Origin: a virus
IMG/VR virus record: IMGVR_UViG_3300009149_000012
Span: 1-64,000 of that record
DNA length: 64,000 nucleotides
Direction: 5' to 3' (one strand)
In this document: one piece after another, positions 1-64,000 of the stretch
Position numbering within the stretch: position 1 is the first letter of the stretch
Layout: the number at the start of each line of letters is the position of its first letter
The notes under the pieces: model-generated
Told to the model about the DNA's origin: nothing
Databases searched by the model: none
What the model saw: only the letters and a program-made list of their open reading frames with translations
Program-made: the position numbers and the translations under genes

Positions 1-875
1 AGGCCCAACGTTTGGGTGGGCATCAAGATCCCAGACCGAACCAGAACGCCATCATAGTAGACGGGCTTGTCGACATAGGTCGTGATGTCGCCCGAGTGAA
101 ACTTGAGCCGACCCGTGTCGAGCGCCCACTCAACCGAGCCAGCGGGAGGGTCAGGGGAGAAGGCGCCCTCGTTGGGAACCTCAGTTGAAACAAGGTATTC
201 CCGGTACCCAATTCGAAGCCGGGGGTTTTGCAGCGTGGCTGGAATCGGGTTGAGCGCCAACGAGTTGTTGCCGATGGTCCCCAGATTGCCGTTGGATTCG
301 CTGAACGTAAAGAATGTCTGCTGTTGGAACCAGACCGTTTGGCCCACGAAGCTCCCGGCAAGATCGACGGGTGACCAATTGAGGTTGCCGGTCGCCATCG
401 AGATCTCAACCTGACCAGTGAGCAACGCTGGGTTGAAGTCCAAGTCCGTGAGGACGACGGAGGCTATGAACGTCGTCGAGGCAATCGAGACCCGAAGCGG
501 GAACGCTGCCAAGTCCGCTGACAGCGGTTTTGAAACAGAGATCCGGTTCGTGTTCGAATCCGTTGCGAGAACGCCCGCCTCTGTGGGAGACGACCCGGGC
601 AAGAGCTTGAACCGCTGGTCTTGGCCCCCGTAGTCGAATCGGATGACGACTTCGTTCTTGGTCCACCCGAAAAAGGTGTCGATCAGACTCCCGCTAACTC
701 GGTCGTCCTCTACCAACACCATGAACTCGACCCGGGGGTTGCCCGAAGCCGGGTCGAAATGAGCGTCGTAGGTGACCTGGTTGTAGACGTAGTTGTTCGG
801 CGTCGCCGTGAACGGCGAATTTGCTGAACCTACCCTCGGTGGCTCCAGGACGTAGCCTTCGAATTCCAATCCCAT
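1..875 (-). CDS. virion/baseplate-region protein, 3' end beyond window
   Basis: An open frame of about 291 codons runs off the left edge, so the C-terminus is missing. I start it at the ATG at 875, where the protein begins MGLEFEGYVLEPP; a GTGGA about six bases upstream may serve as a weak ribosome site. The sequence is rich in beta-strand-type residues (many V, T, S, F, G) and has no catalytic motif that I recognise. It lies last in the minus-strand run behind the spike and hub genes, so a structural role in the baseplate or a fiber is likely by position only. I do not recognise the family. Confidence 0.7.
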   Translation of the reverse strand, partial: MGLEFEGYVLEPPRVGSANSPFTATPNNYVYNQVTYDAHFDPASGNPRVEFMVLVEDDRVSGSLIDTFFGWTKNEVVIRFDYGGQDQRFKLLPGSSPTEAGVLATDSNTNRISVSKPLSADLAAFPLRVSIASTTFIASVVLTDLDFNPALLTGQVEISMATGNLNWSPVDLAGSFVGQTVWFQQQTFFTFSESNGNLGTIGNNSLALNPIPATLQNPRLRIGYREYLVSTEVPNEGAFSPDPPAGSVEWALDTGRLKFHSGDITTYVDKPVYYDGVLVRSGILMPTQTLG

Positions 876-951
876 GTCGTATCCACATTTTCATTAGATG
901 ATTGGCGACTACCTGGTGTAAACATCCCTAATTGCTCAGTGCGCTGAGACA
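876..951. other. intergenic spacer with 12-bp direct repeat and small hairpin
   Basis: CATTAGATGATT occurs at 892-903 and again at 950-961, where the second copy covers the stop of the neighbouring gene. Between them CTCAG/CTGAG (935-939 and 944-948) can form a 5-bp stem with a 4-base loop. There is no T-run, so this is not a convincing terminator. Confidence 0.35.
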
Positions 952-1521
952 TTAGATGATTCCGCCTGATCCTAGCCCACTCGACCCAGAGGTGGAAGCG
1001 GATCCGACGATTGGCATTGGCAATGTCAGTGCAGCGAAGGTCTTGCTCAAAGCAAGCCCAATCGCCGTCGCAAACTTCACAGGACCACTCCCAACCATCC
1101 CCACCATCGAGAACCCTTGAACCATGGGTACGCTAGCCGGGGGAGCAAAGAATCTAGCGACAGCAGATCCAGTCCCAACGGAAGGATGCGTGGTCAGAAT
1201 GAGGCCTTGAACGAAAGCAGCCACCAGTCCATTGGCAAGCCCTAACTGAAAGAGGGGACCGAGAGGCCCAAGCTGCGCTGTAGCAGCCATGGATTCGATC
1301 AGGAAACCGTACAGAGCGGGTTGAGGCACGACAAGAGGAAGGCTACCAACGCCCACCCCAGCGGTGCCCACATCCACCGTGGCGACCCGGATAGTGGGGG
1401 TCCACAAGCTCAAACCGGTCCCGATGCCCGTGGCAAGTTGCGGCATTCCTGTCCCAATGTTCCCGGTTGAAGCTAGATTCGGGATGAGGACAGATGCCGA
1501 GCCAGGACCCGTGATCGGCAT
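952..1521 (-). CDS. small Gly/Pro-rich virion protein next to the spike (candidate spike-tip/PAAR-like)
   Basis: This 189-residue protein starts MPITGPGSASVLIPN. Its ATG shares one base with the stop of the spike gene (TGATG), so translation is probably coupled. It consists of short hydrophobic strands separated by Gly, Pro and Ser (for example GTGMPQLATGIGTG and LGPLGPLFQLG), with few charged residues and a glycine-rich end. In contractile tails the gene beside the central spike often encodes the spike-tip protein. Position and composition fit that, but I see no clear PAAR motif and no conserved His/Cys metal site. It could equally be another baseplate component. Confidence 0.6.
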   Translation of the reverse strand: MPITGPGSASVLIPNLASTGNIGTGMPQLATGIGTGLSLWTPTIRVATVDVGTAGVGVGSLPLVVPQPALYGFLIESMAATAQLGPLGPLFQLGLANGLVAAFVQGLILTTHPSVGTGSAVARFFAPPASVPMVQGFSMVGMVGSGPVKFATAIGLALSKTFAALTLPMPIVGSASTSGSSGLGSGGII

Positions 1522-3728
1522 CAAATGCTCCTCACGATGACGCCACCCTGAAGAGGATTGCCCGTGGTCCAATCCAAGCTCGGACCTGGAGTCATTGGGT
1601 AGCCCCGGGACACGCCGTAGACCGCTGCGGGCCCGCCAAGCAGGATCTGAGGTGCCACTGCCGAAACAGCAACCGCCGCCGCCAGGTTGACCGCCAAGCT
1701 CGCAGCGATGCTCACGGCTCCCGCACCGGCTGCCACACTCACGGCTCCCGCCGCTGCATTGAGCGTGACAGCACCCGCCGCTGCGCTCATGGCGATGCCG
1801 CCGACGCCAACCGCCACGTTGAAAGCACCACCGGCACAGTTGAACGTCGTCACGCCGCCGAGCACCGTGGTGGAATATGCGCCCGCTGCAATGTTTTGCA
1901 GCAAACCACCCGCAAGAACGGTTGAGGACTTACCACCGGTCACGATCGTCTCAAGGACCGCCATGGCATGATGGTATTGGGACTTGCCCGACACCATCTT
2001 GTTGTCCTCACCACAGTTCAGTGCATGACCATTTATGGCGTTGACGACCTTCCGATCAACTTGCTCGGTCTTCAAACCCGAAACAATGCACGATTCGGAG
2101 CCGTTGACCGTGTTGATGTAGTTGCCCTGGCAGACCATCCCCATGTTGCCGTTGATGCTCTCACGGCGTACGAAGCCGTCGTCATCCGGGTTGCCTTCCC
2201 AAACTGACTCCGTCGAGGACCCATAGCTGACATGAACCGACTCACCGCTGGCGAAGTGGCCGAACTTGGCTCGAATCCCGCCATCGGCCACAAGATGGAC
2301 CGATGTGTTGCTTGGGCTCGTAGCTCCCAGCCGGACTTTGATGCCGCCGCCGCAGTTGATCTCGGCGCTGACATTCTTCTCACGAGTCGTTGCGTAGTTC
2401 TCGACTCGGCTTCCCGGGATGTTAGCGAAGAACTTCCCTTGCTTCGAAACGGCGACAGCGAACTCTTGGTCGCCCGCTGAGACGATCGGGTTGATCCGGA
2501 AGAGAAAGGCGCCGGCCGTCTGGTTGACCAAGCTGTCGTCGGTGGGAGACCGATCGACCGTGTTGAGCATGAACCGACCCGGCGTTTCTTGCTCGAAGTC
2601 CTTGAACATCTGTGGCTGAAGAGGGCGAGCGTACTGTCGCATCCCCATGAGCGAGTACGGGTCGTTACCCACGACAGTGCCATAGACCAACTCGATGTAC
2701 CGACGCCTGTTGCGTGCGCTCGCGCCGAAGCCATCGATCTCATCCAAAACGTTCGTCTGGAGATCCGACGTGTGCGAAAGCTCCATTCGGCTCTCAGTGA
2801 ACACCTCACTCCCAAGCCCGTTCTCCGATTCGAAGGAAACGCCCGGAAGATTCACCACATAGTGGGTTCGCTTGCCGTTGGCGTATGTCGTAGGCGGAAA
2901 GTCCACGGGGTTATTGATGAAGCCCGGCTGAGCCCACCCATCCTCATCCGCCCAGTTCTTGGTTGCCTTCGTGCTGTTGTCAGGCCCCGTGGATCGAAGC
3001 TCGTCGATGCCAAAGTAGCCGTCGTCCTCATCCTTGAAGAACTCGGTGACGTTGCCGTCGACATCGGTCTTGAACAGGTCCGGTGGGAAAAAGAAGGCGC
3101 TGCGCCGGATGGGACCGGAGATGTGTCGAAGGCCGCTTGCCGCCTCGACCCGGTGAATCGCTTGTGTAACAAGAGTGCGCTCGTTGTCACGAAGTTCGAT
3201 GAGATCCCCAGCCCGGTTGGAAATCAGAACGTCCTTGGTCAAAGCGAACTCGGCGCCGGCTGCGCTCATGCCGCCAACGTCGCCTGCCCGGAGCTTCAGC
3301 CTCTTGAGTCGGTAGGTCGGCCCAAAGAAGTCCTGGACGTCTTCCGCTTCCGCCGCCGCAACCTCATTGGGGTCGACCGGGGAGAATGGGTCGAATCGGA
3401 TGGCGGCTCGGTTGCCTTGGGGAATGTATCCGAGGATGACCGGCATCCACAACCGACGCTTGAGTTGCCGGTAGCCCAGCAAGACCAAGCTGTTGTTTTC
3501 AGGGATCCCACCCCAAAAGCTTCGAGGACCCATCTGAGCTTGGGTCAGGTCGACTTCGACGGCATCCTCACCACCACCCGTGATGATCTTGAGCGTCGCC
3601 TTCATGTTGACGTCGTCGACGTCGGTGATGAGCGCGACCTTGATCCCGTGGTCACCGATAGAAAACTGTTCACCCCGGGAGTGCCCAAGACCCGCTACGT
3701 ACCCGGGAGCATGTTTCCTACCGCCCAT
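1521..3728 (-). CDS. baseplate central spike protein (gp5/gpV/VgrG-like OB fold plus beta-helix)
   Basis: This 735-residue protein has the layout of a membrane-piercing spike. Residues about 25-110 look like an OB fold: a strand set (VALITDVDDVNMKATLKI), a compact turn region (RSFWGGIPENNSLVLLGY) and the closing WMPVILGYIPQG. The middle is a long beta-rich body. From about residue 600 there is a run of short Ala/Gly/Val repeats (AAGAVTLNAAAGAVSVAAGA and similar) typical of a trimeric beta-helix needle. It lies directly downstream of the hub gene (2-base gap) and upstream of the candidate tip. The exact family is not certain, but the spike role is well supported. Confidence 0.8.
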   Translation of the reverse strand: MGGRKHAPGYVAGLGHSRGEQFSIGDHGIKVALITDVDDVNMKATLKIITGGGEDAVEVDLTQAQMGPRSFWGGIPENNSLVLLGYRQLKRRLWMPVILGYIPQGNRAAIRFDPFSPVDPNEVAAAEAEDVQDFFGPTYRLKRLKLRAGDVGGMSAAGAEFALTKDVLISNRAGDLIELRDNERTLVTQAIHRVEAASGLRHISGPIRRSAFFFPPDLFKTDVDGNVTEFFKDEDDGYFGIDELRSTGPDNSTKATKNWADEDGWAQPGFINNPVDFPPTTYANGKRTHYVVNLPGVSFESENGLGSEVFTESRMELSHTSDLQTNVLDEIDGFGASARNRRRYIELVYGTVVGNDPYSLMGMRQYARPLQPQMFKDFEQETPGRFMLNTVDRSPTDDSLVNQTAGAFLFRINPIVSAGDQEFAVAVSKQGKFFANIPGSRVENYATTREKNVSAEINCGGGIKVRLGATSPSNTSVHLVADGGIRAKFGHFASGESVHVSYGSSTESVWEGNPDDDGFVRRESINGNMGMVCQGNYINTVNGSESCIVSGLKTEQVDRKVVNAINGHALNCGEDNKMVSGKSQYHHAMAVLETIVTGGKSSTVLAGGLLQNIAAGAYSTTVLGGVTTFNCAGGAFNVAVGVGGIAMSAAAGAVTLNAAAGAVSVAAGAGAVSIAASLAVNLAAAVAVSAVAPQILLGGPAAVYGVSRGYPMTPGPSLDWTTGNPLQGGVIVRSI

Positions 3729-3730
3729 AC

Positions 3731-6700
3731 TCAGACCTGTGCCCTCTTGTCGGCGATCTCTTTGTCGAGACGATCAAGGTTTTTCTGTGTCTCGTTGATC
3801 CGGTCATCCACGTTGCCTTGAGCTACGCCCCGGTTCTTCTCACCAATGAGCGTGTCAAGTTCCGCCTGAGTTTGCCTTCGCTGTTGGTTAAGGCGAGCTA
3901 GCTCGGACGTGGTTTTCGTTCGATTTACAGTTTCGTTCAAAGAGTTTCCAAACGCACTGTAAGCATCCTTGATGTCGCCCACTGCATTGGAGGCTACCAC
4001 GGCAGTGGCTCTTGGGTCACCCAATGCCGCTCGGTTCGAAGCCGAATATGGAGGCGCAAGCTCTGGGGACGAAGGAAGTGGATCCGCCAGGGCTTCCCCC
4101 TCGACGAAGACAGGACCCACAACCTCAGTTTTCCCTCCCCGGATCGCCTTCTCGTACTCGTAATGCGGTTCGTCGAGAGCGGAGTACAGCGTGAACATAA
4201 ACTGGTCTGCCCTGGCGATCGTTTCGTCGAGGCTTTTGGTAAGCAGGTTGGGGCTAACAGGCCTATTCTCCGCAAACGCTTGCTCGTAGGTGTAGCGGCG
4301 CTGCGCATCAACTTGACCGACAAGATCCTGACCGGTGATTGCTGATTGTGCTTCCAAACCAGCTTGGGTATCAGCATCAAGCCCAACCCCAGTGATGGGG
4401 TCGACGTCTTGACCGAACGCTCCGAAGAATGTCGAACCGCCACCGGCAGAGGATGGCAAGGCGCTCAAGTCCGACGACGCCTGCGTAATCGTCTTGACCT
4501 GATAGCCGACGTTCATGAACGCCAAGTCGCTTCGAGCCATGAGGCACGAACAATCACCACCCTCATCTTGAATGGACATTTCCTTGACGTGCATTTCCGC
4601 CAGGGTGAGCGCCCGGCTCAACTGCGAAGCCTCAGCACTTGCCGGAAGGTTCTGATCAGTTGGGGCGCCGATGATGGTCGACTGATTGTTGACGAAGTTG
4701 TTGCCCGGATCCAAGATGGTCGGAAGTCCGGTGTCGGGGTGAATGATTGCTGCCGTCTCGGTGTCATCCGGGGTTAGGTTCGCCACCGCCCATGCTGGGT
4801 TGGGGTACGGAGACGTGATGGTCGTCAACCCTGCCGACTGCGACCGCAGAATGCTCAAGAGGTTGCCCGAGAGCGCAAGCTGTGTGTCGATATTGGCTGC
4901 CGTGAACTTCCCATCTTCGATAGGAATAAGCATTCCATCCCGTAGTGAGATCCCACGTCCGTAGCGGAAGTGGCCGACGACTTCGAAGCCCCGCTCGTCC
5001 GAGACCGGCTGGATCAAAGCTGATCCGTGCTGGCTCTTGGCAATGGAGATGAGGGTGTCGTCCTTGTAGGCCAAAAGACGCTTGCGAGGAAGTAGGAGCG
5101 TTTCCAGGATCTTGCCGGACGCGTCGTGGGCGTAAGTGTAAACGCCCGCCGAGTTGAGTCCGTAGGAGTAGCGGTTGATGATGTACTTTTCTCGCAGATC
5201 GTCCGAGAAGTTGTGAACGTACCGCTCATCCATCTCAGCGATCTGCTGTTTACCCGCCGATTCGATGGCCCCTTGTTGTTTCTTCCGCTTGTCGAGTTGC
5301 TTTTCCAAACCGGCTGGATTCCGACCCGCCACGCCTTGGAGTGCTTCTGGCGACGGTGTAAAGGGGCGAGTGTAGACCAAAGCCACATTCGGGTAGCCCA
5401 TGACCCGGCCCGTCTTGGGGTGCCGAAGCACGAGAGGGGCGTAGGGCGACTCGTTGTTGATCACCAAGTCGGGGGAAGCCGATGGGATCGTTGCCGCTCG
5501 CCCAACGTCGAGGCGGAAGGATGCGTTATTTGCCAGGTCTCTCGACGTGAACAGCCCTTCGTCAACCGCATCCTCACCGGAAGTGCCCACGTTGACCGCT
5601 GAGGAGCCCTTGTAGCTCGCCATCCGAAGCTTACCGATCCCTTGAGGGGCGATATACTTCTGGCGCTTCGCCGTGAGCGTAAGGGTCGTGGTTGCTCGCC
5701 CACCCATTTGGATGTTGTGCGAGATGCCTTGGATGTACCACATCTGGTCCTTGCTCCCGATGTAGATCGGGAAGCCAAGCCGAAGCTCTGGGCGGCAAGG
5801 AATCGTGACGTTGCACCTATGGCGTTTCGAATTGATGCGGTCGAGATGGTCCATCCCGACGTAGAACATGAGTTGGGTCGAACCGAGAAACTCGCTTGAC
5901 AGTGTTTGGGGTCGCCAGCCGTACTTTCGGAGCAGATGGTAGTCGGTGACCGAAGTGAACGGCGTGCATTCCTCTGGCATGCCGTAGTCGACGTTGCCTC
6001 CGAACGCACCTTGAATGGTCAACTGGGTAACCACCTCAGCTTCAGACTCCGAGAAGTCCCAGTCAATGACGTCGATGTCCTGGATCCACGAGACAGGCTT
6101 GTTCGCGAGCACGTCCATATTGAAGAACGGAGGCTTAAAGACGATGTCCCCGGTCACATCCATGAAGAATTCGAAGCCGATCGCTTCTTTCGCCGAGTTT
6201 GCAAGCTCTAGCTTCGTTTGGTACTCGCTCTGCCAGAAGTTGACCTGACCCGCCTGACTGAATTGTGTGCGGAAGGCCGTTACATTCGGGTCCGTGGGGT
6301 CATATACCTGTTGACCACCGTACTTGCCGCCGTTGGCCTTACGGACGGCGCTAGACGCAAAGGGCTGCCCGCTTCGAACCCGGCTGTGCTTGCGGAAAAT
6401 CTCATAAAGCGTGTCGCCCCGTACCGCTTTACCATGGCTGCCATACAGCAAGAGGTTGGACCGCATCCGCTTGAAACGTTGCTCCCAGTAAATCATGATG
6501 TCGGTCAGAGCCACATTGAAGGTCGCTTTTTGCTGGGCTTCCTTGTAGAGGCTCACGAGCGACCCACTCCCGACCACGATGTCCCCGAAGCTCACCTGAG
6601 CAAGTGTCCAGATGATGTCGTAGGGGTTCATCCCGAAGAACACGTTGCCGAAGATGCTTCGACCTTGCTGGCCGGTTGCCTGCGTGAACGCCGGGTTGAT

Positions 6701-7147
6701 GTTCATGCGGCACAGTTCCCACCACTTGAGGATGTCCTCGCAGTTGATGTTCACCGTGTGCTCACCACCCGAGTAGCTGTCCCCCACCTCGGTGACGAGT
6801 CCCCAAAAGATCGGGTAATACTGCGGAAGCCCTTCCATGAGGAAGTAGCCCTTCGCATAGATCTCGATCTCCATCATGGGGGTGACGATGGGATTGCCGT
6901 CGAAGTAGAACTCATCGACCGTGTGCCGGGGGACAGACATCGAGATGCTTGCCGAACCGGGAGCATTCTCGACGTTCAGATCGACGGAGACGCTCGTGAT
7001 GTAGCGGTTGAAGTCAAACCGACGCTGGCAGTTTGGGCAGCCCAGAACGTCGGTCTCGCCGTTGATGTACACGAGCGCGTCGGGCCCGTGCATGACGGTG
7101 GGGCGCTGGCCTGGGTTCCAGGTGCCTTGGAAGGGGCTGCGAGCCAT
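3731..7147 (-). CDS. baseplate hub protein (gp27/gpD-like)
   Basis: At 1,138 residues this is much longer than T4 gp27 or P2 gpD. Residues about 30-140 match the first hub barrel pattern: ITSVSVDLNVENAPGSASIS, then IEIYAKGYF, then IFWGLVTEVGDSYSGGEH and INCEDILKWWE. A CPNC pair at residues 37 and 40 may bind a metal. The middle carries further strand-rich parts with LRLGFPIYIGSKD and a Tyr-rich region. The last ~80 residues are charged and helical (RLNQQRRQTQAELDTLIGEK), probably a coiled coil. It overlaps the next upstream gene's stop by one base and feeds straight into the spike gene, the usual hub-spike order. Confidence 0.82.
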   Translation of the reverse strand: MARSPFQGTWNPGQRPTVMHGPDALVYINGETDVLGCPNCQRRFDFNRYITSVSVDLNVENAPGSASISMSVPRHTVDEFYFDGNPIVTPMMEIEIYAKGYFLMEGLPQYYPIFWGLVTEVGDSYSGGEHTVNINCEDILKWWELCRMNINPAFTQATGQQGRSIFGNVFFGMNPYDIIWTLAQVSFGDIVVGSGSLVSLYKEAQQKATFNVALTDIMIYWEQRFKRMRSNLLLYGSHGKAVRGDTLYEIFRKHSRVRSGQPFASSAVRKANGGKYGGQQVYDPTDPNVTAFRTQFSQAGQVNFWQSEYQTKLELANSAKEAIGFEFFMDVTGDIVFKPPFFNMDVLANKPVSWIQDIDVIDWDFSESEAEVVTQLTIQGAFGGNVDYGMPEECTPFTSVTDYHLLRKYGWRPQTLSSEFLGSTQLMFYVGMDHLDRINSKRHRCNVTIPCRPELRLGFPIYIGSKDQMWYIQGISHNIQMGGRATTTLTLTAKRQKYIAPQGIGKLRMASYKGSSAVNVGTSGEDAVDEGLFTSRDLANNASFRLDVGRAATIPSASPDLVINNESPYAPLVLRHPKTGRVMGYPNVALVYTRPFTPSPEALQGVAGRNPAGLEKQLDKRKKQQGAIESAGKQQIAEMDERYVHNFSDDLREKYIINRYSYGLNSAGVYTYAHDASGKILETLLLPRKRLLAYKDDTLISIAKSQHGSALIQPVSDERGFEVVGHFRYGRGISLRDGMLIPIEDGKFTAANIDTQLALSGNLLSILRSQSAGLTTITSPYPNPAWAVANLTPDDTETAAIIHPDTGLPTILDPGNNFVNNQSTIIGAPTDQNLPASAEASQLSRALTLAEMHVKEMSIQDEGGDCSCLMARSDLAFMNVGYQVKTITQASSDLSALPSSAGGGSTFFGAFGQDVDPITGVGLDADTQAGLEAQSAITGQDLVGQVDAQRRYTYEQAFAENRPVSPNLLTKSLDETIARADQFMFTLYSALDEPHYEYEKAIRGGKTEVVGPVFVEGEALADPLPSSPELAPPYSASNRAALGDPRATAVVASNAVGDIKDAYSAFGNSLNETVNRTKTTSELARLNQQRRQTQAELDTLIGEKNRGVAQGNVDDRINETQKNLDRLDKEIADKRAQV

Positions 7148-9249
7148 TAGAGGTTGAACCCCCCGATTCCGGTTCCGGCTGTGAGGCCACCTTCACGAGC
7201 GGGGGCAACGGTTGCTGGCGCTGGCGGCGTCACTGCCGGCACGGACTTTCCACCCTTGGGTGTTGGGACTGTTCCCGGCTTTGGCCCCCTGGAAGCGGCT
7301 CGGCGTCCGGAAGGTGTCTTTGAGGCTGAAAGAGCCGCTTCATCTGCTGTGGCGACTTCGAGCATCCCCCGAGCTTGACGTGCGGTGGGGCTGTCCGGAT
7401 CTATCGGGTTATTTGTGGGCGGCGCGAAGGGGGCTGCCGGAAGCTCGTTCGGGTTTGCACCCACGAGGTACTTCGAGTTGTAGTTCATCCCTGGGTCAGC
7501 GACTCGATCAAGCACGAACGACGCTCGCACCGTGAAACTGAAGTTGTATTCCAGCGTGAACGGAGCCGTGTCCGTCTCGGTGATGCTGAAGCTGTCGAAC
7601 GAGCCAAAGTAGATGATGTTGTCGTAATAGATCCAAATGGACCCCACAGCCGAAAGGTTCTGGTACTTCTGGCTAGTCGAGAAGCTCTCAAATTCGAGCC
7701 ACAAGCCACCGTTGTTCCGATACAGAAGCCACAAGGACATGAAGTTCTGGTAGCTCTGCGAGAAGTTGCGAATCGTTCGGCTCAAGCCGGGCCCACCAAG
7801 CCCGGTCGTCTCCGTGTAGCCCAGGTTCGCTACGCTCGCATTGTACTGAGGACCACCGTACTTGTCGACAGCATAGAAGCCTGCAATCTTGCCGCTCGCC
7901 TCGATCTTGCCTTGGTTGTCACCCCAATGCTCGACGATGGGCCCGTAGCGACCGTAGTTTCCATCGGCAACGATCTTCTCATCTGAGACCGAAAACTTCT
8001 GTGGCGCGATGAGCATCCGGAGGGGCGGCGTGTTTTTCATCCGCTCAAGCTCGGCTCGCGTCTTTTTGATCATCTGGGTTTGAGCCGCAGTGAACATGGA
8101 AGCGATCTGCTTGCCGGACAGAATCCCCGTGTCTGCTAGGCTGTTCTGGAGACTCCGGATGTAGTTGGCTTCGGCGCTGCCATCCTGCCAGTTGGATGTG
8201 CCATCCTCCTCAGCTTGGTTGCAGGGAAGCGCGTCGGTCGGGTTAGAGCCGGCTCCAGAGTATGCCCCTTCCTCACTGCGCTTTTGGGCAGCTTGGATCT
8301 TCGCTGTCACGCCAAAGGGCGGTAATCCAGCTACGGCTGCTCCCAAATCCTCCAACCCAATATAGCCTTTAGCATACGAGTTTTTGCCACAAACAACACC
8401 GCCAATCTTGCCGCCTGTAGCCAATTTCGAGTGCAACCCATCTGCGCCACAGTTCTGGTCATATGCCCTCGCATTGAGAGCACGCTCACCAGGTTTCAGG
8501 TCTTTGAAGTCATCTGGGTTCGCGTCCATGTATCCTTGCGATGCGTATAGGATCCCCTCTGGGTTGCCTCGAACATATCCGAAATGCCCTACGTACAGGT
8601 CTTGCTTGCCTTTACCTCGAACCCGAGACTTTTTGAGAAACTGTTCCCAGTAGGGTAGCTGTTCCTCCCCAGAAAGGTCTTGGAAATTGTACCAGTCGTC
8701 TTCGCTCACACAGGCGATGTGGGCGACGGACTTGATGAGCATCCCAAGTCCTCGTGCCACAATCCGATTCGGGTCGTTAGCAGGACCGGCTGCCTCATAG
8801 GGATTGAACTGCGATTCATTGTAGAAAATCGCCGCCATAGCATCGGGCTCGACCCCAAGCCGTTCACACATCTCGACCCAACGAAGCCAGAAGTCGTCAG
8901 ACAAGTCCGTCCATTTGAAGTTTTCCTTGTCGAGTTGCTTCTCATGGCTCCGATTGCCCGTAGTGATGTCTGTGAAATTTGCACCAACAATTGCAGCCAC
9001 ACTGTTCGACCGGTCGAGAAGCCGGCCGGTGACATTGGACGAAGGGGGAAGAATCCCCACAACGAACTTCTTTACCTCTTGCCCACCTCGAAGCACGGCG
9101 GGGGACACCGGCACAAAGTCCTCCCCAATTGGGTCGTCTTCCAAGAGGAAGGCGTCCGATCCGCCCAGAATAGAATAGACGCTTGGCTCGTAGTAATCCG
9201 CCGTGGCGTCAATTTGCTGGTAGATGCGATCGAATTTGGGATCTGTCAT
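7147..9249 (-). CDS. baseplate protein with lytic transglycosylase (SLT-type) domain
   Basis: In this 700-residue protein, residues about 115-240 look like a soluble lytic transglycosylase: WVEMCERLGVEPDAMAAIFYNESQFNPYEA contains the helix-Glu-Ser feature, with E145-S146 as the likely catalytic glutamate and its neighbour, followed by ARGLGMLIKS. This would cleave the peptidoglycan glycan chain during injection. Residues about 390-570 form a second domain (FSQSYQNFMSLWLLYRNN, WIYYDNIIYFGSFDSF, FTLEYNFSFTV) that resembles the body of the protein encoded at 9260-10252. The C-terminus is Pro/Ala/Gly-rich and likely flexible. Gene order (tape measure, this pair, hub, spike) supports a baseplate location. 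Confidence 0.8.
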   Translation of the reverse strand: MTDPKFDRIYQQIDATADYYEPSVYSILGGSDAFLLEDDPIGEDFVPVSPAVLRGGQEVKKFVVGILPPSSNVTGRLLDRSNSVAAIVGANFTDITTGNRSHEKQLDKENFKWTDLSDDFWLRWVEMCERLGVEPDAMAAIFYNESQFNPYEAAGPANDPNRIVARGLGMLIKSVAHIACVSEDDWYNFQDLSGEEQLPYWEQFLKKSRVRGKGKQDLYVGHFGYVRGNPEGILYASQGYMDANPDDFKDLKPGERALNARAYDQNCGADGLHSKLATGGKIGGVVCGKNSYAKGYIGLEDLGAAVAGLPPFGVTAKIQAAQKRSEEGAYSGAGSNPTDALPCNQAEEDGTSNWQDGSAEANYIRSLQNSLADTGILSGKQIASMFTAAQTQMIKKTRAELERMKNTPPLRMLIAPQKFSVSDEKIVADGNYGRYGPIVEHWGDNQGKIEASGKIAGFYAVDKYGGPQYNASVANLGYTETTGLGGPGLSRTIRNFSQSYQNFMSLWLLYRNNGGLWLEFESFSTSQKYQNLSAVGSIWIYYDNIIYFGSFDSFSITETDTAPFTLEYNFSFTVRASFVLDRVADPGMNYNSKYLVGANPNELPAAPFAPPTNNPIDPDSPTARQARGMLEVATADEAALSASKTPSGRRAASRGPKPGTVPTPKGGKSVPAVTPPAPATVAPAREGGLTAGTGIGGFNL

Positions 9250-9259
9250 GATCGAACCC

Positions 9260-10252
9260 CTAGAACTGCGTGCCTCGGAAACGAATGTTTCCGAAGTTCC
9301 CGCTTGTTGCTTCTCCTAGAAGGCTATCACTTGGGATGTCAGTCTTTGGCTTGGGCACCGAGCCCTTTGCAGGTCCACGACTTGCCGCACGACTTGCTGA
9401 GGTGGCTGGTTGCTGTTGCTCGGCTGCGATACCTTCCCGAGCGGGGAAGGTTTGGTCACCAAGCTGAATGTCGGGCAGGGGCACGCCAGCACCCTCGTGA
9501 GCATCGGGATCCGGGATGTTGAACAGGTCTTCTTCCCGAGCTTGCTGATCCGGGGTCCGGCTCGTGGTTGCTTGGGCCTCTATGTTGGAAGCCATCTCGT
9601 TCTGGTGTTGGAACATCGGAACCCTGGGCTTGGGTCCGTAGAGCGACGAGCCAGAACGAGCGCCTGGGATCATCTGGATGATGTGCTCGACCTTGAATGT
9701 CCAATTGAGCGTGAAGGCATAGGGCGACTCATCAATTTCCTCGAAGGCGAACGTCCTGAAGGTGCCAAGAAACGTCCCACGGTCATACATGAGCATGATC
9801 TGACCTTGAAGGACGATGTTGCCCGTAGGGTCGTGAATAGAGCCGTTGTTGTGGAAAAGGTCATAAAGGTCCCGAAACCGGTCCCATGCGATGGTTCGAT
9901 GTCGGAGCAAGCTCGCCAACCCCGTGTAGATGTTCATGAAGGCGCCGGTCGACCCGTCGGCGCTGATCTCGGTCAGGTCATCCGGCCAGTGTTGCTCAAC
10001 GAAACCCCCACGAGTCTGAAATCGCTCGATCCGCTTGTTGAAGTTCTCAGAGAAGGTTGCCGGGTTCACATGGAGCACGAGAGCGTGCGGAAGCAAAACC
10101 CGACGCCTATCGAAAGGGCTCGTCACCTGGAACGCCATCGGAATCAGCGGTGACTTCCGAAGCGCTGCACCGTGGACGTAATTCGTCTCATTCGACGGTG
10201 CGTCGATCCGCTTGAAGTCAGGGCTCGCCGACCTGATATAGGCGTTTCCCAT
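9260..10252 (-). CDS. baseplate protein, paralogue of the transglycosylase-protein C-domain
   Basis: This 330-residue protein shares a fold-level pattern with residues 390-570 of the neighbouring transglycosylase protein. Both have a hydrophobic start ending in P-x-x-F-S, a G-x-x-V-E-x-H-W motif, a helix leading to L-F/Y-x-N-N-G, then a strand set I-x-x-x-Y-D-x-G/I-x-x-x-G-x-F-x-x-F and a final T-L-x-x-x-F-x-V stretch. The last third is low-complexity (Gln, Pro, Ser, Ala) and probably disordered. Its start overlaps the tape measure stop by one base. The position suggests a baseplate wedge or hub accessory. No enzymatic motif is seen. Confidence 0.72.
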   Translation of the reverse strand: MGNAYIRSASPDFKRIDAPSNETNYVHGAALRKSPLIPMAFQVTSPFDRRRVLLPHALVLHVNPATFSENFNKRIERFQTRGGFVEQHWPDDLTEISADGSTGAFMNIYTGLASLLRHRTIAWDRFRDLYDLFHNNGSIHDPTGNIVLQGQIMLMYDRGTFLGTFRTFAFEEIDESPYAFTLNWTFKVEHIIQMIPGARSGSSLYGPKPRVPMFQHQNEMASNIEAQATTSRTPDQQAREEDLFNIPDPDAHEGAGVPLPDIQLGDQTFPAREGIAAEQQQPATSASRAASRGPAKGSVPKPKTDIPSDSLLGEATSGNFGNIRFRGTQF

Positions 10253-13200
10253 TAGCGCACCGTCTTAAGGTGTTCGTGGTCCTGGATCCACTTGGTCACG
10301 TGGCTCTTGAGGTACCGCTGGAAGTCGGATCCGAAGATGTCGCCACCACCGCCCGAGACGTTGACACCAATGCTCACGTTGTTGCCACCACCTCGACCGA
10401 CCGGTGAGATGGTCTCACCAGGCCCAATCGGTGCCCACCCCTCGTTGTTCGGGGTCCGAGCAATGCTTGCAACGCCGGAAGGGCCAACGAACATTGCGGT
10501 GCCGCCAATGGCATTTTTCTCTTTCTTTGGGTTGCCAAGGAAGTCCATGAGCCCCTTTTCACCCTTCTTTTGGGTGACGCTCATGACGTCCCTGCCGAAT
10601 TCCTTCGGATCAGCCCCTGCACGGATCTTCTCGATGATCCCAGCCGGGTCATCACCAGCAAGCGCCGAGTACAGGAAGTATTCCAGCAAAGCAACCCGGG
10701 CGGCGTTGAGGGTTGAATCTTCGATGACCTTGGAAACATCGTTGTCGAGTTGGGACTTGTCGAGCTTGACCCCTCGGTTGCGCAGATCCTTGTGAAGCTC
10801 TTCCAGCTTCATGGAAGCGGTCATCGTCTGGACGTGGATGCCGTTGAGCATGTCCTCTGCCGGGCTCTTGCGACTTGACCCTGTGGGCGCCACAGCCCCA
10901 AGTGGTGTAGCAGGGGGGACCGTGACAGCACCGCTTGGTTGCCCGCTTGGAGCGGCTCCGGGTGACCCGGCTGGGGATCCCGCTGGGGCTGTTGGTGCCG
11001 AAGGATTCGCCGCTGTCGCTGCCGCTGCCGCTGGACCCGGCGCTCCAGCGCCACCAGGGGGCCCCATCTTGGTGGTGTCACCGATGATACCCGTAATCTG
11101 ACGAGCCGACATATTTCCGAAAAGAGCCGACATAAACGCGCCACGCTGTTCGTCTGTCAACCCTGCTCCCGACATAGCACTCTCGATCCCAGCACTCTCG
11201 CCTTCCTCTGTGGAAATTCCTGTCACTAGCTTTTTTAGTTGGTCGCCGCCGATTCCTGAAGCCTGTCCAGCGGTCCGAATCCGTTGTTGACCTTCAAGAG
11301 TGACACCGCTTTCACCCCCTAACAAACCCACGCCAGTAAGCGTGCTGTCAATATCTGTACTCACAGCCTTGTAAATGTTGCGATATTGATCCTGCAAAGT
11401 TTGCTTTTCAAGCTGAACTGCCTTTAGCTCGGCTTCCAACTTTGCTTTTGCTTCAGGGGTTTGAGCGTTCCCGATGGCCGTCCCAAGCTCTGCTTCCCGA
11501 GCATTCAACCCCTCTACCTTTGAGGATGTCCCTCGGAGTGTTGATCGAACAGCCACACCGCCCCCGCTCTCGATAGCAGCCTTTTTGTACTTCTCGACGT
11601 CGCCCCCGGAAGCCTTCCACAAATCGATCAAGTCTTTGCGACCAGATTTCCTAACCTCAAGACCTGTTCGGTCGGCCTCATCGCCCACCGTCTGTAGAAT
11701 AGCGTCCCAAATGCCCATCATAGCGTTGTAGATTTGGTTCATCATGAAGTCGACGATGATCCCGAGCTTGTCGAGCATCGAAGTCATCAAGTCCCCTTGC
11801 TTCTCGGCTGCCGACCTTGTATCCCCCATTTCCTCGATGACCTTCTTTTGGTCAGGCTCCATCCGGTCGAAAAGCTCATCGTATGCCATCGTCTGGATTT
11901 TTTTGGCTTCCTCAGGATTGTTTTTCATCTCCTGAGTACGGAAGTCCTCCATCACCTGTTCGAAGATGACCATCTGATCAAGCTGTTCCTCGGAGATGCC
12001 CAGGTTTTCAGCCATCATCTCAGCGCCGATGCTACCCCGGGCATCCATGAGCGTCTTAGCACCCCCAGCGAACCGACTAAGAGCATCCTGCATGACTTCC
12101 AAGGACGCACCTGGTCCCAAAGTCCGTGCTGCCATCGCCGTGGCGAACGGACCGCCCTTGCTAGCCATCGAATCTTGCGTTCGGGTATGGATGATTGCTT
12201 CCGTAAGCTCACCAACCATCGCTTCAGGCACACCTTTGAGAATCTCAGAGGTGCTTACCTTTCGGTCCCGAATCTGTGCCTCCAAGGCTCCTGTATCACC
12301 ACCAGTCACACCAGCAATCTTGCCTGCGATTCCGGAAGTCTTGCGCTTGATATCCCTCTGGACCGCACCAGCGACCTTTTTCGGACCCGCCAGCAAAGTC
12401 AGACGAAGTCGTTCGAGCCGCCCCATCCCCTTGAGGCCCTTCATAGCCGTGTTGAAGAATTCTTGAGCTGTTCGGGGGCTCATGGCCTTACCGATCTTGC
12501 CGAGAAGCTTCACGGCATCGCCCATGCGCACGTTCCACAAAGCAAGGTCGGAGCTAATGCCTCGAATCATCCCGAAAAACTTGTTAAAGGCAATCCCCGA
12601 ATCACCAGCCGCCATCTTCATCTTCTCGAACTCGAAGCCGACTTCCCCGGCGCTCATCGCCATGTTCGACATCAAATCCGCCTGAAAGCTACCGATCTCG
12701 TTGAGGGACACGCCGAAAGCCCGAGAGTAGGCGACCGCCGACATGGTCGCTTGCTGGAAATTCATCACTGTTCGGGTCGCCGCACCGGCACTCTTCTGAT
12801 ACGACTTGAATTCCTCTGACAAGTCGTATAGCTCGACACCCTCTTGCGTAAGAACGTTGGTGAAGGCGATATGTTCGGCCTTCGAGATGCCCATTTTGAG
12901 GTTGGAAAGACTGAAGGCATCATCCCTCAGACTTTTCATTGTCCCGTCAAGCTTCGCAAACGCTATGTCGGCGTTGTTCGCATTGGCTGTAAGAAACTTG
13001 CCCGTTGATGCTGAAGTCAAAATCTGCTTGTTGAAGTCTTTCGCTGCCGCTTCGGCATCGAGCATGAGCTTCACAACCCCGACCAAGGCTGAAGCCAAGC
13101 CAGCAACAAGGGGGCCGATTTTCGCTAGAACACCCGCCACCTTGGAAAACTTACCCATCATCTTTGAAAGGCCAACAATCCCCTTAGCGCCTGCGAATTG

Positions 13201-13857
13201 GACAGCCCCGGCCGCACCTTTACGTTGCTTACCTGCAAGCGCCTGTCTTCCAGCGAACTTTCGCATCGCCTTTCCGACGCCCGGGCCTGTCCCAGCACTG
13301 AGGCTACGCATGCTGCCCTCAATGATGGTCCCCATGAGCTTACCGCCAGCCTGAAAAGCCCCAGCGATGTCCTTTTGCAGTAGCTTGCCGAAGACGTTCG
13401 TTCCCTCGAAAGCCTTTTTGATGTCGCCAGCGAACGCCACGAACTTGAGCTTGATTGTCTTCTTTGCCAGCTTCTCGGTCTCGTTTCGGACCCGATTGAG
13501 GGCCTTGATCCGAGCCTGCGTGGACTTCATTTCCTGTCGAGCTTTGGTTTGCTCGGCAGTGCTTCCCTTTTTCGCTGTGTCTTGTGCCTGCTGATAGGTC
13601 CGGTTGAGATGCTTGATCTCATTGTCGACCATCTTGATGGCGTGCTTGCTGGCTTGCACTTCCTGACGCCACGCACTCCACCCCTTGCGTGCACCCTCGA
13701 CGCCCGCCATGGTCGCCTTGTCCATCCCTCGCATGGCCTTGGTGATGTCCTTGGCACTGCGCATGAACTCCTTGTCGACAGCCTGAAGCCCTCGGATGGC
13801 ACCCTTGGTGTCATACTCAATCTGAAATTTGAGGACTTCAGTAATTGAATCGACCAT
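10252..13857 (-). CDS. tail tape measure protein
   Basis: This 1,201-residue protein has typical tape measure features. The N-terminus is a long, charged helical and coiled-coil stretch (residues about 1-160). A strongly hydrophobic segment follows at about 240-266 (VLAKIGPLVAGLASALVGVV), then extended helical regions and a Pro/Ala/Gly linker around 930-1000. The C-terminus includes a Gly-rich patch and ends in VTKWIQDHEHLKTVR. It sits between the chaperone-like genes and the baseplate genes, the standard place. By the usual rule that tail length follows tape measure length, this predicts a long contractile tail. No lysozyme domain is visible inside it. Confidence 0.88.
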   Translation of the reverse strand: MVDSITEVLKFQIEYDTKGAIRGLQAVDKEFMRSAKDITKAMRGMDKATMAGVEGARKGWSAWRQEVQASKHAIKMVDNEIKHLNRTYQQAQDTAKKGSTAEQTKARQEMKSTQARIKALNRVRNETEKLAKKTIKLKFVAFAGDIKKAFEGTNVFGKLLQKDIAGAFQAGGKLMGTIIEGSMRSLSAGTGPGVGKAMRKFAGRQALAGKQRKGAAGAVQFAGAKGIVGLSKMMGKFSKVAGVLAKIGPLVAGLASALVGVVKLMLDAEAAAKDFNKQILTSASTGKFLTANANNADIAFAKLDGTMKSLRDDAFSLSNLKMGISKAEHIAFTNVLTQEGVELYDLSEEFKSYQKSAGAATRTVMNFQQATMSAVAYSRAFGVSLNEIGSFQADLMSNMAMSAGEVGFEFEKMKMAAGDSGIAFNKFFGMIRGISSDLALWNVRMGDAVKLLGKIGKAMSPRTAQEFFNTAMKGLKGMGRLERLRLTLLAGPKKVAGAVQRDIKRKTSGIAGKIAGVTGGDTGALEAQIRDRKVSTSEILKGVPEAMVGELTEAIIHTRTQDSMASKGGPFATAMAARTLGPGASLEVMQDALSRFAGGAKTLMDARGSIGAEMMAENLGISEEQLDQMVIFEQVMEDFRTQEMKNNPEEAKKIQTMAYDELFDRMEPDQKKVIEEMGDTRSAAEKQGDLMTSMLDKLGIIVDFMMNQIYNAMMGIWDAILQTVGDEADRTGLEVRKSGRKDLIDLWKASGGDVEKYKKAAIESGGGVAVRSTLRGTSSKVEGLNAREAELGTAIGNAQTPEAKAKLEAELKAVQLEKQTLQDQYRNIYKAVSTDIDSTLTGVGLLGGESGVTLEGQQRIRTAGQASGIGGDQLKKLVTGISTEEGESAGIESAMSGAGLTDEQRGAFMSALFGNMSARQITGIIGDTTKMGPPGGAGAPGPAAAAATAANPSAPTAPAGSPAGSPGAAPSGQPSGAVTVPPATPLGAVAPTGSSRKSPAEDMLNGIHVQTMTASMKLEELHKDLRNRGVKLDKSQLDNDVSKVIEDSTLNAARVALLEYFLYSALAGDDPAGIIEKIRAGADPKEFGRDVMSVTQKKGEKGLMDFLGNPKKEKNAIGGTAMFVGPSGVASIARTPNNEGWAPIGPGETISPVGRGGGNNVSIGVNVSGGGGDIFGSDFQRYLKSHVTKWIQDHEHLKTVR

Positions 13858-13860
13858 CGA

Positions 13861-15054
13861 CTATCTCCGGGCCTTTCTAACAGGGATCGGCATGATGGGG
13901 GCTTGGGGTTTAAGCCCCCACTTATCCATGAAGTTATCAGTCTTTTCGGGGTCTTGTTGTGGCATCTCCGCAACCCCTTGTTTTTTCCCTCTTTTCATGA
14001 GTCGACGTTGAACCTGTAGTGCGGTCAGTCCTTCGAAGTCGGTTGCTCCGGTCGTCTGACGGTTGCCCCACTCTTGGTCTCGGGCCTTAGCAAGCTCGGC
14101 GAGCCGAGCTTGCTGCTTCTGTTGACCGTCACGCACACGTTGCTCGTGCTGTTCAATGACCGTGTCGTGCCAGTCCTTCTCGCCACGAAGACTCTTCTCA
14201 AGCTGTTCGGCCAACTCTTCCGTCGTCTTGGCCGTGACCATCACAGCGCTGCCCTTCTGGGTCTTCTTATCGTTGAGATCCTCGCCGAACAGAACGTGGC
14301 GTAGGATCCGGTCACGGCGGGAGATCTTCTCTTCCTTGATCTTGCGGCGCCGATCGTTGTCCTGCGAGTAGACCTTGGAAATTCCTTTGCCAGCGAAACA
14401 GGAGCCTACGAACTTGGCGTTGTCCCACTCACGTTCGATCAAGTCCTGTTGGTCCTCGTAGAAGTTGAGCGCTCGCCACACCAACTGAGACCAGTTGAGC
14501 CCAAGATGCTCGGAACCCGAAACCCCTGTGACAGCCGGGCTCGTCATGTCCATGCCCTGAAGCTGTGCCCACCGAAACCGGCTCGAAGGCTCCATCACGA
14601 ACGCTTCTGTAAGCGTCACGGCATCCGCCGCCCGCCGATTCACTTCCCCCACATGCCGTACAACCTTCTGCCGGACCCGGCGAGGTAGCCCGTGGAACAT
14701 GCTCGCCATCTCCGAGAGCCATTGGTGCCTGTCTGGCAGGATGTTCTGTCCGTCCACCATGAATATGTTGTATGCCAAGAAAAGGTCTTGGAACTTGGCC
14801 TTACCAGCACCGAGGTTGGCCGCTTCGAACTCATGGTGGTTGATGGACTTGAACACGAAGTGGACGCCGTTGATCTCACCGGGGAAGGTGAGGAAGCCCC
14901 GTGTGAGTATGGGCTCGACGTCCTTGAAGATGGCTTGGTTGACTTCCGGAGGCGTAGGCGCTTTGATGCGGATGTCATCCGGATCGGGCTCCCCGGATTG
15001 TTGACGAGCTAGCTTTTGCTGCTCCTTTGCATAGCGCTCTTCCTCCTTGTCCAT
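13861..15054 (-). CDS. tail assembly chaperone-like protein, second of a pair
   Basis: This 397-residue protein precedes the tape measure gene by three bases. After a charged leader, residues about 45-75 (PILTRGFLTFPGEINGVHFV then FKSINHHEFEA) resemble the N-terminal beta motif of tail assembly chaperones, also seen in the gene at 15058-16182. The middle is helical (WSQLVWRALNFYEDQQDLIE) and the end is a long charged helix. In many phages two such genes stand before the tape measure and are linked by a frameshift. Here they are two complete frames with separate starts three bases apart, so no programmed frameshift is needed. Function is inferred from position and this weak similarity. Confidence 0.62.
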   Translation of the reverse strand: MDKEEERYAKEQQKLARQQSGEPDPDDIRIKAPTPPEVNQAIFKDVEPILTRGFLTFPGEINGVHFVFKSINHHEFEAANLGAGKAKFQDLFLAYNIFMVDGQNILPDRHQWLSEMASMFHGLPRRVRQKVVRHVGEVNRRAADAVTLTEAFVMEPSSRFRWAQLQGMDMTSPAVTGVSGSEHLGLNWSQLVWRALNFYEDQQDLIEREWDNAKFVGSCFAGKGISKVYSQDNDRRRKIKEEKISRRDRILRHVLFGEDLNDKKTQKGSAVMVTAKTTEELAEQLEKSLRGEKDWHDTVIEQHEQRVRDGQQKQQARLAELAKARDQEWGNRQTTGATDFEGLTALQVQRRLMKRGKKQGVAEMPQQDPEKTDNFMDKWGLKPQAPIMPIPVRKARR

Positions 15055-15057
15055 GGC

Positions 15058-16182
15058 CTACGTTGCCGGTGGCTTCCACTTGGGGTTGAGCCCACCGGTT
15101 GGAGGCTGGTCCAAGATGTTGCGAACCTCTTGTGGGTTCACGGGGATAGGCCGGATTTCAGCAGCCGGTCGGCGGGGCCGGGGGCGGTTCGGATCGGGGG
15201 GCTGAACGGCTTCCGGAACCGGAGCCCCAACACCCACAGCGTCTTCCTGTGCTGCGATCTCCTCCGAACGTTTTGAGCGAACCGCCATTGACGTGGGGGG
15301 AGCCACTTGAGCGGGAGGAGCGCCCGGGCCTGTCGGGACCATCTGGTTCGGTTGCGGCTGCGGGGGGGCCGGGGGCTGTACCTCTTCAGGTGGGGGCGCT
15401 GCCCGATTGAGAGGCTGCCGGTCCCTCATGAGTTGCTGAGGATCTGGCGTGGTCTCGGCTGCCTGTGGAACGACCTTGTCGAGGCGTTCGACCGCCGCTT
15501 GCGCATCTTCCTTCTCACGGGCGCTCTTGTGGGCGTAGCCCGCTTCATCCAAGATGTTGGCGAACATCTCTTTCTGAGCTTCGACTTCGACTTCCTTCAA
15601 CTCCGCAATGAGCCGACGGGCCTTCTCCTCAATCGTCTCATCCGGGATGGTGAAGGTGACGCCCTTGGTCGCTTCCTCATCGGCCTTGACCAAGTTCTCT
15701 GCAAACTTCCGATATGATGTGGAGATGATTTCCCGGCTCCACGTGTTCACAACGTTCCGGCGCACCCACTCATGAAGCTCCAAAGAGACTTCACGAGGCT
15801 CGCCCGTGGGGGGCTTGATCGTTGCTTGGCATCGAGAAGTAAGCGCCGAGTCCTTGACTTGCTTCGCCGTCGACTCGTCAGGGGCAAGCACCTCGACGAT
15901 CCAAGCACCGGAAGGCGCCTCATCCTCGATAAACTCGACCCCTCGAAGGTCAACTTCGTTGATTTGTAGAAGCGCCCGGCAGATGTGGGACTTCTGGAAT
16001 TCGAAAAGATATTCGGCGTCGTCGAGCCCTTCAACCTCTTGAACGATTGCCTCAAGCTCGTTCGGCCGCATATTTCGAAGGACAAGTTTCATCCCCATGA
16101 GGGTGAACTCATCCTCGATCAACCCGATGTTCTGCGCCTTTCGAAGCGCCTCTTGAATCTTACTCGCTCGAATCGTTGTCAT
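15058..16182 (-). CDS. tail assembly chaperone-like protein, first of a pair
   Basis: This 374-residue protein starts MTTIRASKIQEALRKAQNIG, with GGAAATTGGG just upstream of the ATG. Residues about 20-50 (LIEDEFTLMGMKLVLRNMRP then NELEAIV) match the chaperone-type beta motif, and the middle is a mixed helix region with HEWVRRNVVNTWSREII. From about residue 250 it is Pro/Gln/Ala-rich and probably disordered. It lies between the tail tube gene and its sister chaperone-like gene. Such proteins bind the tape measure during tail assembly in related phages. The assignment is by gene order and weak motif. Confidence 0.62.
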   Translation of the reverse strand: MTTIRASKIQEALRKAQNIGLIEDEFTLMGMKLVLRNMRPNELEAIVQEVEGLDDAEYLFEFQKSHICRALLQINEVDLRGVEFIEDEAPSGAWIVEVLAPDESTAKQVKDSALTSRCQATIKPPTGEPREVSLELHEWVRRNVVNTWSREIISTSYRKFAENLVKADEEATKGVTFTIPDETIEEKARRLIAELKEVEVEAQKEMFANILDEAGYAHKSAREKEDAQAAVERLDKVVPQAAETTPDPQQLMRDRQPLNRAAPPPEEVQPPAPPQPQPNQMVPTGPGAPPAQVAPPTSMAVRSKRSEEIAAQEDAVGVGAPVPEAVQPPDPNRPRPRRPAAEIRPIPVNPQEVRNILDQPPTGGLNPKWKPPAT

Positions 16183-16293
16183 CCCAATTTCCTTTCGGGA
16201 CGACTACGGAGCGATGGGCCCCATCTAGGTTTTTATCTGATCCCTGCTAGGGGTGAACCTTACTGATCCCATCTATATCTCCATTGTCGTCGA

Positions 16294-17031
16294 CTAGAGG
16301 CCAGCGGCGAGCGTTTCAGCGCCCGTGTTCACGTTCCGTGAACCACTGTACCTCAAGCTGTATCCGAGACCCGGCTCAGCGCCAACGTCCGAAGCGTAGG
16401 GCGAAAGACCGGTGTCCACGAATTCTCCGTACGCACTCGTGCCGTCGATGACGTCTGTGACGGTCACGGACGAGTTTTCGGTCACGATCGCCGCATCCGA
16501 CGTGTAGGAAGCGCTGTAGCTGTTGAGCCAGCACCCCTCGTAGAACGTCAACAGAGCGTACACGGTGGGCAGAACGCCGGCCGCATTCGTGCTTCGTGCG
16601 ATCACGTTGTTGCCAGCGGTGCCATCCATGTCCTGTTCGCTCGTGATCTCGGAGAACACAAGCTCTTGGCGGATGTCGAAGGCCCAACGGTGATGCTTGA
16701 GTGACCGAACGAGCCCCTCGACGCCACCACGATACCCTAACGTTTGGAAGAGGTTCACGGCGTACATCAAGGTCTTGTTCAAAGTCAGGGTCATCGGCTC
16801 CGTCACGCCAGGCACAAGTTCGGCGATTTGATCACCAAAACCCACGCCCCTGACGGACTCAACGCCTCGCGACTCGTCATGGCCGAACTCGTTCACAGCC
16901 CCAATTTGCTGGAACTGTTTCTTGCCGACCATGTAGCCGTAGACTTTGTTCTTCTGGGAAATAGCCGAACGAGTGTTGGGCGCAGTCCCCATGCGGTAGA
17001 TGTAATTTGAGGTATCGGAAGGCGCACCCAT
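16294..17031 (-). CDS. tail tube protein
   Basis: This 245-residue protein has the tube-protein pattern. It opens with a flexible leader, then NKVYGYMVGKKQFQQIGAVN with loop material, then PGVTEPMTLTLNKTLMYAVN followed by FQTLGYRGGVEGLVRSLKHH, a helix, and the closing strands FYEGCWLNSYSASYTSDAAI and VTENSSVTVTDV. The middle and last strands (E-x-x-x-x-E-x-I; E-G-C-W; S-V-T-V) match the tube fold of myovirus gp19-like proteins. The size is in the family range. It is placed between the sheath region and the chaperones. Many copies would stack to make the inner tail tube. Confidence 0.8.
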   Translation of the reverse strand: MGAPSDTSNYIYRMGTAPNTRSAISQKNKVYGYMVGKKQFQQIGAVNEFGHDESRGVESVRGVGFGDQIAELVPGVTEPMTLTLNKTLMYAVNLFQTLGYRGGVEGLVRSLKHHRWAFDIRQELVFSEITSEQDMDGTAGNNVIARSTNAAGVLPTVYALLTFYEGCWLNSYSASYTSDAAIVTENSSVTVTDVIDGTSAYGEFVDTGLSPYASDVGAEPGLGYSLRYSGSRNVNTGAETLAAGL

Positions 17032-17034
17032 TTG

Positions 17035-17748
17035 TCACTTCTCCGGTGGGAAGAACAGACCGTGAATGCGGCTCGCTTCCTGGTCGAGTTGGGCCAGGCG
17101 GTCCGTCGCATCGGACAATTTGTTCTCCAGCAGCACATCGTTGAGGGTCGACGTGACGGTGTACAAGTCTTCACGGGCTTTCGACGCATTGAACTTGCGG
17201 CCCGCCGTCATCAACTCGTCAATCTTTTGGCCCGTTGCCTGGACCTTCTGAAGAATGTCGGTTGCCGTGAGAGTGTTGGTCTCGACAAGGTCAGGACACC
17301 CCTGACCTTGTGCGCTTTCGCACAAGCCCGCCAAAGCATCCGTAAACGCCTTGCGCTTGTCGGCAGACACCTCACCATTGGCAGCTTCAACCTGAACTGC
17401 CGCCATGGTCTGCTCTACCGTTGCCAGCTTCGATCCGATCTCTTTGAGGTTCGGCATTCTTCGTTCTCCAGTCGTAGATCCACAACCAAGTGTTCGGATA
17501 AGTGGACTAGCAGCCCACCGGGAACGGCGAGGTGCGAGAACCTCCCACATCTGGTCGATGTCCACAGAAAGCATGGCACTTCCAGATTTGAGGAACTCAT
17601 CGAGCGCACGCCGGGCAAAGGACGTCGACAGCGCAAGCTTACGCACGAAATCCAGAGCGCTCACAGGCCCTAGATTCAGCTTCTGTCCACCTGGTAGCTG
17701 GACAAAGGCAACATTCCCGTCTGTGGAAATGTCAACGAGACTTCGCAT
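17035..17748 (-). CDS. unrecognised virion-cluster protein, possibly a fusion of two small proteins
   Basis: This is one open frame of 237 residues. Its first part (about residues 1-97, MRSLVDISTDGNVAFVQLPG onward) and its second part (from MPNLKEIGSKL at 17457) look like two separate proteins. The junction region (PLIRTLGCGSTTGERR) looks like translated intergenic sequence, and GGAG stands eight bases before the internal ATG. The second part is helical with two cysteines (LCESAQGQGCPDL). The simplest reading is either a fused gene or two cistrons whose separating stop was lost. Function is unknown. It is translated just upstream of the tail tube gene. Confidence 0.6.
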   Translation of the reverse strand: MRSLVDISTDGNVAFVQLPGGQKLNLGPVSALDFVRKLALSTSFARRALDEFLKSGSAMLSVDIDQMWEVLAPRRSRWAASPLIRTLGCGSTTGERRMPNLKEIGSKLATVEQTMAAVQVEAANGEVSADKRKAFTDALAGLCESAQGQGCPDLVETNTLTATDILQKVQATGQKIDELMTAGRKFNASKAREDLYTVTSTLNDVLLENKLSDATDRLAQLDQEASRIHGLFFPPEK

Positions 17749-17771
17749 GCCTTACATACCCCACAAGAGGA

Positions 17772-18581
17772 TCACACACGAACGAAGACTTCCATGAGAT
17801 CTTTTTGCTCAATCAGGGTCCCTTCACTGGGTCCGAAAAGCCAGTTTTTCTCGGCTTTCCACGAGGTTCGAAGCCCCATGGCGGTTTCCATTTCGTTCAA
17901 GATGGCGGCGGCGTTCCAAAGATCGAAGCCCACCAACTCGCTCTTGCGCGCTGCCACAACCGTCAACCGGTCCTCCTTAGCATAAAACAAGAACCCTCGA
18001 AGGTGCCCCTCCCGGAAAAGTTCAATCCAATCCGCCAGCAAGAGACCCGTTTCCGACTTCCCAATCACAAAACCGTTGGTTCCGACGTCCAGGACCCTGG
18101 GAGGCGGCGGTTCTGAGGGAAGGGAAGGGAGCGACCCGGTGTGAACATAGGTGTGGATCCAATCGACCGCCGTTCTGACCCGCTCCCCCAACTGAGCTTC
18201 ACTACCAGCGCCATGCACATAACGGCGCAAAAACTCCACGAATCGGGCAAAGTCTCGATCCACATGCGCTAAGGCAATGAGCCCTAGTCGATGAACTAGA
18301 TCCACCTCGTAGACAAGACCTGGCATCCGAGGGTGGATCGCCAAGTCCCTCTTGAGAAACAGGGCGATGGCAAACAATGTGTCCACATCCCTGATCTCAG
18401 ATGTAGCAAACACGGTGAAAAAGGGCGTCCCTATGATGAGATCTTCGAAAAACCTAGGAAGGCTCTCGTAGGAATTCAAAGCATGGACATCCATACCAAA
18501 CAAAACAGCATGGGAGGCGTCTTCAGAGTCTTCAGAAAACCGATGATCTATGCGGACGGAAAGCTCAATGGGCTCGACCAT
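17772..18581 (-). CDS. unrecognised 269-residue protein
   Basis: The frame is strongly coding in composition and sits in line with the minus-strand genes (12 bases after the collagen-like gene stop). It contains an acidic stretch EIRDVDTLFAIALFLKRDL, a His/Asp stretch LIALAHVDRDFARFVEFLRR, and a C-terminal part (VVAARKSELVGFDLWNAAAI). The spaced Asp and His residues recall metal-dependent phosphoesterases, but the motif order does not match any family well enough to name. No signal peptide or membrane segment is seen. Treat it as unknown. Confidence 0.6.
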   Translation of the reverse strand: MVEPIELSVRIDHRFSEDSEDASHAVLFGMDVHALNSYESLPRFFEDLIIGTPFFTVFATSEIRDVDTLFAIALFLKRDLAIHPRMPGLVYEVDLVHRLGLIALAHVDRDFARFVEFLRRYVHGAGSEAQLGERVRTAVDWIHTYVHTGSLPSLPSEPPPPRVLDVGTNGFVIGKSETGLLLADWIELFREGHLRGFLFYAKEDRLTVVAARKSELVGFDLWNAAAILNEMETAMGLRTSWKAEKNWLFGPSEGTLIEQKDLMEVFVRV

Positions 18582-18593
18582 CCGCCAAGGGTA

Positions 18594-19373
18594 TCACGGG
18601 TTCCCGCTGTGTGGAATGACAAGAGAGGGGCTGGCACCAGGGAGTCCTTTCGCCCCGGCCGGACCCTTGTCTCCCGGGGGGCCTTTGTCGCCAGGCGAGC
18701 CTTTGTCACCCGGGGGACCTTTGGGACCGACTTTACCCACCGAGCCCTTGTCGCCAGCGGGTCCCTTGTCGCCCTGGTGGCCTTTATCGCCCGGTGACCC
18801 CTTGGGTCCTTTGGCTCCGGTCGGGCCCCGCTTGCCTTCAAGCTGAGCAAGGATGCGGGGGTCATCTCGAATGGCATCGGCCAACGCAGACCGCAGCGCC
18901 TCATCATTCCGCAATTTGTCGACCAACAAAACCCGAAGCGCGTCATTGTCGGCAATCTTTTTGATGAGCATCGAGATGCGCTCTTCGTCAGATTGATTGA
19001 CGACGTCCTTGGCCTTGGATTCTGACCACCCCTCGACCTGGTTTCGATACTCGTTGGAGTCAGCGATCTGACTTACCATCTGCTGTCGGAAGTCATGGTT
19101 GTCGACGACGTTGGCCTTGACCACCTCAAGTGACCACGTTCTTACCAAGTCCTCAGCTTTGAATGCCCCGACCACCCCCAATCCGATCGTTGCGAGCATG
19201 AACCACACGAAGCTCTTTTCCAAGATCTTGCTGCGGTCGCCAATGACCTTCTCGATTTGACCCCACCAGTTCGGAGGGGGTTCGGGGACCTGAGTCACCC
19301 GGGTCGGGGGTGAGGGCGAAACTTCAGAAAGCCGGCTTGGCTCTTGACTGTTCGGGGGTGTGGAGTCTGGCAT
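18594..19373 (-). CDS. membrane-anchored collagen-like protein
   Basis: This 259-residue protein starts at an ATG preceded by GGGAGGATCCG. Residues 1-50 are a Pro-rich leader. Residues about 54-71 ([18 protein letters not shown]) form one transmembrane segment. Residues about 75-178 are a charged, helical trimerising-type stalk. Residues about 179-247 are 23 uninterrupted G-X-Y triplets rich in GDK and GPP, a collagen triple helix, and the protein ends [10 protein letters not shown]. Phage collagen repeats are usually in fibers. The internal membrane segment here instead suggests a protein set in the host membrane or envelope. The gene is divergent from the small plus-strand gene at 19417. 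Confidence 0.78.
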
Positions 19374-19416
19374 CGGATCCTCCCACGAATAGCCCTTCTA
19401 TAGAAGGTTCAAGGGT

Positions 19417-19713
19417 ATGGACCACGAGATAGCTCAACGTGTTGCCTCCCGGTTCCTTGACCAAAAGGAAGCCGGGCGCATGGACAATATCGCGAAAGAC
19501 ATCGCGAAGGAAATCTCTCGTCTGACTGGCATCGGCATCGACAAGGCTCGGTCCATTGCCAAGGCGGTTCTCAAAAAGGCGAAGAACCCCAGCGCTCGGG
19601 ACCCTCTCGACTACGCTCGCCAACTGGGCTTCGAGGTTGAGCGGGATGTGATCGTCGGCCCCCGGGGCAAGATGAAGGTCGACGCTATCTTGGAACTCGT
19701 CCCGACCTACTGA
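19417..19713 (+). CDS. small protein with IAxRVxxRFL N-terminal motif
   Basis: This 98-residue plus-strand protein starts MDHEIAQRVASRFLDQKEAG. The same short amphipathic N-terminal motif opens otherwise different proteins at 32196-33158 and 37321-37965. The rest is a helical basic domain (DIAKEISRLTGIGIDKARSI) followed by a short strand region ending MKVDAILELVPTY. The ATG is preceded by AAGGGT immediately upstream. It is divergent from the collagen-like gene and begins a patch of plus-strand small genes. No family is recognised. Confidence 0.68.
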   Translation: MDHEIAQRVASRFLDQKEAGRMDNIAKDIAKEISRLTGIGIDKARSIAKAVLKKAKNPSARDPLDYARQLGFEVERDVIVGPRGKMKVDAILELVPTY

Positions 19714-19789
19714 TATCAGAAAGAATCTTCTGCCCCCACAAGGGATCTTCTCCCCCGAAGGGGCCCAAGCACAAAGTTACCCCTGAAAG

Positions 19790-19823
19790 TTGACTGGCAT
19801 GCCCTTCGCACCTTAGGGGGAGC
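19790..19823 (+). promoter_or_regulatory. leaderless-type promoter P1
   Basis: TTGACT at 19790-19795, a 16-base spacer, CTTAGG at 19812-19817, then exactly six bases (GGGAGC) before the ATG at 19824. The same architecture recurs at four other sites in this window with identical spacing. It predicts transcription starting at or next to the A of ATG. Confidence 0.6.
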
Positions 19824-20081
19824 ATGGTCCTCAACATCGTCCGCTATGACTGCGGCTGCATCGGCATTCACGGGTTCGCCAAAACCCTTCTCCTCAAACC
19901 CTGTGACGGGGGGAGGGAGGACCCTACCCTCAATCCCCACTGGCGAAACATGCTCGACAAGACCCACGAGCCGGTCTCTGACGTGGTTGCTCATGACCTT
20001 CTGGACGAGCTTACGGATCTCGTCCACCTTGGGCACCGCTTCAAAGACCTGAAAAGGCTACTCGACTTCCCGATCAAGTAG
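19824..20081 (+). CDS. small protein, unknown, behind promoter P1
   Basis: This 85-residue protein begins MVLNIVRYDCGCIGIHGFA. It has a Cys pair (DCGC), a further Cys near residue 27, and a helical acidic C-terminus (HDLLDELTDLVHLGHRFKDL). The frame is supported by the promoter-like element ending six bases before its ATG. Its last 24 bases overlap the end of the opposing gene at 20058-20366. No family is recognised. Confidence 0.55.
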   Translation: MVLNIVRYDCGCIGIHGFAKTLLLKPCDGGREDPTLNPHWRNMLDKTHEPVSDVVAHDLLDELTDLVHLGHRFKDLKRLLDFPIK

Positions 20082-20366
20082 CCGGTCCCAAAGTGTTGGG
20101 GGCAACGGACGGACGAGATCCCGGCAGTAGACGTCGTCTTCCGACCACTGCCAGCCACCTGAATCCCGGTGTGCATCCCAATGGTTTTTGGTGAGCACGC
20201 AGGTCTCCCCATTGGGCAAATCGATCTTGCAAGTCACCCGTGGTACCAAAAGCTCGGTCCAGGGGGGCCCCTCATTGACCCGGTGCAGCCCTTGGTGGTT
20301 TTCTTCCAGGGTGCAGTAAATCGGGTGGGTTGTGCTCGTGGGGTGGGTGGCTGGGCATTGGGGCAT
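20058..20366 (-). CDS. small Cys/His-rich protein, unknown
   Basis: This 102-residue protein starts MPQCPATHPTSTTHPIYCTL, with a strong Shine-Dalgarno-like GTAAGGGGG just before the ATG. Two similar halves can be seen: C-x-L-E-E-N-H-Q-G-L-H-R near residues 18-29 and C-V-L-T-K-N-H-W-D-A-H-R near residues 56-67. This C-(x)5-N-H-x-(G/A)-x-H-R repeat suggests a metal-binding module present twice. It converges with the plus-strand gene at 19824 and is divergent from the one at 20420. Confidence 0.6.
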   Translation of the reverse strand: MPQCPATHPTSTTHPIYCTLEENHQGLHRVNEGPPWTELLVPRVTCKIDLPNGETCVLTKNHWDAHRDSGGWQWSEDDVYCRDLVRPLPPTLWDRLLDREVE

Positions 20367-20385
20367 CCCCCTTACCCTACACCAG

Positions 20386-20419
20386 TTGATCGAAGCCAGC
20401 CTAGTGCCTTAGAGGTACC
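20386..20419 (+). promoter_or_regulatory. leaderless-type promoter P2
   Basis: TTGATC at 20386-20391, 16-base spacer, CTTAGA at 20408-20413, then six bases (GGTACC) before the ATG at 20420. The spacing is identical to the other members of the set. Confidence 0.62.
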
Positions 20420-20713
20420 ATGAGCCCTTCCGACACCCACAACGCATTCAAAGCCGTTGCCCGCCTCGCCGTTGCCGCCGCCGCCGAGCATGTCGACCAT
20501 GCACGATTCAGTGGTGAGGATCCTGACCCGGAGATGTGCATGGGGTTGTGGCAGACCTTCCAGGACACCTTCTCCAAGAACACCTTCCCTGGCGACTATG
20601 ACTTGGCTGTGACGGTCTTCAGTGAGACCTTCAAGCACACGGTTCGAGCCGTCGCATCGGCGCTAGAGACGGCCGATGCGGCTCACGAACAGATGGAAGC
20701 TGAAGGGTTCTAG
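20420..20713 (+). CDS. small helical protein behind promoter P2
   Basis: This 97-residue protein starts MSPSDTHNAFKAVARLAVAA. It is mostly helical, with Ala-rich first and last segments and an acidic middle. No motif names a family. Expression is supported by the promoter-like element placed six bases before the ATG. Its stop overlaps the end of the convergent gene at 20710. Confidence 0.62.
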   Translation: MSPSDTHNAFKAVARLAVAAAAEHVDHARFSGEDPDPEMCMGLWQTFQDTFSKNTFPGDYDLAVTVFSETFKHTVRAVASALETADAAHEQMEAEGF

Positions 20714-21123
20714 GGTTCGTTTTCTTCAAGAATCTGCATGATATCATCGATATTAACAATATTGGTCTTCGTAGACCCTTGGGATCGCTCCCGGGGAAGG
20801 GCGCAGCACCACACCCAAGCATCCTTGGTATGAGCCTCCTCATCTGTGGGGTGGTTCACCAGATGCCGCAAAGATCCGAAGTCCAAGTTGCCCTGCTTTC
20901 GGCAGTCCCAAAGGTGCTTTTCAGCGCGACTTCGGGTCCAGTAGGGTTTGGGGTAACGGATGTAGAGCTTGCCCTCATCGAGACAGACAACTCGCTCCCG
21001 CACCCGGTCTTGGATTTCCCTCCGAACTTCCTTGACTGGTCTTTCAGTAAGATCCGACACCCATTCGAGCAAAAGATTCATTGCCCGCAACTGATCTCGC
21101 GCTGCGATCTCGCTCTTGGTCAT
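20710..21123 (-). CDS. unrecognised 137-residue protein
   Basis: I choose the ATG at 21123 (MTKSEIAARDQLRA), which has TAGGGG about six bases upstream. A GTG two codons earlier is also possible. The protein is helical and charged at the start (VKEVRREIQDRVRERVVCLD), then has a strand and Trp/Tyr-rich part (LYIRYPKPYWTRSRAEKHLW), ending in an acidic tail. Its start lies right behind the nuclease remnant at 21132-21330. Function is unknown. Confidence 0.58.
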   Translation of the reverse strand: MTKSEIAARDQLRAMNLLLEWVSDLTERPVKEVRREIQDRVRERVVCLDEGKLYIRYPKPYWTRSRAEKHLWDCRKQGNLDFGSLRHLVNHPTDEEAHTKDAWVWCCALPRERSQGSTKTNIVNIDDIMQILEENEP

Positions 21124-21131
21124 CCACACCC

Positions 21132-21330
21132 CTACACCAGGACGTCCAAGAGCCGCTCCCGAAGATAGGCCACGTCCGTGTAAGGTTCGTCCTCCCGGAT
21201 GACGAGGATGCGCAGCCCAGCATCTTGCGCCAGCTTCAGTTTCATAGCATCACGAGCTTGAAGGTCTTCGAACTGTTCTTCCGACTCGATGTAGTAGGAC
21301 GGGAACGTCCAATGTTGGTACCCAGTTGAC
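21132..21330 (-). pseudogene. C-terminal remnant of a small homing-type endonuclease
   Basis: The minus frame reads ...GYQHWTFPSYYIESEEQ then FEDLQARDAMKLKLAQDAGL then RILVIREDEPYTD... to a TAG at 21132-21134. The pattern of an acidic helix with Arg-Asp, then Ala/Gln-Asp-Ala-Gly, then a hydrophobic strand ending in Ile-Arg-Glu is the end of small PD-(D/E)XK/Vsr-like phage nucleases (D-x-x-K-x-x-x-x-x-x-x-G-I-x-L-x-R-I). No ATG stands at a sensible place, the catalytic N-terminal half is absent, and the frame runs into a large hairpin at 21341-21383. It is best read as a truncated leftover. Confidence 0.45.
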
Positions 21331-21340
21331 CTGAAAGACG

Positions 21341-21383
21341 CTGGAACCGAAAAGGCTTGTTTTCAAGGGGTTTTCGGTTCCAG
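21341..21383. terminator. large perfect hairpin behind the sheath gene
   Basis: CTGGAACCGAAAA (21341-21353) is perfectly inverted as TTTTCGGTTCCAG (21371-21383). The 17-base loop itself contains CTTG-TTTT-CAAG. It lies 13 bases past the stop of the tail sheath gene. There is no classic T-tract after the stem on either strand, so it could act as a bidirectional terminator, an RNA-stabilising 3' end, or both. Confidence 0.6.
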
Positions 21384-21395
21384 GTTTTCCAGAAA

Positions 21396-24300
21396 TCACA
21401 GCCTTGCGCGAAGGTTGAAAGTCACGACCAAGTACAAAAGCGGGAAGATCGGCTGGTAGTAGGCTTCTGCCCGGAGAATCGTGGGATCCTCCTCATCGAC
21501 TTCGGCCGAGAAGCCCGTGTATGCGGCAACGATCTCGGCGTCAATCTGCGCCTTGAAGAAACTCGACATCGTGATGACGACATCGTTCGTGCGCTGGTTG
21601 AGGAACTTGATACCGACGAAGGCATCGAGCACTGACCGGCTTCCTTGCTGCACGTAGTCGGCGATCTGTGTGATCGTGGGCAGCCGGGTCAGGATTGTCG
21701 ACATGTTGGTCGTGAAGCCCTGACGGATGCGGACGATGGGGTCCAGATCTTCGAGGATCGTGACACCCGCCACAGCGGTCTGGTTGGCCTCGACCGTGTC
21801 GAGAATCCGAGAAATCCGGGTGAAGCCCAGGATCCGGCGCCGGGTGTACGGAGTCGCCACGTCGATCGACGGGTTGACAACCGCTCCCGCTACAGCCGCT
21901 GCGAAGAACGTTCCGTCCACGAGTTGCTCGTAGCTCTCACCAAGCTCGTTGGTCAGGGTGATGACCGACGAATCCGGGTAGAAGGCGACGATGCGGTTCG
22001 ACACCAGGTTGCGAGCCACGGTCTGAGCCGAAGTGGGCTCGGTGCCCGAAGCGAATCCGATGAAGCCCATCCGCTCGCCCTGGTTGCGGATGTTGCTCAT
22101 CTGCTCACAGTGCTGCATGAGGTAGGCGTACACCGTCGAACTCGTTGCCAGGGGCACGAGAATGTCGGGCCGGATGTTGCCTGGAAGCGGGGTTTCCAAT
22201 TCCTTGATTGCGTTCAGGAAGTCGGAATCCGAAGCCTGGTTGGTATTGGTCACCTTCAGGACTTGCTTCATGCCGACCAAAAGGGCGCCGTTCAAGAGCG
22301 ATAGGTAAGCTGCGAGGCTCAACCGGTTCTCGCTGTTGACCGGTCCGTAGTTGGCCTCGATGCTCTTCCATTTGCGGTAGATGCGCGTCGTGAAGTCTTG
22401 CTTCAGGTAGCGGTAGGAGATGTAGTAGAAGTCGCCTACGGCTGGCTCCAACCCGCCCGGGTTGAACGTTTGGAGCGTTGCGGTGTCATCCACGCCCACG
22501 TTGATCGTGTTGGCGACGACGGTCTCCAACCCGCCCATGGCGTAGGTGGGAACTGCCGAGTTGACCACGAAGGTCGGGCTCACATGAAGTTGGAACCAAC
22601 CACCGGTTGCGTACGAGCCGTCCGTTGCCGGAAGAATCGAGAAACGCAGACCCGTGTTGCTGTCCGTGTACGTCTGGCCTGGGATGCCAGTGCCACCGGA
22701 GCCGCTCGCGTTGTTGCTCGACACGGTGTACATGTCGTAAGCGTCTTCGCCGATGTCGCCGCTGGTTCCTGCGATGATCTCGGTCCCCGTGGTCGTGTTG
22801 AACGCCGACGACGTGGTGAAAGCAACGCTGGAAGTCGTGGCGCCCGTGGTGAGCGACTCGATCGTGAGGTAAACCTGTCCGTCGATCATGCTGGAGTAGG
22901 CCAAGCCATCGACCGTCAAGCCTGCCGTCGCCATCAACGAGTTGACAACTTCCTCGATATCGACCCGGGTCTGGCTGGCGCTGTCGTTCTGGTTGAAGCC
23001 CAGGACCGTGTTGCACGAGCCGCCAAGAATCACGAGCGACGATACTTCCGTGTTGATCGTGCTCGTCAGACGAAGCATGTTGAGGTTTGCCAGGGTGCCG
23101 GCGCTTGCCACACCGGTAAGGCCCGGATAGGCATTGACAACGATCGCGATGGCAGCCGTCGTCACAGCGGCACCGCTCGGGAGCGTGACCGTGTAATCGA
23201 CACCGTCGAGACGGAAGCTCAACTCGTCATTGAGCCCGGCTGTGATGTTGAACGGACCAGCGTTCGAACTGATCATCGTAGCCGGCTTGTTGATGGCGCC
23301 GGTCGTTCCGTCCACCCGGTTGAAGGTCGACAGACCCAAGGTGGCTTCTGCCGTGCCCTGCATGACCCGAACGTAGCTGTTCGCGTCGAAGCCGCCTGGA
23401 ATGGCTGCCGGGACCGAGTAGCTCTGAATGGTGAAGAACACGTCGCCCGTACCAGCACCACCCACTTGGAGGGCTGCGCACAGGTTGTTGGGGGCCGTTC
23501 CGGCGAAAGCTGGGACGACATCGATCACGGCGTTGATCTCGGCCGCAATGAAAGCCGGCGTCTGGTTGCCGAGCGTCAGGGTGACGCTCACCGTCTCGCC
23601 GTCAATCTCCAATTCCAATTGCTCAGCACCAGCGATGACGCTGATATCGCCCAGGTCGACACCGGTCTGGATCGGAGTAACGGCAGTTCCGACCATGGTG
23701 CCTCGAACCGCCGTCAAGAGGTTCGTTGCATGGGCGTTGCCGTTGAGGGTCGTGTTCCAGGTCGCGCTCGCCAGGTAGAAGGACCAAGGCTGCGCACCCG
23801 TGGTCGTGTACAGAGCGTTCTTCGGGGTCGACTGACCGAACGTGACTGTCGTGATCTCGCTGACAGGCGTTCCACCATCGTGGAAGGCATCCGGGATTTG
23901 CTCGACGCCACGGGGCCAATTGATCGTCTCGGTGAGCCCGCCGCCCTTGGTGCCCAAAGTCACCTGAAGCAAGTTGCGGTCGAGAGCGTTGCTGTACACT
24001 TCGTACTGACCAGCGCCCACAGGACCGGCGACCTTGTTGGTCAACAGGAAGCTGTCGTCCTGAATCCGGTTGTAGTAGAAGGTCGCGAACGCCAGGAAGT
24101 CCGGTCGAACCGAATCTTTCAAGGTGATGGTCCGAGTCTCGGCGTCCACGGCAACAACCGTAGCGGGGTTGCGGTTGAGAGCATCCCGGAGATCATGACC
24201 AACACGAACGACCACCAGGTCAGGCCGGTTCGATTCGAGAGCGTACCGGTTGTTGGCGATCTGGTTGTACAAGGTCTGGCCGAGAGGCGTATCCCTGCCG

Positions 24301-25667
24301 TTGCCCAAGGTGGGCACTGCCGGCAAGAGGAACTGATTCGGCGACTGCACAGCGGGGATCGCTGTGGTGTCAACCACACGGTCGCATTCGGCGAGGTACC
24401 ACTTGTCATCCACGAGGGTCGGGATGATCTGAGTCTCGTCGAAGGGCTCGGCTCCCGCTGAACGGGTTGTCGAACTGACGGTGTAGCTCGTGCCCCAGTT
24501 GATGATGCTGACATCCGGGCTCGGGTTGCTCACCACGAAGTCTTGACCTTCGAGGTAATCGTTCCGGCTCGGGCTGATTCCGCAACGAAGCACGTTGGTG
24601 ACCAGCGTGTTCGGGAGGTAATCAAACGTGTCCTGCCAGGTGTTCGCCCAGTACGTGAGGACGACCGTCGCGCCGGGGGCGGGAGGCGATGCCAGAGTCA
24701 CAACTCCGTTTCGGCCGTCGACGGCCGTGGGGATAACCTGCACACCGTTGACCTTGGCGACCACCTTGGAGGGGTCCGTGGTCGTGATGCCGCCAGAGGA
24801 ACCATCCACGATCGGGATGTTGAAAACCCGGAAGTTGACGTTGCGGTTGGTCTTCTGTCCCGACGTGAATCCGAGCGGGCCGTTGGCCGATCCATCACCG
24901 ATCTCGATCTCACTCGTGGCACTGAAGGTGATGTGGTTTTTGCCGTCGTTGTCCGCAAAGACCGTCGTAGAGAGCCCTGTGATCAGAGACGCATCGATGA
25001 CGCTCTTGAGACTCGCCGCCGTGTACGCTCCGGTCGGGAAGGTGACCGTCCACGTCGCACCATTGACCAAGATGATCAGGGTGTCGATGCTGCCAGACGT
25101 CATGTTGAACGGTTCGAAGCCAGGGCTTGTAAGCGAAGCGAAGTCGCTCGTGACCTGTGCCGAAACGTCATCCGTGAAGCTCGTATCCGACCGGTGGAAG
25201 AAATACGTGCACCGAATGTCCGACGTCGCTTGAGGCGGAACCTGCAAGGTGACGTAGCCATCCTGCCCTTGGACCGAGCCAACCGAAACCGGAACGCCAT
25301 CCACCGTACAGGACACCGTCCGAGTGTCGTTTGTCACCCGTCCAATCCCTTGGCCGTCCACGATTGGGAAGTGACGTACCCGGAACTTGGCGCGAGTCGA
25401 CCCATCCGGTGGCCCTAGTACGGGATTCGCCGGATTCGTGTCGTCCACGACAAAGCTCTGCGATACGTCCTCAGAGACAATTTGTTGATCTTGCGTGGAG
25501 CTTGAGCCTCGGACCACTTCGAGATCAAGTTGCTCCAACTCCTCCTGTCCCACACCGATGTAGACCGGTAGCCGCACAGTACCAACCAGGTTGGTAACAG
25601 CAGCGTCAGTCAGCGTCTTCGTGTAAGGGCCAGGCGGCGCGTAGGTGATGAACGGTCCCAGAGTCAT
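21396..25667 (-). CDS. tail sheath protein, very large (1,423 residues)
   Basis: The last ~280 residues carry the conserved sheath core: DGTFFAAAVAGAV, ATPYTRRRILGFTRI, ANQTAVAGVTILEDLDPIV then RIRQGFTT, PTITQIADYVQQ, and the end strand YYQPIFPLLYLVVTFNLRAR. The N-terminus (GPFITYAPPGPYTKTL) and the central FYPDSSVITL also fit sheath proteins. It is about twice the size of T4 gp18. The extra mass is duplicated beta domains. A PIVDGxxxG...DGV...G-x-V-T-L unit occurs at about 94-170 and 276-355, and a FN-I/M-T-x-G...D-G-x-x-x-T-V-T unit at about 183-275, 673-785 and 802-892. It lies upstream of the tube genes. GGAGAGTCGGGA precedes the ATG. Confidence 0.88.
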   Translation of the reverse strand: MTLGPFITYAPPGPYTKTLTDAAVTNLVGTVRLPVYIGVGQEELEQLDLEVVRGSSSTQDQQIVSEDVSQSFVVDDTNPANPVLGPPDGSTRAKFRVRHFPIVDGQGIGRVTNDTRTVSCTVDGVPVSVGSVQGQDGYVTLQVPPQATSDIRCTYFFHRSDTSFTDDVSAQVTSDFASLTSPGFEPFNMTSGSIDTLIILVNGATWTVTFPTGAYTAASLKSVIDASLITGLSTTVFADNDGKNHITFSATSEIEIGDGSANGPLGFTSGQKTNRNVNFRVFNIPIVDGSSGGITTTDPSKVVAKVNGVQVIPTAVDGRNGVVTLASPPAPGATVVLTYWANTWQDTFDYLPNTLVTNVLRCGISPSRNDYLEGQDFVVSNPSPDVSIINWGTSYTVSSTTRSAGAEPFDETQIIPTLVDDKWYLAECDRVVDTTAIPAVQSPNQFLLPAVPTLGNGRDTPLGQTLYNQIANNRYALESNRPDLVVVRVGHDLRDALNRNPATVVAVDAETRTITLKDSVRPDFLAFATFYYNRIQDDSFLLTNKVAGPVGAGQYEVYSNALDRNLLQVTLGTKGGGLTETINWPRGVEQIPDAFHDGGTPVSEITTVTFGQSTPKNALYTTTGAQPWSFYLASATWNTTLNGNAHATNLLTAVRGTMVGTAVTPIQTGVDLGDISVIAGAEQLELEIDGETVSVTLTLGNQTPAFIAAEINAVIDVVPAFAGTAPNNLCAALQVGGAGTGDVFFTIQSYSVPAAIPGGFDANSYVRVMQGTAEATLGLSTFNRVDGTTGAINKPATMISSNAGPFNITAGLNDELSFRLDGVDYTVTLPSGAAVTTAAIAIVVNAYPGLTGVASAGTLANLNMLRLTSTINTEVSSLVILGGSCNTVLGFNQNDSASQTRVDIEEVVNSLMATAGLTVDGLAYSSMIDGQVYLTIESLTTGATTSSVAFTTSSAFNTTTGTEIIAGTSGDIGEDAYDMYTVSSNNASGSGGTGIPGQTYTDSNTGLRFSILPATDGSYATGGWFQLHVSPTFVVNSAVPTYAMGGLETVVANTINVGVDDTATLQTFNPGGLEPAVGDFYYISYRYLKQDFTTRIYRKWKSIEANYGPVNSENRLSLAAYLSLLNGALLVGMKQVLKVTNTNQASDSDFLNAIKELETPLPGNIRPDILVPLATSSTVYAYLMQHCEQMSNIRNQGERMGFIGFASGTEPTSAQTVARNLVSNRIVAFYPDSSVITLTNELGESYEQLVDGTFFAAAVAGAVVNPSIDVATPYTRRRILGFTRISRILDTVEANQTAVAGVTILEDLDPIVRIRQGFTTNMSTILTRLPTITQIADYVQQGSRSVLDAFVGIKFLNQRTNDVVITMSSFFKAQIDAEIVAAYTGFSAEVDEEDPTILRAEAYYQPIFPLLYLVVTFNLRARL

Positions 25668-25793
25668 TCCCGACTCTCCTTAGTTATCTCGGTCAGTTCA
25701 ATCTGGATTCGGGTGCCAGCGTTCTTGGATCCGATCTGCATCCGCTTCTCGCGCTCACAAGCAGCGCCTACGAAGGGCATGGTCAACGATACT

Positions 25794-26252
25794 TTAACGA
25801 CCGGTCATCCTCAGGTCCCCAAGAGGGGCTCCGATTTCGTTGGCGACATCATTGTGTTTGCGCAACGTGTTCTTTCGCGCTTCGACTCCCTCATCGCTCA
25901 GACCCTCGTAATCAATGTAATTTCCGTCAGGGTCGTCCCGCCGAGTGAGTTTATCGGTGCCGGAAGCGTCCCGCACCTTTTTCTTGGTAGCTTGGCGAGC
26001 ATGGATCTCGGCCCACTTTTGCTGGGCATCCTGCCCGACGCCATGATCTGCCGTGGGGTAGTCGTCTTTGTGGACCCCGGTGTTTCCTGGTGCCCCATTC
26101 CCACTAGAAAATGCAAATCCAAAAGACGAATCCCACAATCGAGGGGCGGTTGCTGAACAGCGGGGGCAGGCATGAGATGGGTGCTCGCCCATTTTCAGGT
26201 TGCGGTTGAACCGAAGTGTACAGTCTTGGCACTCGAATTCGTAGCGAGGCAT
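25794..26252 (-). CDS. FmdB-type zinc-ribbon protein
   Basis: This protein of 152 residues starts MPRYEFECQDCTLRFNRN. C8/C11 and C29/C32 (CPRC) form a four-cysteine zinc ribbon as in FmdB-family proteins, followed by a strand ending in WDSSFGFAF and a charged helical tail. I take the ATG at 26252, two bases past the stop of the upstream gene, because it starts the ribbon exactly. The frame is open further upstream but overlaps that gene. It is related in layout to the gene at 54398-54796. FmdB-like ribbons are common but poorly understood in phages. Confidence 0.72.
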   Translation of the reverse strand: MPRYEFECQDCTLRFNRNLKMGEHPSHACPRCSATAPRLWDSSFGFAFSSGNGAPGNTGVHKDDYPTADHGVGQDAQQKWAEIHARQATKKKVRDASGTDKLTRRDDPDGNYIDYEGLSDEGVEARKNTLRKHNDVANEIGAPLGDLRMTGR

Positions 26253-26253
26253 T

Positions 26254-27441
26254 TTATGTGATCCTTTCGTAATCTGCATTCCGCCCGACCACAATGGGCG
26301 ACGTCTGGAAGAACAAATCGCTGAAAACTTCTCGAATTTGGTCTTCCGTGGGGGTACAGGGACTTGCCGCAGCATCTTGCTCCGGTGTGGTGGGCGTCAC
26401 CTGGCTGATCGTCAGAGGTAGCGGGATATGCATTTCCCAATCTGAACGAAGTTGAATTGACATAGAAGCGGTGAAATAAACAGAATCGGCCGTCTCGTCA
26501 TATGTATCCTCAGCTTCGCCGCCGATGGAAACGTCAACGATTTCAATGCCTTCAGCCTCAAGCCGGTTCTTTTTCTCGCCCCACAAATACATGAGGGTCA
26601 GGTCGGCCATCTCTTCCATCTGAAGCGGGTCTCGGGAGATGATATCGAAGTCAAAGTTCACTTCGTACTTGCCGCCGAAGGCTTGGGCGGTATCGACCCG
26701 GTCTGGGGTGACCACGATCGCGACCTTGTCCCCTGCCTCTGCCCGCTTTCCGAAAGCCATGATGACCCCGGGCAGCGTTGTGAAATCGGCCGTGTTCCAT
26801 GCAAACTCGACAGGCCCGATGCTTGGGACAGCGTATCGGTAGTCGGCGGTCAAAACCGAGTTTGGCCCCGACCTGTACGTCAACTCGATCGCCCCGTTGT
26901 CGTAATTGACCGTGTAGTCCTTGCCCTCACGCAAAAGAACGCTTCGGTTTTCCCAGAGTCGGAGCGTCCCCTGCGCTGGGACCCGTTGAAGCTGGGCATG
27001 ACGTTCGATCCCGGAGACGAACCGGAGCACGGCCTCATCCCATTCAGTCAGGAGAGGGTCGACCGCAAAATGCCCTTTTCCTTGAGCCGTGGTGGGGGCG
27101 TCAAGGATCTCGACATAGTAGACCCCCGCAGCCAAGGGAAAGTGCCCCACGTCTTTGATCCGGCCACTGTCCTCCCGCACCCACTCGATCGGGTGTGCTG
27201 CCTTTCCCACGTAGGCCAACATGGCATGGCTCACGACCGTGCCGATGTAGTTGTCGCCAGAAAGCTGTACCTTGTTGGCGCTGCTTCCCTTGATCACGAT
27301 GCCAAACTGAGGACGTGACTTGAACTCGTACCGGTTCTGAATGTGCGGCACGATCTTCCGGTAAATAGGATGACGCGAGAAGCTGTCTCGTAGCTCATTG
27401 ATGAGCCGACGTTTTAGAGATCCGATGAGGTAGTAGTACAC
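26254..27441 (-). CDS. neck/tail-completion type structural protein
   Basis: This 395-residue protein starts MYYYLIGSLKRRLINELRDS. It is rich in beta strands, with a motif shared loosely with other virion proteins here (YTVNYDNGAIELTYRSGPNS then a strand YRYA). A central part, MEEMADLTLMYLWGEKKNRL then EAEGIEIVDVSIGGEAED, resembles tail terminator/neck proteins that sit on top of the tube. It is located between the actin-like gene and the zinc-ribbon gene, upstream of the sheath. The neck assignment is by position and general pattern. Confidence 0.58.
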   Translation of the reverse strand: MYYYLIGSLKRRLINELRDSFSRHPIYRKIVPHIQNRYEFKSRPQFGIVIKGSSANKVQLSGDNYIGTVVSHAMLAYVGKAAHPIEWVREDSGRIKDVGHFPLAAGVYYVEILDAPTTAQGKGHFAVDPLLTEWDEAVLRFVSGIERHAQLQRVPAQGTLRLWENRSVLLREGKDYTVNYDNGAIELTYRSGPNSVLTADYRYAVPSIGPVEFAWNTADFTTLPGVIMAFGKRAEAGDKVAIVVTPDRVDTAQAFGGKYEVNFDFDIISRDPLQMEEMADLTLMYLWGEKKNRLEAEGIEIVDVSIGGEAEDTYDETADSVYFTASMSIQLRSDWEMHIPLPLTISQVTPTTPEQDAAASPCTPTEDQIREVFSDLFFQTSPIVVGRNADYERIT

Positions 27442-27444
27442 GGG

Positions 27445-28452
27445 CTACTCCGCATGTTCCTCCATGGCGAGAACGAGCAAGCCAGAAGCGACGGCTGTCA
27501 TGGGATCATCCGCATGCCGAACCTCGCTGATCTCGATCGGGAAGCGCTTTCGAAGGTGTTCGAACTCATCGTTGAACACATCCATGAAGCCGCCCGCCAA
27601 GCTGGTGCCGCCACTCACCACGAGCGGAATTGCTGTTGGAAGATCCATGGTTCCACGCACGGCCTTGAATTGGGTCGCGACGTGTTCCAACACATAACGG
27701 ATCAAGCTGCGGACGTACAAGGCGAGTGCTTCGGCCTCCCGGTTGGACGCATTCGCCAAATCGATGCCCTTTTCCTTGATCGAACACATGCGGGCCGAAG
27801 TCGACCCCATCGCTCTTGCCGCCTGACTGTCGACCCAGTCGCCACCACGAGCAACCGAGAAGCTCATCCCCTCGATCGTCTGGAAGCTCAAAGCCACGTT
27901 CGCCATGCCAGCGCCGAAGCTGATTCCCAAGCCGGAAAAGTTCGTATCCGAACATTGGGAGAAAATGATCGCCATCGCCTCGTTGGAAGCGTGAGGGGTG
28001 TAGCCCAACTCTTGCGTGATCTTGCGGAAAATCTCCGTGTGGTAGATGACATCCTGCGTGGGATCGTCTACCGGGGCTGCCGGCACGCTGAAAAAGCAAT
28101 GCTCGTTCTCGACCACGGGCTCCCCAAGGACGTGCTCGACCAGCAAGCTCAACACTTGCTGCGCGTCCAACTCACCGGGGGCGATGACGCCCCTGGATAG
28201 TGGGCGGCGAGCCTCACGCTTAAACAAGTTCGCCATGCTCAAAGCTGAATCGCCGATGACGATGAGTTGGTCCTCCCGCTCGACGTAGCTCACCTTCGAC
28301 AGACGAAGCGTCCGCTTGGCCTCGATGTCCAAGTCAATGAAGGCGTCCCGCACACGCTTGAAGTACGCACGCTTGCCCTTCTGCCGGGCCGAAACAACAT
28401 TCATGGTCCCGATATCGAGACCGACCCCTGGATCCTTGTTCTCTGTTTCCAT
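27445..28452 (-). CDS. MreB-like actin-family protein
   Basis: Taking the ATG at 28452 (AAGGA seven bases upstream), the protein is 335 residues. Actin-fold landmarks are in order: phosphate-1 G-L-D-I-G-T at 11-16, phosphate-2 GISFGAGMANVAL around 176-188, GGDWVDSQAA at 203-212 (MreB GGDxxD), the adenosine loop VVSGGTSLAGGF at 278-289, and the MreB-like end HADDPMTAVASGLL at 313-326. The phosphate-2 position that is usually Asp appears to be Ser (S177), so nucleotide hydrolysis may be altered. It lies inside the structural operon between a neck-type gene and the Dps-like gene. A cytoskeletal or virion-positioning role is inference. Confidence 0.8.
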   Translation of the reverse strand: METENKDPGVGLDIGTMNVVSARQKGKRAYFKRVRDAFIDLDIEAKRTLRLSKVSYVEREDQLIVIGDSALSMANLFKREARRPLSRGVIAPGELDAQQVLSLLVEHVLGEPVVENEHCFFSVPAAPVDDPTQDVIYHTEIFRKITQELGYTPHASNEAMAIIFSQCSDTNFSGLGISFGAGMANVALSFQTIEGMSFSVARGGDWVDSQAARAMGSTSARMCSIKEKGIDLANASNREAEALALYVRSLIRYVLEHVATQFKAVRGTMDLPTAIPLVVSGGTSLAGGFMDVFNDEFEHLRKRFPIEISEVRHADDPMTAVASGLLVLAMEEHAE

Positions 28453-28474
28453 TTTCATCCTTATTTGCCCGTGG

Positions 28475-29062
28475 CTACAACTTCCACGGGTCGTTCTGCT
28501 CACCGCCGACACGTTGCTTGAGCAAGTAGACGAATTCCTCATGCTTGGAAGCAATGGCTTGGAGCAAGTCGTCCACACCCATGGTCAAGGTGCCGGCTTT
28601 GTCGAGCATATCATACGACGCACGCATGAATTCGAGCAATTGTTCCTCTGCCTTCAGGGAAAGCCCTGGCATCATATCCGGGCTCACATCGGCCGAAACG
28701 TCCAAATAGAGGTGCTCGATGAGTTGGTTCAGTAAGCTGAGTTGGGTCCCCACAGCGACCTTCTCAGGTCCACCGAGGCCCACCGCTCGCTCTGCCAACT
28801 GATCCACGAGGGGGACGATCCCTTCGTAGATCCGCATGAACAGCAAGTGGTCGCCATAGTAGTTGCTGCCACGGGTCTGCCAGTGGTGCGCCTGGTGGAT
28901 GAAAGCGAGCGCCTTGTGCCAAACAACCAAGAGCGCCAGGTGGTCGGCGGGGTTGCTTGCGTCCGCAGCGAGCTTGGCGATCCCGGAGCCCGGCAGGGGC
29001 AGGTAGGGAGGGCCATCCGTCATCCCATCATAGACCGAGGGGTCTTTCCAGATGTCTTTCAC
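28475..29062 (-). CDS. Dps/ferritin-like protein
   Basis: In this 195-residue protein, residues 44-95 carry the Dps signature with correct spacing: H60-W, G65, H72, Y79, D87 and A90-E91-R (AHHWQTRGSNYYGDHLLF then the helix to DQLAERAVGLGG). The spacings 60-72, 72-87 and 87-91 equal those of the Dps ferroxidase ligands H51, H63, D78 and E82 of E. coli. The position matching D67 is Met76, so the iron site may be incomplete. The rest is long helices, as in a four-helix bundle. It overlaps the next gene's stop by 4 bases (ATGA). A role in DNA protection or as a structural 12-mer is possible. Confidence 0.75.
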   Translation of the reverse strand: MKDIWKDPSVYDGMTDGPPYLPLPGSGIAKLAADASNPADHLALLVVWHKALAFIHQAHHWQTRGSNYYGDHLLFMRIYEGIVPLVDQLAERAVGLGGPEKVAVGTQLSLLNQLIEHLYLDVSADVSPDMMPGLSLKAEEQLLEFMRASYDMLDKAGTLTMGVDDLLQAIASKHEEFVYLLKQRVGGEQNDPWKL

Positions 29063-29256
29063 AGCGTCACCTTCTGTGGCTCGGCAATGAACCCCTTGCC
29101 TGTGTACGGGCTAATGATCGAAGTCAGCCGTTCGCCCGTAAAGAACTTCTTTTGGGTGTCAGGACAGATGTACATCCACATGGGTGTATCCGTCGCTGCC
29201 TGGTGTTGCTCGAACCGCTTGACCACGGCTTTTGCGATCTCTCGTGTGTCGGCCAT
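29059..29256 (-). CDS. small protein, unknown, with IAxxVxxRF start
   Basis: This 65-residue protein starts at the ATG at 29256 (MADTREIAKAVVKRFEQ). Its start weakly resembles the IAxRVxxRFL motif found elsewhere in the window. The rest is a compact strand-rich domain (MWMYICPDTQKKFFTGERL then TSIISPYTGKGFIAEPQ). It is encoded directly upstream of, and overlapping, the Dps-like gene, so the two are probably translated together. Confidence 0.6.
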   Translation of the reverse strand: MADTREIAKAVVKRFEQHQAATDTPMWMYICPDTQKKFFTGERLTSIISPYTGKGFIAEPQKVTL

Positions 29257-29282
29257 AACACCCAACTGAATTCTTGAAAGGA

Positions 29283-29861
29283 TTAACTCTTTCCCTTACG
29301 AAGCTCTCGGAGCCGAGTAGAGGCATCCGCAACGCCTACGCCCTCATCTTCCTTGACTTCGATCCGAGCTTCCACATTCTCATCTCGAATTTGCGCTGGG
29401 ATGAAAAGGGGCGCATCGGAAAGAGGGCGCTGTGCGGGTTTCTCGGCGGGCGGGAACTGGGCTTGCCCTTGAACCGGGGCGGGAGCCCCTCCTGAAGCCA
29501 GCATCCCCATGATCTGTTGGAGCATGACGGTTTGCTCGGCAAGTTGACTATCCTGCTTTTGCTTGGCTGAAATGAGTGCCTCGACTCGCTCGCTCTGCTC
29601 TGCGAGCGATTGACGAAGCTCTGTATTCTGTTCTTCAACCCGCTTGAGCTTCGTTTGGTCCTCACTCGGAATCACTCGGGGCTTCGAGGGGCCATGCTTG
29701 AGTTGGAAAAGCTGCCCTTGGCTGATACCAAGCCACAAGTCTTTCGACTGGTAAGCCTTTTCCGCTGGAATCGTAACCGTCTCGTTGAGCACCACTCTCA
29801 CGGCAATGTCCTTGATGACAAAAGAAGGGGGCACCCGCCCTAAAACCGTGATGTCGCTCAT
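29283..29861 (-). CDS. coiled-coil virion-cluster protein, unknown
   Basis: This 192-residue protein starts MSDITVLGRVPPSFVIKDIA. It has an N-terminal strand-rich domain (residues about 1-65), then a coiled coil (about 70-115, KLKRVEEQNTELRQSLAEQS followed by more heptads), then a Pro/Ala/Gln-rich linker and a charged end. Such a layout fits a connector or scaffold component. It overlaps the upstream gene's stop by 4 bases. Confidence 0.62.
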   Translation of the reverse strand: MSDITVLGRVPPSFVIKDIAVRVVLNETVTIPAEKAYQSKDLWLGISQGQLFQLKHGPSKPRVIPSEDQTKLKRVEEQNTELRQSLAEQSERVEALISAKQKQDSQLAEQTVMLQQIMGMLASGGAPAPVQGQAQFPPAEKPAQRPLSDAPLFIPAQIRDENVEARIEVKEDEGVGVADASTRLRELRKGKS

Positions 29862-30397
29862 CGTTTCCTCATTCCAGCAAGAATCTGATCTCTGATCTCC
29901 TGAGCAACCCGTTTTCGGACCTTCTCACGAGCCTCTTTCCTTGCTCGATCAAACAAGGGGAGCTTGGCTCTGCCAGGATGGATCCACCGACCATCTTCCA
30001 TACTTCGAGGTGTGGCCGACCGAAAGACAATTCGCCCATCGTCCGTTACGATTGGAATCGGAGCACGCGCCTTGGTGAGCCAAGTCATTTGCTGCCGCTT
30101 CTGCCCGTACACCAAAGGCTTGAACCCCGGGTGACTGACGGTGACCACAAGTGTCTTGGGTTTGACTTCGATCTGCAACGCCTTTGCGAACGCTATCTTC
30201 GCACGAGGGGAAAGTGCACTACCTAGAAGCTCCTGCTTGAACTGCTTGAAAAGCTCACGCCGCAGCTTTTCGAGGATCGTGGACAAGCGTACCCGGCTCA
30301 CCGCTTCGGGTGGGATGAGGGGGGTCGCCCTGATCGCTGTCAGACGCCACGCCTTACCGTTGTACAGGACTTGTTTCAATAGACGATGTTCTCCCAC
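29858..30397 (-). CDS. basic helical protein, possible tail-completion protein
   Basis: This 179-residue frame overlaps the end of the upstream gene by 22 bases. A GTG at 30397 gives MGEHRLLKQVLYNGKAWR; a TTG overlapping the upstream stop (TTGA) is an alternative start. It is rich in Arg/Lys (LRRELFKQFKQELL; RKEAREKVRKRVAQEIRDQI), with a middle VKPKTLVVTVSHPGFKPLVY. Small basic proteins here in the gene order (between neck and sheath) are often tail completion or minor tail proteins, but I do not recognise the family. Confidence 0.6.
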   Translation of the reverse strand: MGEHRLLKQVLYNGKAWRLTAIRATPLIPPEAVSRVRLSTILEKLRRELFKQFKQELLGSALSPRAKIAFAKALQIEVKPKTLVVTVSHPGFKPLVYGQKRQQMTWLTKARAPIPIVTDDGRIVFRSATPRSMEDGRWIHPGRAKLPLFDRARKEAREKVRKRVAQEIRDQILAGMRKR

Positions 30398-31740
30398 GTG
30401 ATGGTGCGACCACGAAGCTCGCGCTCATCCGGGATGCCAACCTTGTCTGTGATCTGAGCCGGCGCCGCTCGCTCGGGACCGATCTTCCGAATCTGATTGG
30501 CGGCGTGAAGCATTGGGTTGTCCACCGGAACACGGTATTTAACATCTAGCTCGTCAAGAAGCCCGACGGAGAAGTGTTGCTGCAACACCATACCCCGATT
30601 GGTCGGCATCCGCACGGGCCCAACCGAGTAGCGCTCACCATTGACCTTGACCACGAAGTCTCGCTGACTGACCAGCGGGCTTGGGCCTGTCCACACCTCA
30701 TAGGCGTGCTCTGTGGTGCGACCAACGTCCTTCTGTGCGATCCGACGTTCTGCGTCGTCAGGAGCGATGATGATGTCGTAGGGGCCCTCGTAGCCGCCCA
30801 CATAGCCCGTTCCAAAGCACGCCTCACAGTCATTGGCTGGACGTTGGATGCCACCACCGAGGGGAATGCAAGGACAGGGCACGCCCGTGTTCTTCCGAAG
30901 GAAGATCTTGACCCGCTCACCACCTTGAGCCAGCACCCACCGATTCCGACGAACTGACTCCCGCCAGATGTAATCGAGCTTCTCGATCTCTCGATTGCTC
31001 GTGGCTGCCGCATTCTCCAACGGGGTTTCCAGCAAGTCCTGTGGCATGACTGGCCGGTCGAGATCCACCCGGTAGCCCACGGCAGTCGCCCGATAGAATA
31101 CTCGCTGGCTCAAGTCCGTCCGAAGAAATGATCGGTTGTACCGGTAGGTACAGGTCACCACGCTGTTGGGGCCTGGGACCACAGGGCCATCGTTCTTCTG
31201 AGTCCCCACATTGGGGAAAGGAATGTTCACAAGCTCGACGGTTCCCTCACGTCCCTCCACACGAGCAACCGTGGCCTCAACCCCATCGACGAACACTTGG
31301 ACGTCCCGGGGATCCGTCGTGGGCACATTCTGGGAGGCGGGTATGACGATGGGGGTCTTCTGAACCCGAAAAACGTACCGACGTGGACCGCCCGCTGCCG
31401 CCGACCCTTGATCTGGGCACCCCATGACGAACTGGTCTGTCACATCCTCATCGAGTTGGAGGACGTTGTCCGTTTGGTCACGCCAGAAGAGTGACCCAAT
31501 TGGCATCTCGTTGATTCGCCAGAAGGGGCCGTACTCGCTATCGAACGACCGGTAGAGGTTCACCCCTGTCAGGATGAAATTACCGTTGACCGCTAGCTGA
31601 GCCGGGTCGTCCCAACGCAGGTCAAATACACCAGGTTGGTAACCGCTGGTTACAAACAGGTTGAGAGGCGCCAGGGGCCACGGAGACTCCTGGATCTCTA
31701 GGGGGTGTGGGGTTCGATCCCGTTGTGACGCGTAGGGCAT
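30376..31740 (-). CDS. virion structural protein with DnaJ-like Cys motif (neck/connector region)
   Basis: This 454-residue protein starts MPYASQRDRTPHPLEIQESP. Residues about 120-225 hold a beta domain (PIVIP...TTDPRDVQVFVDGV, then V-E-G-R-E-G-T-V-E-L and TYRYNRS) that matches the PIVDG...DGV...G-x-V-T-L unit duplicated in the tail sheath. Residues about 300-335 contain C-P-C-I...C-E-A-C-F-G-T-G-Y, a Cys cluster with a DnaJ-like CxxCxGxG half, likely binding zinc. The remainder is strand-rich and ends RGRTITWENIVY. The position suggests a neck protein. Confidence 0.65.
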   Translation of the reverse strand: MPYASQRDRTPHPLEIQESPWPLAPLNLFVTSGYQPGVFDLRWDDPAQLAVNGNFILTGVNLYRSFDSEYGPFWRINEMPIGSLFWRDQTDNVLQLDEDVTDQFVMGCPDQGSAAAGGPRRYVFRVQKTPIVIPASQNVPTTDPRDVQVFVDGVEATVARVEGREGTVELVNIPFPNVGTQKNDGPVVPGPNSVVTCTYRYNRSFLRTDLSQRVFYRATAVGYRVDLDRPVMPQDLLETPLENAAATSNREIEKLDYIWRESVRRNRWVLAQGGERVKIFLRKNTGVPCPCIPLGGGIQRPANDCEACFGTGYVGGYEGPYDIIIAPDDAERRIAQKDVGRTTEHAYEVWTGPSPLVSQRDFVVKVNGERYSVGPVRMPTNRGMVLQQHFSVGLLDELDVKYRVPVDNPMLHAANQIRKIGPERAAPAQITDKVGIPDERELRGRTITWENIVY

Positions 31741-31766
31741 GCCTTAAACGCGTCGTGATGAAAGCT

Positions 31767-32138
31767 TTAAGCTTTTGGGGCTGCGGCCGGGGCGGGAGCA
31801 CCGGCTTGAGGCTGCGGAGTCGGCATGGGGCCTTGCGGCTGGAGAGGCGACACGTTCCCGGTCTCGGCGTCGATCTTGATGGGCAGGTTTGGTGGAAGCC
31901 CACGCTCGGTGAGGATCTTGTCGAACATCTGCGTTTTCTCAGCGTCAATCCGGTTCGCCATCGCCATGAGTCGAACTTTTTCCTGTTCGACGTCGAGAAT
32001 GTTGCTACCGACCTGAAGCCGAGCTTCCTGGATCTGACGCAAACGGACGAGAGTGTCCTTGTCGATCGGATCCTTGATCGTGAGCCGGGGTTCAGTCGAC
32101 TCTTGTGCCTCTTGGGTCGTGTTCTGGTCTTCAGGCAT
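31767..32138 (-). CDS. small coiled-coil protein, unknown
   Basis: This 123-residue protein starts at the ATG at 32138 (MPEDQNTTQEAQESTEPR), with GGAG six bases further upstream of a second in-frame ATG. The middle is a charged helix (LVRLRQIQEARLQVGSNILD then VEQEKVRLMAMANRIDAEKT), and the C-terminus is Pro/Gln/Ala-rich. It ends in a TAA, showing that TAA is a normal stop in this genome. Function is unknown. Confidence 0.6.
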   Translation of the reverse strand: MPEDQNTTQEAQESTEPRLTIKDPIDKDTLVRLRQIQEARLQVGSNILDVEQEKVRLMAMANRIDAEKTQMFDKILTERGLPPNLPIKIDAETGNVSPLQPQGPMPTPQPQAGAPAPAAAPKA

Positions 32139-32195
32139 GTTCATCTCCATTTGATCGGGGATTTTGAGGGTACCGGGCTGGCACCCTCGTGTCAA

Positions 32196-33158
32196 TCAGG
32201 ATGCGTCGGCGAACGTCTTGTTCATCTTGGTCGTGACTTCACCGATGCTGGAGGCCCACTCTTTAAAGTCCTCCCAAGCACCGCTGATCACGTCCCAGAC
32301 CTTGCGCATGAAGCCCCAAGCTTTATCGAGTGTCTCGGCGAGACCACCCTGCTTGTCGGCCGAAGCACTCTTGTACTTCGCCATTTGCTCGGCGCTGTAT
32401 TGGAAGTCACCGCCCGGGATGTCCATTCCCTCGACGAAACGCTCCTCAGCCTTGCGAAGATGCTCGATGACTTTCTTGACATCACCAAGCTCACGCAGTG
32501 CGAGCATCATGAGGAACTGGGCTTCCTTTTCGAACTCGACGGCCAAGATCTTCGACTTGTTGTACTTGTCGGAAGCCTCAACGAGATCTTCGAGCTTGTT
32601 GCTCGCGACTTCCATCTGCTTGAGGTACGTCGCGTGCTTGCCTTGGGCGGTCTTGAGCCACCGCTGCCGGTTCTTGCCCGCTCGGTCGGAAGGCGCTGCC
32701 ATCGCCGCCAAGTGCTGTTCGATCTTCTTCTGGGCGTCGTCGACCAACCGGTGAAGATGTCCGATGTCGAGTTGGACATCGTGGGTGGTTTGCTTCAGGT
32801 CGTCATGGAGCCCTTCGGAGACGAGTCGTTCCTTGACCCAATCCTCAATCACCTCACCGCTCGTGACACGCCACCGACCAGCGGTGCCAGTTCCGCCGCC
32901 ACCCTTCAGCATCTCGGGTGGGATCACAACGCCTTGGCGTTTGCACTTGTTGCGCCAGTGCTGAACCGCTGCCGCCCAAGACTTGCCGTTCTTGGGATCG
33001 AACCGATCCCCGGCTTTGGTGACGACGTACTTCCAGACGTTAAGTGTCTCGGGTGGAATTTCACCTTCGTCGACGCCCGCAACCATCCACTTGGGAGGTA
33101 CGAAGCGCGCATCGTAGGTATTCAGGAAGCGACCGGCAACTCTTTCAGCAAGTCCCAT
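32196..33158 (-). CDS. helical virion-cluster protein with IAxRVxxRFL-type start
   Basis: This 320-residue protein starts at the ATG at 33158 (MGLAERVAGRFLNTYDARFV) with GGAGATGTC upstream. The N-terminal LAERVAGRFL matches the motif in 19417-19713 and 37321-37965. Residues about 20-100 include Trp/Lys-rich stretches (WAAAVQHWRNKCKRQG), and most of the rest is long charged helices. The C-terminus has an amphipathic Trp-rich helix (WGFMRKVWDVISGAWEDFKE). I do not know the family. It may be an internal or head-packaged protein. Confidence 0.66.
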   Translation of the reverse strand: MGLAERVAGRFLNTYDARFVPPKWMVAGVDEGEIPPETLNVWKYVVTKAGDRFDPKNGKSWAAAVQHWRNKCKRQGVVIPPEMLKGGGGTGTAGRWRVTSGEVIEDWVKERLVSEGLHDDLKQTTHDVQLDIGHLHRLVDDAQKKIEQHLAAMAAPSDRAGKNRQRWLKTAQGKHATYLKQMEVASNKLEDLVEASDKYNKSKILAVEFEKEAQFLMMLALRELGDVKKVIEHLRKAEERFVEGMDIPGGDFQYSAEQMAKYKSASADKQGGLAETLDKAWGFMRKVWDVISGAWEDFKEWASSIGEVTTKMNKTFADAS

Positions 33159-33214
33159 GTGACATCTCCATGCCCTGAACCAATGCATAAGAGCCTTATG
33201 AGATACCTTGGGGC

Positions 33215-33685
33215 ATGAATTCGAAAGCCGTGGCCGCTCGTCTTCGGGCCCTTGCTGTAAGCTTGGACCAAGGGGCGATCGTTCCTAAACAACATGTCGT
33301 GTCTGTCCTAGCCGAGCTTCGAAATGACTTGGGGACCACCCGAACGGCGGCAAGTTCGGTCAAGCTCGACCGCTCGACTCTCCGAGACGTCAACCGGAAG
33401 CTTGACCGTGAAGGGCTGGACGGTCGAAAGCCCTTCCGTAGCTTCGGACTCGGGCTCGGTGAAATCGTCGACGTGCTGGGTCGGGAAGGCATCTTCATTG
33501 ATGACGTCATCCAAAAGCCCAGGTCGCCCGGGGGACAAAACACCTTCCCCTTGCGCCGTAAGTGGCCCTTGGAGAACTTCGGTGCTTTTGACCCAGGAGA
33601 TATCGTGGGCAACTCAATGCTCACGCTCTCATGGCACCAGTTCGAAGAGACCGGCAATTGGGAGATGATTGCCTACCTCAGCTAG
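33215..33685 (+). CDS. plus-strand protein with AARLRALAxxL start, unknown
   Basis: This 156-residue protein starts MNSKAVAARLRALAVSLDQG with CCTTGGGGC just ahead of the ATG. Its first ~40 residues resemble an internal stretch of the gene at 55644-56507 (AAKLHAIAANLESDTPVSPNE). The rest is a mixed domain (VNRKLDREGLDGRKPFRSFG; WPLENFGAFDPGDIVG) ending WHQFEETGNWEMIAYLS. Its end overlaps the convergent metallopeptidase-like gene by 8 bases. No family is recognised. Confidence 0.64.
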   Translation: MNSKAVAARLRALAVSLDQGAIVPKQHVVSVLAELRNDLGTTRTAASSVKLDRSTLRDVNRKLDREGLDGRKPFRSFGLGLGEIVDVLGREGIFIDDVIQKPRSPGGQNTFPLRRKWPLENFGAFDPGDIVGNSMLTLSWHQFEETGNWEMIAYLS

Positions 33686-34310
33686 GGTCCTTGGGCGGCA
33701 ACGTCTTTCCCTCTGGAAGAGTCGGTGGCTCTTCCGACCACACAGCATTCATAGACTGACGGGGGCGCCGAACGATGTCGTCCACCGCTTTCCAATACCA
33801 GTCGTCCATTGGCTTGAGAAACGGCCACATCCACCCGTAACGACCCGTCGTGAACTGCTTGAGGAAGTGCTGCCGGTACGTCTCGGAGTACAAGATGCTC
33901 TGTCCGTGCCGGACATATGCCAAACGCATCGTCTCCGTGTACGCCTCCTTTTCGAACTTGGCCCGGTAGTAGGCGAGCCCAAGCGAGAAGAGCACGAGCA
34001 AGTACAGGACCATGTACAGGGGAAAGGTGTACTTATCGCTCTGGCGCATGTGGATCCGTTCATGCCGCAAAAGCGATTCTTTCGAATAGACCGGCCACAG
34101 GTCCCAAGCCTCAGGGGTGTAGACCGTGTAGCGGATCACCGTGGTGTAGTCCGACATGAAGGACTTTTGACTGCCGAACGTCAGGACGAGCAAGATCTTG
34201 CTGAGAAGCCACATGAAACGGCTGTCAGCCTTGCGAACGAGCTTGAACTTGGGGAACTCTTGCAAGATCTCGTCAAGCAAAAGCTGGAATTTCTCACTGT
34301 CAGTAGGCAT
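33678..34310 (-). CDS. membrane protein with HExxH zinc-peptidase motif
   Basis: This 210-residue protein starts at the ATG at 34310 (MPTDSEKFQLLLDEI) with GAGGTGC upstream. It has a first hydrophobic stretch at about 33-46, then L-R-H83-E84-R-I-H87-M-R-Q, a gluzincin-like HExxH. A transmembrane helix follows at about 96-114 (FPLYMVLYLLVLFSLGLAYY), then F-E-K-E-A-Y (E120/E122) that could give the third zinc ligand. This order (HExxH, membrane helix, E-x-E-A) resembles membrane-embedded M48/M56-type peptidases. Proteolytic activity is inference. Confidence 0.62.
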   Translation of the reverse strand: MPTDSEKFQLLLDEILQEFPKFKLVRKADSRFMWLLSKILLVLTFGSQKSFMSDYTTVIRYTVYTPEAWDLWPVYSKESLLRHERIHMRQSDKYTFPLYMVLYLLVLFSLGLAYYRAKFEKEAYTETMRLAYVRHGQSILYSETYRQHFLKQFTTGRYGWMWPFLKPMDDWYWKAVDDIVRRPRQSMNAVWSEEPPTLPEGKTLPPKDPS

Positions 34311-34373
34311 GATGCACCTCACTTAAGCGGTCCGAAAAGTGGATCCAAGCAAGGACATTCCAGGAAAGTCTGA

Positions 34374-34607
34374 GTGACCATGATTCACGTCGAGTTGCGC
34401 AGCTACTTCGAAGGGCCCACCATCGGAATGGCGGAAATGGAGTCGCTCCCAGTCCCCCCGATGGTGGGAGACATCATCACCTTGCCAAAAGTCCATGGGC
34501 AATTCCGTGTGGATTGTCGGTGGCTCGATATCCGACACGGGATGACCAATCTCGTCCTGGCGGTCACGGAGATCAAGCGCAAAGGAATTTCTTGGGACAT
34601 CGATTGA
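34374..34607 (+). CDS. small plus-strand protein, unknown
   Basis: This 77-residue protein uses a GTG at 34374 six bases after AGGAAAG; an ATG at 34380 is the alternative. The sequence (IHVELRSYFEGPTIGMAEME; VPPMVGDIITLPK; FRVDCRWLDIRHGMTNLVLA) looks like a compact beta barrel of the kind often found in small phage accessory proteins. Its stop overlaps the -35 element of the next promoter. Function is unknown. Confidence 0.55.
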   Translation: MTMIHVELRSYFEGPTIGMAEMESLPVPPMVGDIITLPKVHGQFRVDCRWLDIRHGMTNLVLAVTEIKRKGISWDID

Positions 34608-34637
34608 TTGAGACCAAGCTCACGCCTTAGAGGGTGC
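34604..34637 (+). promoter_or_regulatory. leaderless-type promoter P3
   Basis: TTGATT at 34604-34609, 16-base spacer, CTTAGA at 34626-34631, then GGGTGC and the ATG at 34638. The geometry is the same as in P1, P2, P4 and P5. The -35 overlaps the stop of the upstream gene. Confidence 0.62.
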
Positions 34638-34802
34638 ATGCAGACCGGAACCAAAGCCCTTCGCCAGACCGACACCAAAGCATGGGTTCAGCGTCATGGA
34701 GGCGGGTCGGCCAAGCGCCGTCGGTCGGCCGCTCGCTGCGAGAAGGCAATCGAGACCGCTACTCGTCGGGCTGGTAAGGCCGCTTGCAAGGAGACCTTCT
34801 GA
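34638..34802 (+). CDS. very small basic protein behind promoter P3
   Basis: This 54-residue protein starts MQTGTKALRQTDTKAWVQRH. It is highly basic (KRRRSAARCEKAIETATRRA) and mostly helical, so it may bind nucleic acid. I prefer this ATG over an earlier in-frame start because the promoter element ends six bases before it. Its TGA is one base before the next gene's ATG, so the pair is a small operon. Confidence 0.55.
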   Translation: MQTGTKALRQTDTKAWVQRHGGGSAKRRRSAARCEKAIETATRRAGKAACKETF

Positions 34803-34803
34803 G

Positions 34804-35088
34804 ATGGCTGCGACCCTCACCCAAGCCCAACGCAACGACATCTGGCGGCTGGCGCAGCCGGAAGCTGAGAAGAACGGCCTGTTCTTCTACGAACAAAATG
34901 GGACAGACGAGCACCTTGAGGCTCTCGAATCCCTTGGGCTGATCACGTTCCGGTCGGCCACGCACTACTTTGCCTTCTCCAATGGCGAGCTTGGCGAAGA
35001 GGACGGCTTCCTGGTCAACATCACCGAAAAGGGCCGCAAATCCTATGAGCTTGCTGCCGCCGCTGGGCTGCACTCAGCTAGCACCTGA
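34804..35088 (+). CDS. small protein, possible winged-helix type
   Basis: This 94-residue protein starts MAATLTQAQRNDIWRLAQPE, one base after the stop of the small basic protein. The order helix, helix, LEALESLGLITFRSATHYFA, then INGELGEEDGF-like turns, FLVNITEKGRKSYELAA, resembles a winged-helix wing region followed by a C-terminal helix. This is a pattern impression only. The end overlaps the convergent split-intein gene by 15 bases. Confidence 0.58.
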   Translation: MAATLTQAQRNDIWRLAQPEAEKNGLFFYEQNGTDEHLEALESLGLITFRSATHYFAFSNGELGEEDGFLVNITEKGRKSYELAAAAGLHSAST

Positions 35089-35955
35089 AGCTCCAATGAA
35101 CGCCCGGGGGGTCAAAACCCCTCGACCCACGTAAGGTCCGAACGCCGACCTGATCCCGATGCCGTACTTCGGTTGCTGTACGCCTCGGATGATCTTCACG
35201 GTCTGCTTGGCCTTTTCGAGCATGTCGTTGAACTGATCGTTGGCCGAGTTGGCAGCGGCTTCGTATTTGCTGCTCCGCTCGATCGACAAGGAAATGCCGC
35301 CAATCGAGTAGTCGAATTCGTCGGCGATCCAGTTGATTTGGAGCGCTCGAAGGGCCCAGATCATGCCGCCCGTCAAAACGAGCGTGCGCCATTCGGGCCG
35401 AGACTGCATGAGGTGGTCGAGCGATCCGAACGGCGTGCGAGGGGGCGCAGCAATCGCCATGTCGAGCCCACGTTGGATGTACTCCAGAAGCTCTTCGTCC
35501 TCCCAGATGAACCCAAAGACCCTGTTGTATTGCTGGATCGTCTCTTCATGACTCGGCGGGCGGAAATGGTAGTTTCGGTCAGGGCAATTTGAGACGAGCA
35601 TCCCTGACTTATGAAGATAGAAATTGTGCCAATCCTCAGCCGTCAAGTCGTACATATACCGCCTTGGAGCCAAGGGCTTGATAGACATCACCTTTGCCCC
35701 CACGACGTCCGCACCAGAAGCCAACTTCCCAGCTTCAACCTTGGAAGTAGGGGACGTGAAAACCCGGTGACCCCATGTCAGAACGGAAGCCCCTCGGGTT
35801 GTGGTCACCTCAACAATGGTCTCTGGGCCAACTTCAACTCGATGTACATCGAGCACCCGCTTCCAATCTTCTGACCCTTCAGGAGACTTGGAACGAACCC
35901 TCAATGTACCAGCTTGAAAAGCCGCCTTGATCTTATCCTTCTGTGCCGTGTCCAA
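35074..35955 (-). CDS. C-terminal half of a fractured virion gene: C-intein (123 residues) plus C-extein (170 residues)
   Basis: A TTG at 35955, with GGAG seven bases upstream, gives MDTAQKDKIKAAFQAG. Residues 1-123 are the C-intein: block B with T60-W-G-H63 (VLTWGHRVFTSP) and an A-x-x-L-x-S-G-A-D-V-V-G strand; block F YDLTAEDWHNFYL (D103, H110); block G SGMLVSN, with Asn123 as the terminal residue. Cys124 is the +1 residue, and the C-extein starts CPDRNYHFRPPSHEET and continues with helices and a GMIWALRALQINWIADEF region. The usual penultimate His is Ser122. Splicing with the N-half would give a 300-residue protein reading ...LLRDN-CPDRNYHF..., continuous in sense. The TTG overlaps the endonuclease stop. 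Confidence 0.85.
   Translation of the reverse strand: MDTAQKDKIKAAFQAGTLRVRSKSPEGSEDWKRVLDVHRVEVGPETIVEVTTTRGASVLTWGHRVFTSPTSKVEAGKLASGADVVGAKVMSIKPLAPRRYMYDLTAEDWHNFYLHKSGMLVSNCPDRNYHFRPPSHEETIQQYNRVFGFIWEDEELLEYIQRGLDMAIAAPPRTPFGSLDHLMQSRPEWRTLVLTGGMIWALRALQINWIADEFDYSIGGISLSIERSSKYEAAANSANDQFNDMLEKAKQTVKIIRGVQQPKYGIGIRSAFGPYVGRGVLTPRAFIGASGAS
35587..35955 (-). other. C-intein segment (mature domain)
   Basis: This part codes for the 123-residue C-intein, from the TTG start to Asn123. It holds blocks B, F and G, while block A is on the other polypeptide. Confidence 0.8.
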
Positions 35956-36865
35956 AATCCTTCTCCGTCCAGACCAGGAAGTCCCACCCCATTGTGGATG
36001 CATAAGAGGAAGCCTCACGAAGCCTGTGTTGAACCTTGTGTGTTTCAGGCAAATCCAGCACCCAACTAGCCTTAACCTCAAGTAAAACCAAGTGATCATC
36101 CGTGTAGGTCACAACAAAGTCAGGCAGAATCCATCGCCCTGACGGAAGTTTGACCCTTGGCTCGAACACATAGGTTTTCACGTCAGGGTCTTCATCGAGA
36201 AGCGTGACCACGATACGTTCGTAACTACTACGGGTCCAGATCCTTGGCTTTGAACACTTCAGAGGTTCCACCCAAGCTCCTCGCCCCCTAGACCATTTCA
36301 CTGGGTCTTCGATCATGCGACGAGATTGAGCCTTGGACCTTCTCAGCCGCTCTTCTTCAGAACGATGGAAAGCCAGCAAATGGGCTCTTTCTTCTGGCCG
36401 CTGCCACCGACGAAGAGCCGACATGCGGCGACGCTCACGAACTTCGGGTCTTTGGTTCGCCAGCCGAAGAGTCTCTCGTTCCTCTGGAGACCGAATTTTT
36501 CCTCTATGGAAGTCGAATTTACCGTCTGCCCAATCTGCCCGAAGACTTTCCGACAACCAGGGCTTCTTCCGACCACGCCCCGCTCTACCCACACGAGCGG
36601 CATTTTCAACACGATTTGCTTGGGAAGCAGGGTTCCCGGTGGCCTGGGTGAGACGCTGGATCCCCATCAAGGAGAGACCCGTCAACCTGGACATTTCAAG
36701 CCAAGGCATACCGGCCTCATGTAGCTCGGTCACCAAGGCCCTACGTTTTTCGGCCACACCTTTGGGAGGACGACCCTTTTTCTGAAGTATCTCCCAAGAC
36801 AGTCCGTGTTTTTCAAGCAGGGGTGCCAGTTCAGGGGGTGCCGTGGATGGTTTCCCAGAGGTCAC
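35933..36865 (-). CDS. free-standing homing endonuclease, PD-(D/E)XK/Vsr-like, inside the fractured gene
   Basis: This 310-residue protein starts with GTG at 36865, overlapping the end of the N-intein frame. Residues about 33-77 look like a helix-turn-helix (WLEMSRLTGLSLMGIQRLTQ). Residues about 117-185 are basic repeats of the NUMOD3 kind (EVRERRRMSALRRWQRPEER). The catalytic part is residues 213-300: S-S-Y-E216, F-E235-P-R, L-P248-D249-F, L-E263-V-K265, then a helix and W-D-F-L-V-W. The PD...ExK layout is that of nucleases found with fractured split-intein genes. It lies exactly between the two halves and would spread the cassette by cutting an unbroken allele. Confidence 0.78.
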   Translation of the reverse strand: MTSGKPSTAPPELAPLLEKHGLSWEILQKKGRPPKGVAEKRRALVTELHEAGMPWLEMSRLTGLSLMGIQRLTQATGNPASQANRVENAARVGRAGRGRKKPWLSESLRADWADGKFDFHRGKIRSPEERETLRLANQRPEVRERRRMSALRRWQRPEERAHLLAFHRSEEERLRRSKAQSRRMIEDPVKWSRGRGAWVEPLKCSKPRIWTRSSYERIVVTLLDEDPDVKTYVFEPRVKLPSGRWILPDFVVTYTDDHLVLLEVKASWVLDLPETHKVQHRLREASSYASTMGWDFLVWTEKDFGHGTEG

Positions 36866-37319
36866 GGATAGTGGTTACCATTTTCTCACCATCCACGTCA
36901 AGCTCGACGGTCTCTTCTCCACCCACACAGTTATCCCTCAAAAGGATCCGGAGCCGGCGAATGAAGTCCTCTTCCACGCACGACATGGCGGTCACGCATT
37001 CAATCGTGCGGTCCACCACTTCAAATTCTTGAACAACCTGTTGGATCGGGCCGTTGACGAACTCTCGGAAGCTCCACCGAATCCGGTACTCGCCGATGTT
37101 GGCGTCGAGGGGGACCACAATGCTGGAGTAGTATTCTCCCACAGCAGGATGAGCCGGGGTGCGCCGGGGAACCCCAAGCAACACCTCTTGCCCTGCCGTG
37201 AAGTCATACAGGGCGTACGTGATCTCGGCAGCGTCGATGGGATGGTTCTGTGCGCTTTCGAGGAAGATGTTGAGGTCTTCCCGGCCTAGCTGCTGTCCTC
37301 GGTAGTACGCTGTTCCCAT
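36831..37319 (-). CDS. N-terminal half of the fractured virion gene: N-extein (130 residues) plus N-intein (32 residues)
   Basis: This 162-residue protein starts MGTAYYRGQQLGREDLNIFL. Residues 1-130 are an Ig-like virion domain (EITYALYDFTAGQEVLLGV; GEYYSSIVVPLDANIGEYRI) ending DFIRRLRILLRDN. From Cys131 the chain switches to an intein block A: CVGGEETVELDVDGEKMV, followed by TTIRDLWETI, and stops after only 32 intein residues. The partner is encoded at 35074-35955. Such a short N-intein puts this in the atypically split class (like AceL-TerL), not the Npu DnaE type with about 100 residues. The start codon follows two bases after the previous stop. Confidence 0.85.
   Translation of the reverse strand: MGTAYYRGQQLGREDLNIFLESAQNHPIDAAEITYALYDFTAGQEVLLGVPRRTPAHPAVGEYYSSIVVPLDANIGEYRIRWSFREFVNGPIQQVVQEFEVVDRTIECVTAMSCVEEDFIRRLRILLRDNCVGGEETVELDVDGEKMVTTIRDLWETIHGTP
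36834..36929 (-). other. N-intein segment
   Basis: This part codes for the 32-residue N-intein, beginning with the nucleophile Cys131 and ending at the natural stop of the gene. It contains block A only. Confidence 0.8.
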
Positions 37320-37320
37320 T

Positions 37321-37965
37321 CTAGTCGTCCAACGCTTCTTCTTCTTTGCGCAGACCCTTCAGGCGATTGTCGAAGCCATTGAACGCCTTTTCGGTGGCCT
37401 TCTGCATCTTTTTGGCCTTCTCACGGGTCTTCGAGATCAGTTCCGTGTAGTCGGATGGAACGCGTCCATTGGTCTGATCCTTGTTGTCCTTCATGACCTG
37501 CTCAAGCTCGTTCAATTCCTTGAGCAGGCCACTGTAGAACGAATCAGCTTCTTTTTCCTGGTGGTTGCCAAACTCGGGCCAGCCCTGTTCATTCTGCATC
37601 TTGCCAATGTTGGGCATTTTGTCTGACAGATCACGAATGTACTTGTTGGGGAGATCCTTCAGATCCTCAACCTCGTTCGACCACAAAGCATGGTCCCCCC
37701 GGGCCTCGGACAGTTCGTCTTTGAACTCCCAATCACTGGCGCTGTGAGCGTCGTCAATTTCGCTCCGGGTGCGAGGCTTCTTTTTCTCGGCAGGCTTGTC
37801 CTCACCCTTGGGCTCGTCCCCGCCCTGTTCCTTGACATGGTGCTTGGACTTATCAGCGTCAGGATGCTCGTGAAGATACTTTTTGAGCGCTTCAGGATTC
37901 GCGTGCTCCATAGACAAACCAAGGAAGCGAGCTACAACGCGTCGCGCAATTTTCTCATCACTCAT
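37321..37965 (-). CDS. charged helical protein with IAxRVxxRFL start
   Basis: This 214-residue protein starts at the ATG at 37965 (MSDEKIARRVVARFLGLSME), which overlaps the upstream stop (ATGA). A second short motif follows (NPEALKKYLHEHPDADKSKH). The rest is Lys/Glu-rich and helical (KTREKAKKMQKATEKAFNGF). Together with 19417-19713 and 32196-33158 it forms a set of unlike proteins sharing one N-terminal tag. I infer a targeting or docking role for that tag. Otherwise the family is unknown. Confidence 0.66.
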   Translation of the reverse strand: MSDEKIARRVVARFLGLSMEHANPEALKKYLHEHPDADKSKHHVKEQGGDEPKGEDKPAEKKKPRTRSEIDDAHSASDWEFKDELSEARGDHALWSNEVEDLKDLPNKYIRDLSDKMPNIGKMQNEQGWPEFGNHQEKEADSFYSGLLKELNELEQVMKDNKDQTNGRVPSDYTELISKTREKAKKMQKATEKAFNGFDNRLKGLRKEEEALDD

Positions 37966-39170
37966 AACCAACCATACTTTCGGGTTCGGGGCAAGCCGTC
38001 ACTGAGATCGGAACACAAGGTTGCATCACAGACTCGGAACGGCATCATCTTCTCAAAGGCGGGGCTACAAGAGGATTTGCGGTACTTCCATGTGATACGC
38101 CAGTTGCCAGGCTGACTCTCCCAGCCTGCAAACCCGGCGACATGGAATTCCCCGTTGCCATCCCGAACCGGGATCTGGTTGCCAGGGCCCACGCAGACCC
38201 ATCCGCCGTGGTGCTGCATGCACAAGGTGTAGGTCACCTCGTAGGGCTCGACGTTGCCATCGAACCAGATCGCCAAATCCCCACGCTGCAAAAGCTGCCC
38301 GTAGCGAAAGCCTTCCGGGATCAACGAACAGATCGGCGTCAGGTCATCCACCACCATGTGGGCCGAAACGTTCGAAGTGCCGTGGACAATGCCGGGGACC
38401 GATAGGATCGCGCTGCTGTGGCCAACCACCTGACCGGAGGCGAGAATGAACATCGAGACGTCGCCTGTGAGCATCGACGATCCGAAGATCAATCCACCCA
38501 CAGCCAATTGGTTTTCGATGACAGCCGTGCCGGTGCCGTAGAGGTGTCCACCCACGAGCAAGTCTACCCAGATGGTACCTGCTATCGAAGAGGTTCCGCT
38601 TGCGGTCCCTCCCGCTGCAAGGGTCATCCGGTCGGCCACCATAGCAACGGCATCCCCAAGCGACACGCCATGAGCCGAGATCTGGGTCGTGATTGGCGCT
38701 GACAGGGAACTGTTGCCCACCATGAAGGCGTAAACCTTGGCGGGTGACCCAAGATATGCTGCAAGGGCCGAGTTGCCTTGGAGGGGCTGTGGGAGCGACA
38801 GGAGCCATGTTCCGGCGAGGGGTGCCGAAAGCGATCCGTCCCCAGCTAGGTCTGCCCGGGCTCCGAACGTCGCTGACAGGGTTGTCTCCGTGGTGGCTTC
38901 CCCTTCGAGAGACGTGGACAGCCCTCGGAGTCTGACCCCTCCCGCTGCAACCCCTGAATTGCCCCCCAACGCAGCGCCCACAGAGTGCAGTTTTCCCAGA
39001 AAGGGCGTGAGGGTGGACCCGCCCGCCATCCCCACTGCAATTGGAGTTACCGCCGCCGCTTGGGCTACAAGTTCACTCCCCCCACTCAAATCCGCCGACG
39101 CCGCTCGCACCCCAACGATTGACCCGAGAAGGGTCGCACCGTTCACAGAGATGCCAGTTACGTCAACCAC
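37962..39170 (-). CDS. beta-repeat virion protein with C-terminal Ig-like domain
   Basis: This 402-residue protein starts MVDVTGISVNGATLLGSI. Residues about 1-270 are imperfect ~19-20 residue repeats built on L-x-G-x-S/D-x-L-x-A (LAGDGSLSAPLAGTWLLS, LQGNSALAAYLGSP and others), likely a beta-solenoid. Residues about 290-375 form an Ig-like domain (YEVTYTLCMQHHGGWVCVG; HVAGFAGWESQPGNWRITWK). That domain pattern also appears in the N-extein at 36831-37319 and the protein at 39571-39969. It is probably a fiber or decoration protein. Confidence 0.68.
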   Translation of the reverse strand: MVDVTGISVNGATLLGSIVGVRAASADLSGGSELVAQAAAVTPIAVGMAGGSTLTPFLGKLHSVGAALGGNSGVAAGGVRLRGLSTSLEGEATTETTLSATFGARADLAGDGSLSAPLAGTWLLSLPQPLQGNSALAAYLGSPAKVYAFMVGNSSLSAPITTQISAHGVSLGDAVAMVADRMTLAAGGTASGTSSIAGTIWVDLLVGGHLYGTGTAVIENQLAVGGLIFGSSMLTGDVSMFILASGQVVGHSSAILSVPGIVHGTSNVSAHMVVDDLTPICSLIPEGFRYGQLLQRGDLAIWFDGNVEPYEVTYTLCMQHHGGWVCVGPGNQIPVRDGNGEFHVAGFAGWESQPGNWRITWKYRKSSCSPAFEKMMPFRVCDATLCSDLSDGLPRTRKYGWL

Positions 39171-39185
39171 ACTTTACTTTCCAGA

Positions 39186-39569
39186 CTAGTCTTCCTGGAC
39201 AATTAACTGTCCTACCGGGAATTTGATCTGATCGTTGATCTGCACGTCCCGGGTTGCCGTGAGATTGCCGTAATACAACATGTTCCCCGCCGCAGCGGCA
39301 TCCATGATGGCGAAGGCAACAACGATCCCCCATGGAGCCGATGCGACAGGAAAGATCAAGTCTGCGCTGTTGGAAACGGTGCCACCACTCGGAACGGAGA
39401 AAACCACCGTCTGGCGTGTGTAGCCACCACCGGTAACTTCGGTGCCGCCGCCCGTCTCGGTTGGAGCAACCGTGAACAGGGCGATATACACCGCAGCCGG
39501 GGACGAATACGAGATGGCACGGAGGACGTGGTTGAGGAGAACCTCTTCGAGGTAGTTCGTCTTGGACAT
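39186..39569 (-). CDS. small tail/decoration protein of the AVY(I/V)ALFT family, copy 2
   Basis: This 127-residue protein starts MSKTNYLEEVLLNHVLRAIS. Its landmark is S-P-A-A-V-Y-I-A-L-F-T-V-A-P-T-E, then a Gly-rich loop, Y-T-R-Q-T-V-V-F and W-G-I-V-V-A-F-A-I-M-D-A-A-A-A-G-N-M-L-Y-Y-G. This architecture is frequent among small phage tail or decoration proteins and is shared with the gene at 40703-41125. The two copies lie on either side of an Ig-like and a repeat gene, which looks like module duplication. Confidence 0.7.
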   Translation of the reverse strand: MSKTNYLEEVLLNHVLRAISYSSPAAVYIALFTVAPTETGGGTEVTGGGYTRQTVVFSVPSGGTVSNSADLIFPVASAPWGIVVAFAIMDAAAAGNMLYYGNLTATRDVQINDQIKFPVGQLIVQED

Positions 39570-39570
39570 G

Positions 39571-39969
39571 TCACGTCCTCGGATGAATGAAAGTCGATCG
39601 AATACCTGGCTGACAGTTCTCGGCCTTCAGAACGATGTCGTAATCCTGAGCCACGATCTGCTTGCCAACGGGGTAGTTTATGAGCAGACGCCAAAATCCG
39701 AGAGCGTTTGGGCGAAAACGAACGCTGTAGACGCCACCGGACCCTGGAATCTCGCTCCAATAGACGTTGCCCGACGCCACTTGGCTATCAAGCAACGCCG
39801 TTCCATCGAGCAACGACCAGGGTTGCTCGGAGTTGTTGAAGAACAGTTGAGACGTCACATTGGCAGTCGTCAAGCCAGCTTGGCGCGTGTACCCGTCGGA
39901 CTGAAAGAAGTCCGCTTGGTCCACAACCGCTTGATTGATCTCGACAATCCTGCCATGTGTCGTGCTCAT
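39571..39969 (-). CDS. Ig-like virion protein
   Basis: This 132-residue protein starts MSTTHGRIVEINQAVVDQAD. The sequence GGVYSVRFRPNALGFWRLLI followed by NYPVG gives the same Ig-like closing pattern (Y-x-V-x-F, G-x-W-R-L-x-x-x-Y) seen in 37962-39170 and in the fractured gene's N-extein. Its stop overlaps the next gene's start by one base and its start overlaps the upstream stop by 4 bases. It is likely a fiber-attached or adaptor protein. Confidence 0.62.
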   Translation of the reverse strand: MSTTHGRIVEINQAVVDQADFFQSDGYTRQAGLTTANVTSQLFFNNSEQPWSLLDGTALLDSQVASGNVYWSEIPGSGGVYSVRFRPNALGFWRLLINYPVGKQIVAQDYDIVLKAENCQPGIRSTFIHPRT

Positions 39970-40694
39970 GGGAAGCGACGTCTCCTAGTCGTGGTGGACA
40001 CGGAGTTGCTTGGGGACGAGGGCGGGTTCGGGTTTGAGCGCATCCCCACCTGGACCACGATATCAGTCGTGGATCCAGATGAAGGCTGCGTTACCACCGC
40101 CTTGTGGACGATCATCGTGGCCGTCAGGATGGTTTCCCCTGAAAGATTGGCGAACAGACCTTCGATGAGGTATCCGGTGAGATCCGAATCGCCCGTCATC
40201 AAGTCTGCTGCCACGGGAACTGCCACGAGAAGGTCAGATGTCAGGTTGGAATCACCTACGAGGGTGTCTGCCGCCATGATTTCAGCGAGGGTCGCACTGA
40301 GACCCCCTTCGCCGTCCATGGTTGCAGCCGCACTGTAAGCGACTCCTGCTGCCCCAGTTAGGTCCGCATCTCCATCCATGGAGGTAGCAAACGCGTATGC
40401 AAGATCGGAAGTGAGGGTTCCATCCCCGTCGATTGCAGTTGCAGCGGATCGAATGACCGCCGCACCACTGGTGAGATCAGCATCGCCATCGAGGGTTGCC
40501 CCGATCGCAAAGGCGAAGTCACCCGAAAGGTCCCCGTCACCGTCCATAGCGGAAGCGAGGCCCCTGGTTCGACTCATCGCCGAAACCAGGTCACCGTCGC
40601 CATCCATGGACAGTCCGAACGCATATGTGGCGTTCGCGCCACCGGTTAGGGTGCCGTCGCCATCCAAAGTCGCAGCGACATTATGGATAGCCAC
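39966..40694 (-). CDS. DGDG-repeat virion protein (about ten 19-residue repeats)
   Basis: In this 242-residue protein, the first ~195 residues are tandem repeats whose core is M/L-D-G-D-G/A-D/T-L-T/S followed by about 11 mostly hydrophobic residues (DGDGTLTGGANATYAFGLS; DGDGDLVSAMSRTRGLASA). The last three repeats decay to TGDSDLTG and SGETILTA. The Asp spacing could bind calcium, as in beta-rolls. A Ser/Pro/Arg-rich tail ends the protein. It is related in repeat logic to 37962-39170. Confidence 0.7.
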   Translation of the reverse strand: MAIHNVAATLDGDGTLTGGANATYAFGLSMDGDGDLVSAMSRTRGLASAMDGDGDLSGDFAFAIGATLDGDADLTSGAAVIRSAATAIDGDGTLTSDLAYAFATSMDGDADLTGAAGVAYSAAATMDGEGGLSATLAEIMAADTLVGDSNLTSDLLVAVPVAADLMTGDSDLTGYLIEGLFANLSGETILTATMIVHKAVVTQPSSGSTTDIVVQVGMRSNPNPPSSPSNSVSTTTRRRRFP

Positions 40695-40702
40695 TGATTA
40701 CC

Positions 40703-41125
40703 CTACTGCTCTTGCGCCGTGATCGAACTGACCGGGAAGGTGACCGTATCACCCGGGTCGACCGTCTTCGAGGCGGTGAGCGCACCGTAGTACAGCATGT
40801 TGCCGGCCGTGGCTGCGTCGAGAAGCGCCATGTGCGTGACGGTGCCCCAGGACAAGGTTGCCGTGGGGAAGGTCACTGCGCCACCCGAGTTGGTGGTCTG
40901 GCGGGGGGTACCAGCGGGGGCACCGAACAGACCTGTGGCTGCAACCCGTGCGTAGGCTGTGCCGACCGTGGTCACTTCCGCAACCTGGCTACCGGCGTTG
41001 CCGGGATCTGCCGTGAACAGGGCCACGTAGACCGCTGCCGGGCTGGTGGCGGTGAAGTTGGCGTTCTGGCAAAGCCAGAAGTCCAGGGTTCGTTCTTCAG
41101 CGTAGTACGTCTTGTTGTCGGCCAT
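40703..41125 (-). CDS. small tail/decoration protein of the AVY(I/V)ALFT family, copy 1
   Basis: This 140-residue protein starts at the ATG at 41125 (MADNKTYYAEERTLDFWLCQ), with AAGGA seven bases upstream. It carries S-P-A-A-V-Y-V-A-L-F-T-A-D-P, a Gly-rich loop, W-G-T-V-T-H-M-A-L-L-D-A-A-T-A-G-N-M-L-Y-Y-G-A-L-T and F-P-V-S-S-I-T-A-Q-E-Q. It is a clear paralogue of the gene at 39186-39569. The upstream endonuclease VII-like frame ends inside its first codons. Confidence 0.7.
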   Translation of the reverse strand: MADNKTYYAEERTLDFWLCQNANFTATSPAAVYVALFTADPGNAGSQVAEVTTVGTAYARVAATGLFGAPAGTPRQTTNSGGAVTFPTATLSWGTVTHMALLDAATAGNMLYYGALTASKTVDPGDTVTFPVSSITAQEQ

Positions 41126-41705
41126 GAGTCAGTTCCTTGTTAGGAGGTTGGTCACCTGTAGATGCCTTATGAACAGAAAACCGATCATCCCACTCATCAA
41201 GAAACGCCGCCGCCGCCCGAAGCAGCGAAGCATCGTCTTTGGCATACCCAAGAACCAGGTTGCAATTTCGGTGGATCAACCCCCGCACACACTTGCCGCA
41301 AGACTTTTTCCCCGAACAGCACGTCCGGTCGTGATCCACACAAACGGAGAGAGGGTCCTTGCCCTCTTTGAGCATGGGCTTATGGCAAACAGCGCACAAA
41401 CCATCCTGAGCTTGCCAAAGGGCTTCGAAATCGACGTTGTACCTTCCTCGATACACGATGGCCTTGAACTGCTTGGGGTGTCGTAGCTGCCAATCCCGAG
41501 AAATCTGGGACGCACGGCCAGGATTCTTAGCTCGCCAAGCCGTTGTTCGTGCGTTGTACTTTTGAGGGTCGGCTGCTTGCCGAGCCGTGTTGTCTTTATT
41601 GGTGCAGACTTTACACTGGGCTCGGCGTTTGGTGGGATCGTTTCGTCGACACAGATGAAAGTCGTCTTCGTCTTTGTCTAGGCCACACTTGGTGCATCGC
41701 TTCAT
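41097..41705 (-). CDS. endonuclease VII-type (HNH) zinc nuclease
   Basis: In this 202-residue protein, the N-terminus is a small zinc ribbon (C4-x-x-C7 and C31-x-x-C34 in CKVCTNK) of the kind often placed before phage HNH nucleases. The core is LWQAQDGLCAVCHKPM (C104, C107), VDHDR at 123-127 and RGLIHRNCNLVLGYAKDD (H145, C148, N149), the endonuclease VII fold. A short Cys-rich insert (CCSGKKSCGKC) follows VDHDR. It lies within the tail operon and overlaps the next gene's start, which fits a mobile nuclease gene more than an essential Holliday-junction resolvase. Confidence 0.75.
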   Translation of the reverse strand: MKRCTKCGLDKDEDDFHLCRRNDPTKRRAQCKVCTNKDNTARQAADPQKYNARTTAWRAKNPGRASQISRDWQLRHPKQFKAIVYRGRYNVDFEALWQAQDGLCAVCHKPMLKEGKDPLSVCVDHDRTCCSGKKSCGKCVRGLIHRNCNLVLGYAKDDASLLRAAAAFLDEWDDRFSVHKASTGDQPPNKELTHGRQQDVLR

Positions 41706-41744
41706 GGGATGAGTCTAGCACCCCGCTTCGCATATGACAAAGTT

Positions 41745-42008
41745 TTAGCCCATGTGGCATATCGATTTCAACGATTTAATTGCGTGGGCATATGGGAGGG
41801 CAGGCACTTTCCCGTTGTGGTTGAACCACGCTTTTTTCAACTCCGGGATGTTCGCAATGCTGTCGTCGAAGACGAACAACACCCGATTCTTGTGATCCCG
41901 TTCCGTCGTGGTCATCTGCACACCAGCCACCTGAAGGTAGGCGGCGAAGTACAAGTCGTTGGTTTTGAAACCCCCATTAGGGTCAGTGCTTACCATTTGG
42001 TTTCCCAT
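41745..42008 (-). CDS. small DUF5659-like protein
   Basis: This 87-residue protein (MGNQMVSTDPNGGFKTNDLY) has the pattern F-K-T-x-D-L-Y-x-A-A-Y-L, then an R-V-L-F-V-F-D strand, an acidic helix and an end I-K-S-L-K. That is how small DUF5659-type phage proteins look. Their role is not known to me. It sits between the endonuclease VII-like gene and a virion protein gene. Confidence 0.6.
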   Translation of the reverse strand: MGNQMVSTDPNGGFKTNDLYFAAYLQVAGVQMTTTERDHKNRVLFVFDDSIANIPELKKAWFNHNGKVPALPYAHAIKSLKSICHMG

Positions 42009-42085
42009 CTTATCTCGCGCCCTCGAAAGGCGGTTTAGCTGTCACATCCCAATCCCGTTTACATCTCAGGCCAAGGGGCCTCCGG

Positions 42086-43213
42086 TCATACCAGAACGAA
42101 CGTGTTGCTCGCCAAGCTGGTGAACCGAACCTGAACAGAAGTCGTGGTTGCTGCAACGCCCGGGATGAGCGCTGCCGGAATCACGATGCTCGTTGCTGTG
42201 ATCGTGCCGCCCGCAGCGGTGATGATCTCGTGCGGAAGAACCTTGGGGCCCGAACCGGTGAACTTCACCTGGGTGGCGTAGATTTCCTCGTTGCCGAGTC
42301 CGACGCCCGTGATGGTGACGTCACCCGCTGCGGGAACGTTCACCTGGGCGTTCGTGATGTTGGGCACCGGAGCGACGAAAGCGGTAACGCCGTCGTCCTG
42401 AACCACTGAAAGGGCCGCACCACTCACCAGGGGCGGGTGACGACGGGGATCCGGGTTGTACGTTGCGCTCAAGCCTTCGGAGATCATGCCGACCTGGAAG
42501 CTCTTGGTTGCGACGTCGGTGTCAACGAACTTCGGAGCGATGGCGTTTGCAACGCCGGCCACGGTACCCCGGGTTGTCGGGATGTACAGAAGTGCGTTGG
42601 GTGCGGTGCCGGCGCCTGTGCCGCCAATCGTTGCTGGGCTCACGTCGAGGGGTCCACCAACCGGGAGACATGCCGTGATATATTCGGTCGCTGCGGGCAT
42701 CGTGCGAACCACACCGATAGCTGGCAAACCTCCCGGAGTGTTGAAGGTCGAGCCACCCGCAACGGTGTCCAACTCGAAGTAGGAGGCAACACCATACGTC
42801 GACGATTCGAGGTGCAGATGTTCCGCCGCAACGACAACGGAGCCGTAAGCGACAACGCCCGTGTTCGACAGCGCTGCGTTGACTGCGGCGACGAAGGTCG
42901 TCAGATCCGCATAGACGCCGGCTGCAACCAAAACGGTGGTGAAAGCCGCCGCCGCACTGGTCTTGAACTTGAGCGTCTGGTTACCAGCGTTGATGGTGAG
43001 AGGGAACGTGGCTGCGATGTCCACGCCCCGAAAACTGGCCCCGGCTCCCTCGGTCGAAGACGCGAGGACTGCCTCGATTTCGGCGACCGTTGGTCGGGAA
43101 ACGTAACGTTCCTGACCGGAAGGCTCGATGGCCGGATCATGTTTCGAAACGGGTTCAAGGTCGGCCAGAAAGATCGGGCCTGACAGGTCCCCACGAATGA
43201 CTCCGACGTGCAT
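42086..43213 (-). CDS. virion structural protein with hook-type and TIG-like domains
   Basis: This 375-residue protein starts MHVGVIRGDLSGPIFLADLE. Residues about 60-160 contain a unit like those inserted in the sheath (FPLTINAGNQTLKFKT..., D-L-T-T-F-V-A-A-V-N-A-A-L). The last ~95 residues (VNVPAAGDVTITGVGL; ITATSIVIPAALIPGVAATT) form a TIG/Ig-like domain that is repeated at the end of the protein at 43596-44198. It is probably a head or tail decoration protein. Confidence 0.66.
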   Translation of the reverse strand: MHVGVIRGDLSGPIFLADLEPVSKHDPAIEPSGQERYVSRPTVAEIEAVLASSTEGAGASFRGVDIAATFPLTINAGNQTLKFKTSAAAAFTTVLVAAGVYADLTTFVAAVNAALSNTGVVAYGSVVVAAEHLHLESSTYGVASYFELDTVAGGSTFNTPGGLPAIGVVRTMPAATEYITACLPVGGPLDVSPATIGGTGAGTAPNALLYIPTTRGTVAGVANAIAPKFVDTDVATKSFQVGMISEGLSATYNPDPRRHPPLVSGAALSVVQDDGVTAFVAPVPNITNAQVNVPAAGDVTITGVGLGNEEIYATQVKFTGSGPKVLPHEIITAAGGTITATSIVIPAALIPGVAATTTSVQVRFTSLASNTFVLV

Positions 43214-43224
43214 GGTTTAACTCC

Positions 43225-43584
43225 CTATTCGTTGCGTGGAAGCCTGCCCCGTGCCTGGTCGATCTTGAGCAAGCGCAGAATGGCCCCATAATCCGTGTAG
43301 AATCCCGAAATCGCCTGAAGGAACGTCATGTCGTCGAACCTCCAAGCAAATTTGGCCTGGCGAACCCAGACCCGTAGGTTCCGCAAACTACGGAGATAGA
43401 ATTCCGCACGGTCGAGCGTCTTGAATTCCGATTCCGCAGCACTGATTTCTTTGTGCAGTCCTTCGATGGTCGTGAGCATTTGACGGCGATAGGGCTCCAC
43501 GAGAAGATTCGTGGGGCGCCACCGCCGATCAATTTGCTGGAATTGACCATCGGTCTTGTCCAAGAGGGAAGGAAGGACTGCCAC
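43225..43584 (-). CDS. small helical protein, unknown
   Basis: This 119-residue protein starts MAVLPSLLDKTDGQFQQIDR. It is almost all helix with many charged residues (KEISAAESEFKTLDRAEFYL; LRNLRVWVRQAKFAWRFDDM). It lies between two genes whose products share a C-terminal TIG-like domain, so an adaptor or chaperone for them is possible. No family is recognised. Confidence 0.6.
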   Translation of the reverse strand: MAVLPSLLDKTDGQFQQIDRRWRPTNLLVEPYRRQMLTTIEGLHKEISAAESEFKTLDRAEFYLRSLRNLRVWVRQAKFAWRFDDMTFLQAISGFYTDYGAILRLLKIDQARGRLPRNE

Positions 43585-43595
43585 ACGTTCAACCC

Positions 43596-44198
43596 TTAGA
43601 CCACCGCCACCGGGGTACCAGACGTTTGCGCATCGGCCTCGACCACAGCGAACGTCGTCGCCGCAGCGATACCGGGAATGAGCGCCGCAAGGATCACGAT
43701 GCTCGTGTCAGTAACCGTCCCACCGCCTGCGACGATCTGGGCTGCCGTGAGCGTCACGGCTCCTGTCCCCGTGAGAACTACCGAGGTGATCTCCGGTTGA
43801 ATGGACAGGAAGTCCGTTCCCGTGATTGTCAAGTCGCCAGCGGCCGGGGCGTTGAGCGTCGGGGCAGTGACGACCGGCGCAGTCAGGTCTCCAGGCGTAA
43901 ACGTCACGACCTGAACGAAACCAGTTTGCTGCCACTTGAAGATCTTGCCCTTGCCAGCGGACAATTCGACTCGCTGGGTCTCTCGCAAGTCGATGTACCC
44001 TGCGATGGTCGACGAGCCCGTCTTCCAGAAGGGCACGTACATGGGCTGCTTGGGGTCATTGGCGTACCCGTCGCGCTTGTAGGCCTTGGGGTCCGCAGTG
44101 CTCCCAAGGCGATGAGCCGACTTGTTGGGCATCCCATCATCGATGTCATCAATACGGATGGGACCCTGTGTGGTCTGATTGTGGATGAGACGGTACAT
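43596..44198 (-). CDS. virion structural protein with C-terminal TIG-like domain
   Basis: This protein of 200 residues starts at the ATG at 44198 (MYRLIHNQTTQGPIRIDDID) with AGGA eight bases upstream. The N-terminal half is polar, with a strand end IDLRETQRVELSAGKGKIFK. The C-terminal ~95 residues (NAPAAGDLTITGTDFL; TDTSIVILAALIPGIAAATT) match the end of the protein at 42086-43213. It is likely a decoration protein. Confidence 0.66.
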   Translation of the reverse strand: MYRLIHNQTTQGPIRIDDIDDGMPNKSAHRLGSTADPKAYKRDGYANDPKQPMYVPFWKTGSSTIAGYIDLRETQRVELSAGKGKIFKWQQTGFVQVVTFTPGDLTAPVVTAPTLNAPAAGDLTITGTDFLSIQPEITSVVLTGTGAVTLTAAQIVAGGGTVTDTSIVILAALIPGIAAATTFAVVEADAQTSGTPVAVV

Positions 44199-44267
44199 GT
44201 AGTCGTTCCTCGGGTCTGTAGGGATTCCCTTCGAACAGGGCAGAGCATAAAAAGAAACGTGCAAACC

Positions 44268-45128
44268 TCACAAGAGAATGGGGCTCGCAGAATCCTCGTA
44301 GCCCATTTCAATCAGTTCTTGGATCTCCTTTTGGCCGAAATCCAAGGAATTCGTCGGATATGGTCTTGAAGGCCAGACAAGGCGCACCTTCACGTGCTTG
44401 TACTTGCCGCCGAGCTTGGAAATCTGGTTCTTGAGTCCACACACCTGAAGATCGTTGCGAATGATCTCCATGGACATGAGATCCACCGCCCTCATCGCGT
44501 AGGGAAGCGTCGTTTTGCCTTTTGAGTCCCACTCGTCCGGCAGATCTGGATTTGAACAAACCACGACGTCGATTTCGTCGCAGCCTGCTTTAATGGCTTG
44601 CCCAAGAGGGGTCACGGTGCGCACGCCGCCATCGGTCCACATCTTACCATTGATCTCGATCGGCGTGAGGAAGACCGGGAAGCTGGCCGAAGCGTAAACC
44701 CAATCAACCACTTCGGGGTCATCTTCGGTCGCGACGCCAATTTCTCCGTCATCCCAGCACACGGCCAGAACACGCAAAAGCCGATCAGATTCTGCAATCA
44801 GCTTCGGGTCGATGTTTTTCTTGAGCCGGTCGTACAGGGGGGCCGAGTTGTACACGGAGGGCTTCCACAGAGCAGAGGCAAGGTACCACCCGAACCAATG
44901 CTTCCAGACGCCGTCGTTGCCAATCTCGTCCCAGAACCGGCGAAGCTCTAGGAACTTTTCTTTCAACTCGCCCCGCTTTGCTTCGGCGAGCTTGGCTGTG
45001 TCAATTGCACCGACCGAGACGCCGGCCATCAAATCGTAATCCTGGTCCTCTTCCATGATCCAGCGAAGCAAGACACCGATTTGATACGCGCCCTTCTTAC
45101 CGCCACCACTTAGAACTAAGCCTTTCAT
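44268..45128 (-). CDS. patatin-like phospholipase
   Basis: This 286-residue protein has all patatin marks: oxyanion loop S-G-G-G-K-K-G at 7-13, nucleophile elbow G36-V-S38-V-G40 and the D166-G-G dyad in GKMWTDGGVR. The S38-D166 dyad would hydrolyse acyl ester bonds of phospholipids. It starts MKGLVLSGGGKKGAYQIGVL and overlaps the next upstream gene by 4 bases. No signal peptide is seen, so it would act in the host cell or be carried in the particle. Patatins are often host membrane-attack or defence enzymes; its job in a tail operon is open. Confidence 0.82.
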   Translation of the reverse strand: MKGLVLSGGGKKGAYQIGVLLRWIMEEDQDYDLMAGVSVGAIDTAKLAEAKRGELKEKFLELRRFWDEIGNDGVWKHWFGWYLASALWKPSVYNSAPLYDRLKKNIDPKLIAESDRLLRVLAVCWDDGEIGVATEDDPEVVDWVYASASFPVFLTPIEINGKMWTDGGVRTVTPLGQAIKAGCDEIDVVVCSNPDLPDEWDSKGKTTLPYAMRAVDLMSMEIIRNDLQVCGLKNQISKLGGKYKHVKVRLVWPSRPYPTNSLDFGQKEIQELIEMGYEDSASPILL

Positions 45129-46540
45129 CCTGCATCCTCGCTCACGCTCGTGCAGTAGAACGTGATGGTTAGACCTTCGCCCTCGGTGCAGACGTCATCC
45201 TCGGTGATGACGTGAAGCTGCATGCCCGCAGATGAATAAAGGTCCCGGGCCGTGGCGTAGTTGAACGGGATGGCCTGGACGTCGTTTTTCATACCACGGC
45301 TTTTCATCCTGAAAAGCTTGAGATCCGAGATCGCTTTTTCCTCAGCGCTCGCCCCAATTGCCTGAACAGGCGGCAGCGCTCCACGAGCTTCCGTGACGAT
45401 TTGACTCACCCGGTGGTACATATCCCGTTGCAAGTCGATTCGATCGCCGGAAGCATAAGGAGTCGGATTCCAATTCGAGTTTCGAAACGTGAAGTACATG
45501 GGCATTATCACAACCAACACGCACATCTCGTCCGAAGGCGCTGTCACATTCCAACCCGTCCCAGACCACTCGACAATTGTCCCATCCAGGCCTAGCCAAT
45601 CGCCCGTGCCCCCTGCGTTGACAAGATACCGATCTCCTGTCCCCGGAGAGGCGGGGGGATCCGAAAGCAGGTTGATGACAGGGGACACAGAGTTGGCTCC
45701 CTGCACATATTCAGGAGCAAAGGCGTCGACGAAGCCCATGACCACGTAGCCAAAGCTCGTGTTGAGCACGGCGTCCGCTGAGAAGTCGGCTTCCGCATCC
45801 TCGATCCGAAGCGTTCTGCCAGCGCTGGGCTCGATGACGAAAGAAGATCCGTTGGCATAGCTGTAGGAAGCCGTGACCGTGTGGCCTTCCTGGTTTTCGA
45901 AGAACACCACGTGACCGTTGTCATAGTCGATGTAGTAGTCACCATCTGCCGAAGTCCACTTGAAAATCGCGCACTGGGTTTTCTCGACACCATCGACCTT
46001 CACGACAATTTGATAGCCATGCTCAACGAGCGCTGCCCAATGCTCTTGGTTGTGCATCCGGCCGGAACGCAGATCGATCCAATTGATGCGGTCGGCCGGG
46101 GACTTCCACTTGAGCCCGCTCTCACCAAGGACCGCTTCCAACGACTCATCTGTGACCCGGGCCGACGACATGAACCACGTGGTCTGATCGCTGTAGTTGT
46201 GGCTTCCGATGACGATTTCACTACCGGTCCGGGGGCTCCCTGCCAAAAGAGAGGTGCCGTCGTCCTGCACCTTGTAAAGCTGAACGGTCTCACTGGGAAC
46301 GGGCTCGCCATTGTGTGCTGCGACAATGGCAGTCAGAGCCGTGATCTCCACCTCACCAAGCTCAACGTAGAATGAGATCCGAATGGTTGTGCCGTCAACC
46401 CCAACCGGAGACGTAGGAATCTGCTTGGTGGTGATGTCGACGGAGTTGTCAACCTCTGACCGAAGCCGATTACGATCCCACTTGCCGTACCGGGTCTGGG
46501 TCGCGATGTTGAAATCGTAGTCTTTCGAGGTCTTAGCCAT
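45125..46540 (-). CDS. virion/fiber protein with DUF2793-like segment
   Basis: This 471-residue protein starts MAKTSKDYDFNIATQTRYGK. It has beta-rich domains with the recurring D-Y-Y-I-D-Y-D-N-G-H-V-V-F-F unit. A stretch around residues 290-345 (SDPPASPGTGDRYLVNAGG; W-L-G-L-D-G-T-I-V-E-W-S-G-T-G-W) is like the DUF2793 motif of phage fiber proteins. The end (GLTITFYCTSVSEDAG) is strand-like. It lies between the patatin gene and the long fiber gene. Confidence 0.66.
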   Translation of the reverse strand: MAKTSKDYDFNIATQTRYGKWDRNRLRSEVDNSVDITTKQIPTSPVGVDGTTIRISFYVELGEVEITALTAIVAAHNGEPVPSETVQLYKVQDDGTSLLAGSPRTGSEIVIGSHNYSDQTTWFMSSARVTDESLEAVLGESGLKWKSPADRINWIDLRSGRMHNQEHWAALVEHGYQIVVKVDGVEKTQCAIFKWTSADGDYYIDYDNGHVVFFENQEGHTVTASYSYANGSSFVIEPSAGRTLRIEDAEADFSADAVLNTSFGYVVMGFVDAFAPEYVQGANSVSPVINLLSDPPASPGTGDRYLVNAGGTGDWLGLDGTIVEWSGTGWNVTAPSDEMCVLVVIMPMYFTFRNSNWNPTPYASGDRIDLQRDMYHRVSQIVTEARGALPPVQAIGASAEEKAISDLKLFRMKSRGMKNDVQAIPFNYATARDLYSSAGMQLHVITEDDVCTEGEGLTITFYCTSVSEDAG

Positions 46541-46550
46541 CGTTCACGCC

Positions 46551-49500
46551 TCAACTAGGTGCCCAGGTCAAAGAGAAGTCTGTCATATTCGCCAGAAGAA
46601 CCACCGTGCCTGTCGTGGTCACTAGAGCTTGAATTCGGAACTTGTCCCCCACCGCAACCTGGAAGTTCTTGGTCAACTGGGTCGACGAATAGGCACCATC
46701 GGTACTGTTTCTCGTGTACATACTTCGGACGGTCTGAGTAGCGTAGACCCCAGCGTTCGGCTGGTAGTCTAGACGAATAGCTGAGGTTGAACGGCCGTTG
46801 CCCGCCGTTTGCTGTACCGTCGTGCCTGCCGAAACGCTCACATAACCCGCCTGAAGAATCGTGACTTCATCAATTCCATCCCACGAAAACGTCGCAGCAT
46901 GCGTGACGTTCGGGGTTGCGTTGAAGGTGACGTTGGTGGCTGTAGCTGTGAGCGTTTGGCTTGTCGCCTTGCTGACATCGAACATTTTGACGTCAGTGGT
47001 AGACACAGCCGCCAAAGAGACCGTTGCCTGCCCACTTCCGTCGTTCGTGACCGTGAAGTCTGGGGTCGCGAAGTTGAGAGCCGAGTGTGGGGTATCTGTG
47101 ACGTTGGTGCCGCCCGAGCGAATGATGAGGGTCGATCCCGAGCCAGTCGGACCCGTTGCCCCGTCGAGCTTGAGAACCGAGAAGGTAGCGTTGGTCGCCA
47201 TCGTCCCAGCGGTTGTCAACTGGTTCTGCACCTCAAGGTAGTCGTTGACTGCCAAAACTGTCTGAGTGCTGATCGAGATGATGTCCGACTCGTTGGTGTA
47301 TGTGATGCTTCCCTGATTTGAACCAGGAATAACCGTCGCACCATTTTTCAGAACTCGACCATCAAACTCGCCCGTGCTCGTTGGGGCGACTTCGAACTGA
47401 TACTTGACTTCGTATGTGCCAGCTTCTTTGACAGTGATCCGAGAAGGGTTGATCGACGTCTCATGTTCAACGATACCGGAATCCGTCTGGACGTCCGTGG
47501 TATCGAATGAAAGGGTCTGCCACGTCGTTGCCATCGTCAGAGTTGTCGTTCTACGAGCCTGGGTGACCGCAAGAGTTGATAGAGCGCCAGGGAGGTTGCT
47601 TACCTTGACCCGTCGCTTGGCAAAGCTCGCAGCCGAATCCTCAAGAATCAGAATGTCTTCGTTGGTGAGACTTGTTTTCTCTGTGAACGGAATCCAATCG
47701 TTGTTGCCACGCCCCAGACCTGCATGCGTGTGGTCAAGCCGGGGGGCTGAAGAGCTTGTGCCCGCAGCATTCGCCTGACCCACGGCTCCCGGGGTGCCGG
47801 TACCAATTCCGTGCTGGTGATCGCTTCGAGAGAAGCTAGAATTCGTCCCCTCTGCCGCCGTAGCGCCAACAAGAACCGCATCCGGAACCGCTGTGGACAG
47901 GGGATCACTATTGCCGGGAGCGTGCCTAGACGCATGGGCCGAGACGTTCACACCATCGACTGTGGCAACATTCCCGATGTCGTTGCCACCCATGTCGATA
48001 TCGCCTGACATGGCCCGTGTGCCATCAACCAAGAATGCCCAAGTGTGGTCGGTGGGCTTGTCAAGATTGGTCAGGGAACTATGGTCGCCGCTGCCACCAC
48101 CCCCGCCCCCGCCTGCTGTCGCCGCATTGGGGTCAGGTCGAATGTCGACAATTGTGTCGATCCCCACACCTTCCTCGACCACGATGAGTGCTGCGTAGCA
48201 CCCAGTGTCGCTCATGAACGTGGGGATGGTTGCCTTGTTTGCGGTGTCTTGAGCCAGCACTGACGTGGCAAACTCAGCGGTGCCATAAATAACCGAGAAC
48301 CGGCCATCGCTGGTCACGATGAGCGTGTCGGCTCGAAAGTACCCGCTGGTCATGTTGGTGAGTGTGCCCGAGCTATCGTACTGCGTGGTGGACAGGTCGG
48401 TTTGGCTTGTCACCTCAGTCGCACCATTCGAACCGTAAAAATAGCTGAACGTGACGTCTGTATCCCCAGTGACGTTGATTGTGTCGAGCCCTCGGTACCA
48501 AGCCCCTGTGGATACATCGAACTGGGTAGCTGTTGATCCCTCGACGACAGCCAAACCAGAGGTCCACGCGATCTTCCGGGTTTGAATCAGGTAGTTGTTG
48601 AGAAGATGTTGCTGATCGTGAACCAGGTTCCGGGTTTGATGTAGGAACCGGATGCTTGTCGCATCCGTGACCACCGTGGCTAGAAGGATCTGAAGAGTGC
48701 TTGGTGCTCCAGTCTGGGCAATGATCGCATCCGAAGCCGAGTCGTAGACGATGTAGTTGGTTGCGCTTGCTGTAAGGGCCACGTCCGTTTCAGCATCCCA
48801 CTCAACATTCCAACTGTCGTGATAAGGCGTATGCCTGGAGATCCAACCATCACCCGCTGCCACATCAACATTGAGACCTGTTGCGGCTGTAACCTCGCCA
48901 CCCCAGTTGAGCCCGGTGCTAGTTTGATCGTGGAAGAAGCTCTGAAAGTCGCAGACCTTTTGCGTAACAAATTGATAGCCAGCATTACCTGCGATGTAGG
49001 TGTAGGCTTCGCTGATGACCTGGATCAAACCAGACAAGACTGTTCCGGGTACGGCTTGGAAGCCAAGCGACCCTGATGAGGCTGACACCAGGAACACGCC
49101 TGTGGCCGAGTCGCTCTTGCCATTCAGGTAATTGCCAACCCAAACTCCTGCTTGAGCGACAATGGTCGTTCCTGTCCCGCTGGATCCGATGTAGGTGCCA
49201 ATGCCGCTATCACGCACCTCACAGGACATAACAGTGCAGCTAGAGCCACCGTCTGCGTATAGGACAGTGGCGTCATTGGTCTTGTAGGCAACGCTCGCCG
49301 TGGCCCCGACAATGGTGAAGCGGGCCGAGTCTGCCACTCGGAACACGGTCTGAACCGGGTTGGTAGCGTATGCCGGGAGAACAGCACTTGGAACTGAGAA
49401 GAATCCACCACTGATACCGAGATACGAACCAGATCCGGTGACCGTCAGACCTGTGGTCACTCCAATACCCACACCGTCGATGTTGATGGCTGGGTTGGTG

Positions 49501-50555
49501 CAGATACAAGATGCTCCATTGGAGACAACAAGTCCGTTTGAACAGCCTCTGTAGGCAACGCCGTGCAAAATCGTCAACGAAGATGCTGTGGCGCATCGAA
49601 CCAAACACTTGGTTGCGTCCGTCACCCCTTGTAGCTCAAGACCACCGAGGTAACTGCCACCTGTCATTGTGAACAGGTCTTCCGAGGCGTTGCTGGCGGT
49701 AACCAGAACAGTGTCTGTTCGGTCCGTAGAAGCAACCGCCATGATGCGGATGCCAGCGGGCACCGTCATGGGAGCTTCGGTGTAATTGCCTGGGTATACC
49801 GAGAGTACCCACGGAGTAGACGCGCTTGGAGAGCCGTTGGCTACGATCCAATCCAGGCCAGCTTTGATGCCATTGAAGTTGACATCGCCAGCCGTGCCCA
49901 CCGTTCGGTGCTGCGTGATGATCTGATCGTTGACCCCCATCGAACCCGAGTCAGATCCGTTGGCCTTGAACACATAGTTCTCAGACACACCATTCCCAAG
50001 AATCGAGGCGGTTGTCGAGAACGAAAGGTTGTGCTGGTGGTTTGCAAGAGCAACGCCGGTTCCGCTTCCAGGCTCATTGGACGTACTGACGTCAATTGGG
50101 CTGCCAGTCTCGATGTTGTGCTTGTGATCCTGCCGAGCCGCCGAGCCGCTTGTTCCGATCTGTGCTGCCGCTACCGTAACGTTGACCGGGTTGACCGTCG
50201 CCAGAGGCGTGTTCGTGGCCCCGGTCTCAACCCCTTCAATCTTCAAAGCCAACGCCGCTGGCATGTAGCCAGGGTTCGTCCCTGAAGCTGGCTTCTGAAG
50301 GTCGACCGTTGTCGCAACAGCTACCAGAAACTGAAGGCTCTCGGCCTGGTTCAAGTCGTCGATGCCGTCGTTCAGAACTACATCGCCACTCGTCACCAAA
50401 GCACGAAGTTGGACGTCGTTCTGGATCTCGAAGGTGTAACAGAAGTCCGAAAGAATCAGCGTCCCGCTTGCCGGGAGCACAGCACCAGCGCCGAGTTTGG
50501 TAAGGACGATGGGCGAAGCGGTCTGGTTGACCGCAATCATAGTTGGAGATCCCAT
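46551..50555 (-). CDS. long tail fiber/tailspike, 1,334 residues
   Basis: The protein starts MGSPTMIAVNQTASPIVL. Residues about 250-600 look like a right-handed parallel beta-helix (stacked short strands with Gly/Asn/Ser turns, for example GGLELQGVTDATKCLVR). Several H-x-H stations (DHKHN, NHQHN, DHQHG, DHTHA) are typical of phage fiber metal or turn sites. Poly-Gly (GGGGGGGSG) separates a distal part with a jelly-roll-like C-terminal region (LTATATNVTFNATPNVTHAA). It is the largest gene of the fiber cluster. The receptor-binding role is inferred. Confidence 0.78.
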   Translation of the reverse strand: MGSPTMIAVNQTASPIVLTKLGAGAVLPASGTLILSDFCYTFEIQNDVQLRALVTSGDVVLNDGIDDLNQAESLQFLVAVATTVDLQKPASGTNPGYMPAALALKIEGVETGATNTPLATVNPVNVTVAAAQIGTSGSAARQDHKHNIETGSPIDVSTSNEPGSGTGVALANHQHNLSFSTTASILGNGVSENYVFKANGSDSGSMGVNDQIITQHRTVGTAGDVNFNGIKAGLDWIVANGSPSASTPWVLSVYPGNYTEAPMTVPAGIRIMAVASTDRTDTVLVTASNASEDLFTMTGGSYLGGLELQGVTDATKCLVRCATASSLTILHGVAYRGCSNGLVVSNGASCICTNPAINIDGVGIGVTTGLTVTGSGSYLGISGGFFSVPSAVLPAYATNPVQTVFRVADSARFTIVGATASVAYKTNDATVLYADGGSSCTVMSCEVRDSGIGTYIGSSGTGTTIVAQAGVWVGNYLNGKSDSATGVFLVSASSGSLGFQAVPGTVLSGLIQVISEAYTYIAGNAGYQFVTQKVCDFQSFFHDQTSTGLNWGGEVTAATGLNVDVAAGDGWISRHTPYHDSWNVEWDAETDVALTASATNYIVYDSASDAIIAQTGAPSTLQILLATVVTDATSIRFLHQTRNLVHDQQHLLNNYLIQTRKIAWTSGLAVVEGSTATQFDVSTGAWYRGLDTINVTGDTDVTFSYFYGSNGATEVTSQTDLSTTQYDSSGTLTNMTSGYFRADTLIVTSDGRFSVIYGTAEFATSVLAQDTANKATIPTFMSDTGCYAALIVVEEGVGIDTIVDIRPDPNAATAGGGGGGGSGDHSSLTNLDKPTDHTWAFLVDGTRAMSGDIDMGGNDIGNVATVDGVNVSAHASRHAPGNSDPLSTAVPDAVLVGATAAEGTNSSFSRSDHQHGIGTGTPGAVGQANAAGTSSSAPRLDHTHAGLGRGNNDWIPFTEKTSLTNEDILILEDSAASFAKRRVKVSNLPGALSTLAVTQARRTTTLTMATTWQTLSFDTTDVQTDSGIVEHETSINPSRITVKEAGTYEVKYQFEVAPTSTGEFDGRVLKNGATVIPGSNQGSITYTNESDIISISTQTVLAVNDYLEVQNQLTTAGTMATNATFSVLKLDGATGPTGSGSTLIIRSGGTNVTDTPHSALNFATPDFTVTNDGSGQATVSLAAVSTTDVKMFDVSKATSQTLTATATNVTFNATPNVTHAATFSWDGIDEVTILQAGYVSVSAGTTVQQTAGNGRSTSAIRLDYQPNAGVYATQTVRSMYTRNSTDGAYSSTQLTKNFQVAVGDKFRIQALVTTTGTVVLLANMTDFSLTWAPS

Positions 50556-51349
50556 CAGATCCTCCGTTTCAGCAAGGCTGTAATCTGAACGTCAGTGGTC
50601 GTGTTGCCGGTCGAAAGGTTTCGGAACTGTAAAAGTCCCTCATTGAAGTCTGCGTTCACAGACCAATTGTAAACCGGCCCTGCCACCCCAGAAGCCAAGG
50701 TAGCGACCACCGACCCACCAACGAGAACTTCCAAAGTGGCGGCGTCTGAATCCACCCGAGTCCAAGCGATCCCTACAAGGGTGCCCTTTGGCACGGGGTA
50801 GCCGATGTTTGTCCCGCCTGGGAGCCCATCCATGAACCGATAGTAGGACCCTGCCAAAGTCAAACCGTCTCGACCTGCATGACACGTTTGCTGAGCGATG
50901 CTGAGCCACTTGGTACGACCCCCGTCGTACTGCATCATCTCGTGCAAGACGGTGTTGAAGTACAAGTCCCCATCGGTCGGGGTTGGCGAGGATGGGTCCG
51001 TCGCTGAGGTGCCCCAAAACCGGGAGCCGTTGACGCTGATCGGATGGCTGAAAACGAAAGCGGCCTCGCTCTCATCCCACAAAACGGATGGAAGTGTCGG
51101 GTCGCCGTTGTTGAAGTACAGATACTTGTCACCCGCAGAACCATTTCCAATCGAAAACGTGTTCGAACTCGTCCCCGTGTCGGTGTTCTGAAGGTGAAGC
51201 CCCTTCGTGACGCCCTCATCCCGAAACTGAAAGCCAGTGCCGGTGATGTATCGAACCGTTCCATTTACAGTAGGCGATACCGTATCCGGATCAAGGATGA
51301 GCCCCTCATCCTCTCGCTCACCTGGGAATCGGTCGGGGGTCCGAGCCAT
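50555..51349 (-). CDS. tail fiber protein
   Basis: This 264-residue protein starts MARTPDRFPGEREDEGLILD. Residues about 105-150 (FWGTSATDPSSPTPTDGDLY; FNTVLHEMMQYDGGRTKWLS) have the P-x-x-G-D-L-Y-F-N...M-x-Y-D-G...W-x-S pattern of phage fiber knobs. The C-terminal half is a compact beta domain (AWTRVDSDAATLEVLVGGSV). Its start overlaps the upstream stop by one base and its stop overlaps the long fiber start by one base. Confidence 0.7.
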   Translation of the reverse strand: MARTPDRFPGEREDEGLILDPDTVSPTVNGTVRYITGTGFQFRDEGVTKGLHLQNTDTGTSSNTFSIGNGSAGDKYLYFNNGDPTLPSVLWDESEAAFVFSHPISVNGSRFWGTSATDPSSPTPTDGDLYFNTVLHEMMQYDGGRTKWLSIAQQTCHAGRDGLTLAGSYYRFMDGLPGGTNIGYPVPKGTLVGIAWTRVDSDAATLEVLVGGSVVATLASGVAGPVYNWSVNADFNEGLLQFRNLSTGNTTTDVQITALLKRRI

Positions 51350-51837
51350 TAGTCACCCTGGTTCTCCATGACTTCACGAATCGGGAGGGGTCGACCACCC
51401 TCATCCGTCTCGTCTCGATCGTGGTCGTTGGCTCGCCGCAGACCCTTGGCAGCTTCCTGCTTGAACAGGGTTTCACAGAGATTCGCTGAGCGCTTGATCC
51501 CCTCGATGATCCCGTCTTGCTTCGCATGTTCCGTGTTGTTGATCTGGGCAGACTCCAGGATCGAAGCACGAGCCGCCGCCAACCAATGCAGGATGGGCTT
51601 GGCGTCTTCCCCCGTAAAGTCGTTTTCCTCATCGTCGATCTTGGTCTGCACTTCTTGCATGACCTTATGCACAAGGGCAGCGGCCGACGTCATGCCGCTG
51701 ATAACTCCCTTGCGCACGAGTAGATCACGCTTCACGGGCTCCATAGCCTGTTCGATGTGCAACCCGACGCCGTTGATTGTCTTCAGACGAATTTCCATCT
51801 TCGGGTCTTGTTCGACCTTCTCATTTACATCTTCCAT
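51349..51837 (-). CDS. small helical protein, unknown (possible fiber chaperone)
   Basis: This 162-residue protein starts MEDVNEKVEQDPKMEIRLKT. It is helical and charged with a hydrophobic middle (KGVISGMTSAAALVHKVMQE). It overlaps the fiber gene by one base. Chaperones for fiber folding often sit next to fiber genes, but no motif proves that here. Confidence 0.58.
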   Translation of the reverse strand: MEDVNEKVEQDPKMEIRLKTINGVGLHIEQAMEPVKRDLLVRKGVISGMTSAAALVHKVMQEVQTKIDDEENDFTGEDAKPILHWLAAARASILESAQINNTEHAKQDGIIEGIKRSANLCETLFKQEAAKGLRRANDHDRDETDEGGRPLPIREVMENQGD

Positions 51838-51853
51838 ATTTTACCGCCTGCTA

Positions 51854-53383
51854 TCAGCCGGACTTCCAGGACAGGGCGATGAACACGTCACCGCTCTTGA
51901 CACCCTTGGGGAAGTCGACCTTGATGTCGCCGCTTGCCGGTGTGTCACCAGCATACACGTCGTTGTTCGTGGTTCCGTTACCACCAATGAGGACCCGACC
52001 GTTGAGGATGATGATTGTATCCACACCCGTTGGGGTGTTCATGTCGATGCTGCGAGTCGACAGATCGAGCGCCGGGGACCAACCACCGGGGATGTTCGCA
52101 TCCTGAGCGTAGTTCGAACCCAATGTCTCGATGAAGATGTCCAGGTCGGCCGAAGTGATGGCCGAACGAATGGCTGCCGAGATCGAGGTGTAGGGTCCAC
52201 CCGGAAGGGCGCTGATCGCACCGGCCGTTGCATCCGTGAAGGGCAACGCTGTCGTTTCCCGAGTATCTCGGTAGGTGACTTCGCCGCTGTTCGAATGCAG
52301 GGCGACGTTGCCGGTCGTACCACGAAGGGTGATGCCGGTGGCATCAATCTGACCCGCTGTCGAACCGACGTTGATGGTCGTGCCGCCCGTGTCGAACTGA
52401 GCGCCGTCGTTGAACTCGGCATCCTGCGTAGTGTTGACGAAGAACCGATCCGTATCGAACTGAATCAGGTCGCCAAGCGTGTCGTCACGAGTGAACGTGG
52501 CGAAAGCTGCACCATTGCGCTGAACCAGGAAGTCTGTTCCGTCGTCGGACAGGTTGAAGGTCAGGTCACCTTCGGATGTCTGCACGGTGATGGTGTTTCC
52601 AGCGATGTACGCTTGATTCAACGTCGTGGTGGTTGCCGCCTGCGGATCGCTGAATGCGCCGAACAGGAAGTCCTGTTCGTTCATTGAGTTGAACGCCGCT
52701 CGACTGACGTAGGCGTAGTTGATGCCCTTACCAGCGATGTCAGCCGCTGGGCAAGCTTCCAAGTCGTCACCCGCTGCGTTCTGACGAACGAACGAGATCT
52801 GAGCCTGAGCGGTGGTGTCGTTGAAGGTAGTTCCGTCGACAACGCCGTTTTCGGCCTGAAGCAAGCCGTAGACCTCTCGACCGCTCGACAGGATGGGGTC
52901 GAACGTCGTCGAATCCCGGATGACGAGCAAGTTCTTCGGACTGATGTTGTTCAGACCTGAAACCTCATTGAGGCTGTGGCTGCCAACGTCGCCTGCCAAG
53001 GTGGCGCAAACGGCACCCAAGGCGCTGCCTGCGTCGACCGCCGCCGTCTCGCTCGGCGTCTCAGAGCTTGCCGCCACGAGCACGACCCAGTTCTGGAGGG
53101 CCGGAACGGAAACGTCAGTCAGAACCGTGTAGCGACGCAGAAGGGTCTTGAAGTAGACATCGTCCGTGAGGGTCTTCAGGTTTCGAGGATCGGTTGAGCC
53201 GTCCTGGACCGGGTCAAACCAGTTGGTCTCACCAATAATCTTGTTGAACTGAGAGAGCATACCTCCCAGGAAATCTTCGTGGTCGACCGCAGAAGCCTCA
53301 ATTCCTTGAATCTGCGCAGCGGTCAGGGTGTCGTCGAAGAGATCCGACTTTCGGATCTGGTACAATCGGATGTAGGTTGACAT
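51854..53383 (-). CDS. large virion structural protein, unknown family
   Basis: This 509-residue protein starts MSTYIRLYQIRKSDLFDDTL. An N-terminal helical part (residues about 1-110) is followed by a long beta-rich body with short D-G-x-x-F and G-x-T-x-N-V-G-S repeats. It ends FPKGVKSGDVFIALSWKSG. It could be a fiber or baseplate-attached protein. The cysteine in ADIAGKG-flanking sequence (LEACPAAD) is isolated. Confidence 0.62.
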   Translation of the reverse strand: MSTYIRLYQIRKSDLFDDTLTAAQIQGIEASAVDHEDFLGGMLSQFNKIIGETNWFDPVQDGSTDPRNLKTLTDDVYFKTLLRRYTVLTDVSVPALQNWVVLVAASSETPSETAAVDAGSALGAVCATLAGDVGSHSLNEVSGLNNISPKNLLVIRDSTTFDPILSSGREVYGLLQAENGVVDGTTFNDTTAQAQISFVRQNAAGDDLEACPAADIAGKGINYAYVSRAAFNSMNEQDFLFGAFSDPQAATTTTLNQAYIAGNTITVQTSEGDLTFNLSDDGTDFLVQRNGAAFATFTRDDTLGDLIQFDTDRFFVNTTQDAEFNDGAQFDTGGTTINVGSTAGQIDATGITLRGTTGNVALHSNSGEVTYRDTRETTALPFTDATAGAISALPGGPYTSISAAIRSAITSADLDIFIETLGSNYAQDANIPGGWSPALDLSTRSIDMNTPTGVDTIIILNGRVLIGGNGTTNNDVYAGDTPASGDIKVDFPKGVKSGDVFIALSWKSG

Positions 53384-53428
53384 CGCACTACCTTTCTGGG
53401 CTCACCATGGGCTTTTTCATAAGTTCAT

Positions 53429-53752
53429 TCACGACCCAACGATGACGTAATCCGCCAATAGAGAGTCGTCTGGGTAAGGGGCTCGACTTAGCATCACCGT
53501 GTCGAACCCGGTGCCCACCCCCCCACTCTCAAAAACCAAGTAGTCTTCCAAGAATGTCTGCCGCACGCCGTTGTAAAAAACGCATACGGTCAGGTAGGGA
53601 AGCTCATGAACGAATTTCTTGCCCGCTGGGATCTGGAAAGTCGTGTTGACGGCATCCTTGACTCCAACCAACTCCTGCCCAGTTCGGAAGCGATCGGCGG
53701 CGATGAACGTCGCCAACGCCTCCTGCATACTGAACGGATTGATAGGGTACAC
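53429..53752 (-). CDS. small fiber/baseplate adaptor-type protein
   Basis: This 107-residue protein starts MYPINPFSMQEALATFIAAD. The segment VHELPYLTVCVFYNGVRQTF then LEDYLVFESGG is a pattern common in phage fiber attachment domains (beta strand, N-G-V-R, then D-Y). It is followed by a short end DDSLLADYVIVGS. Confidence 0.58.
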   Translation of the reverse strand: MYPINPFSMQEALATFIAADRFRTGQELVGVKDAVNTTFQIPAGKKFVHELPYLTVCVFYNGVRQTFLEDYLVFESGGVGTGFDTVMLSRAPYPDDSLLADYVIVGS

Positions 53753-53761
53753 GTGATGCCC

Positions 53762-54394
53762 CTAGACGGCTTGTGTCATGATGGCCGAGAACGCACAAGC
53801 CGCACCACCCCCACGAACCCAAATCGAAGGTGCGCCCGCAACAACCGGCAGATTCAGTTCCTGTGCGGTTGGAAGCTCGTACTCTGGACCGTTCGCATCT
53901 GTCGCAATGAACAGACTTACGATATCGTTGTTGCGGAGCGTGATGGCGAACATGGCGGCGGGCAGATCGATCTGTTGTGAGCCCGTGATGGTCAAAGCGC
54001 TGGGAGCCGACCCGGCGATCGTGATGGGCATGTTGCCCATCATGGTAGCGAATGGGAGCACGAGAGCGGGCGCTGAGGGAACTTGCTCAACGCCACCAAT
54101 CACTGGCACCCCGATCATCCAAAACGCCGTTGTGTCTGGGATCGTGAAGGATGCTGGGTCGAATACGATCCGACAGTAGCGCTCCCCAATATTCAAAACC
54201 CCCAACTTGCGGTAGTCGACGTTCGGGTCCTTCCAGCCACCCGGGAGCGCCGTCGTGATCGTCACAAAAGCTGCCGGGAGGATATCGAAGTTGGTTCCCC
54301 ACTTGAGACGGTACTGAGTAGCCCCCGTCCGATACATCAAAACATCGAGGATGTTGGGGACTCTACGGTTTACAGTGAACGTTCGTGCAGCCAT
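53762..54394 (-). CDS. virion protein, beta-rich, unknown
   Basis: This 210-residue protein starts MAARTFTVNRRVPNILDVLM. It is rich in beta-type residues throughout (YRLKWGTNFDILPAAFVTIT; MPITIAGSAPSALTITGSQQ) with an acidic turn N-V-D-Y-R-K. No catalytic residues are seen. It is likely a decoration or fiber protein by context. Confidence 0.62.
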   Translation of the reverse strand: MAARTFTVNRRVPNILDVLMYRTGATQYRLKWGTNFDILPAAFVTITTALPGGWKDPNVDYRKLGVLNIGERYCRIVFDPASFTIPDTTAFWMIGVPVIGGVEQVPSAPALVLPFATMMGNMPITIAGSAPSALTITGSQQIDLPAAMFAITLRNNDIVSLFIATDANGPEYELPTAQELNLPVVAGAPSIWVRGGGAACAFSAIMTQAV

Positions 54395-54397
54395 TGA

Positions 54398-54796
54398 TCA
54401 CTCCTGAACGACCTTCTCGATGTACGTCGTAGCAGCGGACTCACCAAGGTCTGCCCGAGCCGCTTCCTGGGCTTCCTTCCAGGTGCCTGCCTCTTGCCCT
54501 TTGTAGTTCGGGACAAGTTGGGGCTTGAACACATGGTCCCGCTCCCGCCGTTTCATTTCCTCGGTGCGGGCTTTGCGGTACTGGTGTTCCTTGCCAGCCT
54601 TGGAGACCCAGCCACCTGAAGGGCCGTCCTTGAGGGAGAACTGAACGTCACCCGGACGGAAGTCGAGCGACATGGGGGTCTCGCAGATGCATGGAACGAT
54701 CTTAGCGGCGGCTTTCACCTCTCGGTACTCCGAGAAGGTCATCCGAAGCTCACACATCGTCCCACACTCATCACATCGGAAGCTGTATGTAGGCAC
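54398..54796 (-). CDS. FmdB-type zinc-ribbon protein, second copy
   Basis: This 132-residue protein starts MPTYSFRCDECGTMCELRMT. C8-x-x-C11 and C36-x-C38 (VPCICETPMS) give a zinc-ribbon layout like the gene at 25794-26252, but with C-x-C instead of C-x-x-C in the second pair. The C-terminal half is a charged helix (YRKARTEEMKRRERDHVFKP). Its start overlaps the SWIM-type gene's stop by one base. Confidence 0.7.
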   Translation of the reverse strand: MPTYSFRCDECGTMCELRMTFSEYREVKAAAKIVPCICETPMSLDFRPGDVQFSLKDGPSGGWVSKAGKEHQYRKARTEEMKRRERDHVFKPQLVPNYKGQEAGTWKEAQEAARADLGESAATTYIEKVVQE

Positions 54797-55647
54797 TACT
54801 CATCTCCATTTTCATCTGACGCCTGCTTGACCGGGATGCGCCACTTGCGCACCAAGCTCATGGCAGACGCTACGTGTTTGCAGACGCGATTGACTCGATT
54901 GGGATCCCGCACGGTCGGCATTGTAGCAGTCCCCTTGGGTCGTCCGTCGAGATATCCATCGCGTTTGGCGTAGTATTCGGGCCCCTGCCAACGCCAGGCC
55001 GGGCAAGAGCACGCAAAGAACACGTTCATCTTGGACAGATCGACCATCCCCTTCGAGGGGCGCTCGGCCTTCATTCGAACAACCTTGGCTCCGTTGCCAC
55101 AGTTGACCGTGAGGATCCACCGAAGATTCTTGACATCCGCCCGCTTGAGCGACGCCGTGCACTTGCGACTGTTGGTTTCGATCTCTCGATTGAGCCCTCG
55201 ACCCACCTCTGAAAGGGTAACCGCCACCCTCGGTGGGGCCCCCAAGTCCACTTGGACGTCAGGGAGATCTCTCAGAAGCCACATTCCCGCCACATACTCG
55301 CCCATGGACGCGTTGTGGGTATTCGGGTAGCCATCCCGGTAGGGGTACTTGGTCTTGGGCGTCACATCCTTGCCCCCGGGCTCCCAGCGGGGCTTGAACT
55401 TGCTGTGGTCCCGCTCGTCTTGAGGGGTTGTATTCTGATCCTTCGTCAGATCGTTAGGTCCGTCCACCTTGTGGATCGACTCATCGTTGTTCTCAGGCTC
55501 TCGGATGTCGTCGACCGGCTTGGCGTAGGTTTTCTCCCCTGGAATGCTCTCATCCAAGGGCAAACCCTTCCGTGCAGGATCCCCTTGAGGGAGTCCCGAT
55601 TCCGAATGAACCCCATAAGGGGGACGAAGGACCAGGGGTTGCGTCAT
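54796..55647 (-). CDS. SWIM-type zinc-finger protein
   Basis: Start chosen at the ATG at 55647, which overlaps the upstream stop (ATGA), giving 283 residues. Residues 1-110 are polar and disordered-looking. Residues about 115-200 are a beta-rich domain. Residues 211-260 are a SWIM-like finger with C213-S-C215-P-A-W, G-P-E-Y-Y-A-K and C256-K-H258. The C-x-C...C-x-H layout is how SWIM fingers bind zinc, usually for DNA or protein contact. A Lys/Arg end (SLVRKWRIPVKQ) follows. Confidence 0.72.
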   Translation of the reverse strand: MTQPLVLRPPYGVHSESGLPQGDPARKGLPLDESIPGEKTYAKPVDDIREPENNDESIHKVDGPNDLTKDQNTTPQDERDHSKFKPRWEPGGKDVTPKTKYPYRDGYPNTHNASMGEYVAGMWLLRDLPDVQVDLGAPPRVAVTLSEVGRGLNREIETNSRKCTASLKRADVKNLRWILTVNCGNGAKVVRMKAERPSKGMVDLSKMNVFFACSCPAWRWQGPEYYAKRDGYLDGRPKGTATMPTVRDPNRVNRVCKHVASAMSLVRKWRIPVKQASDENGDE

Positions 55648-56507
55648 ACCTTCCAAGCTGACTTGAACTTGTCCCTGTTCTTGTCGTTTTCGGACTTCCA
55701 CTTGGCCGCATCCTCCGGGGACATGTCCTTGGTGGGGTCGACGGACTTGCCCTTTTCGTGGCGGGACTCTTTGTCCTCTTCCGCCGTCTCTGACGCAGTG
55801 CGCCATTCCTTTGCCAACATATCGTCGACTTGCTTTGAAGCCGTGCGCATGAGGGCGATGGAATCGAGAACCTTGCCAATCGTGTTGAGTTGGAGCTTGT
55901 AAAGCTCTGGGCTCTCGGTTCGACGAACCTTGTTGAAGGCGTTGTGAGCCTTGCCAGCGACATCTTCGAGGCGCTTGGCGACGACATGGATGGTCCGCTG
56001 CAACGCCTGGTATTCGCCTTGAGTCGATACGGCGACCTTCGGAGAAGGGGCCAACGAACTCATGATCTCGGTGACCTGGGCGACGACTTCATTCGGCGAA
56101 ACCGGCGTGTCTGATTCCAGATTGGCAGCGATAGCGTGAAGCTTGGCAGCGGTGTCTTTGGTCGTGGGCATTGGGTTTCCTCGACGACGGAGCAAGCGTA
56201 GTCGAGCTTCCTCCATGACTTGTTCCAAGTCCTCGACCTTCTCAGGCTTGAGAACCAGTTTCAACTCTTCGTAGTCCATCTTCGACGCAGCCAAGGCTGT
56301 GGCTTGGAGAGACTTTTCAAGCAAAAATAGAGTTTTGGGGATTCCCTCAATGAGATGGCCTGCCACCTCAATAAAGTGATCCCGTGCGGGAGACTTGGCG
56401 ATGAGCTTGGTTGCCTGATCAACGTATCGTTTCAGTTAATCGCAACGCAAACGGGCATCCGACAACTCTTCCATGAGGTAGAGGGTCAACCCGGCATCCT
56501 TGTCCAC
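55644..56507 (-). CDS. helical virion-cluster protein interrupted by an in-frame TAA
   Basis: A GTG at 56507, eight bases after GGAG (AAAGGAGA), starts MDKDAGLTLYLMEELSDARL-RCD. The frame then hits TAA at 56436-56438 and continues with the same kind of sequence (LKRYVDQATKLIAKSPARDH, then FIEVAGHLIEG). Reading through would give about 287 residues. Without it, a GTG at 56366 or a later ATG could restart. The remainder is helical (EELKLVLKPEKVEDLEQVME) and holds the AAKLHAIAANL motif. TAA ends other genes here normally, so this looks like a point change (CAA to TAA), a sequencing error, or a real two-part gene. Confidence 0.6.
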
Positions 56508-56586
56508 GGCGAAGTCTCCTTTGCAAGAGCACGCCGAACAAGTAGAAAACGAACCGGGAGCTAGTCGGGGTGCGTCAGGGGTCGAT

Positions 56587-57699
56587 CTAGAATACTTCGG
56601 GGAAGTCGCGCTTGATCGCAGCCTTCATGTCGTCAGACTCGGCTGCGAATGCTGCACGAATGACTTGGGGCTGATCTTCGAAGTCGAGCGACAACCGAGC
56701 GAGGCGCTTACGAGGGGGGGCATTGAAATCGTAGGCGGGCGGGAAATCCGGGCAAACCATCTTGGCGACCATGACCTTGTGGTCCATGGCTGCGCCTGTG
56801 GGAAGGGCCGATGCGGGCGCCGGCTGAACCGCCTGTGCGGCATCACGCTTTGGGCCGTTCGTCTGTTGGAACGTGATTCCCTCGGATGACACAACCTGGG
56901 TTGGCGCCACACCACCGGTTCCGCCCAAGTCGGTAATGGCGGTTCCACCACCAACGGACGGGGTCAGGGCAATGCCTTCCCTCGACACTGGGGCGGCTTT
57001 CTTGACGGTGCCCACGACCACAGGCTCCTGTGCGTCAACAACCGTCGGCTCCACGTACTGGGAACGCAGTGCGGCTTTCTTGGCGAGGTACTCATCCCGC
57101 TGCTCAGCGGGCATGGCAGCGAGCATCTCGGCTTCCGAGCGTCCTTGGCCAGGGTCGATCGTGACCTTGGTCTGACGCATGGCAGCGCTCAAGGTGTTGT
57201 CCGTCACCTCGATGTTTTGAACGGCAGAAGTCTTGATTGTTCGAACCGGGATTCCATCTTGAGCTTCAACCTCGACAGGCATGCCCTGCGAGTTGATGAA
57301 ACTGCCACCACGGCGTGCCGCTGCCGTCTCCCCAACCTTCTGGACATGCCCGCTCCGGGTGCCGACGATCCGCTCGTCCTCTTCCACCGTATCAATCCCC
57401 ATCTTCGTCGGGGGCTGGTTGGGGTTGCCGTGGATAGTCGGATGCCGAACCTGAATCCCGGCTGACTGAGGCTGGACAGGGGGCAAGCCGGAAGCATACT
57501 CCTCGAAGGGAACGATCCAACCAGTCCTCGCAGCGCCTCGAAGTCCAACACACGGCATCGACTGGCCGTTGATGGTGGCGTTCGTACCGTCGAACTCTAG
57601 CTCCATCCCCTCAACAAGCTGCATACCGGTCGTGCCCAAAGTGAAGGAACGACGTGCGACGAACTTGACCGGCGACCCGAATACGAATTTGATCTCCAT
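56587..57699 (-). CDS. virion protein, unknown, with basic disordered middle
   Basis: This 370-residue protein starts MEIKFVFGSPVKFVARRSFT, an N-terminal strand domain (residues about 1-65, with GMQLVEGMELEFDGTNATIN). The middle is Pro/Gln/Thr-rich, with a helix (EAEMLAAMPAEQRDEYLAKK). The last ~60 residues (PDFPPAYDFNAPPRKRLARL) end in a helical domain that closes MKAAIKRDFPEVF. It may bind a partner protein in the particle. No family is recognised. Confidence 0.6.
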   Translation of the reverse strand: MEIKFVFGSPVKFVARRSFTLGTTGMQLVEGMELEFDGTNATINGQSMPCVGLRGAARTGWIVPFEEYASGLPPVQPQSAGIQVRHPTIHGNPNQPPTKMGIDTVEEDERIVGTRSGHVQKVGETAAARRGGSFINSQGMPVEVEAQDGIPVRTIKTSAVQNIEVTDNTLSAAMRQTKVTIDPGQGRSEAEMLAAMPAEQRDEYLAKKAALRSQYVEPTVVDAQEPVVVGTVKKAAPVSREGIALTPSVGGGTAITDLGGTGGVAPTQVVSSEGITFQQTNGPKRDAAQAVQPAPASALPTGAAMDHKVMVAKMVCPDFPPAYDFNAPPRKRLARLSLDFEDQPQVIRAAFAAESDDMKAAIKRDFPEVF

Positions 57700-57755
57700 C
57701 CGATTATCTCCTTTTTGGGAACAAGATCCCCATAAGACAAAAGGACATCAATAGA

Positions 57756-58361
57756 TTATTCGTTTTCGGGAGGACTTTCTACAGCGGCTTCCCGTCCCGC
57801 TTCGTATGCTTCCATCTCTGCGGGGCTCATTTGCTTAAGTTGCTCCATTTCATCGGCCGCAATTTGCTCAAGGTCGACTGGGGCTTGGAATTGAGCCAAG
57901 AGTTGTTCTCGATCGGCCTCGAATTGAGCACGCTGTTCCGGGCTCATTTGAGCCAAAACCTCAGCGTCGGCCACTTCCTCATCATAAGTCGGGGTCATGA
58001 CTTCGTTCATGTCGACTTTTTGAGCGAGAAGTTCAGAAGCAAAGTCGAGCCCCCCGATCTGACCTTTCAAGACCTGACTTCGCCCAAGTAAAAAGGCACG
58101 GACACTTTTGCCCAACTCATCGTACGTGTCGTCGAACGATGCGAGCACGCACCACTCATGTTCCTCGACGATGGTGGGTTCACCGTCAATGCCGATGTCA
58201 CCAAACCCCTGGAACACGACCTTGGACGCCCACGAAGATGGGTCCGGGAGATCAGAGATCTGAGGTTCGATTTCGAATTTGACTTTGATAACGGCAACGC
58301 CGGGAAGGCACTTGCCGTAGGCGGTCAACGCATCCGTGATGCCTTGGATCGTGTGGCTCAT
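57756..58361 (-). CDS. acidic virion-cluster protein, unknown
   Basis: The ATG at 58361 (MSHTIQGITDALTAYGKCLP) is taken, giving 201 residues. No Shine-Dalgarno is visible; an in-frame TTG at 58397 is the alternative. The N-terminal ~110 residues are a mixed domain (VAVIKVKFEIEPQISDLPDP; HEWCVLASFDDTYDE). The C-terminal third is Glu/Gln-rich helix (SPEQRAQFEADREQLLAQFQ; SPAEMEAYEAG). Lack of a ribosome site and a TTGACG/TACGCT pair just upstream suggest a leaderless start. Confidence 0.6.
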   Translation of the reverse strand: MSHTIQGITDALTAYGKCLPGVAVIKVKFEIEPQISDLPDPSSWASKVVFQGFGDIGIDGEPTIVEEHEWCVLASFDDTYDELGKSVRAFLLGRSQVLKGQIGGLDFASELLAQKVDMNEVMTPTYDEEVADAEVLAQMSPEQRAQFEADREQLLAQFQAPVDLEQIAADEMEQLKQMSPAEMEAYEAGREAAVESPPENE

Positions 58362-58397
58362 GGTCCGAGCGTACACGCACGCCAGGTATGGCGTCAA
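58362..58397 (-). promoter_or_regulatory. possible leaderless promoter before the acidic protein
   Basis: On the minus strand TTGACG (58397-58392), 18 bases, TACGCT (58373-58368) and six bases lead to the ATG at 58361. The distance from -10 to ATG equals that of P1-P5, but the -10 sequence and spacer length differ, so this is a weaker case. Confidence 0.3.
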
Positions 58398-58419
58398 CCA
58401 CCTGTAGGGGGGAGGATCT

Positions 58420-60732
58420 TCAGATCTCGATCTTCTTTTCCTTCATCTCGACCGTGCCGACGACGTCCTTGCCTCCGAGGTTGAGGGTCAAAGTGTTCTC
58501 GTCCATGCTGGAGAACTCGGTGAACCAGATCTGGCCGACCACAATGGCGTACTTGATCTGCGCCATGTCGAACATGAGCTTGCGGGCCTTCGTGGTCGCC
58601 GCTTTGCCCTGCCCCTTGAGCCACGCCTTGAACACTTCATTCTGGTCGGCGGCGTTCTTGTAGATGTCGCTGGCAAGGAAGCCCTCGATCTCGGTGACCG
58701 TGGGAGCCATCATCGCCGACGTTGCCGTGTGCTTTTTGCTCGCCATGCGTTTCTTGACGTCGGCAAGGCTCGGGAGGGTCGACATGCCCTTGAGGCTGCA
58801 CTTCAGTTCCTTCGCCATGTAATAGTCGGTCGACTCGTCCTGCACGGTGTGAGGGGGCGCAAACCCGCTGTAGTCCGTGAGCCCTTGTTCTTTGAGCCAG
58901 TCAGCCGCATCCTTGCCGTACATCGCCGTGTACGCCTCGGAGCCACGGGGGAAGTGTTCCTTCTGGTACGAGTTGTAGACCTTCTGCGCCGCCTTGGTCT
59001 CAAGGGTCTCGTACAGCAGCGTGAACAGATCCTTGGCGCTTGCCGCCTTGACCATCGCCCGGTTGACCACGGGGATCTTGGTCAAGTCGATGAGCATGTC
59101 GACCATCTTGCACTGCGTCGAAGGCGTCCGACCGTTGGCGTCCTTGACCCCGTGCTTGACGAGCTTGGCATACGTCTCGGGCGTCACCTGGACCGGGAGC
59201 TTGTCGACGTTGATGATTCCGTCCCGGATGATGGCGTAGTTGCGGTAGACGAAGCTCGGGAACGCCGTCGGAACCCCCTTCGGAATGTCACGGCCCGCCA
59301 GGTTGACGTGTCCGTGCTTTTTGATCCGGATGCTCACGTTCGGGCGGTTCTCGTTGTAGGTCAGAGCGTCCAAGGCGTAACCATCCGCCGACTTGCTTGC
59401 CACGAACTTGAGCGATTCAGACTTGCCTGCCGTGATGGCAGAGATCTTGTCGGCCAGTTCCTTGATCTTGGCCGGGCTCGCCTTCGCCATCTGCTTGGTC
59501 AAGTCATCGACTTGCTTGCGCTCATCGTCCGTGAGCGCGCCGCCAGCATCCGAACGCCCCCGCCCGATCTTCTGGTACTTGAATTCATCGGAATCGAGCA
59601 TGAGCCGGTTTCCATCGTCGTCGGACAGGAGACGAAGCAAATCGAGCACGGTGAACGCGTTCTCGGGCGGGACCTTGTTGACGTCGAAGCCTGCCGTGAG
59701 CCGCTTGGTTGCATCCATGGCAGCGTCCTTGGTCGCATCCATGAAGTCTGCATAGCGCTGCTTGCCGAAGCACCCGCCGAACTGTTCGATGAACTTGACG
59801 TCGCCGCTCACCTTGAGAAGCGGGTAGACCACGTCGGGCTTCATGCGGACCGAGAACAGGCTGATCGCAGCGTACAGAGCCGCTTGTGCATCCCAATGCG
59901 CCTTGTCGTTGCTTTCCATCTGGATCGTGCTCAGACGGGCACGATCGCCGGCCGTCGGGTTGACGTACCAAAGGGTACCGATGTCCTCCGGAACGGCGAC
60001 CTTGCCACCCTCGACAGCGAACGTGAGAAGCTCACCATCACCCATGGCGTAAACGAAGCCGCCAATGGGGTCGTCGGAAATCGGAACTTCGATGCGAGGG
60101 GAACCGCTGATTCCCTTGGTAACGGCTTGCTCGAAAAGCGGGGCGTACTGGCCGAAGTCCTTGGAGAACACCAAGCTGCCGCCTGCCTTCTCGGCCATTG
60201 CCGTGAGCATCGGACGGTCGGCGTAGTGGCCGTACTCGACGAAGGTCACGCTCGACAGGGTGTTGATCCCTTCGACGGCCTTGAGGATATCCCCACGGCT
60301 CCACTGGTTGTCGCAGCCATCGCTCATGAAGAACATGCTCGTGACGAAGCCCTTGTGGCGGGCAACGAGGCGGGCAACTTCCTCGATCGGCTCTTTGAAC
60401 CCCGTGAGACCCACCACCTTGAGCCAGCGGTCGATCGCCTGGTTGACGGTCTGCAAGTCCGTGAGCGTCGAAACGGGCTCGGCCTCCAAGAGGGTACCGA
60501 ACTGACCACGGCTGGAGAACCAAACGATGCTCAGGACGTCCTTTTCAGACAGAAGCTTCGGGATTCGACGCTTGAGTTGGTCTCGAATCTTGGGCAGATC
60601 ATAGTACATGCTGCCAGAGCAATCGATGACCGCCACATGATGGACGGGTTGACTGGCAGGCTTGGCTTTTTGGCCTTTGCCAACCTTCTGATTGACGAGG
60701 AAAAGCCCGTCATTGATCTTGTATGTGGACAT
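58420..60732 (-). CDS. vWA-domain protein with MIDAS motif
   Basis: In this 770-residue protein, residues about 30-200 form a von Willebrand A domain with a complete-looking MIDAS: D37-C-S39-G-S41, T110 and D138-G (FFMSDGCD). It binds a divalent metal and a partner. The rest has no motif I can name: a mixed domain with VYAMGDGELLTFAVEGGKVA, a basic helical middle, and a Tyr/Lys-rich region (VYNSYQKEHFPRGSEAYTAM). No AAA+ (MoxR) partner is seen nearby in this window. It has no signal peptide, so it acts inside the cell. Function is unknown. Confidence 0.72.
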   Translation of the reverse strand: MSTYKINDGLFLVNQKVGKGQKAKPASQPVHHVAVIDCSGSMYYDLPKIRDQLKRRIPKLLSEKDVLSIVWFSSRGQFGTLLEAEPVSTLTDLQTVNQAIDRWLKVVGLTGFKEPIEEVARLVARHKGFVTSMFFMSDGCDNQWSRGDILKAVEGINTLSSVTFVEYGHYADRPMLTAMAEKAGGSLVFSKDFGQYAPLFEQAVTKGISGSPRIEVPISDDPIGGFVYAMGDGELLTFAVEGGKVAVPEDIGTLWYVNPTAGDRARLSTIQMESNDKAHWDAQAALYAAISLFSVRMKPDVVYPLLKVSGDVKFIEQFGGCFGKQRYADFMDATKDAAMDATKRLTAGFDVNKVPPENAFTVLDLLRLLSDDDGNRLMLDSDEFKYQKIGRGRSDAGGALTDDERKQVDDLTKQMAKASPAKIKELADKISAITAGKSESLKFVASKSADGYALDALTYNENRPNVSIRIKKHGHVNLAGRDIPKGVPTAFPSFVYRNYAIIRDGIINVDKLPVQVTPETYAKLVKHGVKDANGRTPSTQCKMVDMLIDLTKIPVVNRAMVKAASAKDLFTLLYETLETKAAQKVYNSYQKEHFPRGSEAYTAMYGKDAADWLKEQGLTDYSGFAPPHTVQDESTDYYMAKELKCSLKGMSTLPSLADVKKRMASKKHTATSAMMAPTVTEIEGFLASDIYKNAADQNEVFKAWLKGQGKAATTKARKLMFDMAQIKYAIVVGQIWFTEFSSMDENTLTLNLGGKDVVGTVEMKEKKIEI

Positions 60733-60775
60733 GGAGTTATCTACACCGGGAGGGGTAGGGTACCAGGGGAAAATG

Positions 60776-61399
60776 TCAGGAATCGATGCGGTCCCAAACG
60801 GTCGGGATGGGCTTGGGCTTGGGGATCTCTTCAGGCGTGAGAGCCCTGACGCAAGAGGCGGGTCCCCAGAAGACCGTCTCGGATTCCGGGTCGGGCTTCA
60901 TGCCCATACGCCGGGTGCCGTAAGAAGCGCTCGTGCCCGTCCAGATGCACAAGCCGATGGTGCCCTTCTCGGGAAGGCGCTTGTTCTTACGGATGACCTG
61001 GACCCAGCGTCCACGCTTGGCTAGGCGGGCCTCACGCTCAGCTTCCTCTGCCGCACGCTTGGCTTGGGCTTCGGCAAGGATCCGAGCTTGCTCGTCTTGC
61101 CAATCGCTCGCCAGTTGGCGAACCTCATCGGTGGCGTCCACAACGCAGTCAACGTCTTGGAGATACGTCAACTCGAAGTGGGCCATAAGCTGGACCATCT
61201 TGACGCAGCCTTCGGCGGCATCCCACACCTTGGCGTAGGTGACGTCGGCGTAAACGTCCGACATAACCCGCTCATGACGCCGCTCGGGCTCTTCCAGCAC
61301 GCAGCCCTCAAACTCGACCACGGTCGACTTCAGGGTGCCACGGATTCCGTAGCCTTGCTTGTTTTCTGCGACGTTGTAGTGCTTGCGGGTGATAGCCAT
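60776..61399 (-). CDS. protein with C-terminal SH3-like domain, paralogue of the gene at 63249
   Basis: This 207-residue protein starts MAITRKHYNVAENKQGYGIR. Residues about 1-90 are a mixed domain, about 95-130 a charged helix (EQARILAEAQAKRAAEEAER). The last ~75 residues (K-R-L-P-E-K-G-T-I-G-L-C-I-W-T-G-T; GTRRMGMK; VFWGPASCV; WDRID) match the 99-residue protein at 63249-63548. The gene starts nine bases after a copy of the 35-bp repeat and has promoter P5 behind that repeat, so the repeat lies in its leader. Confidence 0.7.
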   Translation of the reverse strand: MAITRKHYNVAENKQGYGIRGTLKSTVVEFEGCVLEEPERRHERVMSDVYADVTYAKVWDAAEGCVKMVQLMAHFELTYLQDVDCVVDATDEVRQLASDWQDEQARILAEAQAKRAAEEAEREARLAKRGRWVQVIRKNKRLPEKGTIGLCIWTGTSASYGTRRMGMKPDPESETVFWGPASCVRALTPEEIPKPKPIPTVWDRIDS

Positions 61400-61408
61400 G
61401 ATTCCTCA

Positions 61409-61443
61409 TTGCAGGTATCGGACTGCACTCCGTTAGTTTTAGG
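61409..61443. repeat. 35-bp hairpin repeat, copy 1
   Basis: Starts TTGCAGGTAT, core CGGACTGCACTCCG, ends GTTAGTTTTAGG on the plus strand. It lies in the leader of the gene at 60776-61399. CGGA/TCCG can pair around a CTGCAC loop. Confidence 0.85.
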
Positions 61444-61481
61444 TTATGGACCCTCTAAGGTGCGAGCGGCGAGCCGATCAA
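61444..61481 (-). promoter_or_regulatory. leaderless-type promoter P5, now separated from its gene by repeat copy 1
   Basis: Minus strand TTGATC (61481-61476), 16 bases, CTTAGA (61459-61454), then GGGTCC and ATA at 61447, where the other sites have ATG. The predicted transcript would start here and carry repeat copy 1 before the gene at 61399. The -35 to -10 part closely matches P4. Confidence 0.6.
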
Positions 61482-61486
61482 CTCAG

Positions 61487-61521
61487 TTGCAGGTTTTGGT
61501 CTGCACACCGTTGGTTTTAGG
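61487..61521. repeat. 35-bp hairpin repeat, copy 2 (compensatory stem change)
   Basis: Same repeat, with core TGGTCTGCACACCG. Both stem sides change together (GGA/TCC to GGT/ACC), so the hairpin with loop CTGCAC is kept. Confidence 0.85.
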
Positions 61522-61547
61522 CATGGGGCGACATCGACCAGTACATG

Positions 61548-61582
61548 TTGCAGGTATCGGACTGCACTCCGTTAGTTTTAGG
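61548..61582. repeat. 35-bp hairpin repeat, copy 3
   Basis: Identical to copy 1 over 35 bases. The distance from copy 2 is 26 bases, against 43 bases between copies 1 and 2. Confidence 0.85.
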
Positions 61583-61744
61583 GAGCCTCGTAGGACCCCA
61601 ATAAAATCGTGCACTTAGAAGGCGGGTTGCGAGCGCTTCAAAAAAGGGATCGCTTTCAGGGTTGGGATCACCATGGTTTCCAAGAGCATGGGGTCCAAAA
61701 TGGCTATCATTTCAAAGAGCTAGAGCGCTTGCGAGCGCTCCCGG
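61583..61744 (-). ncRNA. candidate guide-RNA (reRNA/omegaRNA)-like 3' region of the TnpB-like gene
   Basis: The 162 bases after the nuclease stop contain no gene. They hold a perfect 7-bp stem (GAGCGCT/AGCGCTC at 61723-61740, loop 4) and another copy of AGCGCTCGCAA near 61629-61639. TnpB nucleases use an RNA from exactly this place. No RNA evidence is available, so this is a proposal. Confidence 0.3.
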
Positions 61745-63088
61745 TCACGCAGCTATATCTACACCGCTCGCAGTCAAAGCCGGTCGATTTGCAATGTTTC
61801 GAGCGGCGTTGATGTCTCGATGCAACCGAAGTCCACATTTCGGGCACGTTCCAATCGGACCATGCTCGAAAGCCCAAGCTTCCTTATCCAAATGCCCGCA
61901 CGCAGAGCATTTCTGAGAAGTGTAGGACGGGTCTACTTCGCCCACACGTTCAAGGTACCTGCCTAGCACTATTGTCGCCGTAAGCCGCATGGAGGAAGTC
62001 ATCCGGCTCCCCATCTGACCGATACGCTGGCTAAGCTTTTCGATCTTGATGCTTTCAACCCGTTCGAGCGGCTTAAGCACCTCATTGTAGATGAGGTGAC
62101 GAACATGGCGGGTCATCTTCTGCTGTATACGGCCAACCGGAAGCCCTTTTGCTTGCCGACCCGCAATTTGCTCGGCGTAGAGCTTCTCCCGGGGGTTTCG
62201 GACAAGCGTGCCGTCGCTCATGGCAGCCAAGACCACCAAACCAACATCGATACCCATGACAGAGCCAGGGATCGGGTCGGGCAACTTGCGAATGGGTACC
62301 TCTTGCTTGATCGAGGCCCACCAACCATCGGCTTGTCGACGGATGCTCACCCCTTCCAAAACGCGTCCCCAAGGGACGTCTCCCGGCAAGCGCCCCTTGA
62401 TCTTCAGACCATTGAACATTACCTGGCAATCGTAGAAATCCGGGTTCTTACCCCTCGCACCGAACGAACCCGTCTTGAAACACATGCCGCTTCGGGTTTG
62501 GAGCGGCATGTGGTCGCTCTTCCGACGAAACTTCTTTCGCCTCTGACCCTTAGCACGACCACTTCCATCCGCTGCCTTGCCGCTTTTGAAGTAGTTCTTG
62601 ACGAGCGCTTGGTATGTCCCAGCCCGAACCTTCACTTCCTCATCGTGATGGAAAAGGTGGGACTGAAAGAACTGGTAGTCATACTTGAACCCGAACCGCT
62701 CGATTTCTTTACTGAACGGAAGACGAAGCTTGCAGCCGGGGACCTTCTTTGTCGCCTCATGGACCTTCTGGTTCCACTCCAAGTACATCTGGATGTTTTC
62801 ATCCTTTGTCTCTTGGGCTTCTTTCGGGGTCATCCCGTCGTAGTCGACCGGGGGAAAGCACGGTACCCCTCGCTTTGTCCGGTACCCTGGATCAATCACG
62901 AGCCCCGCTTTGACAGCGTAGATCTTTTGGACTTCGATCAATTCCTCGATTTGCTTGACCATCCAATTCCAGCAACGACGCAAGTCGTCTTCGATGAGCG
63001 TTAGCTTCCGCTCGGTTTCCTTGTCCGGGTACAGTCGGATCATGAAGCCCCGAACTTCGTTCCCAGGTTGACAGACGAACTTTTTCAT
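61745..63088 (-). CDS. TnpB-like RNA-guided RuvC nuclease
   Basis: This 447-residue protein, with AAGGGA eight bases before the ATG, starts MKKFVCQPGNEVRGFMIRLY, the TnpB-type N-terminus (R-L-Y-P-D-K-E-T-E-R-K-L). The RuvC-like site is complete: D281 in M-G-I-D-V-G-L, E350 in I-K-I-E-K-L-S, D425 in H-R-D-I-N-A-A-R-N-I. A zinc ribbon is made by C394/C397 and C415/C418 (CSACG, CPKCG). The size is in the TnpB range. No TnpA transposase, Cas1 or Cas2 is nearby, and five copies of a 35-bp hairpin repeat flank it. It is probably a captured TnpB used by the phage; targets are unknown. Confidence 0.8.
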   Translation of the reverse strand: MKKFVCQPGNEVRGFMIRLYPDKETERKLTLIEDDLRRCWNWMVKQIEELIEVQKIYAVKAGLVIDPGYRTKRGVPCFPPVDYDGMTPKEAQETKDENIQMYLEWNQKVHEATKKVPGCKLRLPFSKEIERFGFKYDYQFFQSHLFHHDEEVKVRAGTYQALVKNYFKSGKAADGSGRAKGQRRKKFRRKSDHMPLQTRSGMCFKTGSFGARGKNPDFYDCQVMFNGLKIKGRLPGDVPWGRVLEGVSIRRQADGWWASIKQEVPIRKLPDPIPGSVMGIDVGLVVLAAMSDGTLVRNPREKLYAEQIAGRQAKGLPVGRIQQKMTRHVRHLIYNEVLKPLERVESIKIEKLSQRIGQMGSRMTSSMRLTATIVLGRYLERVGEVDPSYTSQKCSACGHLDKEAWAFEHGPIGTCPKCGLRLHRDINAARNIANRPALTASGVDIAA

Positions 63089-63128
63089 ATTGTGTTCCCT
63101 TAGTTTCAGGGGATTCGATGTGACGTCG

Positions 63129-63163
63129 TTGCAGGTATCGGACTGCGCTCCGTTGGTTTTAGG
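63129..63163. repeat. 35-bp hairpin repeat, copy 4
   Basis: Core CGGACTGCGCTCCG, otherwise almost identical to copy 1. It lies upstream of the nuclease start, about 41 bases away. Confidence 0.85.
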
Positions 63164-63200
63164 GCCGTGGTTCCCGTGGCCTTCCTCAGATTGGGCACCG

Positions 63201-63230
63201 TTGCAGGTATACCGGACTGCACTCCGTGAG
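63201..63230. repeat. 35-bp hairpin repeat, copy 5 (3'-degenerate)
   Basis: Keeps TTGCAGGTAT and the core CGGACTGCACTCCG but has a 2-base insert (ATAC) and its right end is lost. The stem is intact. Confidence 0.75.
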
Positions 63231-63248
63231 TTGCTCTACACCGGCAAC

Positions 63249-63548
63249 TCAAAACTCGATCTCGTCATCCTCGTAGTCGATGCGATCCCATGTGGTGATG
63301 GGCTTGGGGGCTGCCTTGGGAGCCAGGGCTGCCTTGGGGGCTGCCTTAGCTCGACCCGTGCGTGCAACGCATGACGTGGGGCCCCAATACACTTCGCCAG
63401 CAACCTTGATCCCCATGCGGGGGGTGCCGTTGAAGCGGTCCGTGCCAGTCCAGATGCACTGACCAACGGTTCCGACCGGGGGAAGCCCCTTGCTTGAGGC
63501 CGTGACCTGGATTTTCGTGCCCTTGCGGACCTGGGTGTCGGTAGCCAT
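63249..63548 (-). CDS. small SH3-like protein, paralogue of the C-terminus of 60776-61399
   Basis: This 99-residue protein starts MATDTQVRKGTKIQVTASSK. It shares K-G-T, L-P-P-V-G-T-V-G-Q-C-I-W-T-G-T, GTPRMGIK, V-Y-W-G-P-T-S-C-V and an end W-D-R-I-D with the neighbouring larger protein. An Ala/Lys/Pro-rich stretch separates these from the end. Promoter P4 lies just upstream. The two paralogues flank the TnpB-like gene. Confidence 0.7.
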   Translation of the reverse strand: MATDTQVRKGTKIQVTASSKGLPPVGTVGQCIWTGTDRFNGTPRMGIKVAGEVYWGPTSCVARTGRAKAAPKAALAPKAAPKPITTWDRIDYEDDEIEF

Positions 63549-63582
63549 GCACCCTGTAAGGCACGAAGCTAGCGCCGATCAA
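63549..63582 (-). promoter_or_regulatory. leaderless-type promoter P4
   Basis: Minus strand TTGATC (63582-63577), 16 bases, CTTACA (63560-63555), six bases GGGTGC, then the ATG at 63548. Confidence 0.62.
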
Positions 63583-63784
63583 CCGGTACCCCGTCGATTG
63601 CAAGGACCGTCACCCTGATCGGAATCGGATCCGGGGTGTCAATGAACGTCTGAACCTGACTGATGAGCGATTGGATGTACGACTGCTCTGCGGGGTCCCG
63701 GGAATAGGCTCGGGACATGTTCAGCGCCCGCAAGAAAAGGGGGGCGAGCTTTCGAGGAATCTTAAGAACTAGTTCTTGAGCCAT
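63569..63784 (-). CDS. small protein, unknown
   Basis: This 71-residue protein starts MAQELVLKIPRKLAPLFLRA. A helix (RALNMSRAYSRDPAEQSYIQ) is followed by a strand end PIRVTVLAIDGVPVDRR. Its ATG follows the upstream stop directly (TGAATG). Promoter P4 lies over its 3' end. Function is unknown. Confidence 0.58.
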   Translation of the reverse strand: MAQELVLKIPRKLAPLFLRALNMSRAYSRDPAEQSYIQSLISQVQTFIDTPDPIPIRVTVLAIDGVPVDRR

Positions 63785-64000
63785 TCAAAGAAGCCCTTGG
63801 TAATATGTGTTCCACATGTCATCCCAGTTCTCGTGATGGATCTTCGCGCACGCTCGGCATAAGGGGACGGGGGCGTTGGGGTCTTCCCGATCTTCAAGTC
63901 CGAGAAGATGGTCCCATTGGGTGGGCTCCGGGACATGATATGCGGTGCGAGAATCTTCTAGCTCAACACCAACATCCGTCCCACACCTCTCACATCGCAT
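63785..64000 (-). CDS. small Cys/His-rich protein, may extend past the right edge
   Basis: The frame of 71 residues reads MRCERCGTDVGVELEDSRTA and has C3-x-x-C6 plus a later C-x-x-C-x-x-I-H-H (LCRACAKIHHENW), the layout of a small HNH-like or zinc-ribbon domain. The first codon lies exactly at the window edge, so more sequence may belong to it. Confidence 0.55.
   Translation of the reverse strand: MRCERCGTDVGVELEDSRTAYHVPEPTQWDHLLGLEDREDPNAPVPLCRACAKIHHENWDDMWNTYYQGLL

Follow-up and report, generated by a model that had tools for sequence, protein, structure and literature searches.

The window analysed here, 64,000 nucleotides of a 148,881-base virus record, carries on its minus strand three consecutive, overlapping reading frames at 36831-37319, 35933-36865 and 35074-35955. 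The two outer frames lie where the initial annotation of this DNA had placed them. The first encodes a 162-aa N-half precursor, in which 130 extein residues are followed, from Cys131 onwards, by an N-intein; the last encodes a 293-aa C-half precursor made up of 123 C-intein and 170 extein residues. Between them lies a free-standing gene of 310 codons with a GTG start, which encodes a predicted endonuclease and shares 35 nt with the N-half and 23 nt with the C-half. This order, an N-extein with a 32-aa N-intein, a free-standing endonuclease gene, and a 123-aa C-intein with a C-extein, is that of a ‘fractured gene’.

The protein divided between the two exteins is likely to be a head-tail connector. 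In a model of the intact homologue L001 (mean pLDDT 76.7), an Ig-like beta-sandwich at about residues 3-102 is followed by a helix ending at LLRD, and then in turn by a low-confidence loop that holds the interruption site of the window (site 1), helices, a hairpin at a second insertion site (site 2) and a long helix. The N-extein (130 aa; 36930..37319, minus strand) is 41-73% identical to the N-part of single-chain homologues and comprises the sandwich and the first connector helix. Its last residues, LRILLRDN, had been taken for the end of the Ig-like domain, but in the model of L001 they form the end of the helix that follows it (114-129). The C-extein (170 aa; 35074..35586, minus strand) is helical and has 80 relatives in IMG/VR. 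The head-tail connector profile phrog_17327 matches 10 of 37 homologues (best E 3e-5), a homologue in phage Tunturi_5 is annotated as ‘head-tail connector’, the host protein is structurally similar to gp165 of phage G, and its fold matches the portal-adaptor complex 8gtd weakly (E 1.8e-3). The connector profile, the Tunturi_5 name and the portal-adaptor match lend moderate support to the earlier description of the locus as a virion structural gene.

The N-intein (36831..36929, minus strand) runs for 32 residues from Cys1 to Pro32 and a stop codon, contains block A, and reads CVGGEETVELDVDGEKMVTTIRDLWETIHGTP. The C-intein (123 aa; 35587..35955, minus strand) has a TTG start, carries the TxxH motif of block B as TWGH and a block F of the form MYD...HN (MYDLTAEDWHNF), and ends in SN; after this terminal Asn, the boundary with the C-extein reads C, then PDRNYHFRPPSH. 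The open frame of the C-half extends up to 36099. Because the C-halves of relatives begin with an ATG at the position that aligns with the TTG at 35955, which has a GGAG 7 nt upstream, we regard this TTG as the true start, in agreement with the initial annotation. The proposed N-intein from Cys131 and the 32/123 split were likewise borne out by a profile of 14 homologous inteins at site 1 and by their invariant catalytic residues: the break falls between blocks A and B, and the N-parts of relatives measure about 30-37 aa. The two window parts match this profile with E-values of 3e-13 (N-intein) and 4e-56 (C-intein), and the C-intein also matches PF14890 (2.6e-5). The profile itself matches solved inteins and HINT structures (KlbA/MJ0781, E 1.1e-9; Pho RadA, 1.1e-6; others), and the curated models TIGR01445 (intein_Nterm) and TIGR01443 (intein_Cterm) match eight and seven of the 14 members, respectively.

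Phage group I introns often encode endonucleases, and the enzyme at this locus does lie within the interrupted gene, so that one could imagine a group I or II RNA intron from which the endonuclease is expressed, the likeness to an intein being a coincidence. We give this reading next to no credence. Both flanking parts have matches among solved inteins and in curated models of inteins, three overlapping frames leave no part of the interval non-coding, the window contains no Rfam match, and the related element at site 2 occurs as a contiguous, in-frame intein in several phages (listed below).

An intein it may be, but a dead or degenerating one; there would then be no splicing, and the connector would exist as two chains, or the locus would be a decaying pseudogene. 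A penultimate His, common in class 1 inteins, is absent from the window, where the penultimate residue is Ser, as in 11 of the 14 site-1 inteins (window included; L093 and L105 have His, and L106 has Lys). This His is not required, and inteins without it are known. Among the relatives, the endonuclease gene has decayed in L079 and L101, and the block F His (H142, counted along the joined window intein; 13 of the 14 have it) is gone in L106. On the other side, Cys1, T92, H95, D135 and N155 are invariant in all 14, the catalytic residues being kept in relatives that share 42-65% intein identity, and the window intein bears the marks of class 1: Cys1, TxxH, the block F His, a terminal Asn and a +1 Cys. 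Moreover, pN lies well below pS in both the C-intein and the C-extein, a sign of purifying selection. A further point against a working intein is the Trp in the window's TWGH of block B, a position at which relatives carry Gly or some other residue that is small or polar.

The residue that follows the intein argues further for a working intein. A scan with the C-extein recovered 80 IMG/VR loci, the majority of which encode one unbroken chain through LLRDN-NPDRNYHFRPP, and removal of identical rows left 61 empty (uninterrupted) and 14 occupied alleles. Two checks suggested in the initial annotation came out in its favour: the 61 distinct empty alleles bridge the junction, and the C-half aligns with intein-free proteins over its last 170 residues only, starting at +1/+2. 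At the +1 position, encoded by TGC in the window (35584..35586, minus strand), all 14 occupied alleles have Cys or Ser, as opposed to one of the 61 empty alleles (Fisher p = 2.7e-14), 53 of which have Asn. The occupied codons (TCC, TGC, TCG, TCT and AGT) are mostly more than one step from AAC or AAT, so the +1 codon probably arrived with the element. Splicing would explain this association, whereas decay of the intein would not; we consider it the strongest sequence evidence for putative selection on splicing, and hold a dead intein to be improbable.

The middle gene (35933..36865, minus strand) was overlooked in the initial annotation, which likewise mentioned neither the second insertion site nor the signs of mobility. 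Its product consists of an HTH-like N-terminus, a helical middle and a C-terminal TnsA-like PD-(D/E)XK domain. The C-terminal part scores against PF08722 (Tn7_TnsA-like_N) with 25.7 bits by hmmscan and 28.4 bits in the genome search, the cut-off being 26.5, and the relatives in L093 and L105 reach 39 and 33.4 bits. The window's own match is marginal by hmmscan, and the TnsA assignment leans on the relatives and on a structural model. When this AlphaFold2 model (mean pLDDT 79.6, pTM only 0.40) was compared with Foldseek, the top three matches were all TnsA (1t0f/1f1z; E 9e-6 to 2e-5) and the next family followed at 1e-2; PDB searches with the endonuclease as a single sequence and as a profile returned nothing useful, leaving the fold comparison as the one informative route. 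The predicted catalytic region (35963..36232, minus strand) contains the motifs RSxxE (residues 212-216), PD (248-249), EVK (263-265) and TE (300-301), which are conserved in an alignment of 12 homologues, with E216, P248, D249, E263 and K265 invariant. Changes in the gene fall mostly at third positions and indicate purifying selection (pN 0.25-0.35 vs pS 0.72-0.83). The HTH-like region, which lies in the helical N-terminal half, gives weak phrog HTH matches, and this half may be the part with which a homing enzyme binds DNA. Identities as LAGLIDADG, HNH, GIY-YIG or Vsr-like enzymes were rejected because no such domain matched; a domain search for Vsr, DUF559 and MTES_1575 found nothing in the site-1 enzyme. 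The likeness to TnsA of Tn7 (1t0f, 1f1z; PF08722) comprises the fold of the catalytic domain and the motif order E...PD...EVK. Unlike TnsA, the window enzyme has an HTH-like and helical region attached at its N-terminus and sits between intein halves, and no transposon genes were seen beside its gene.

The same element occupies the identical site in 13 further phage records, with the same three-gene layout. Scans with the endonuclease and the C-intein matched this connector gene at site 1 only, and the endonuclease gene lies between the intein halves in all 14 records, either intact or decayed (partly deleted in L079 and L101, and lacking its middle in L105 and L106). In genome_contigs, where the scan reached sequences with the chosen short patterns only, neither the endonuclease nor the C-intein was found as a cellular or prophage copy. 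LR745208.1, an uncultured 485-kb phage, is the only named phage to carry the element. To place the 14 occupied alleles on the extein tree takes 12 changes of occupancy, about as many as after shuffling (mean 13), and branches with good support require at least 11 of them.

A near-isogenic pair of phages provides a closer view. L076 is occupied and L077 empty; their flanks agree at 98-99% of positions across kilobases on either side, but identity falls to about 84% in the 90 nt before site 1 and to 80.5% in the 261 nt after it, with the protein nearly unchanged. L077 keeps the usual distance to a third phage, L024 (86-88%), whereas L076 drops to about 80-82%, which identifies the intein-bearing L076 as the converted copy. 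As a sequence pattern, this tract is the footprint expected of homing with co-conversion and, together with the scattered occupancy on the extein tree, it indicates that the element moves.

The connector gene has a second insertion site, between DEF and DYSIGG, 91 residues after site 1. Site 2 (35311..35316, minus strand) is empty in the window phage and occupied in other phages by inteins that start with Ser, end in AHN before a Ser in nearly all records, and have an equally short N-part. Most of these inteins are split, and a Vsr-like endonuclease fills the gap: the enzymes of L077 and L086 match Vsr/DUF559 by Pfam, and the same motifs were recognized by eye in the others. Vsr-like or EDxHD enzymes of the I-Bth0305I type are described phage homing endonucleases (PMC3943268). 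The place between the intein halves is taken at site 2 by a homing type already described, and in the sister inteins at site 1 by an enzyme of another family. One phage, L086, carries both elements; its connector gene is thereby divided into three coding parts, and the two nucleases are unrelated to each other.

These observations bear on the nature of the 310-codon gene, which might be a bystander: a nuclease of virion assembly or transposition (gp4-like head completion or TnsA-like) that landed in the intein by chance. The product does match the T4 gp4-like profile phrog_218 (‘head closure’) at 2e-7, and TnsA, whose fold it shares, is a transposition protein. Nonetheless, in every record found the gene occurs only between these intein halves, the short-pattern scan of genome_contigs did not find it, its scattered occurrence follows that of the intein, it is flanked by a co-conversion tract, and its place in the related site-2 inteins is held by homing-type enzymes. 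We consider a chance bystander very unlikely and treat the gene as the candidate homing endonuclease of the element.

The site-2 inteins of L076, L080, L124, L128 and L133 are contiguous, and that of L079 is split without an endonuclease. The existence of contiguous relatives raises the question of whether the split in the window could be a frameshift or assembly error in a contiguous intein with an in-frame endonuclease domain. This is extremely improbable, since the same layout of three genes recurs in 14 separately assembled site-1 records, the stop of the N-half and the start of the endonuclease lie in different frames, and the start of the C-half is conserved. In the intein tree, the site-1 and site-2 groups stand apart with full support; within site 2, the contiguous inteins are scattered among split ones and the five need five changes, in a tree that is poorly resolved with weak inner branches. 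A local re-fusion in L076 had been entertained and is weakened by the finding that L076 is converted, with a tract that extends into its site-2 intein; its contiguous form may have been imported.

Taken together, the three overlapping genes are very probably a mobile ‘fractured gene’ inside a head-tail connector-like gene, rejoined by trans-splicing and spread by the endonuclease. We propose that an element consisting of an N-intein tail, an endonuclease gene and a C-intein inserted itself into the connector gene at the codon junction LLRDN-NPDRN. One polycistronic region would yield both precursors, of 162 and 293 aa, and the short N-intein would dock with the C-intein to complete the HINT fold. 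Trans-splicing of the two chains, which is predicted from the gene anatomy, the intact catalytic positions and the +1 association, would proceed via Cys1, Cys+1 and Asn123 and join LLRDN to CPDRN in a 300-aa single-chain connector, presumably the working virion protein. The TnsA-like endonuclease is predicted to cleave DNA; its targets would be empty alleles of the connector gene carried by co-infecting phages, and repair off the intein-bearing copy would then insert the element and co-convert its flanks, including the +1 codon (Asn to Ser or Cys).

The arrangement as such is already known; it is the host gene, the enzyme type and the natural variants that look new. The founding paper on fractured genes is reportedly that of Dassa et al. 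2009 (cited in PMC6801210), and its enzyme family is said to be Vsr-like. Split inteins whose halves flank a free-standing gene for a homing endonuclease are described in two later papers (PMC6801210, PMC7891396), an example being the fractured gene AceL NrdHF, in which a GIY-YIG enzyme sits at the usual endonuclease position and the intein is divided into 98 and 48 aa (PMC7891396). The window shares with these a host gene in two, intein parts at the ends, an endonuclease gene in the gap and a phage context, but differs from AceL NrdHF in its 32/123 split between blocks A and B and its TnsA-like enzyme, and from known fractured genes in its host, a head-tail connector rather than a gene of replication or nucleotide metabolism. 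Atypically split inteins such as AceL-TerL, VidaL and PolB16 OarG (PMC10189870, PMC11923092) likewise have a very short N-intein and a long C-intein with all later blocks. Their N-inteins measure 15-25 aa, as against 30-37 aa in the window set, and, unlike in those described inteins, the break at both sites of the connector gene holds an endonuclease gene, and some of the relatives at site 2 are contiguous. In the literature searched, which took in only a minority of subscription papers, we found neither a TnsA-like homing endonuclease in an intein nor a split intein in a connector gene.

Both the type of the endonuclease (TnsA-like) and its location in the A-B loop are unusual. Endonuclease domains of inteins are said always to lie at one conserved position, and elsewhere would clash with the exteins (PMC6801210). 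As the enzyme in the window is a separate gene at another position, such a clash would be avoided. We lean modestly towards a joint reading in which inteins have acquired a novel class of homing endonuclease through recruitment of a TnsA-type nuclease; encoded on its own within the A-B loop, this enzyme would evade the steric rule on in-chain domains at the cost of a split intein, genes of the L086 type would need two orthogonal trans-splicing reactions, and site-2 inteins would pass between split and contiguous forms with loss and regain of the endonuclease. The results suggest that virion assembly of large phages can hinge on trans-splicing, and add TnsA-like nucleases to the candidates for homing.

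The set of inteins also constitutes a resource, with 14 natural atypically split inteins at one site, empty alleles alongside, and about 20 sister inteins, split and contiguous, at a second site of the same connector gene. How and why inteins split, and whether the split is a mere footprint of a free-standing homing endonuclease gene, are testable with this natural set, and the new split inteins with short N-parts are possible tools for protein ligation. Among the empty alleles, the only one with a +1 nucleophile is L028 (TCC, without an intein), which may be the scar of a precise intein loss.

The head-tail connector-like gene can carry more than one element, as seen in record IMGVR_UViG_3300035150_000015, where two split inteins break the gene into three pieces (L086:4547-8195). 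The two associated endonucleases are unrelated to each other, being TnsA-like at site 1 (the LLRDN/NPDRN junction) and Vsr-like/DUF559 at site 2 (DEF/DYSIGG). The site-2 intein is nearly identical between two near-identical phages, L076 (5271-5747) and L077 (5271-6688), yet it is contiguous in L076, whereas in L077 a Vsr-like endonuclease gene separates its two halves.

Among the uninterrupted alleles of site 1, a single locus has Ser (TCC) at the +1 position (L028:906-908), a codon that is possibly a scar left by precise intein loss.

Further large ORFs lie beside the connector gene in two loci (L082:2319-3443, L082:5937-7370 and L068:5558-7060). The downstream ORF of L082 matches DUF7487 and carries YGVENP-like segments in repeat, and similar repeats are present in the L068 ORF; these large flanking ORFs could represent additional homing-type genes at the connector locus. 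Upstream of the intact connector homologue L001, a domain at L001:3862-4164 shares 25-32% identity with the connector's own Ig-like N-terminal domain, and is found at the corresponding position in many other loci.

Within the window, the fractured gene is preceded, at a distance of a few kb on its upstream side, by an Endonuclease VII/HNH-like gene (41097-41705, minus strand; phrog_2633, 1.6e-18), which may be another free-standing homing-type nuclease. The phage also contains a transposase-like ORF (window 61745-63088, minus strand; phrog_506, 1e-30). Outside the window, the same virus record (G000) encodes a contiguous intein in a terminase-like gene (about 80,870-82,190; L169; GRRAGK/C...HN/TTLS), which on by-eye reading apparently includes a putative LAGLIDADG-type insert. 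A second contiguous intein interrupts another gene (about 69,060-69,900; L168; SMG/CFLPG...VSN/CTVEY) and, together with the connector-gene intein, this single phage therefore harbours at least three inteins.
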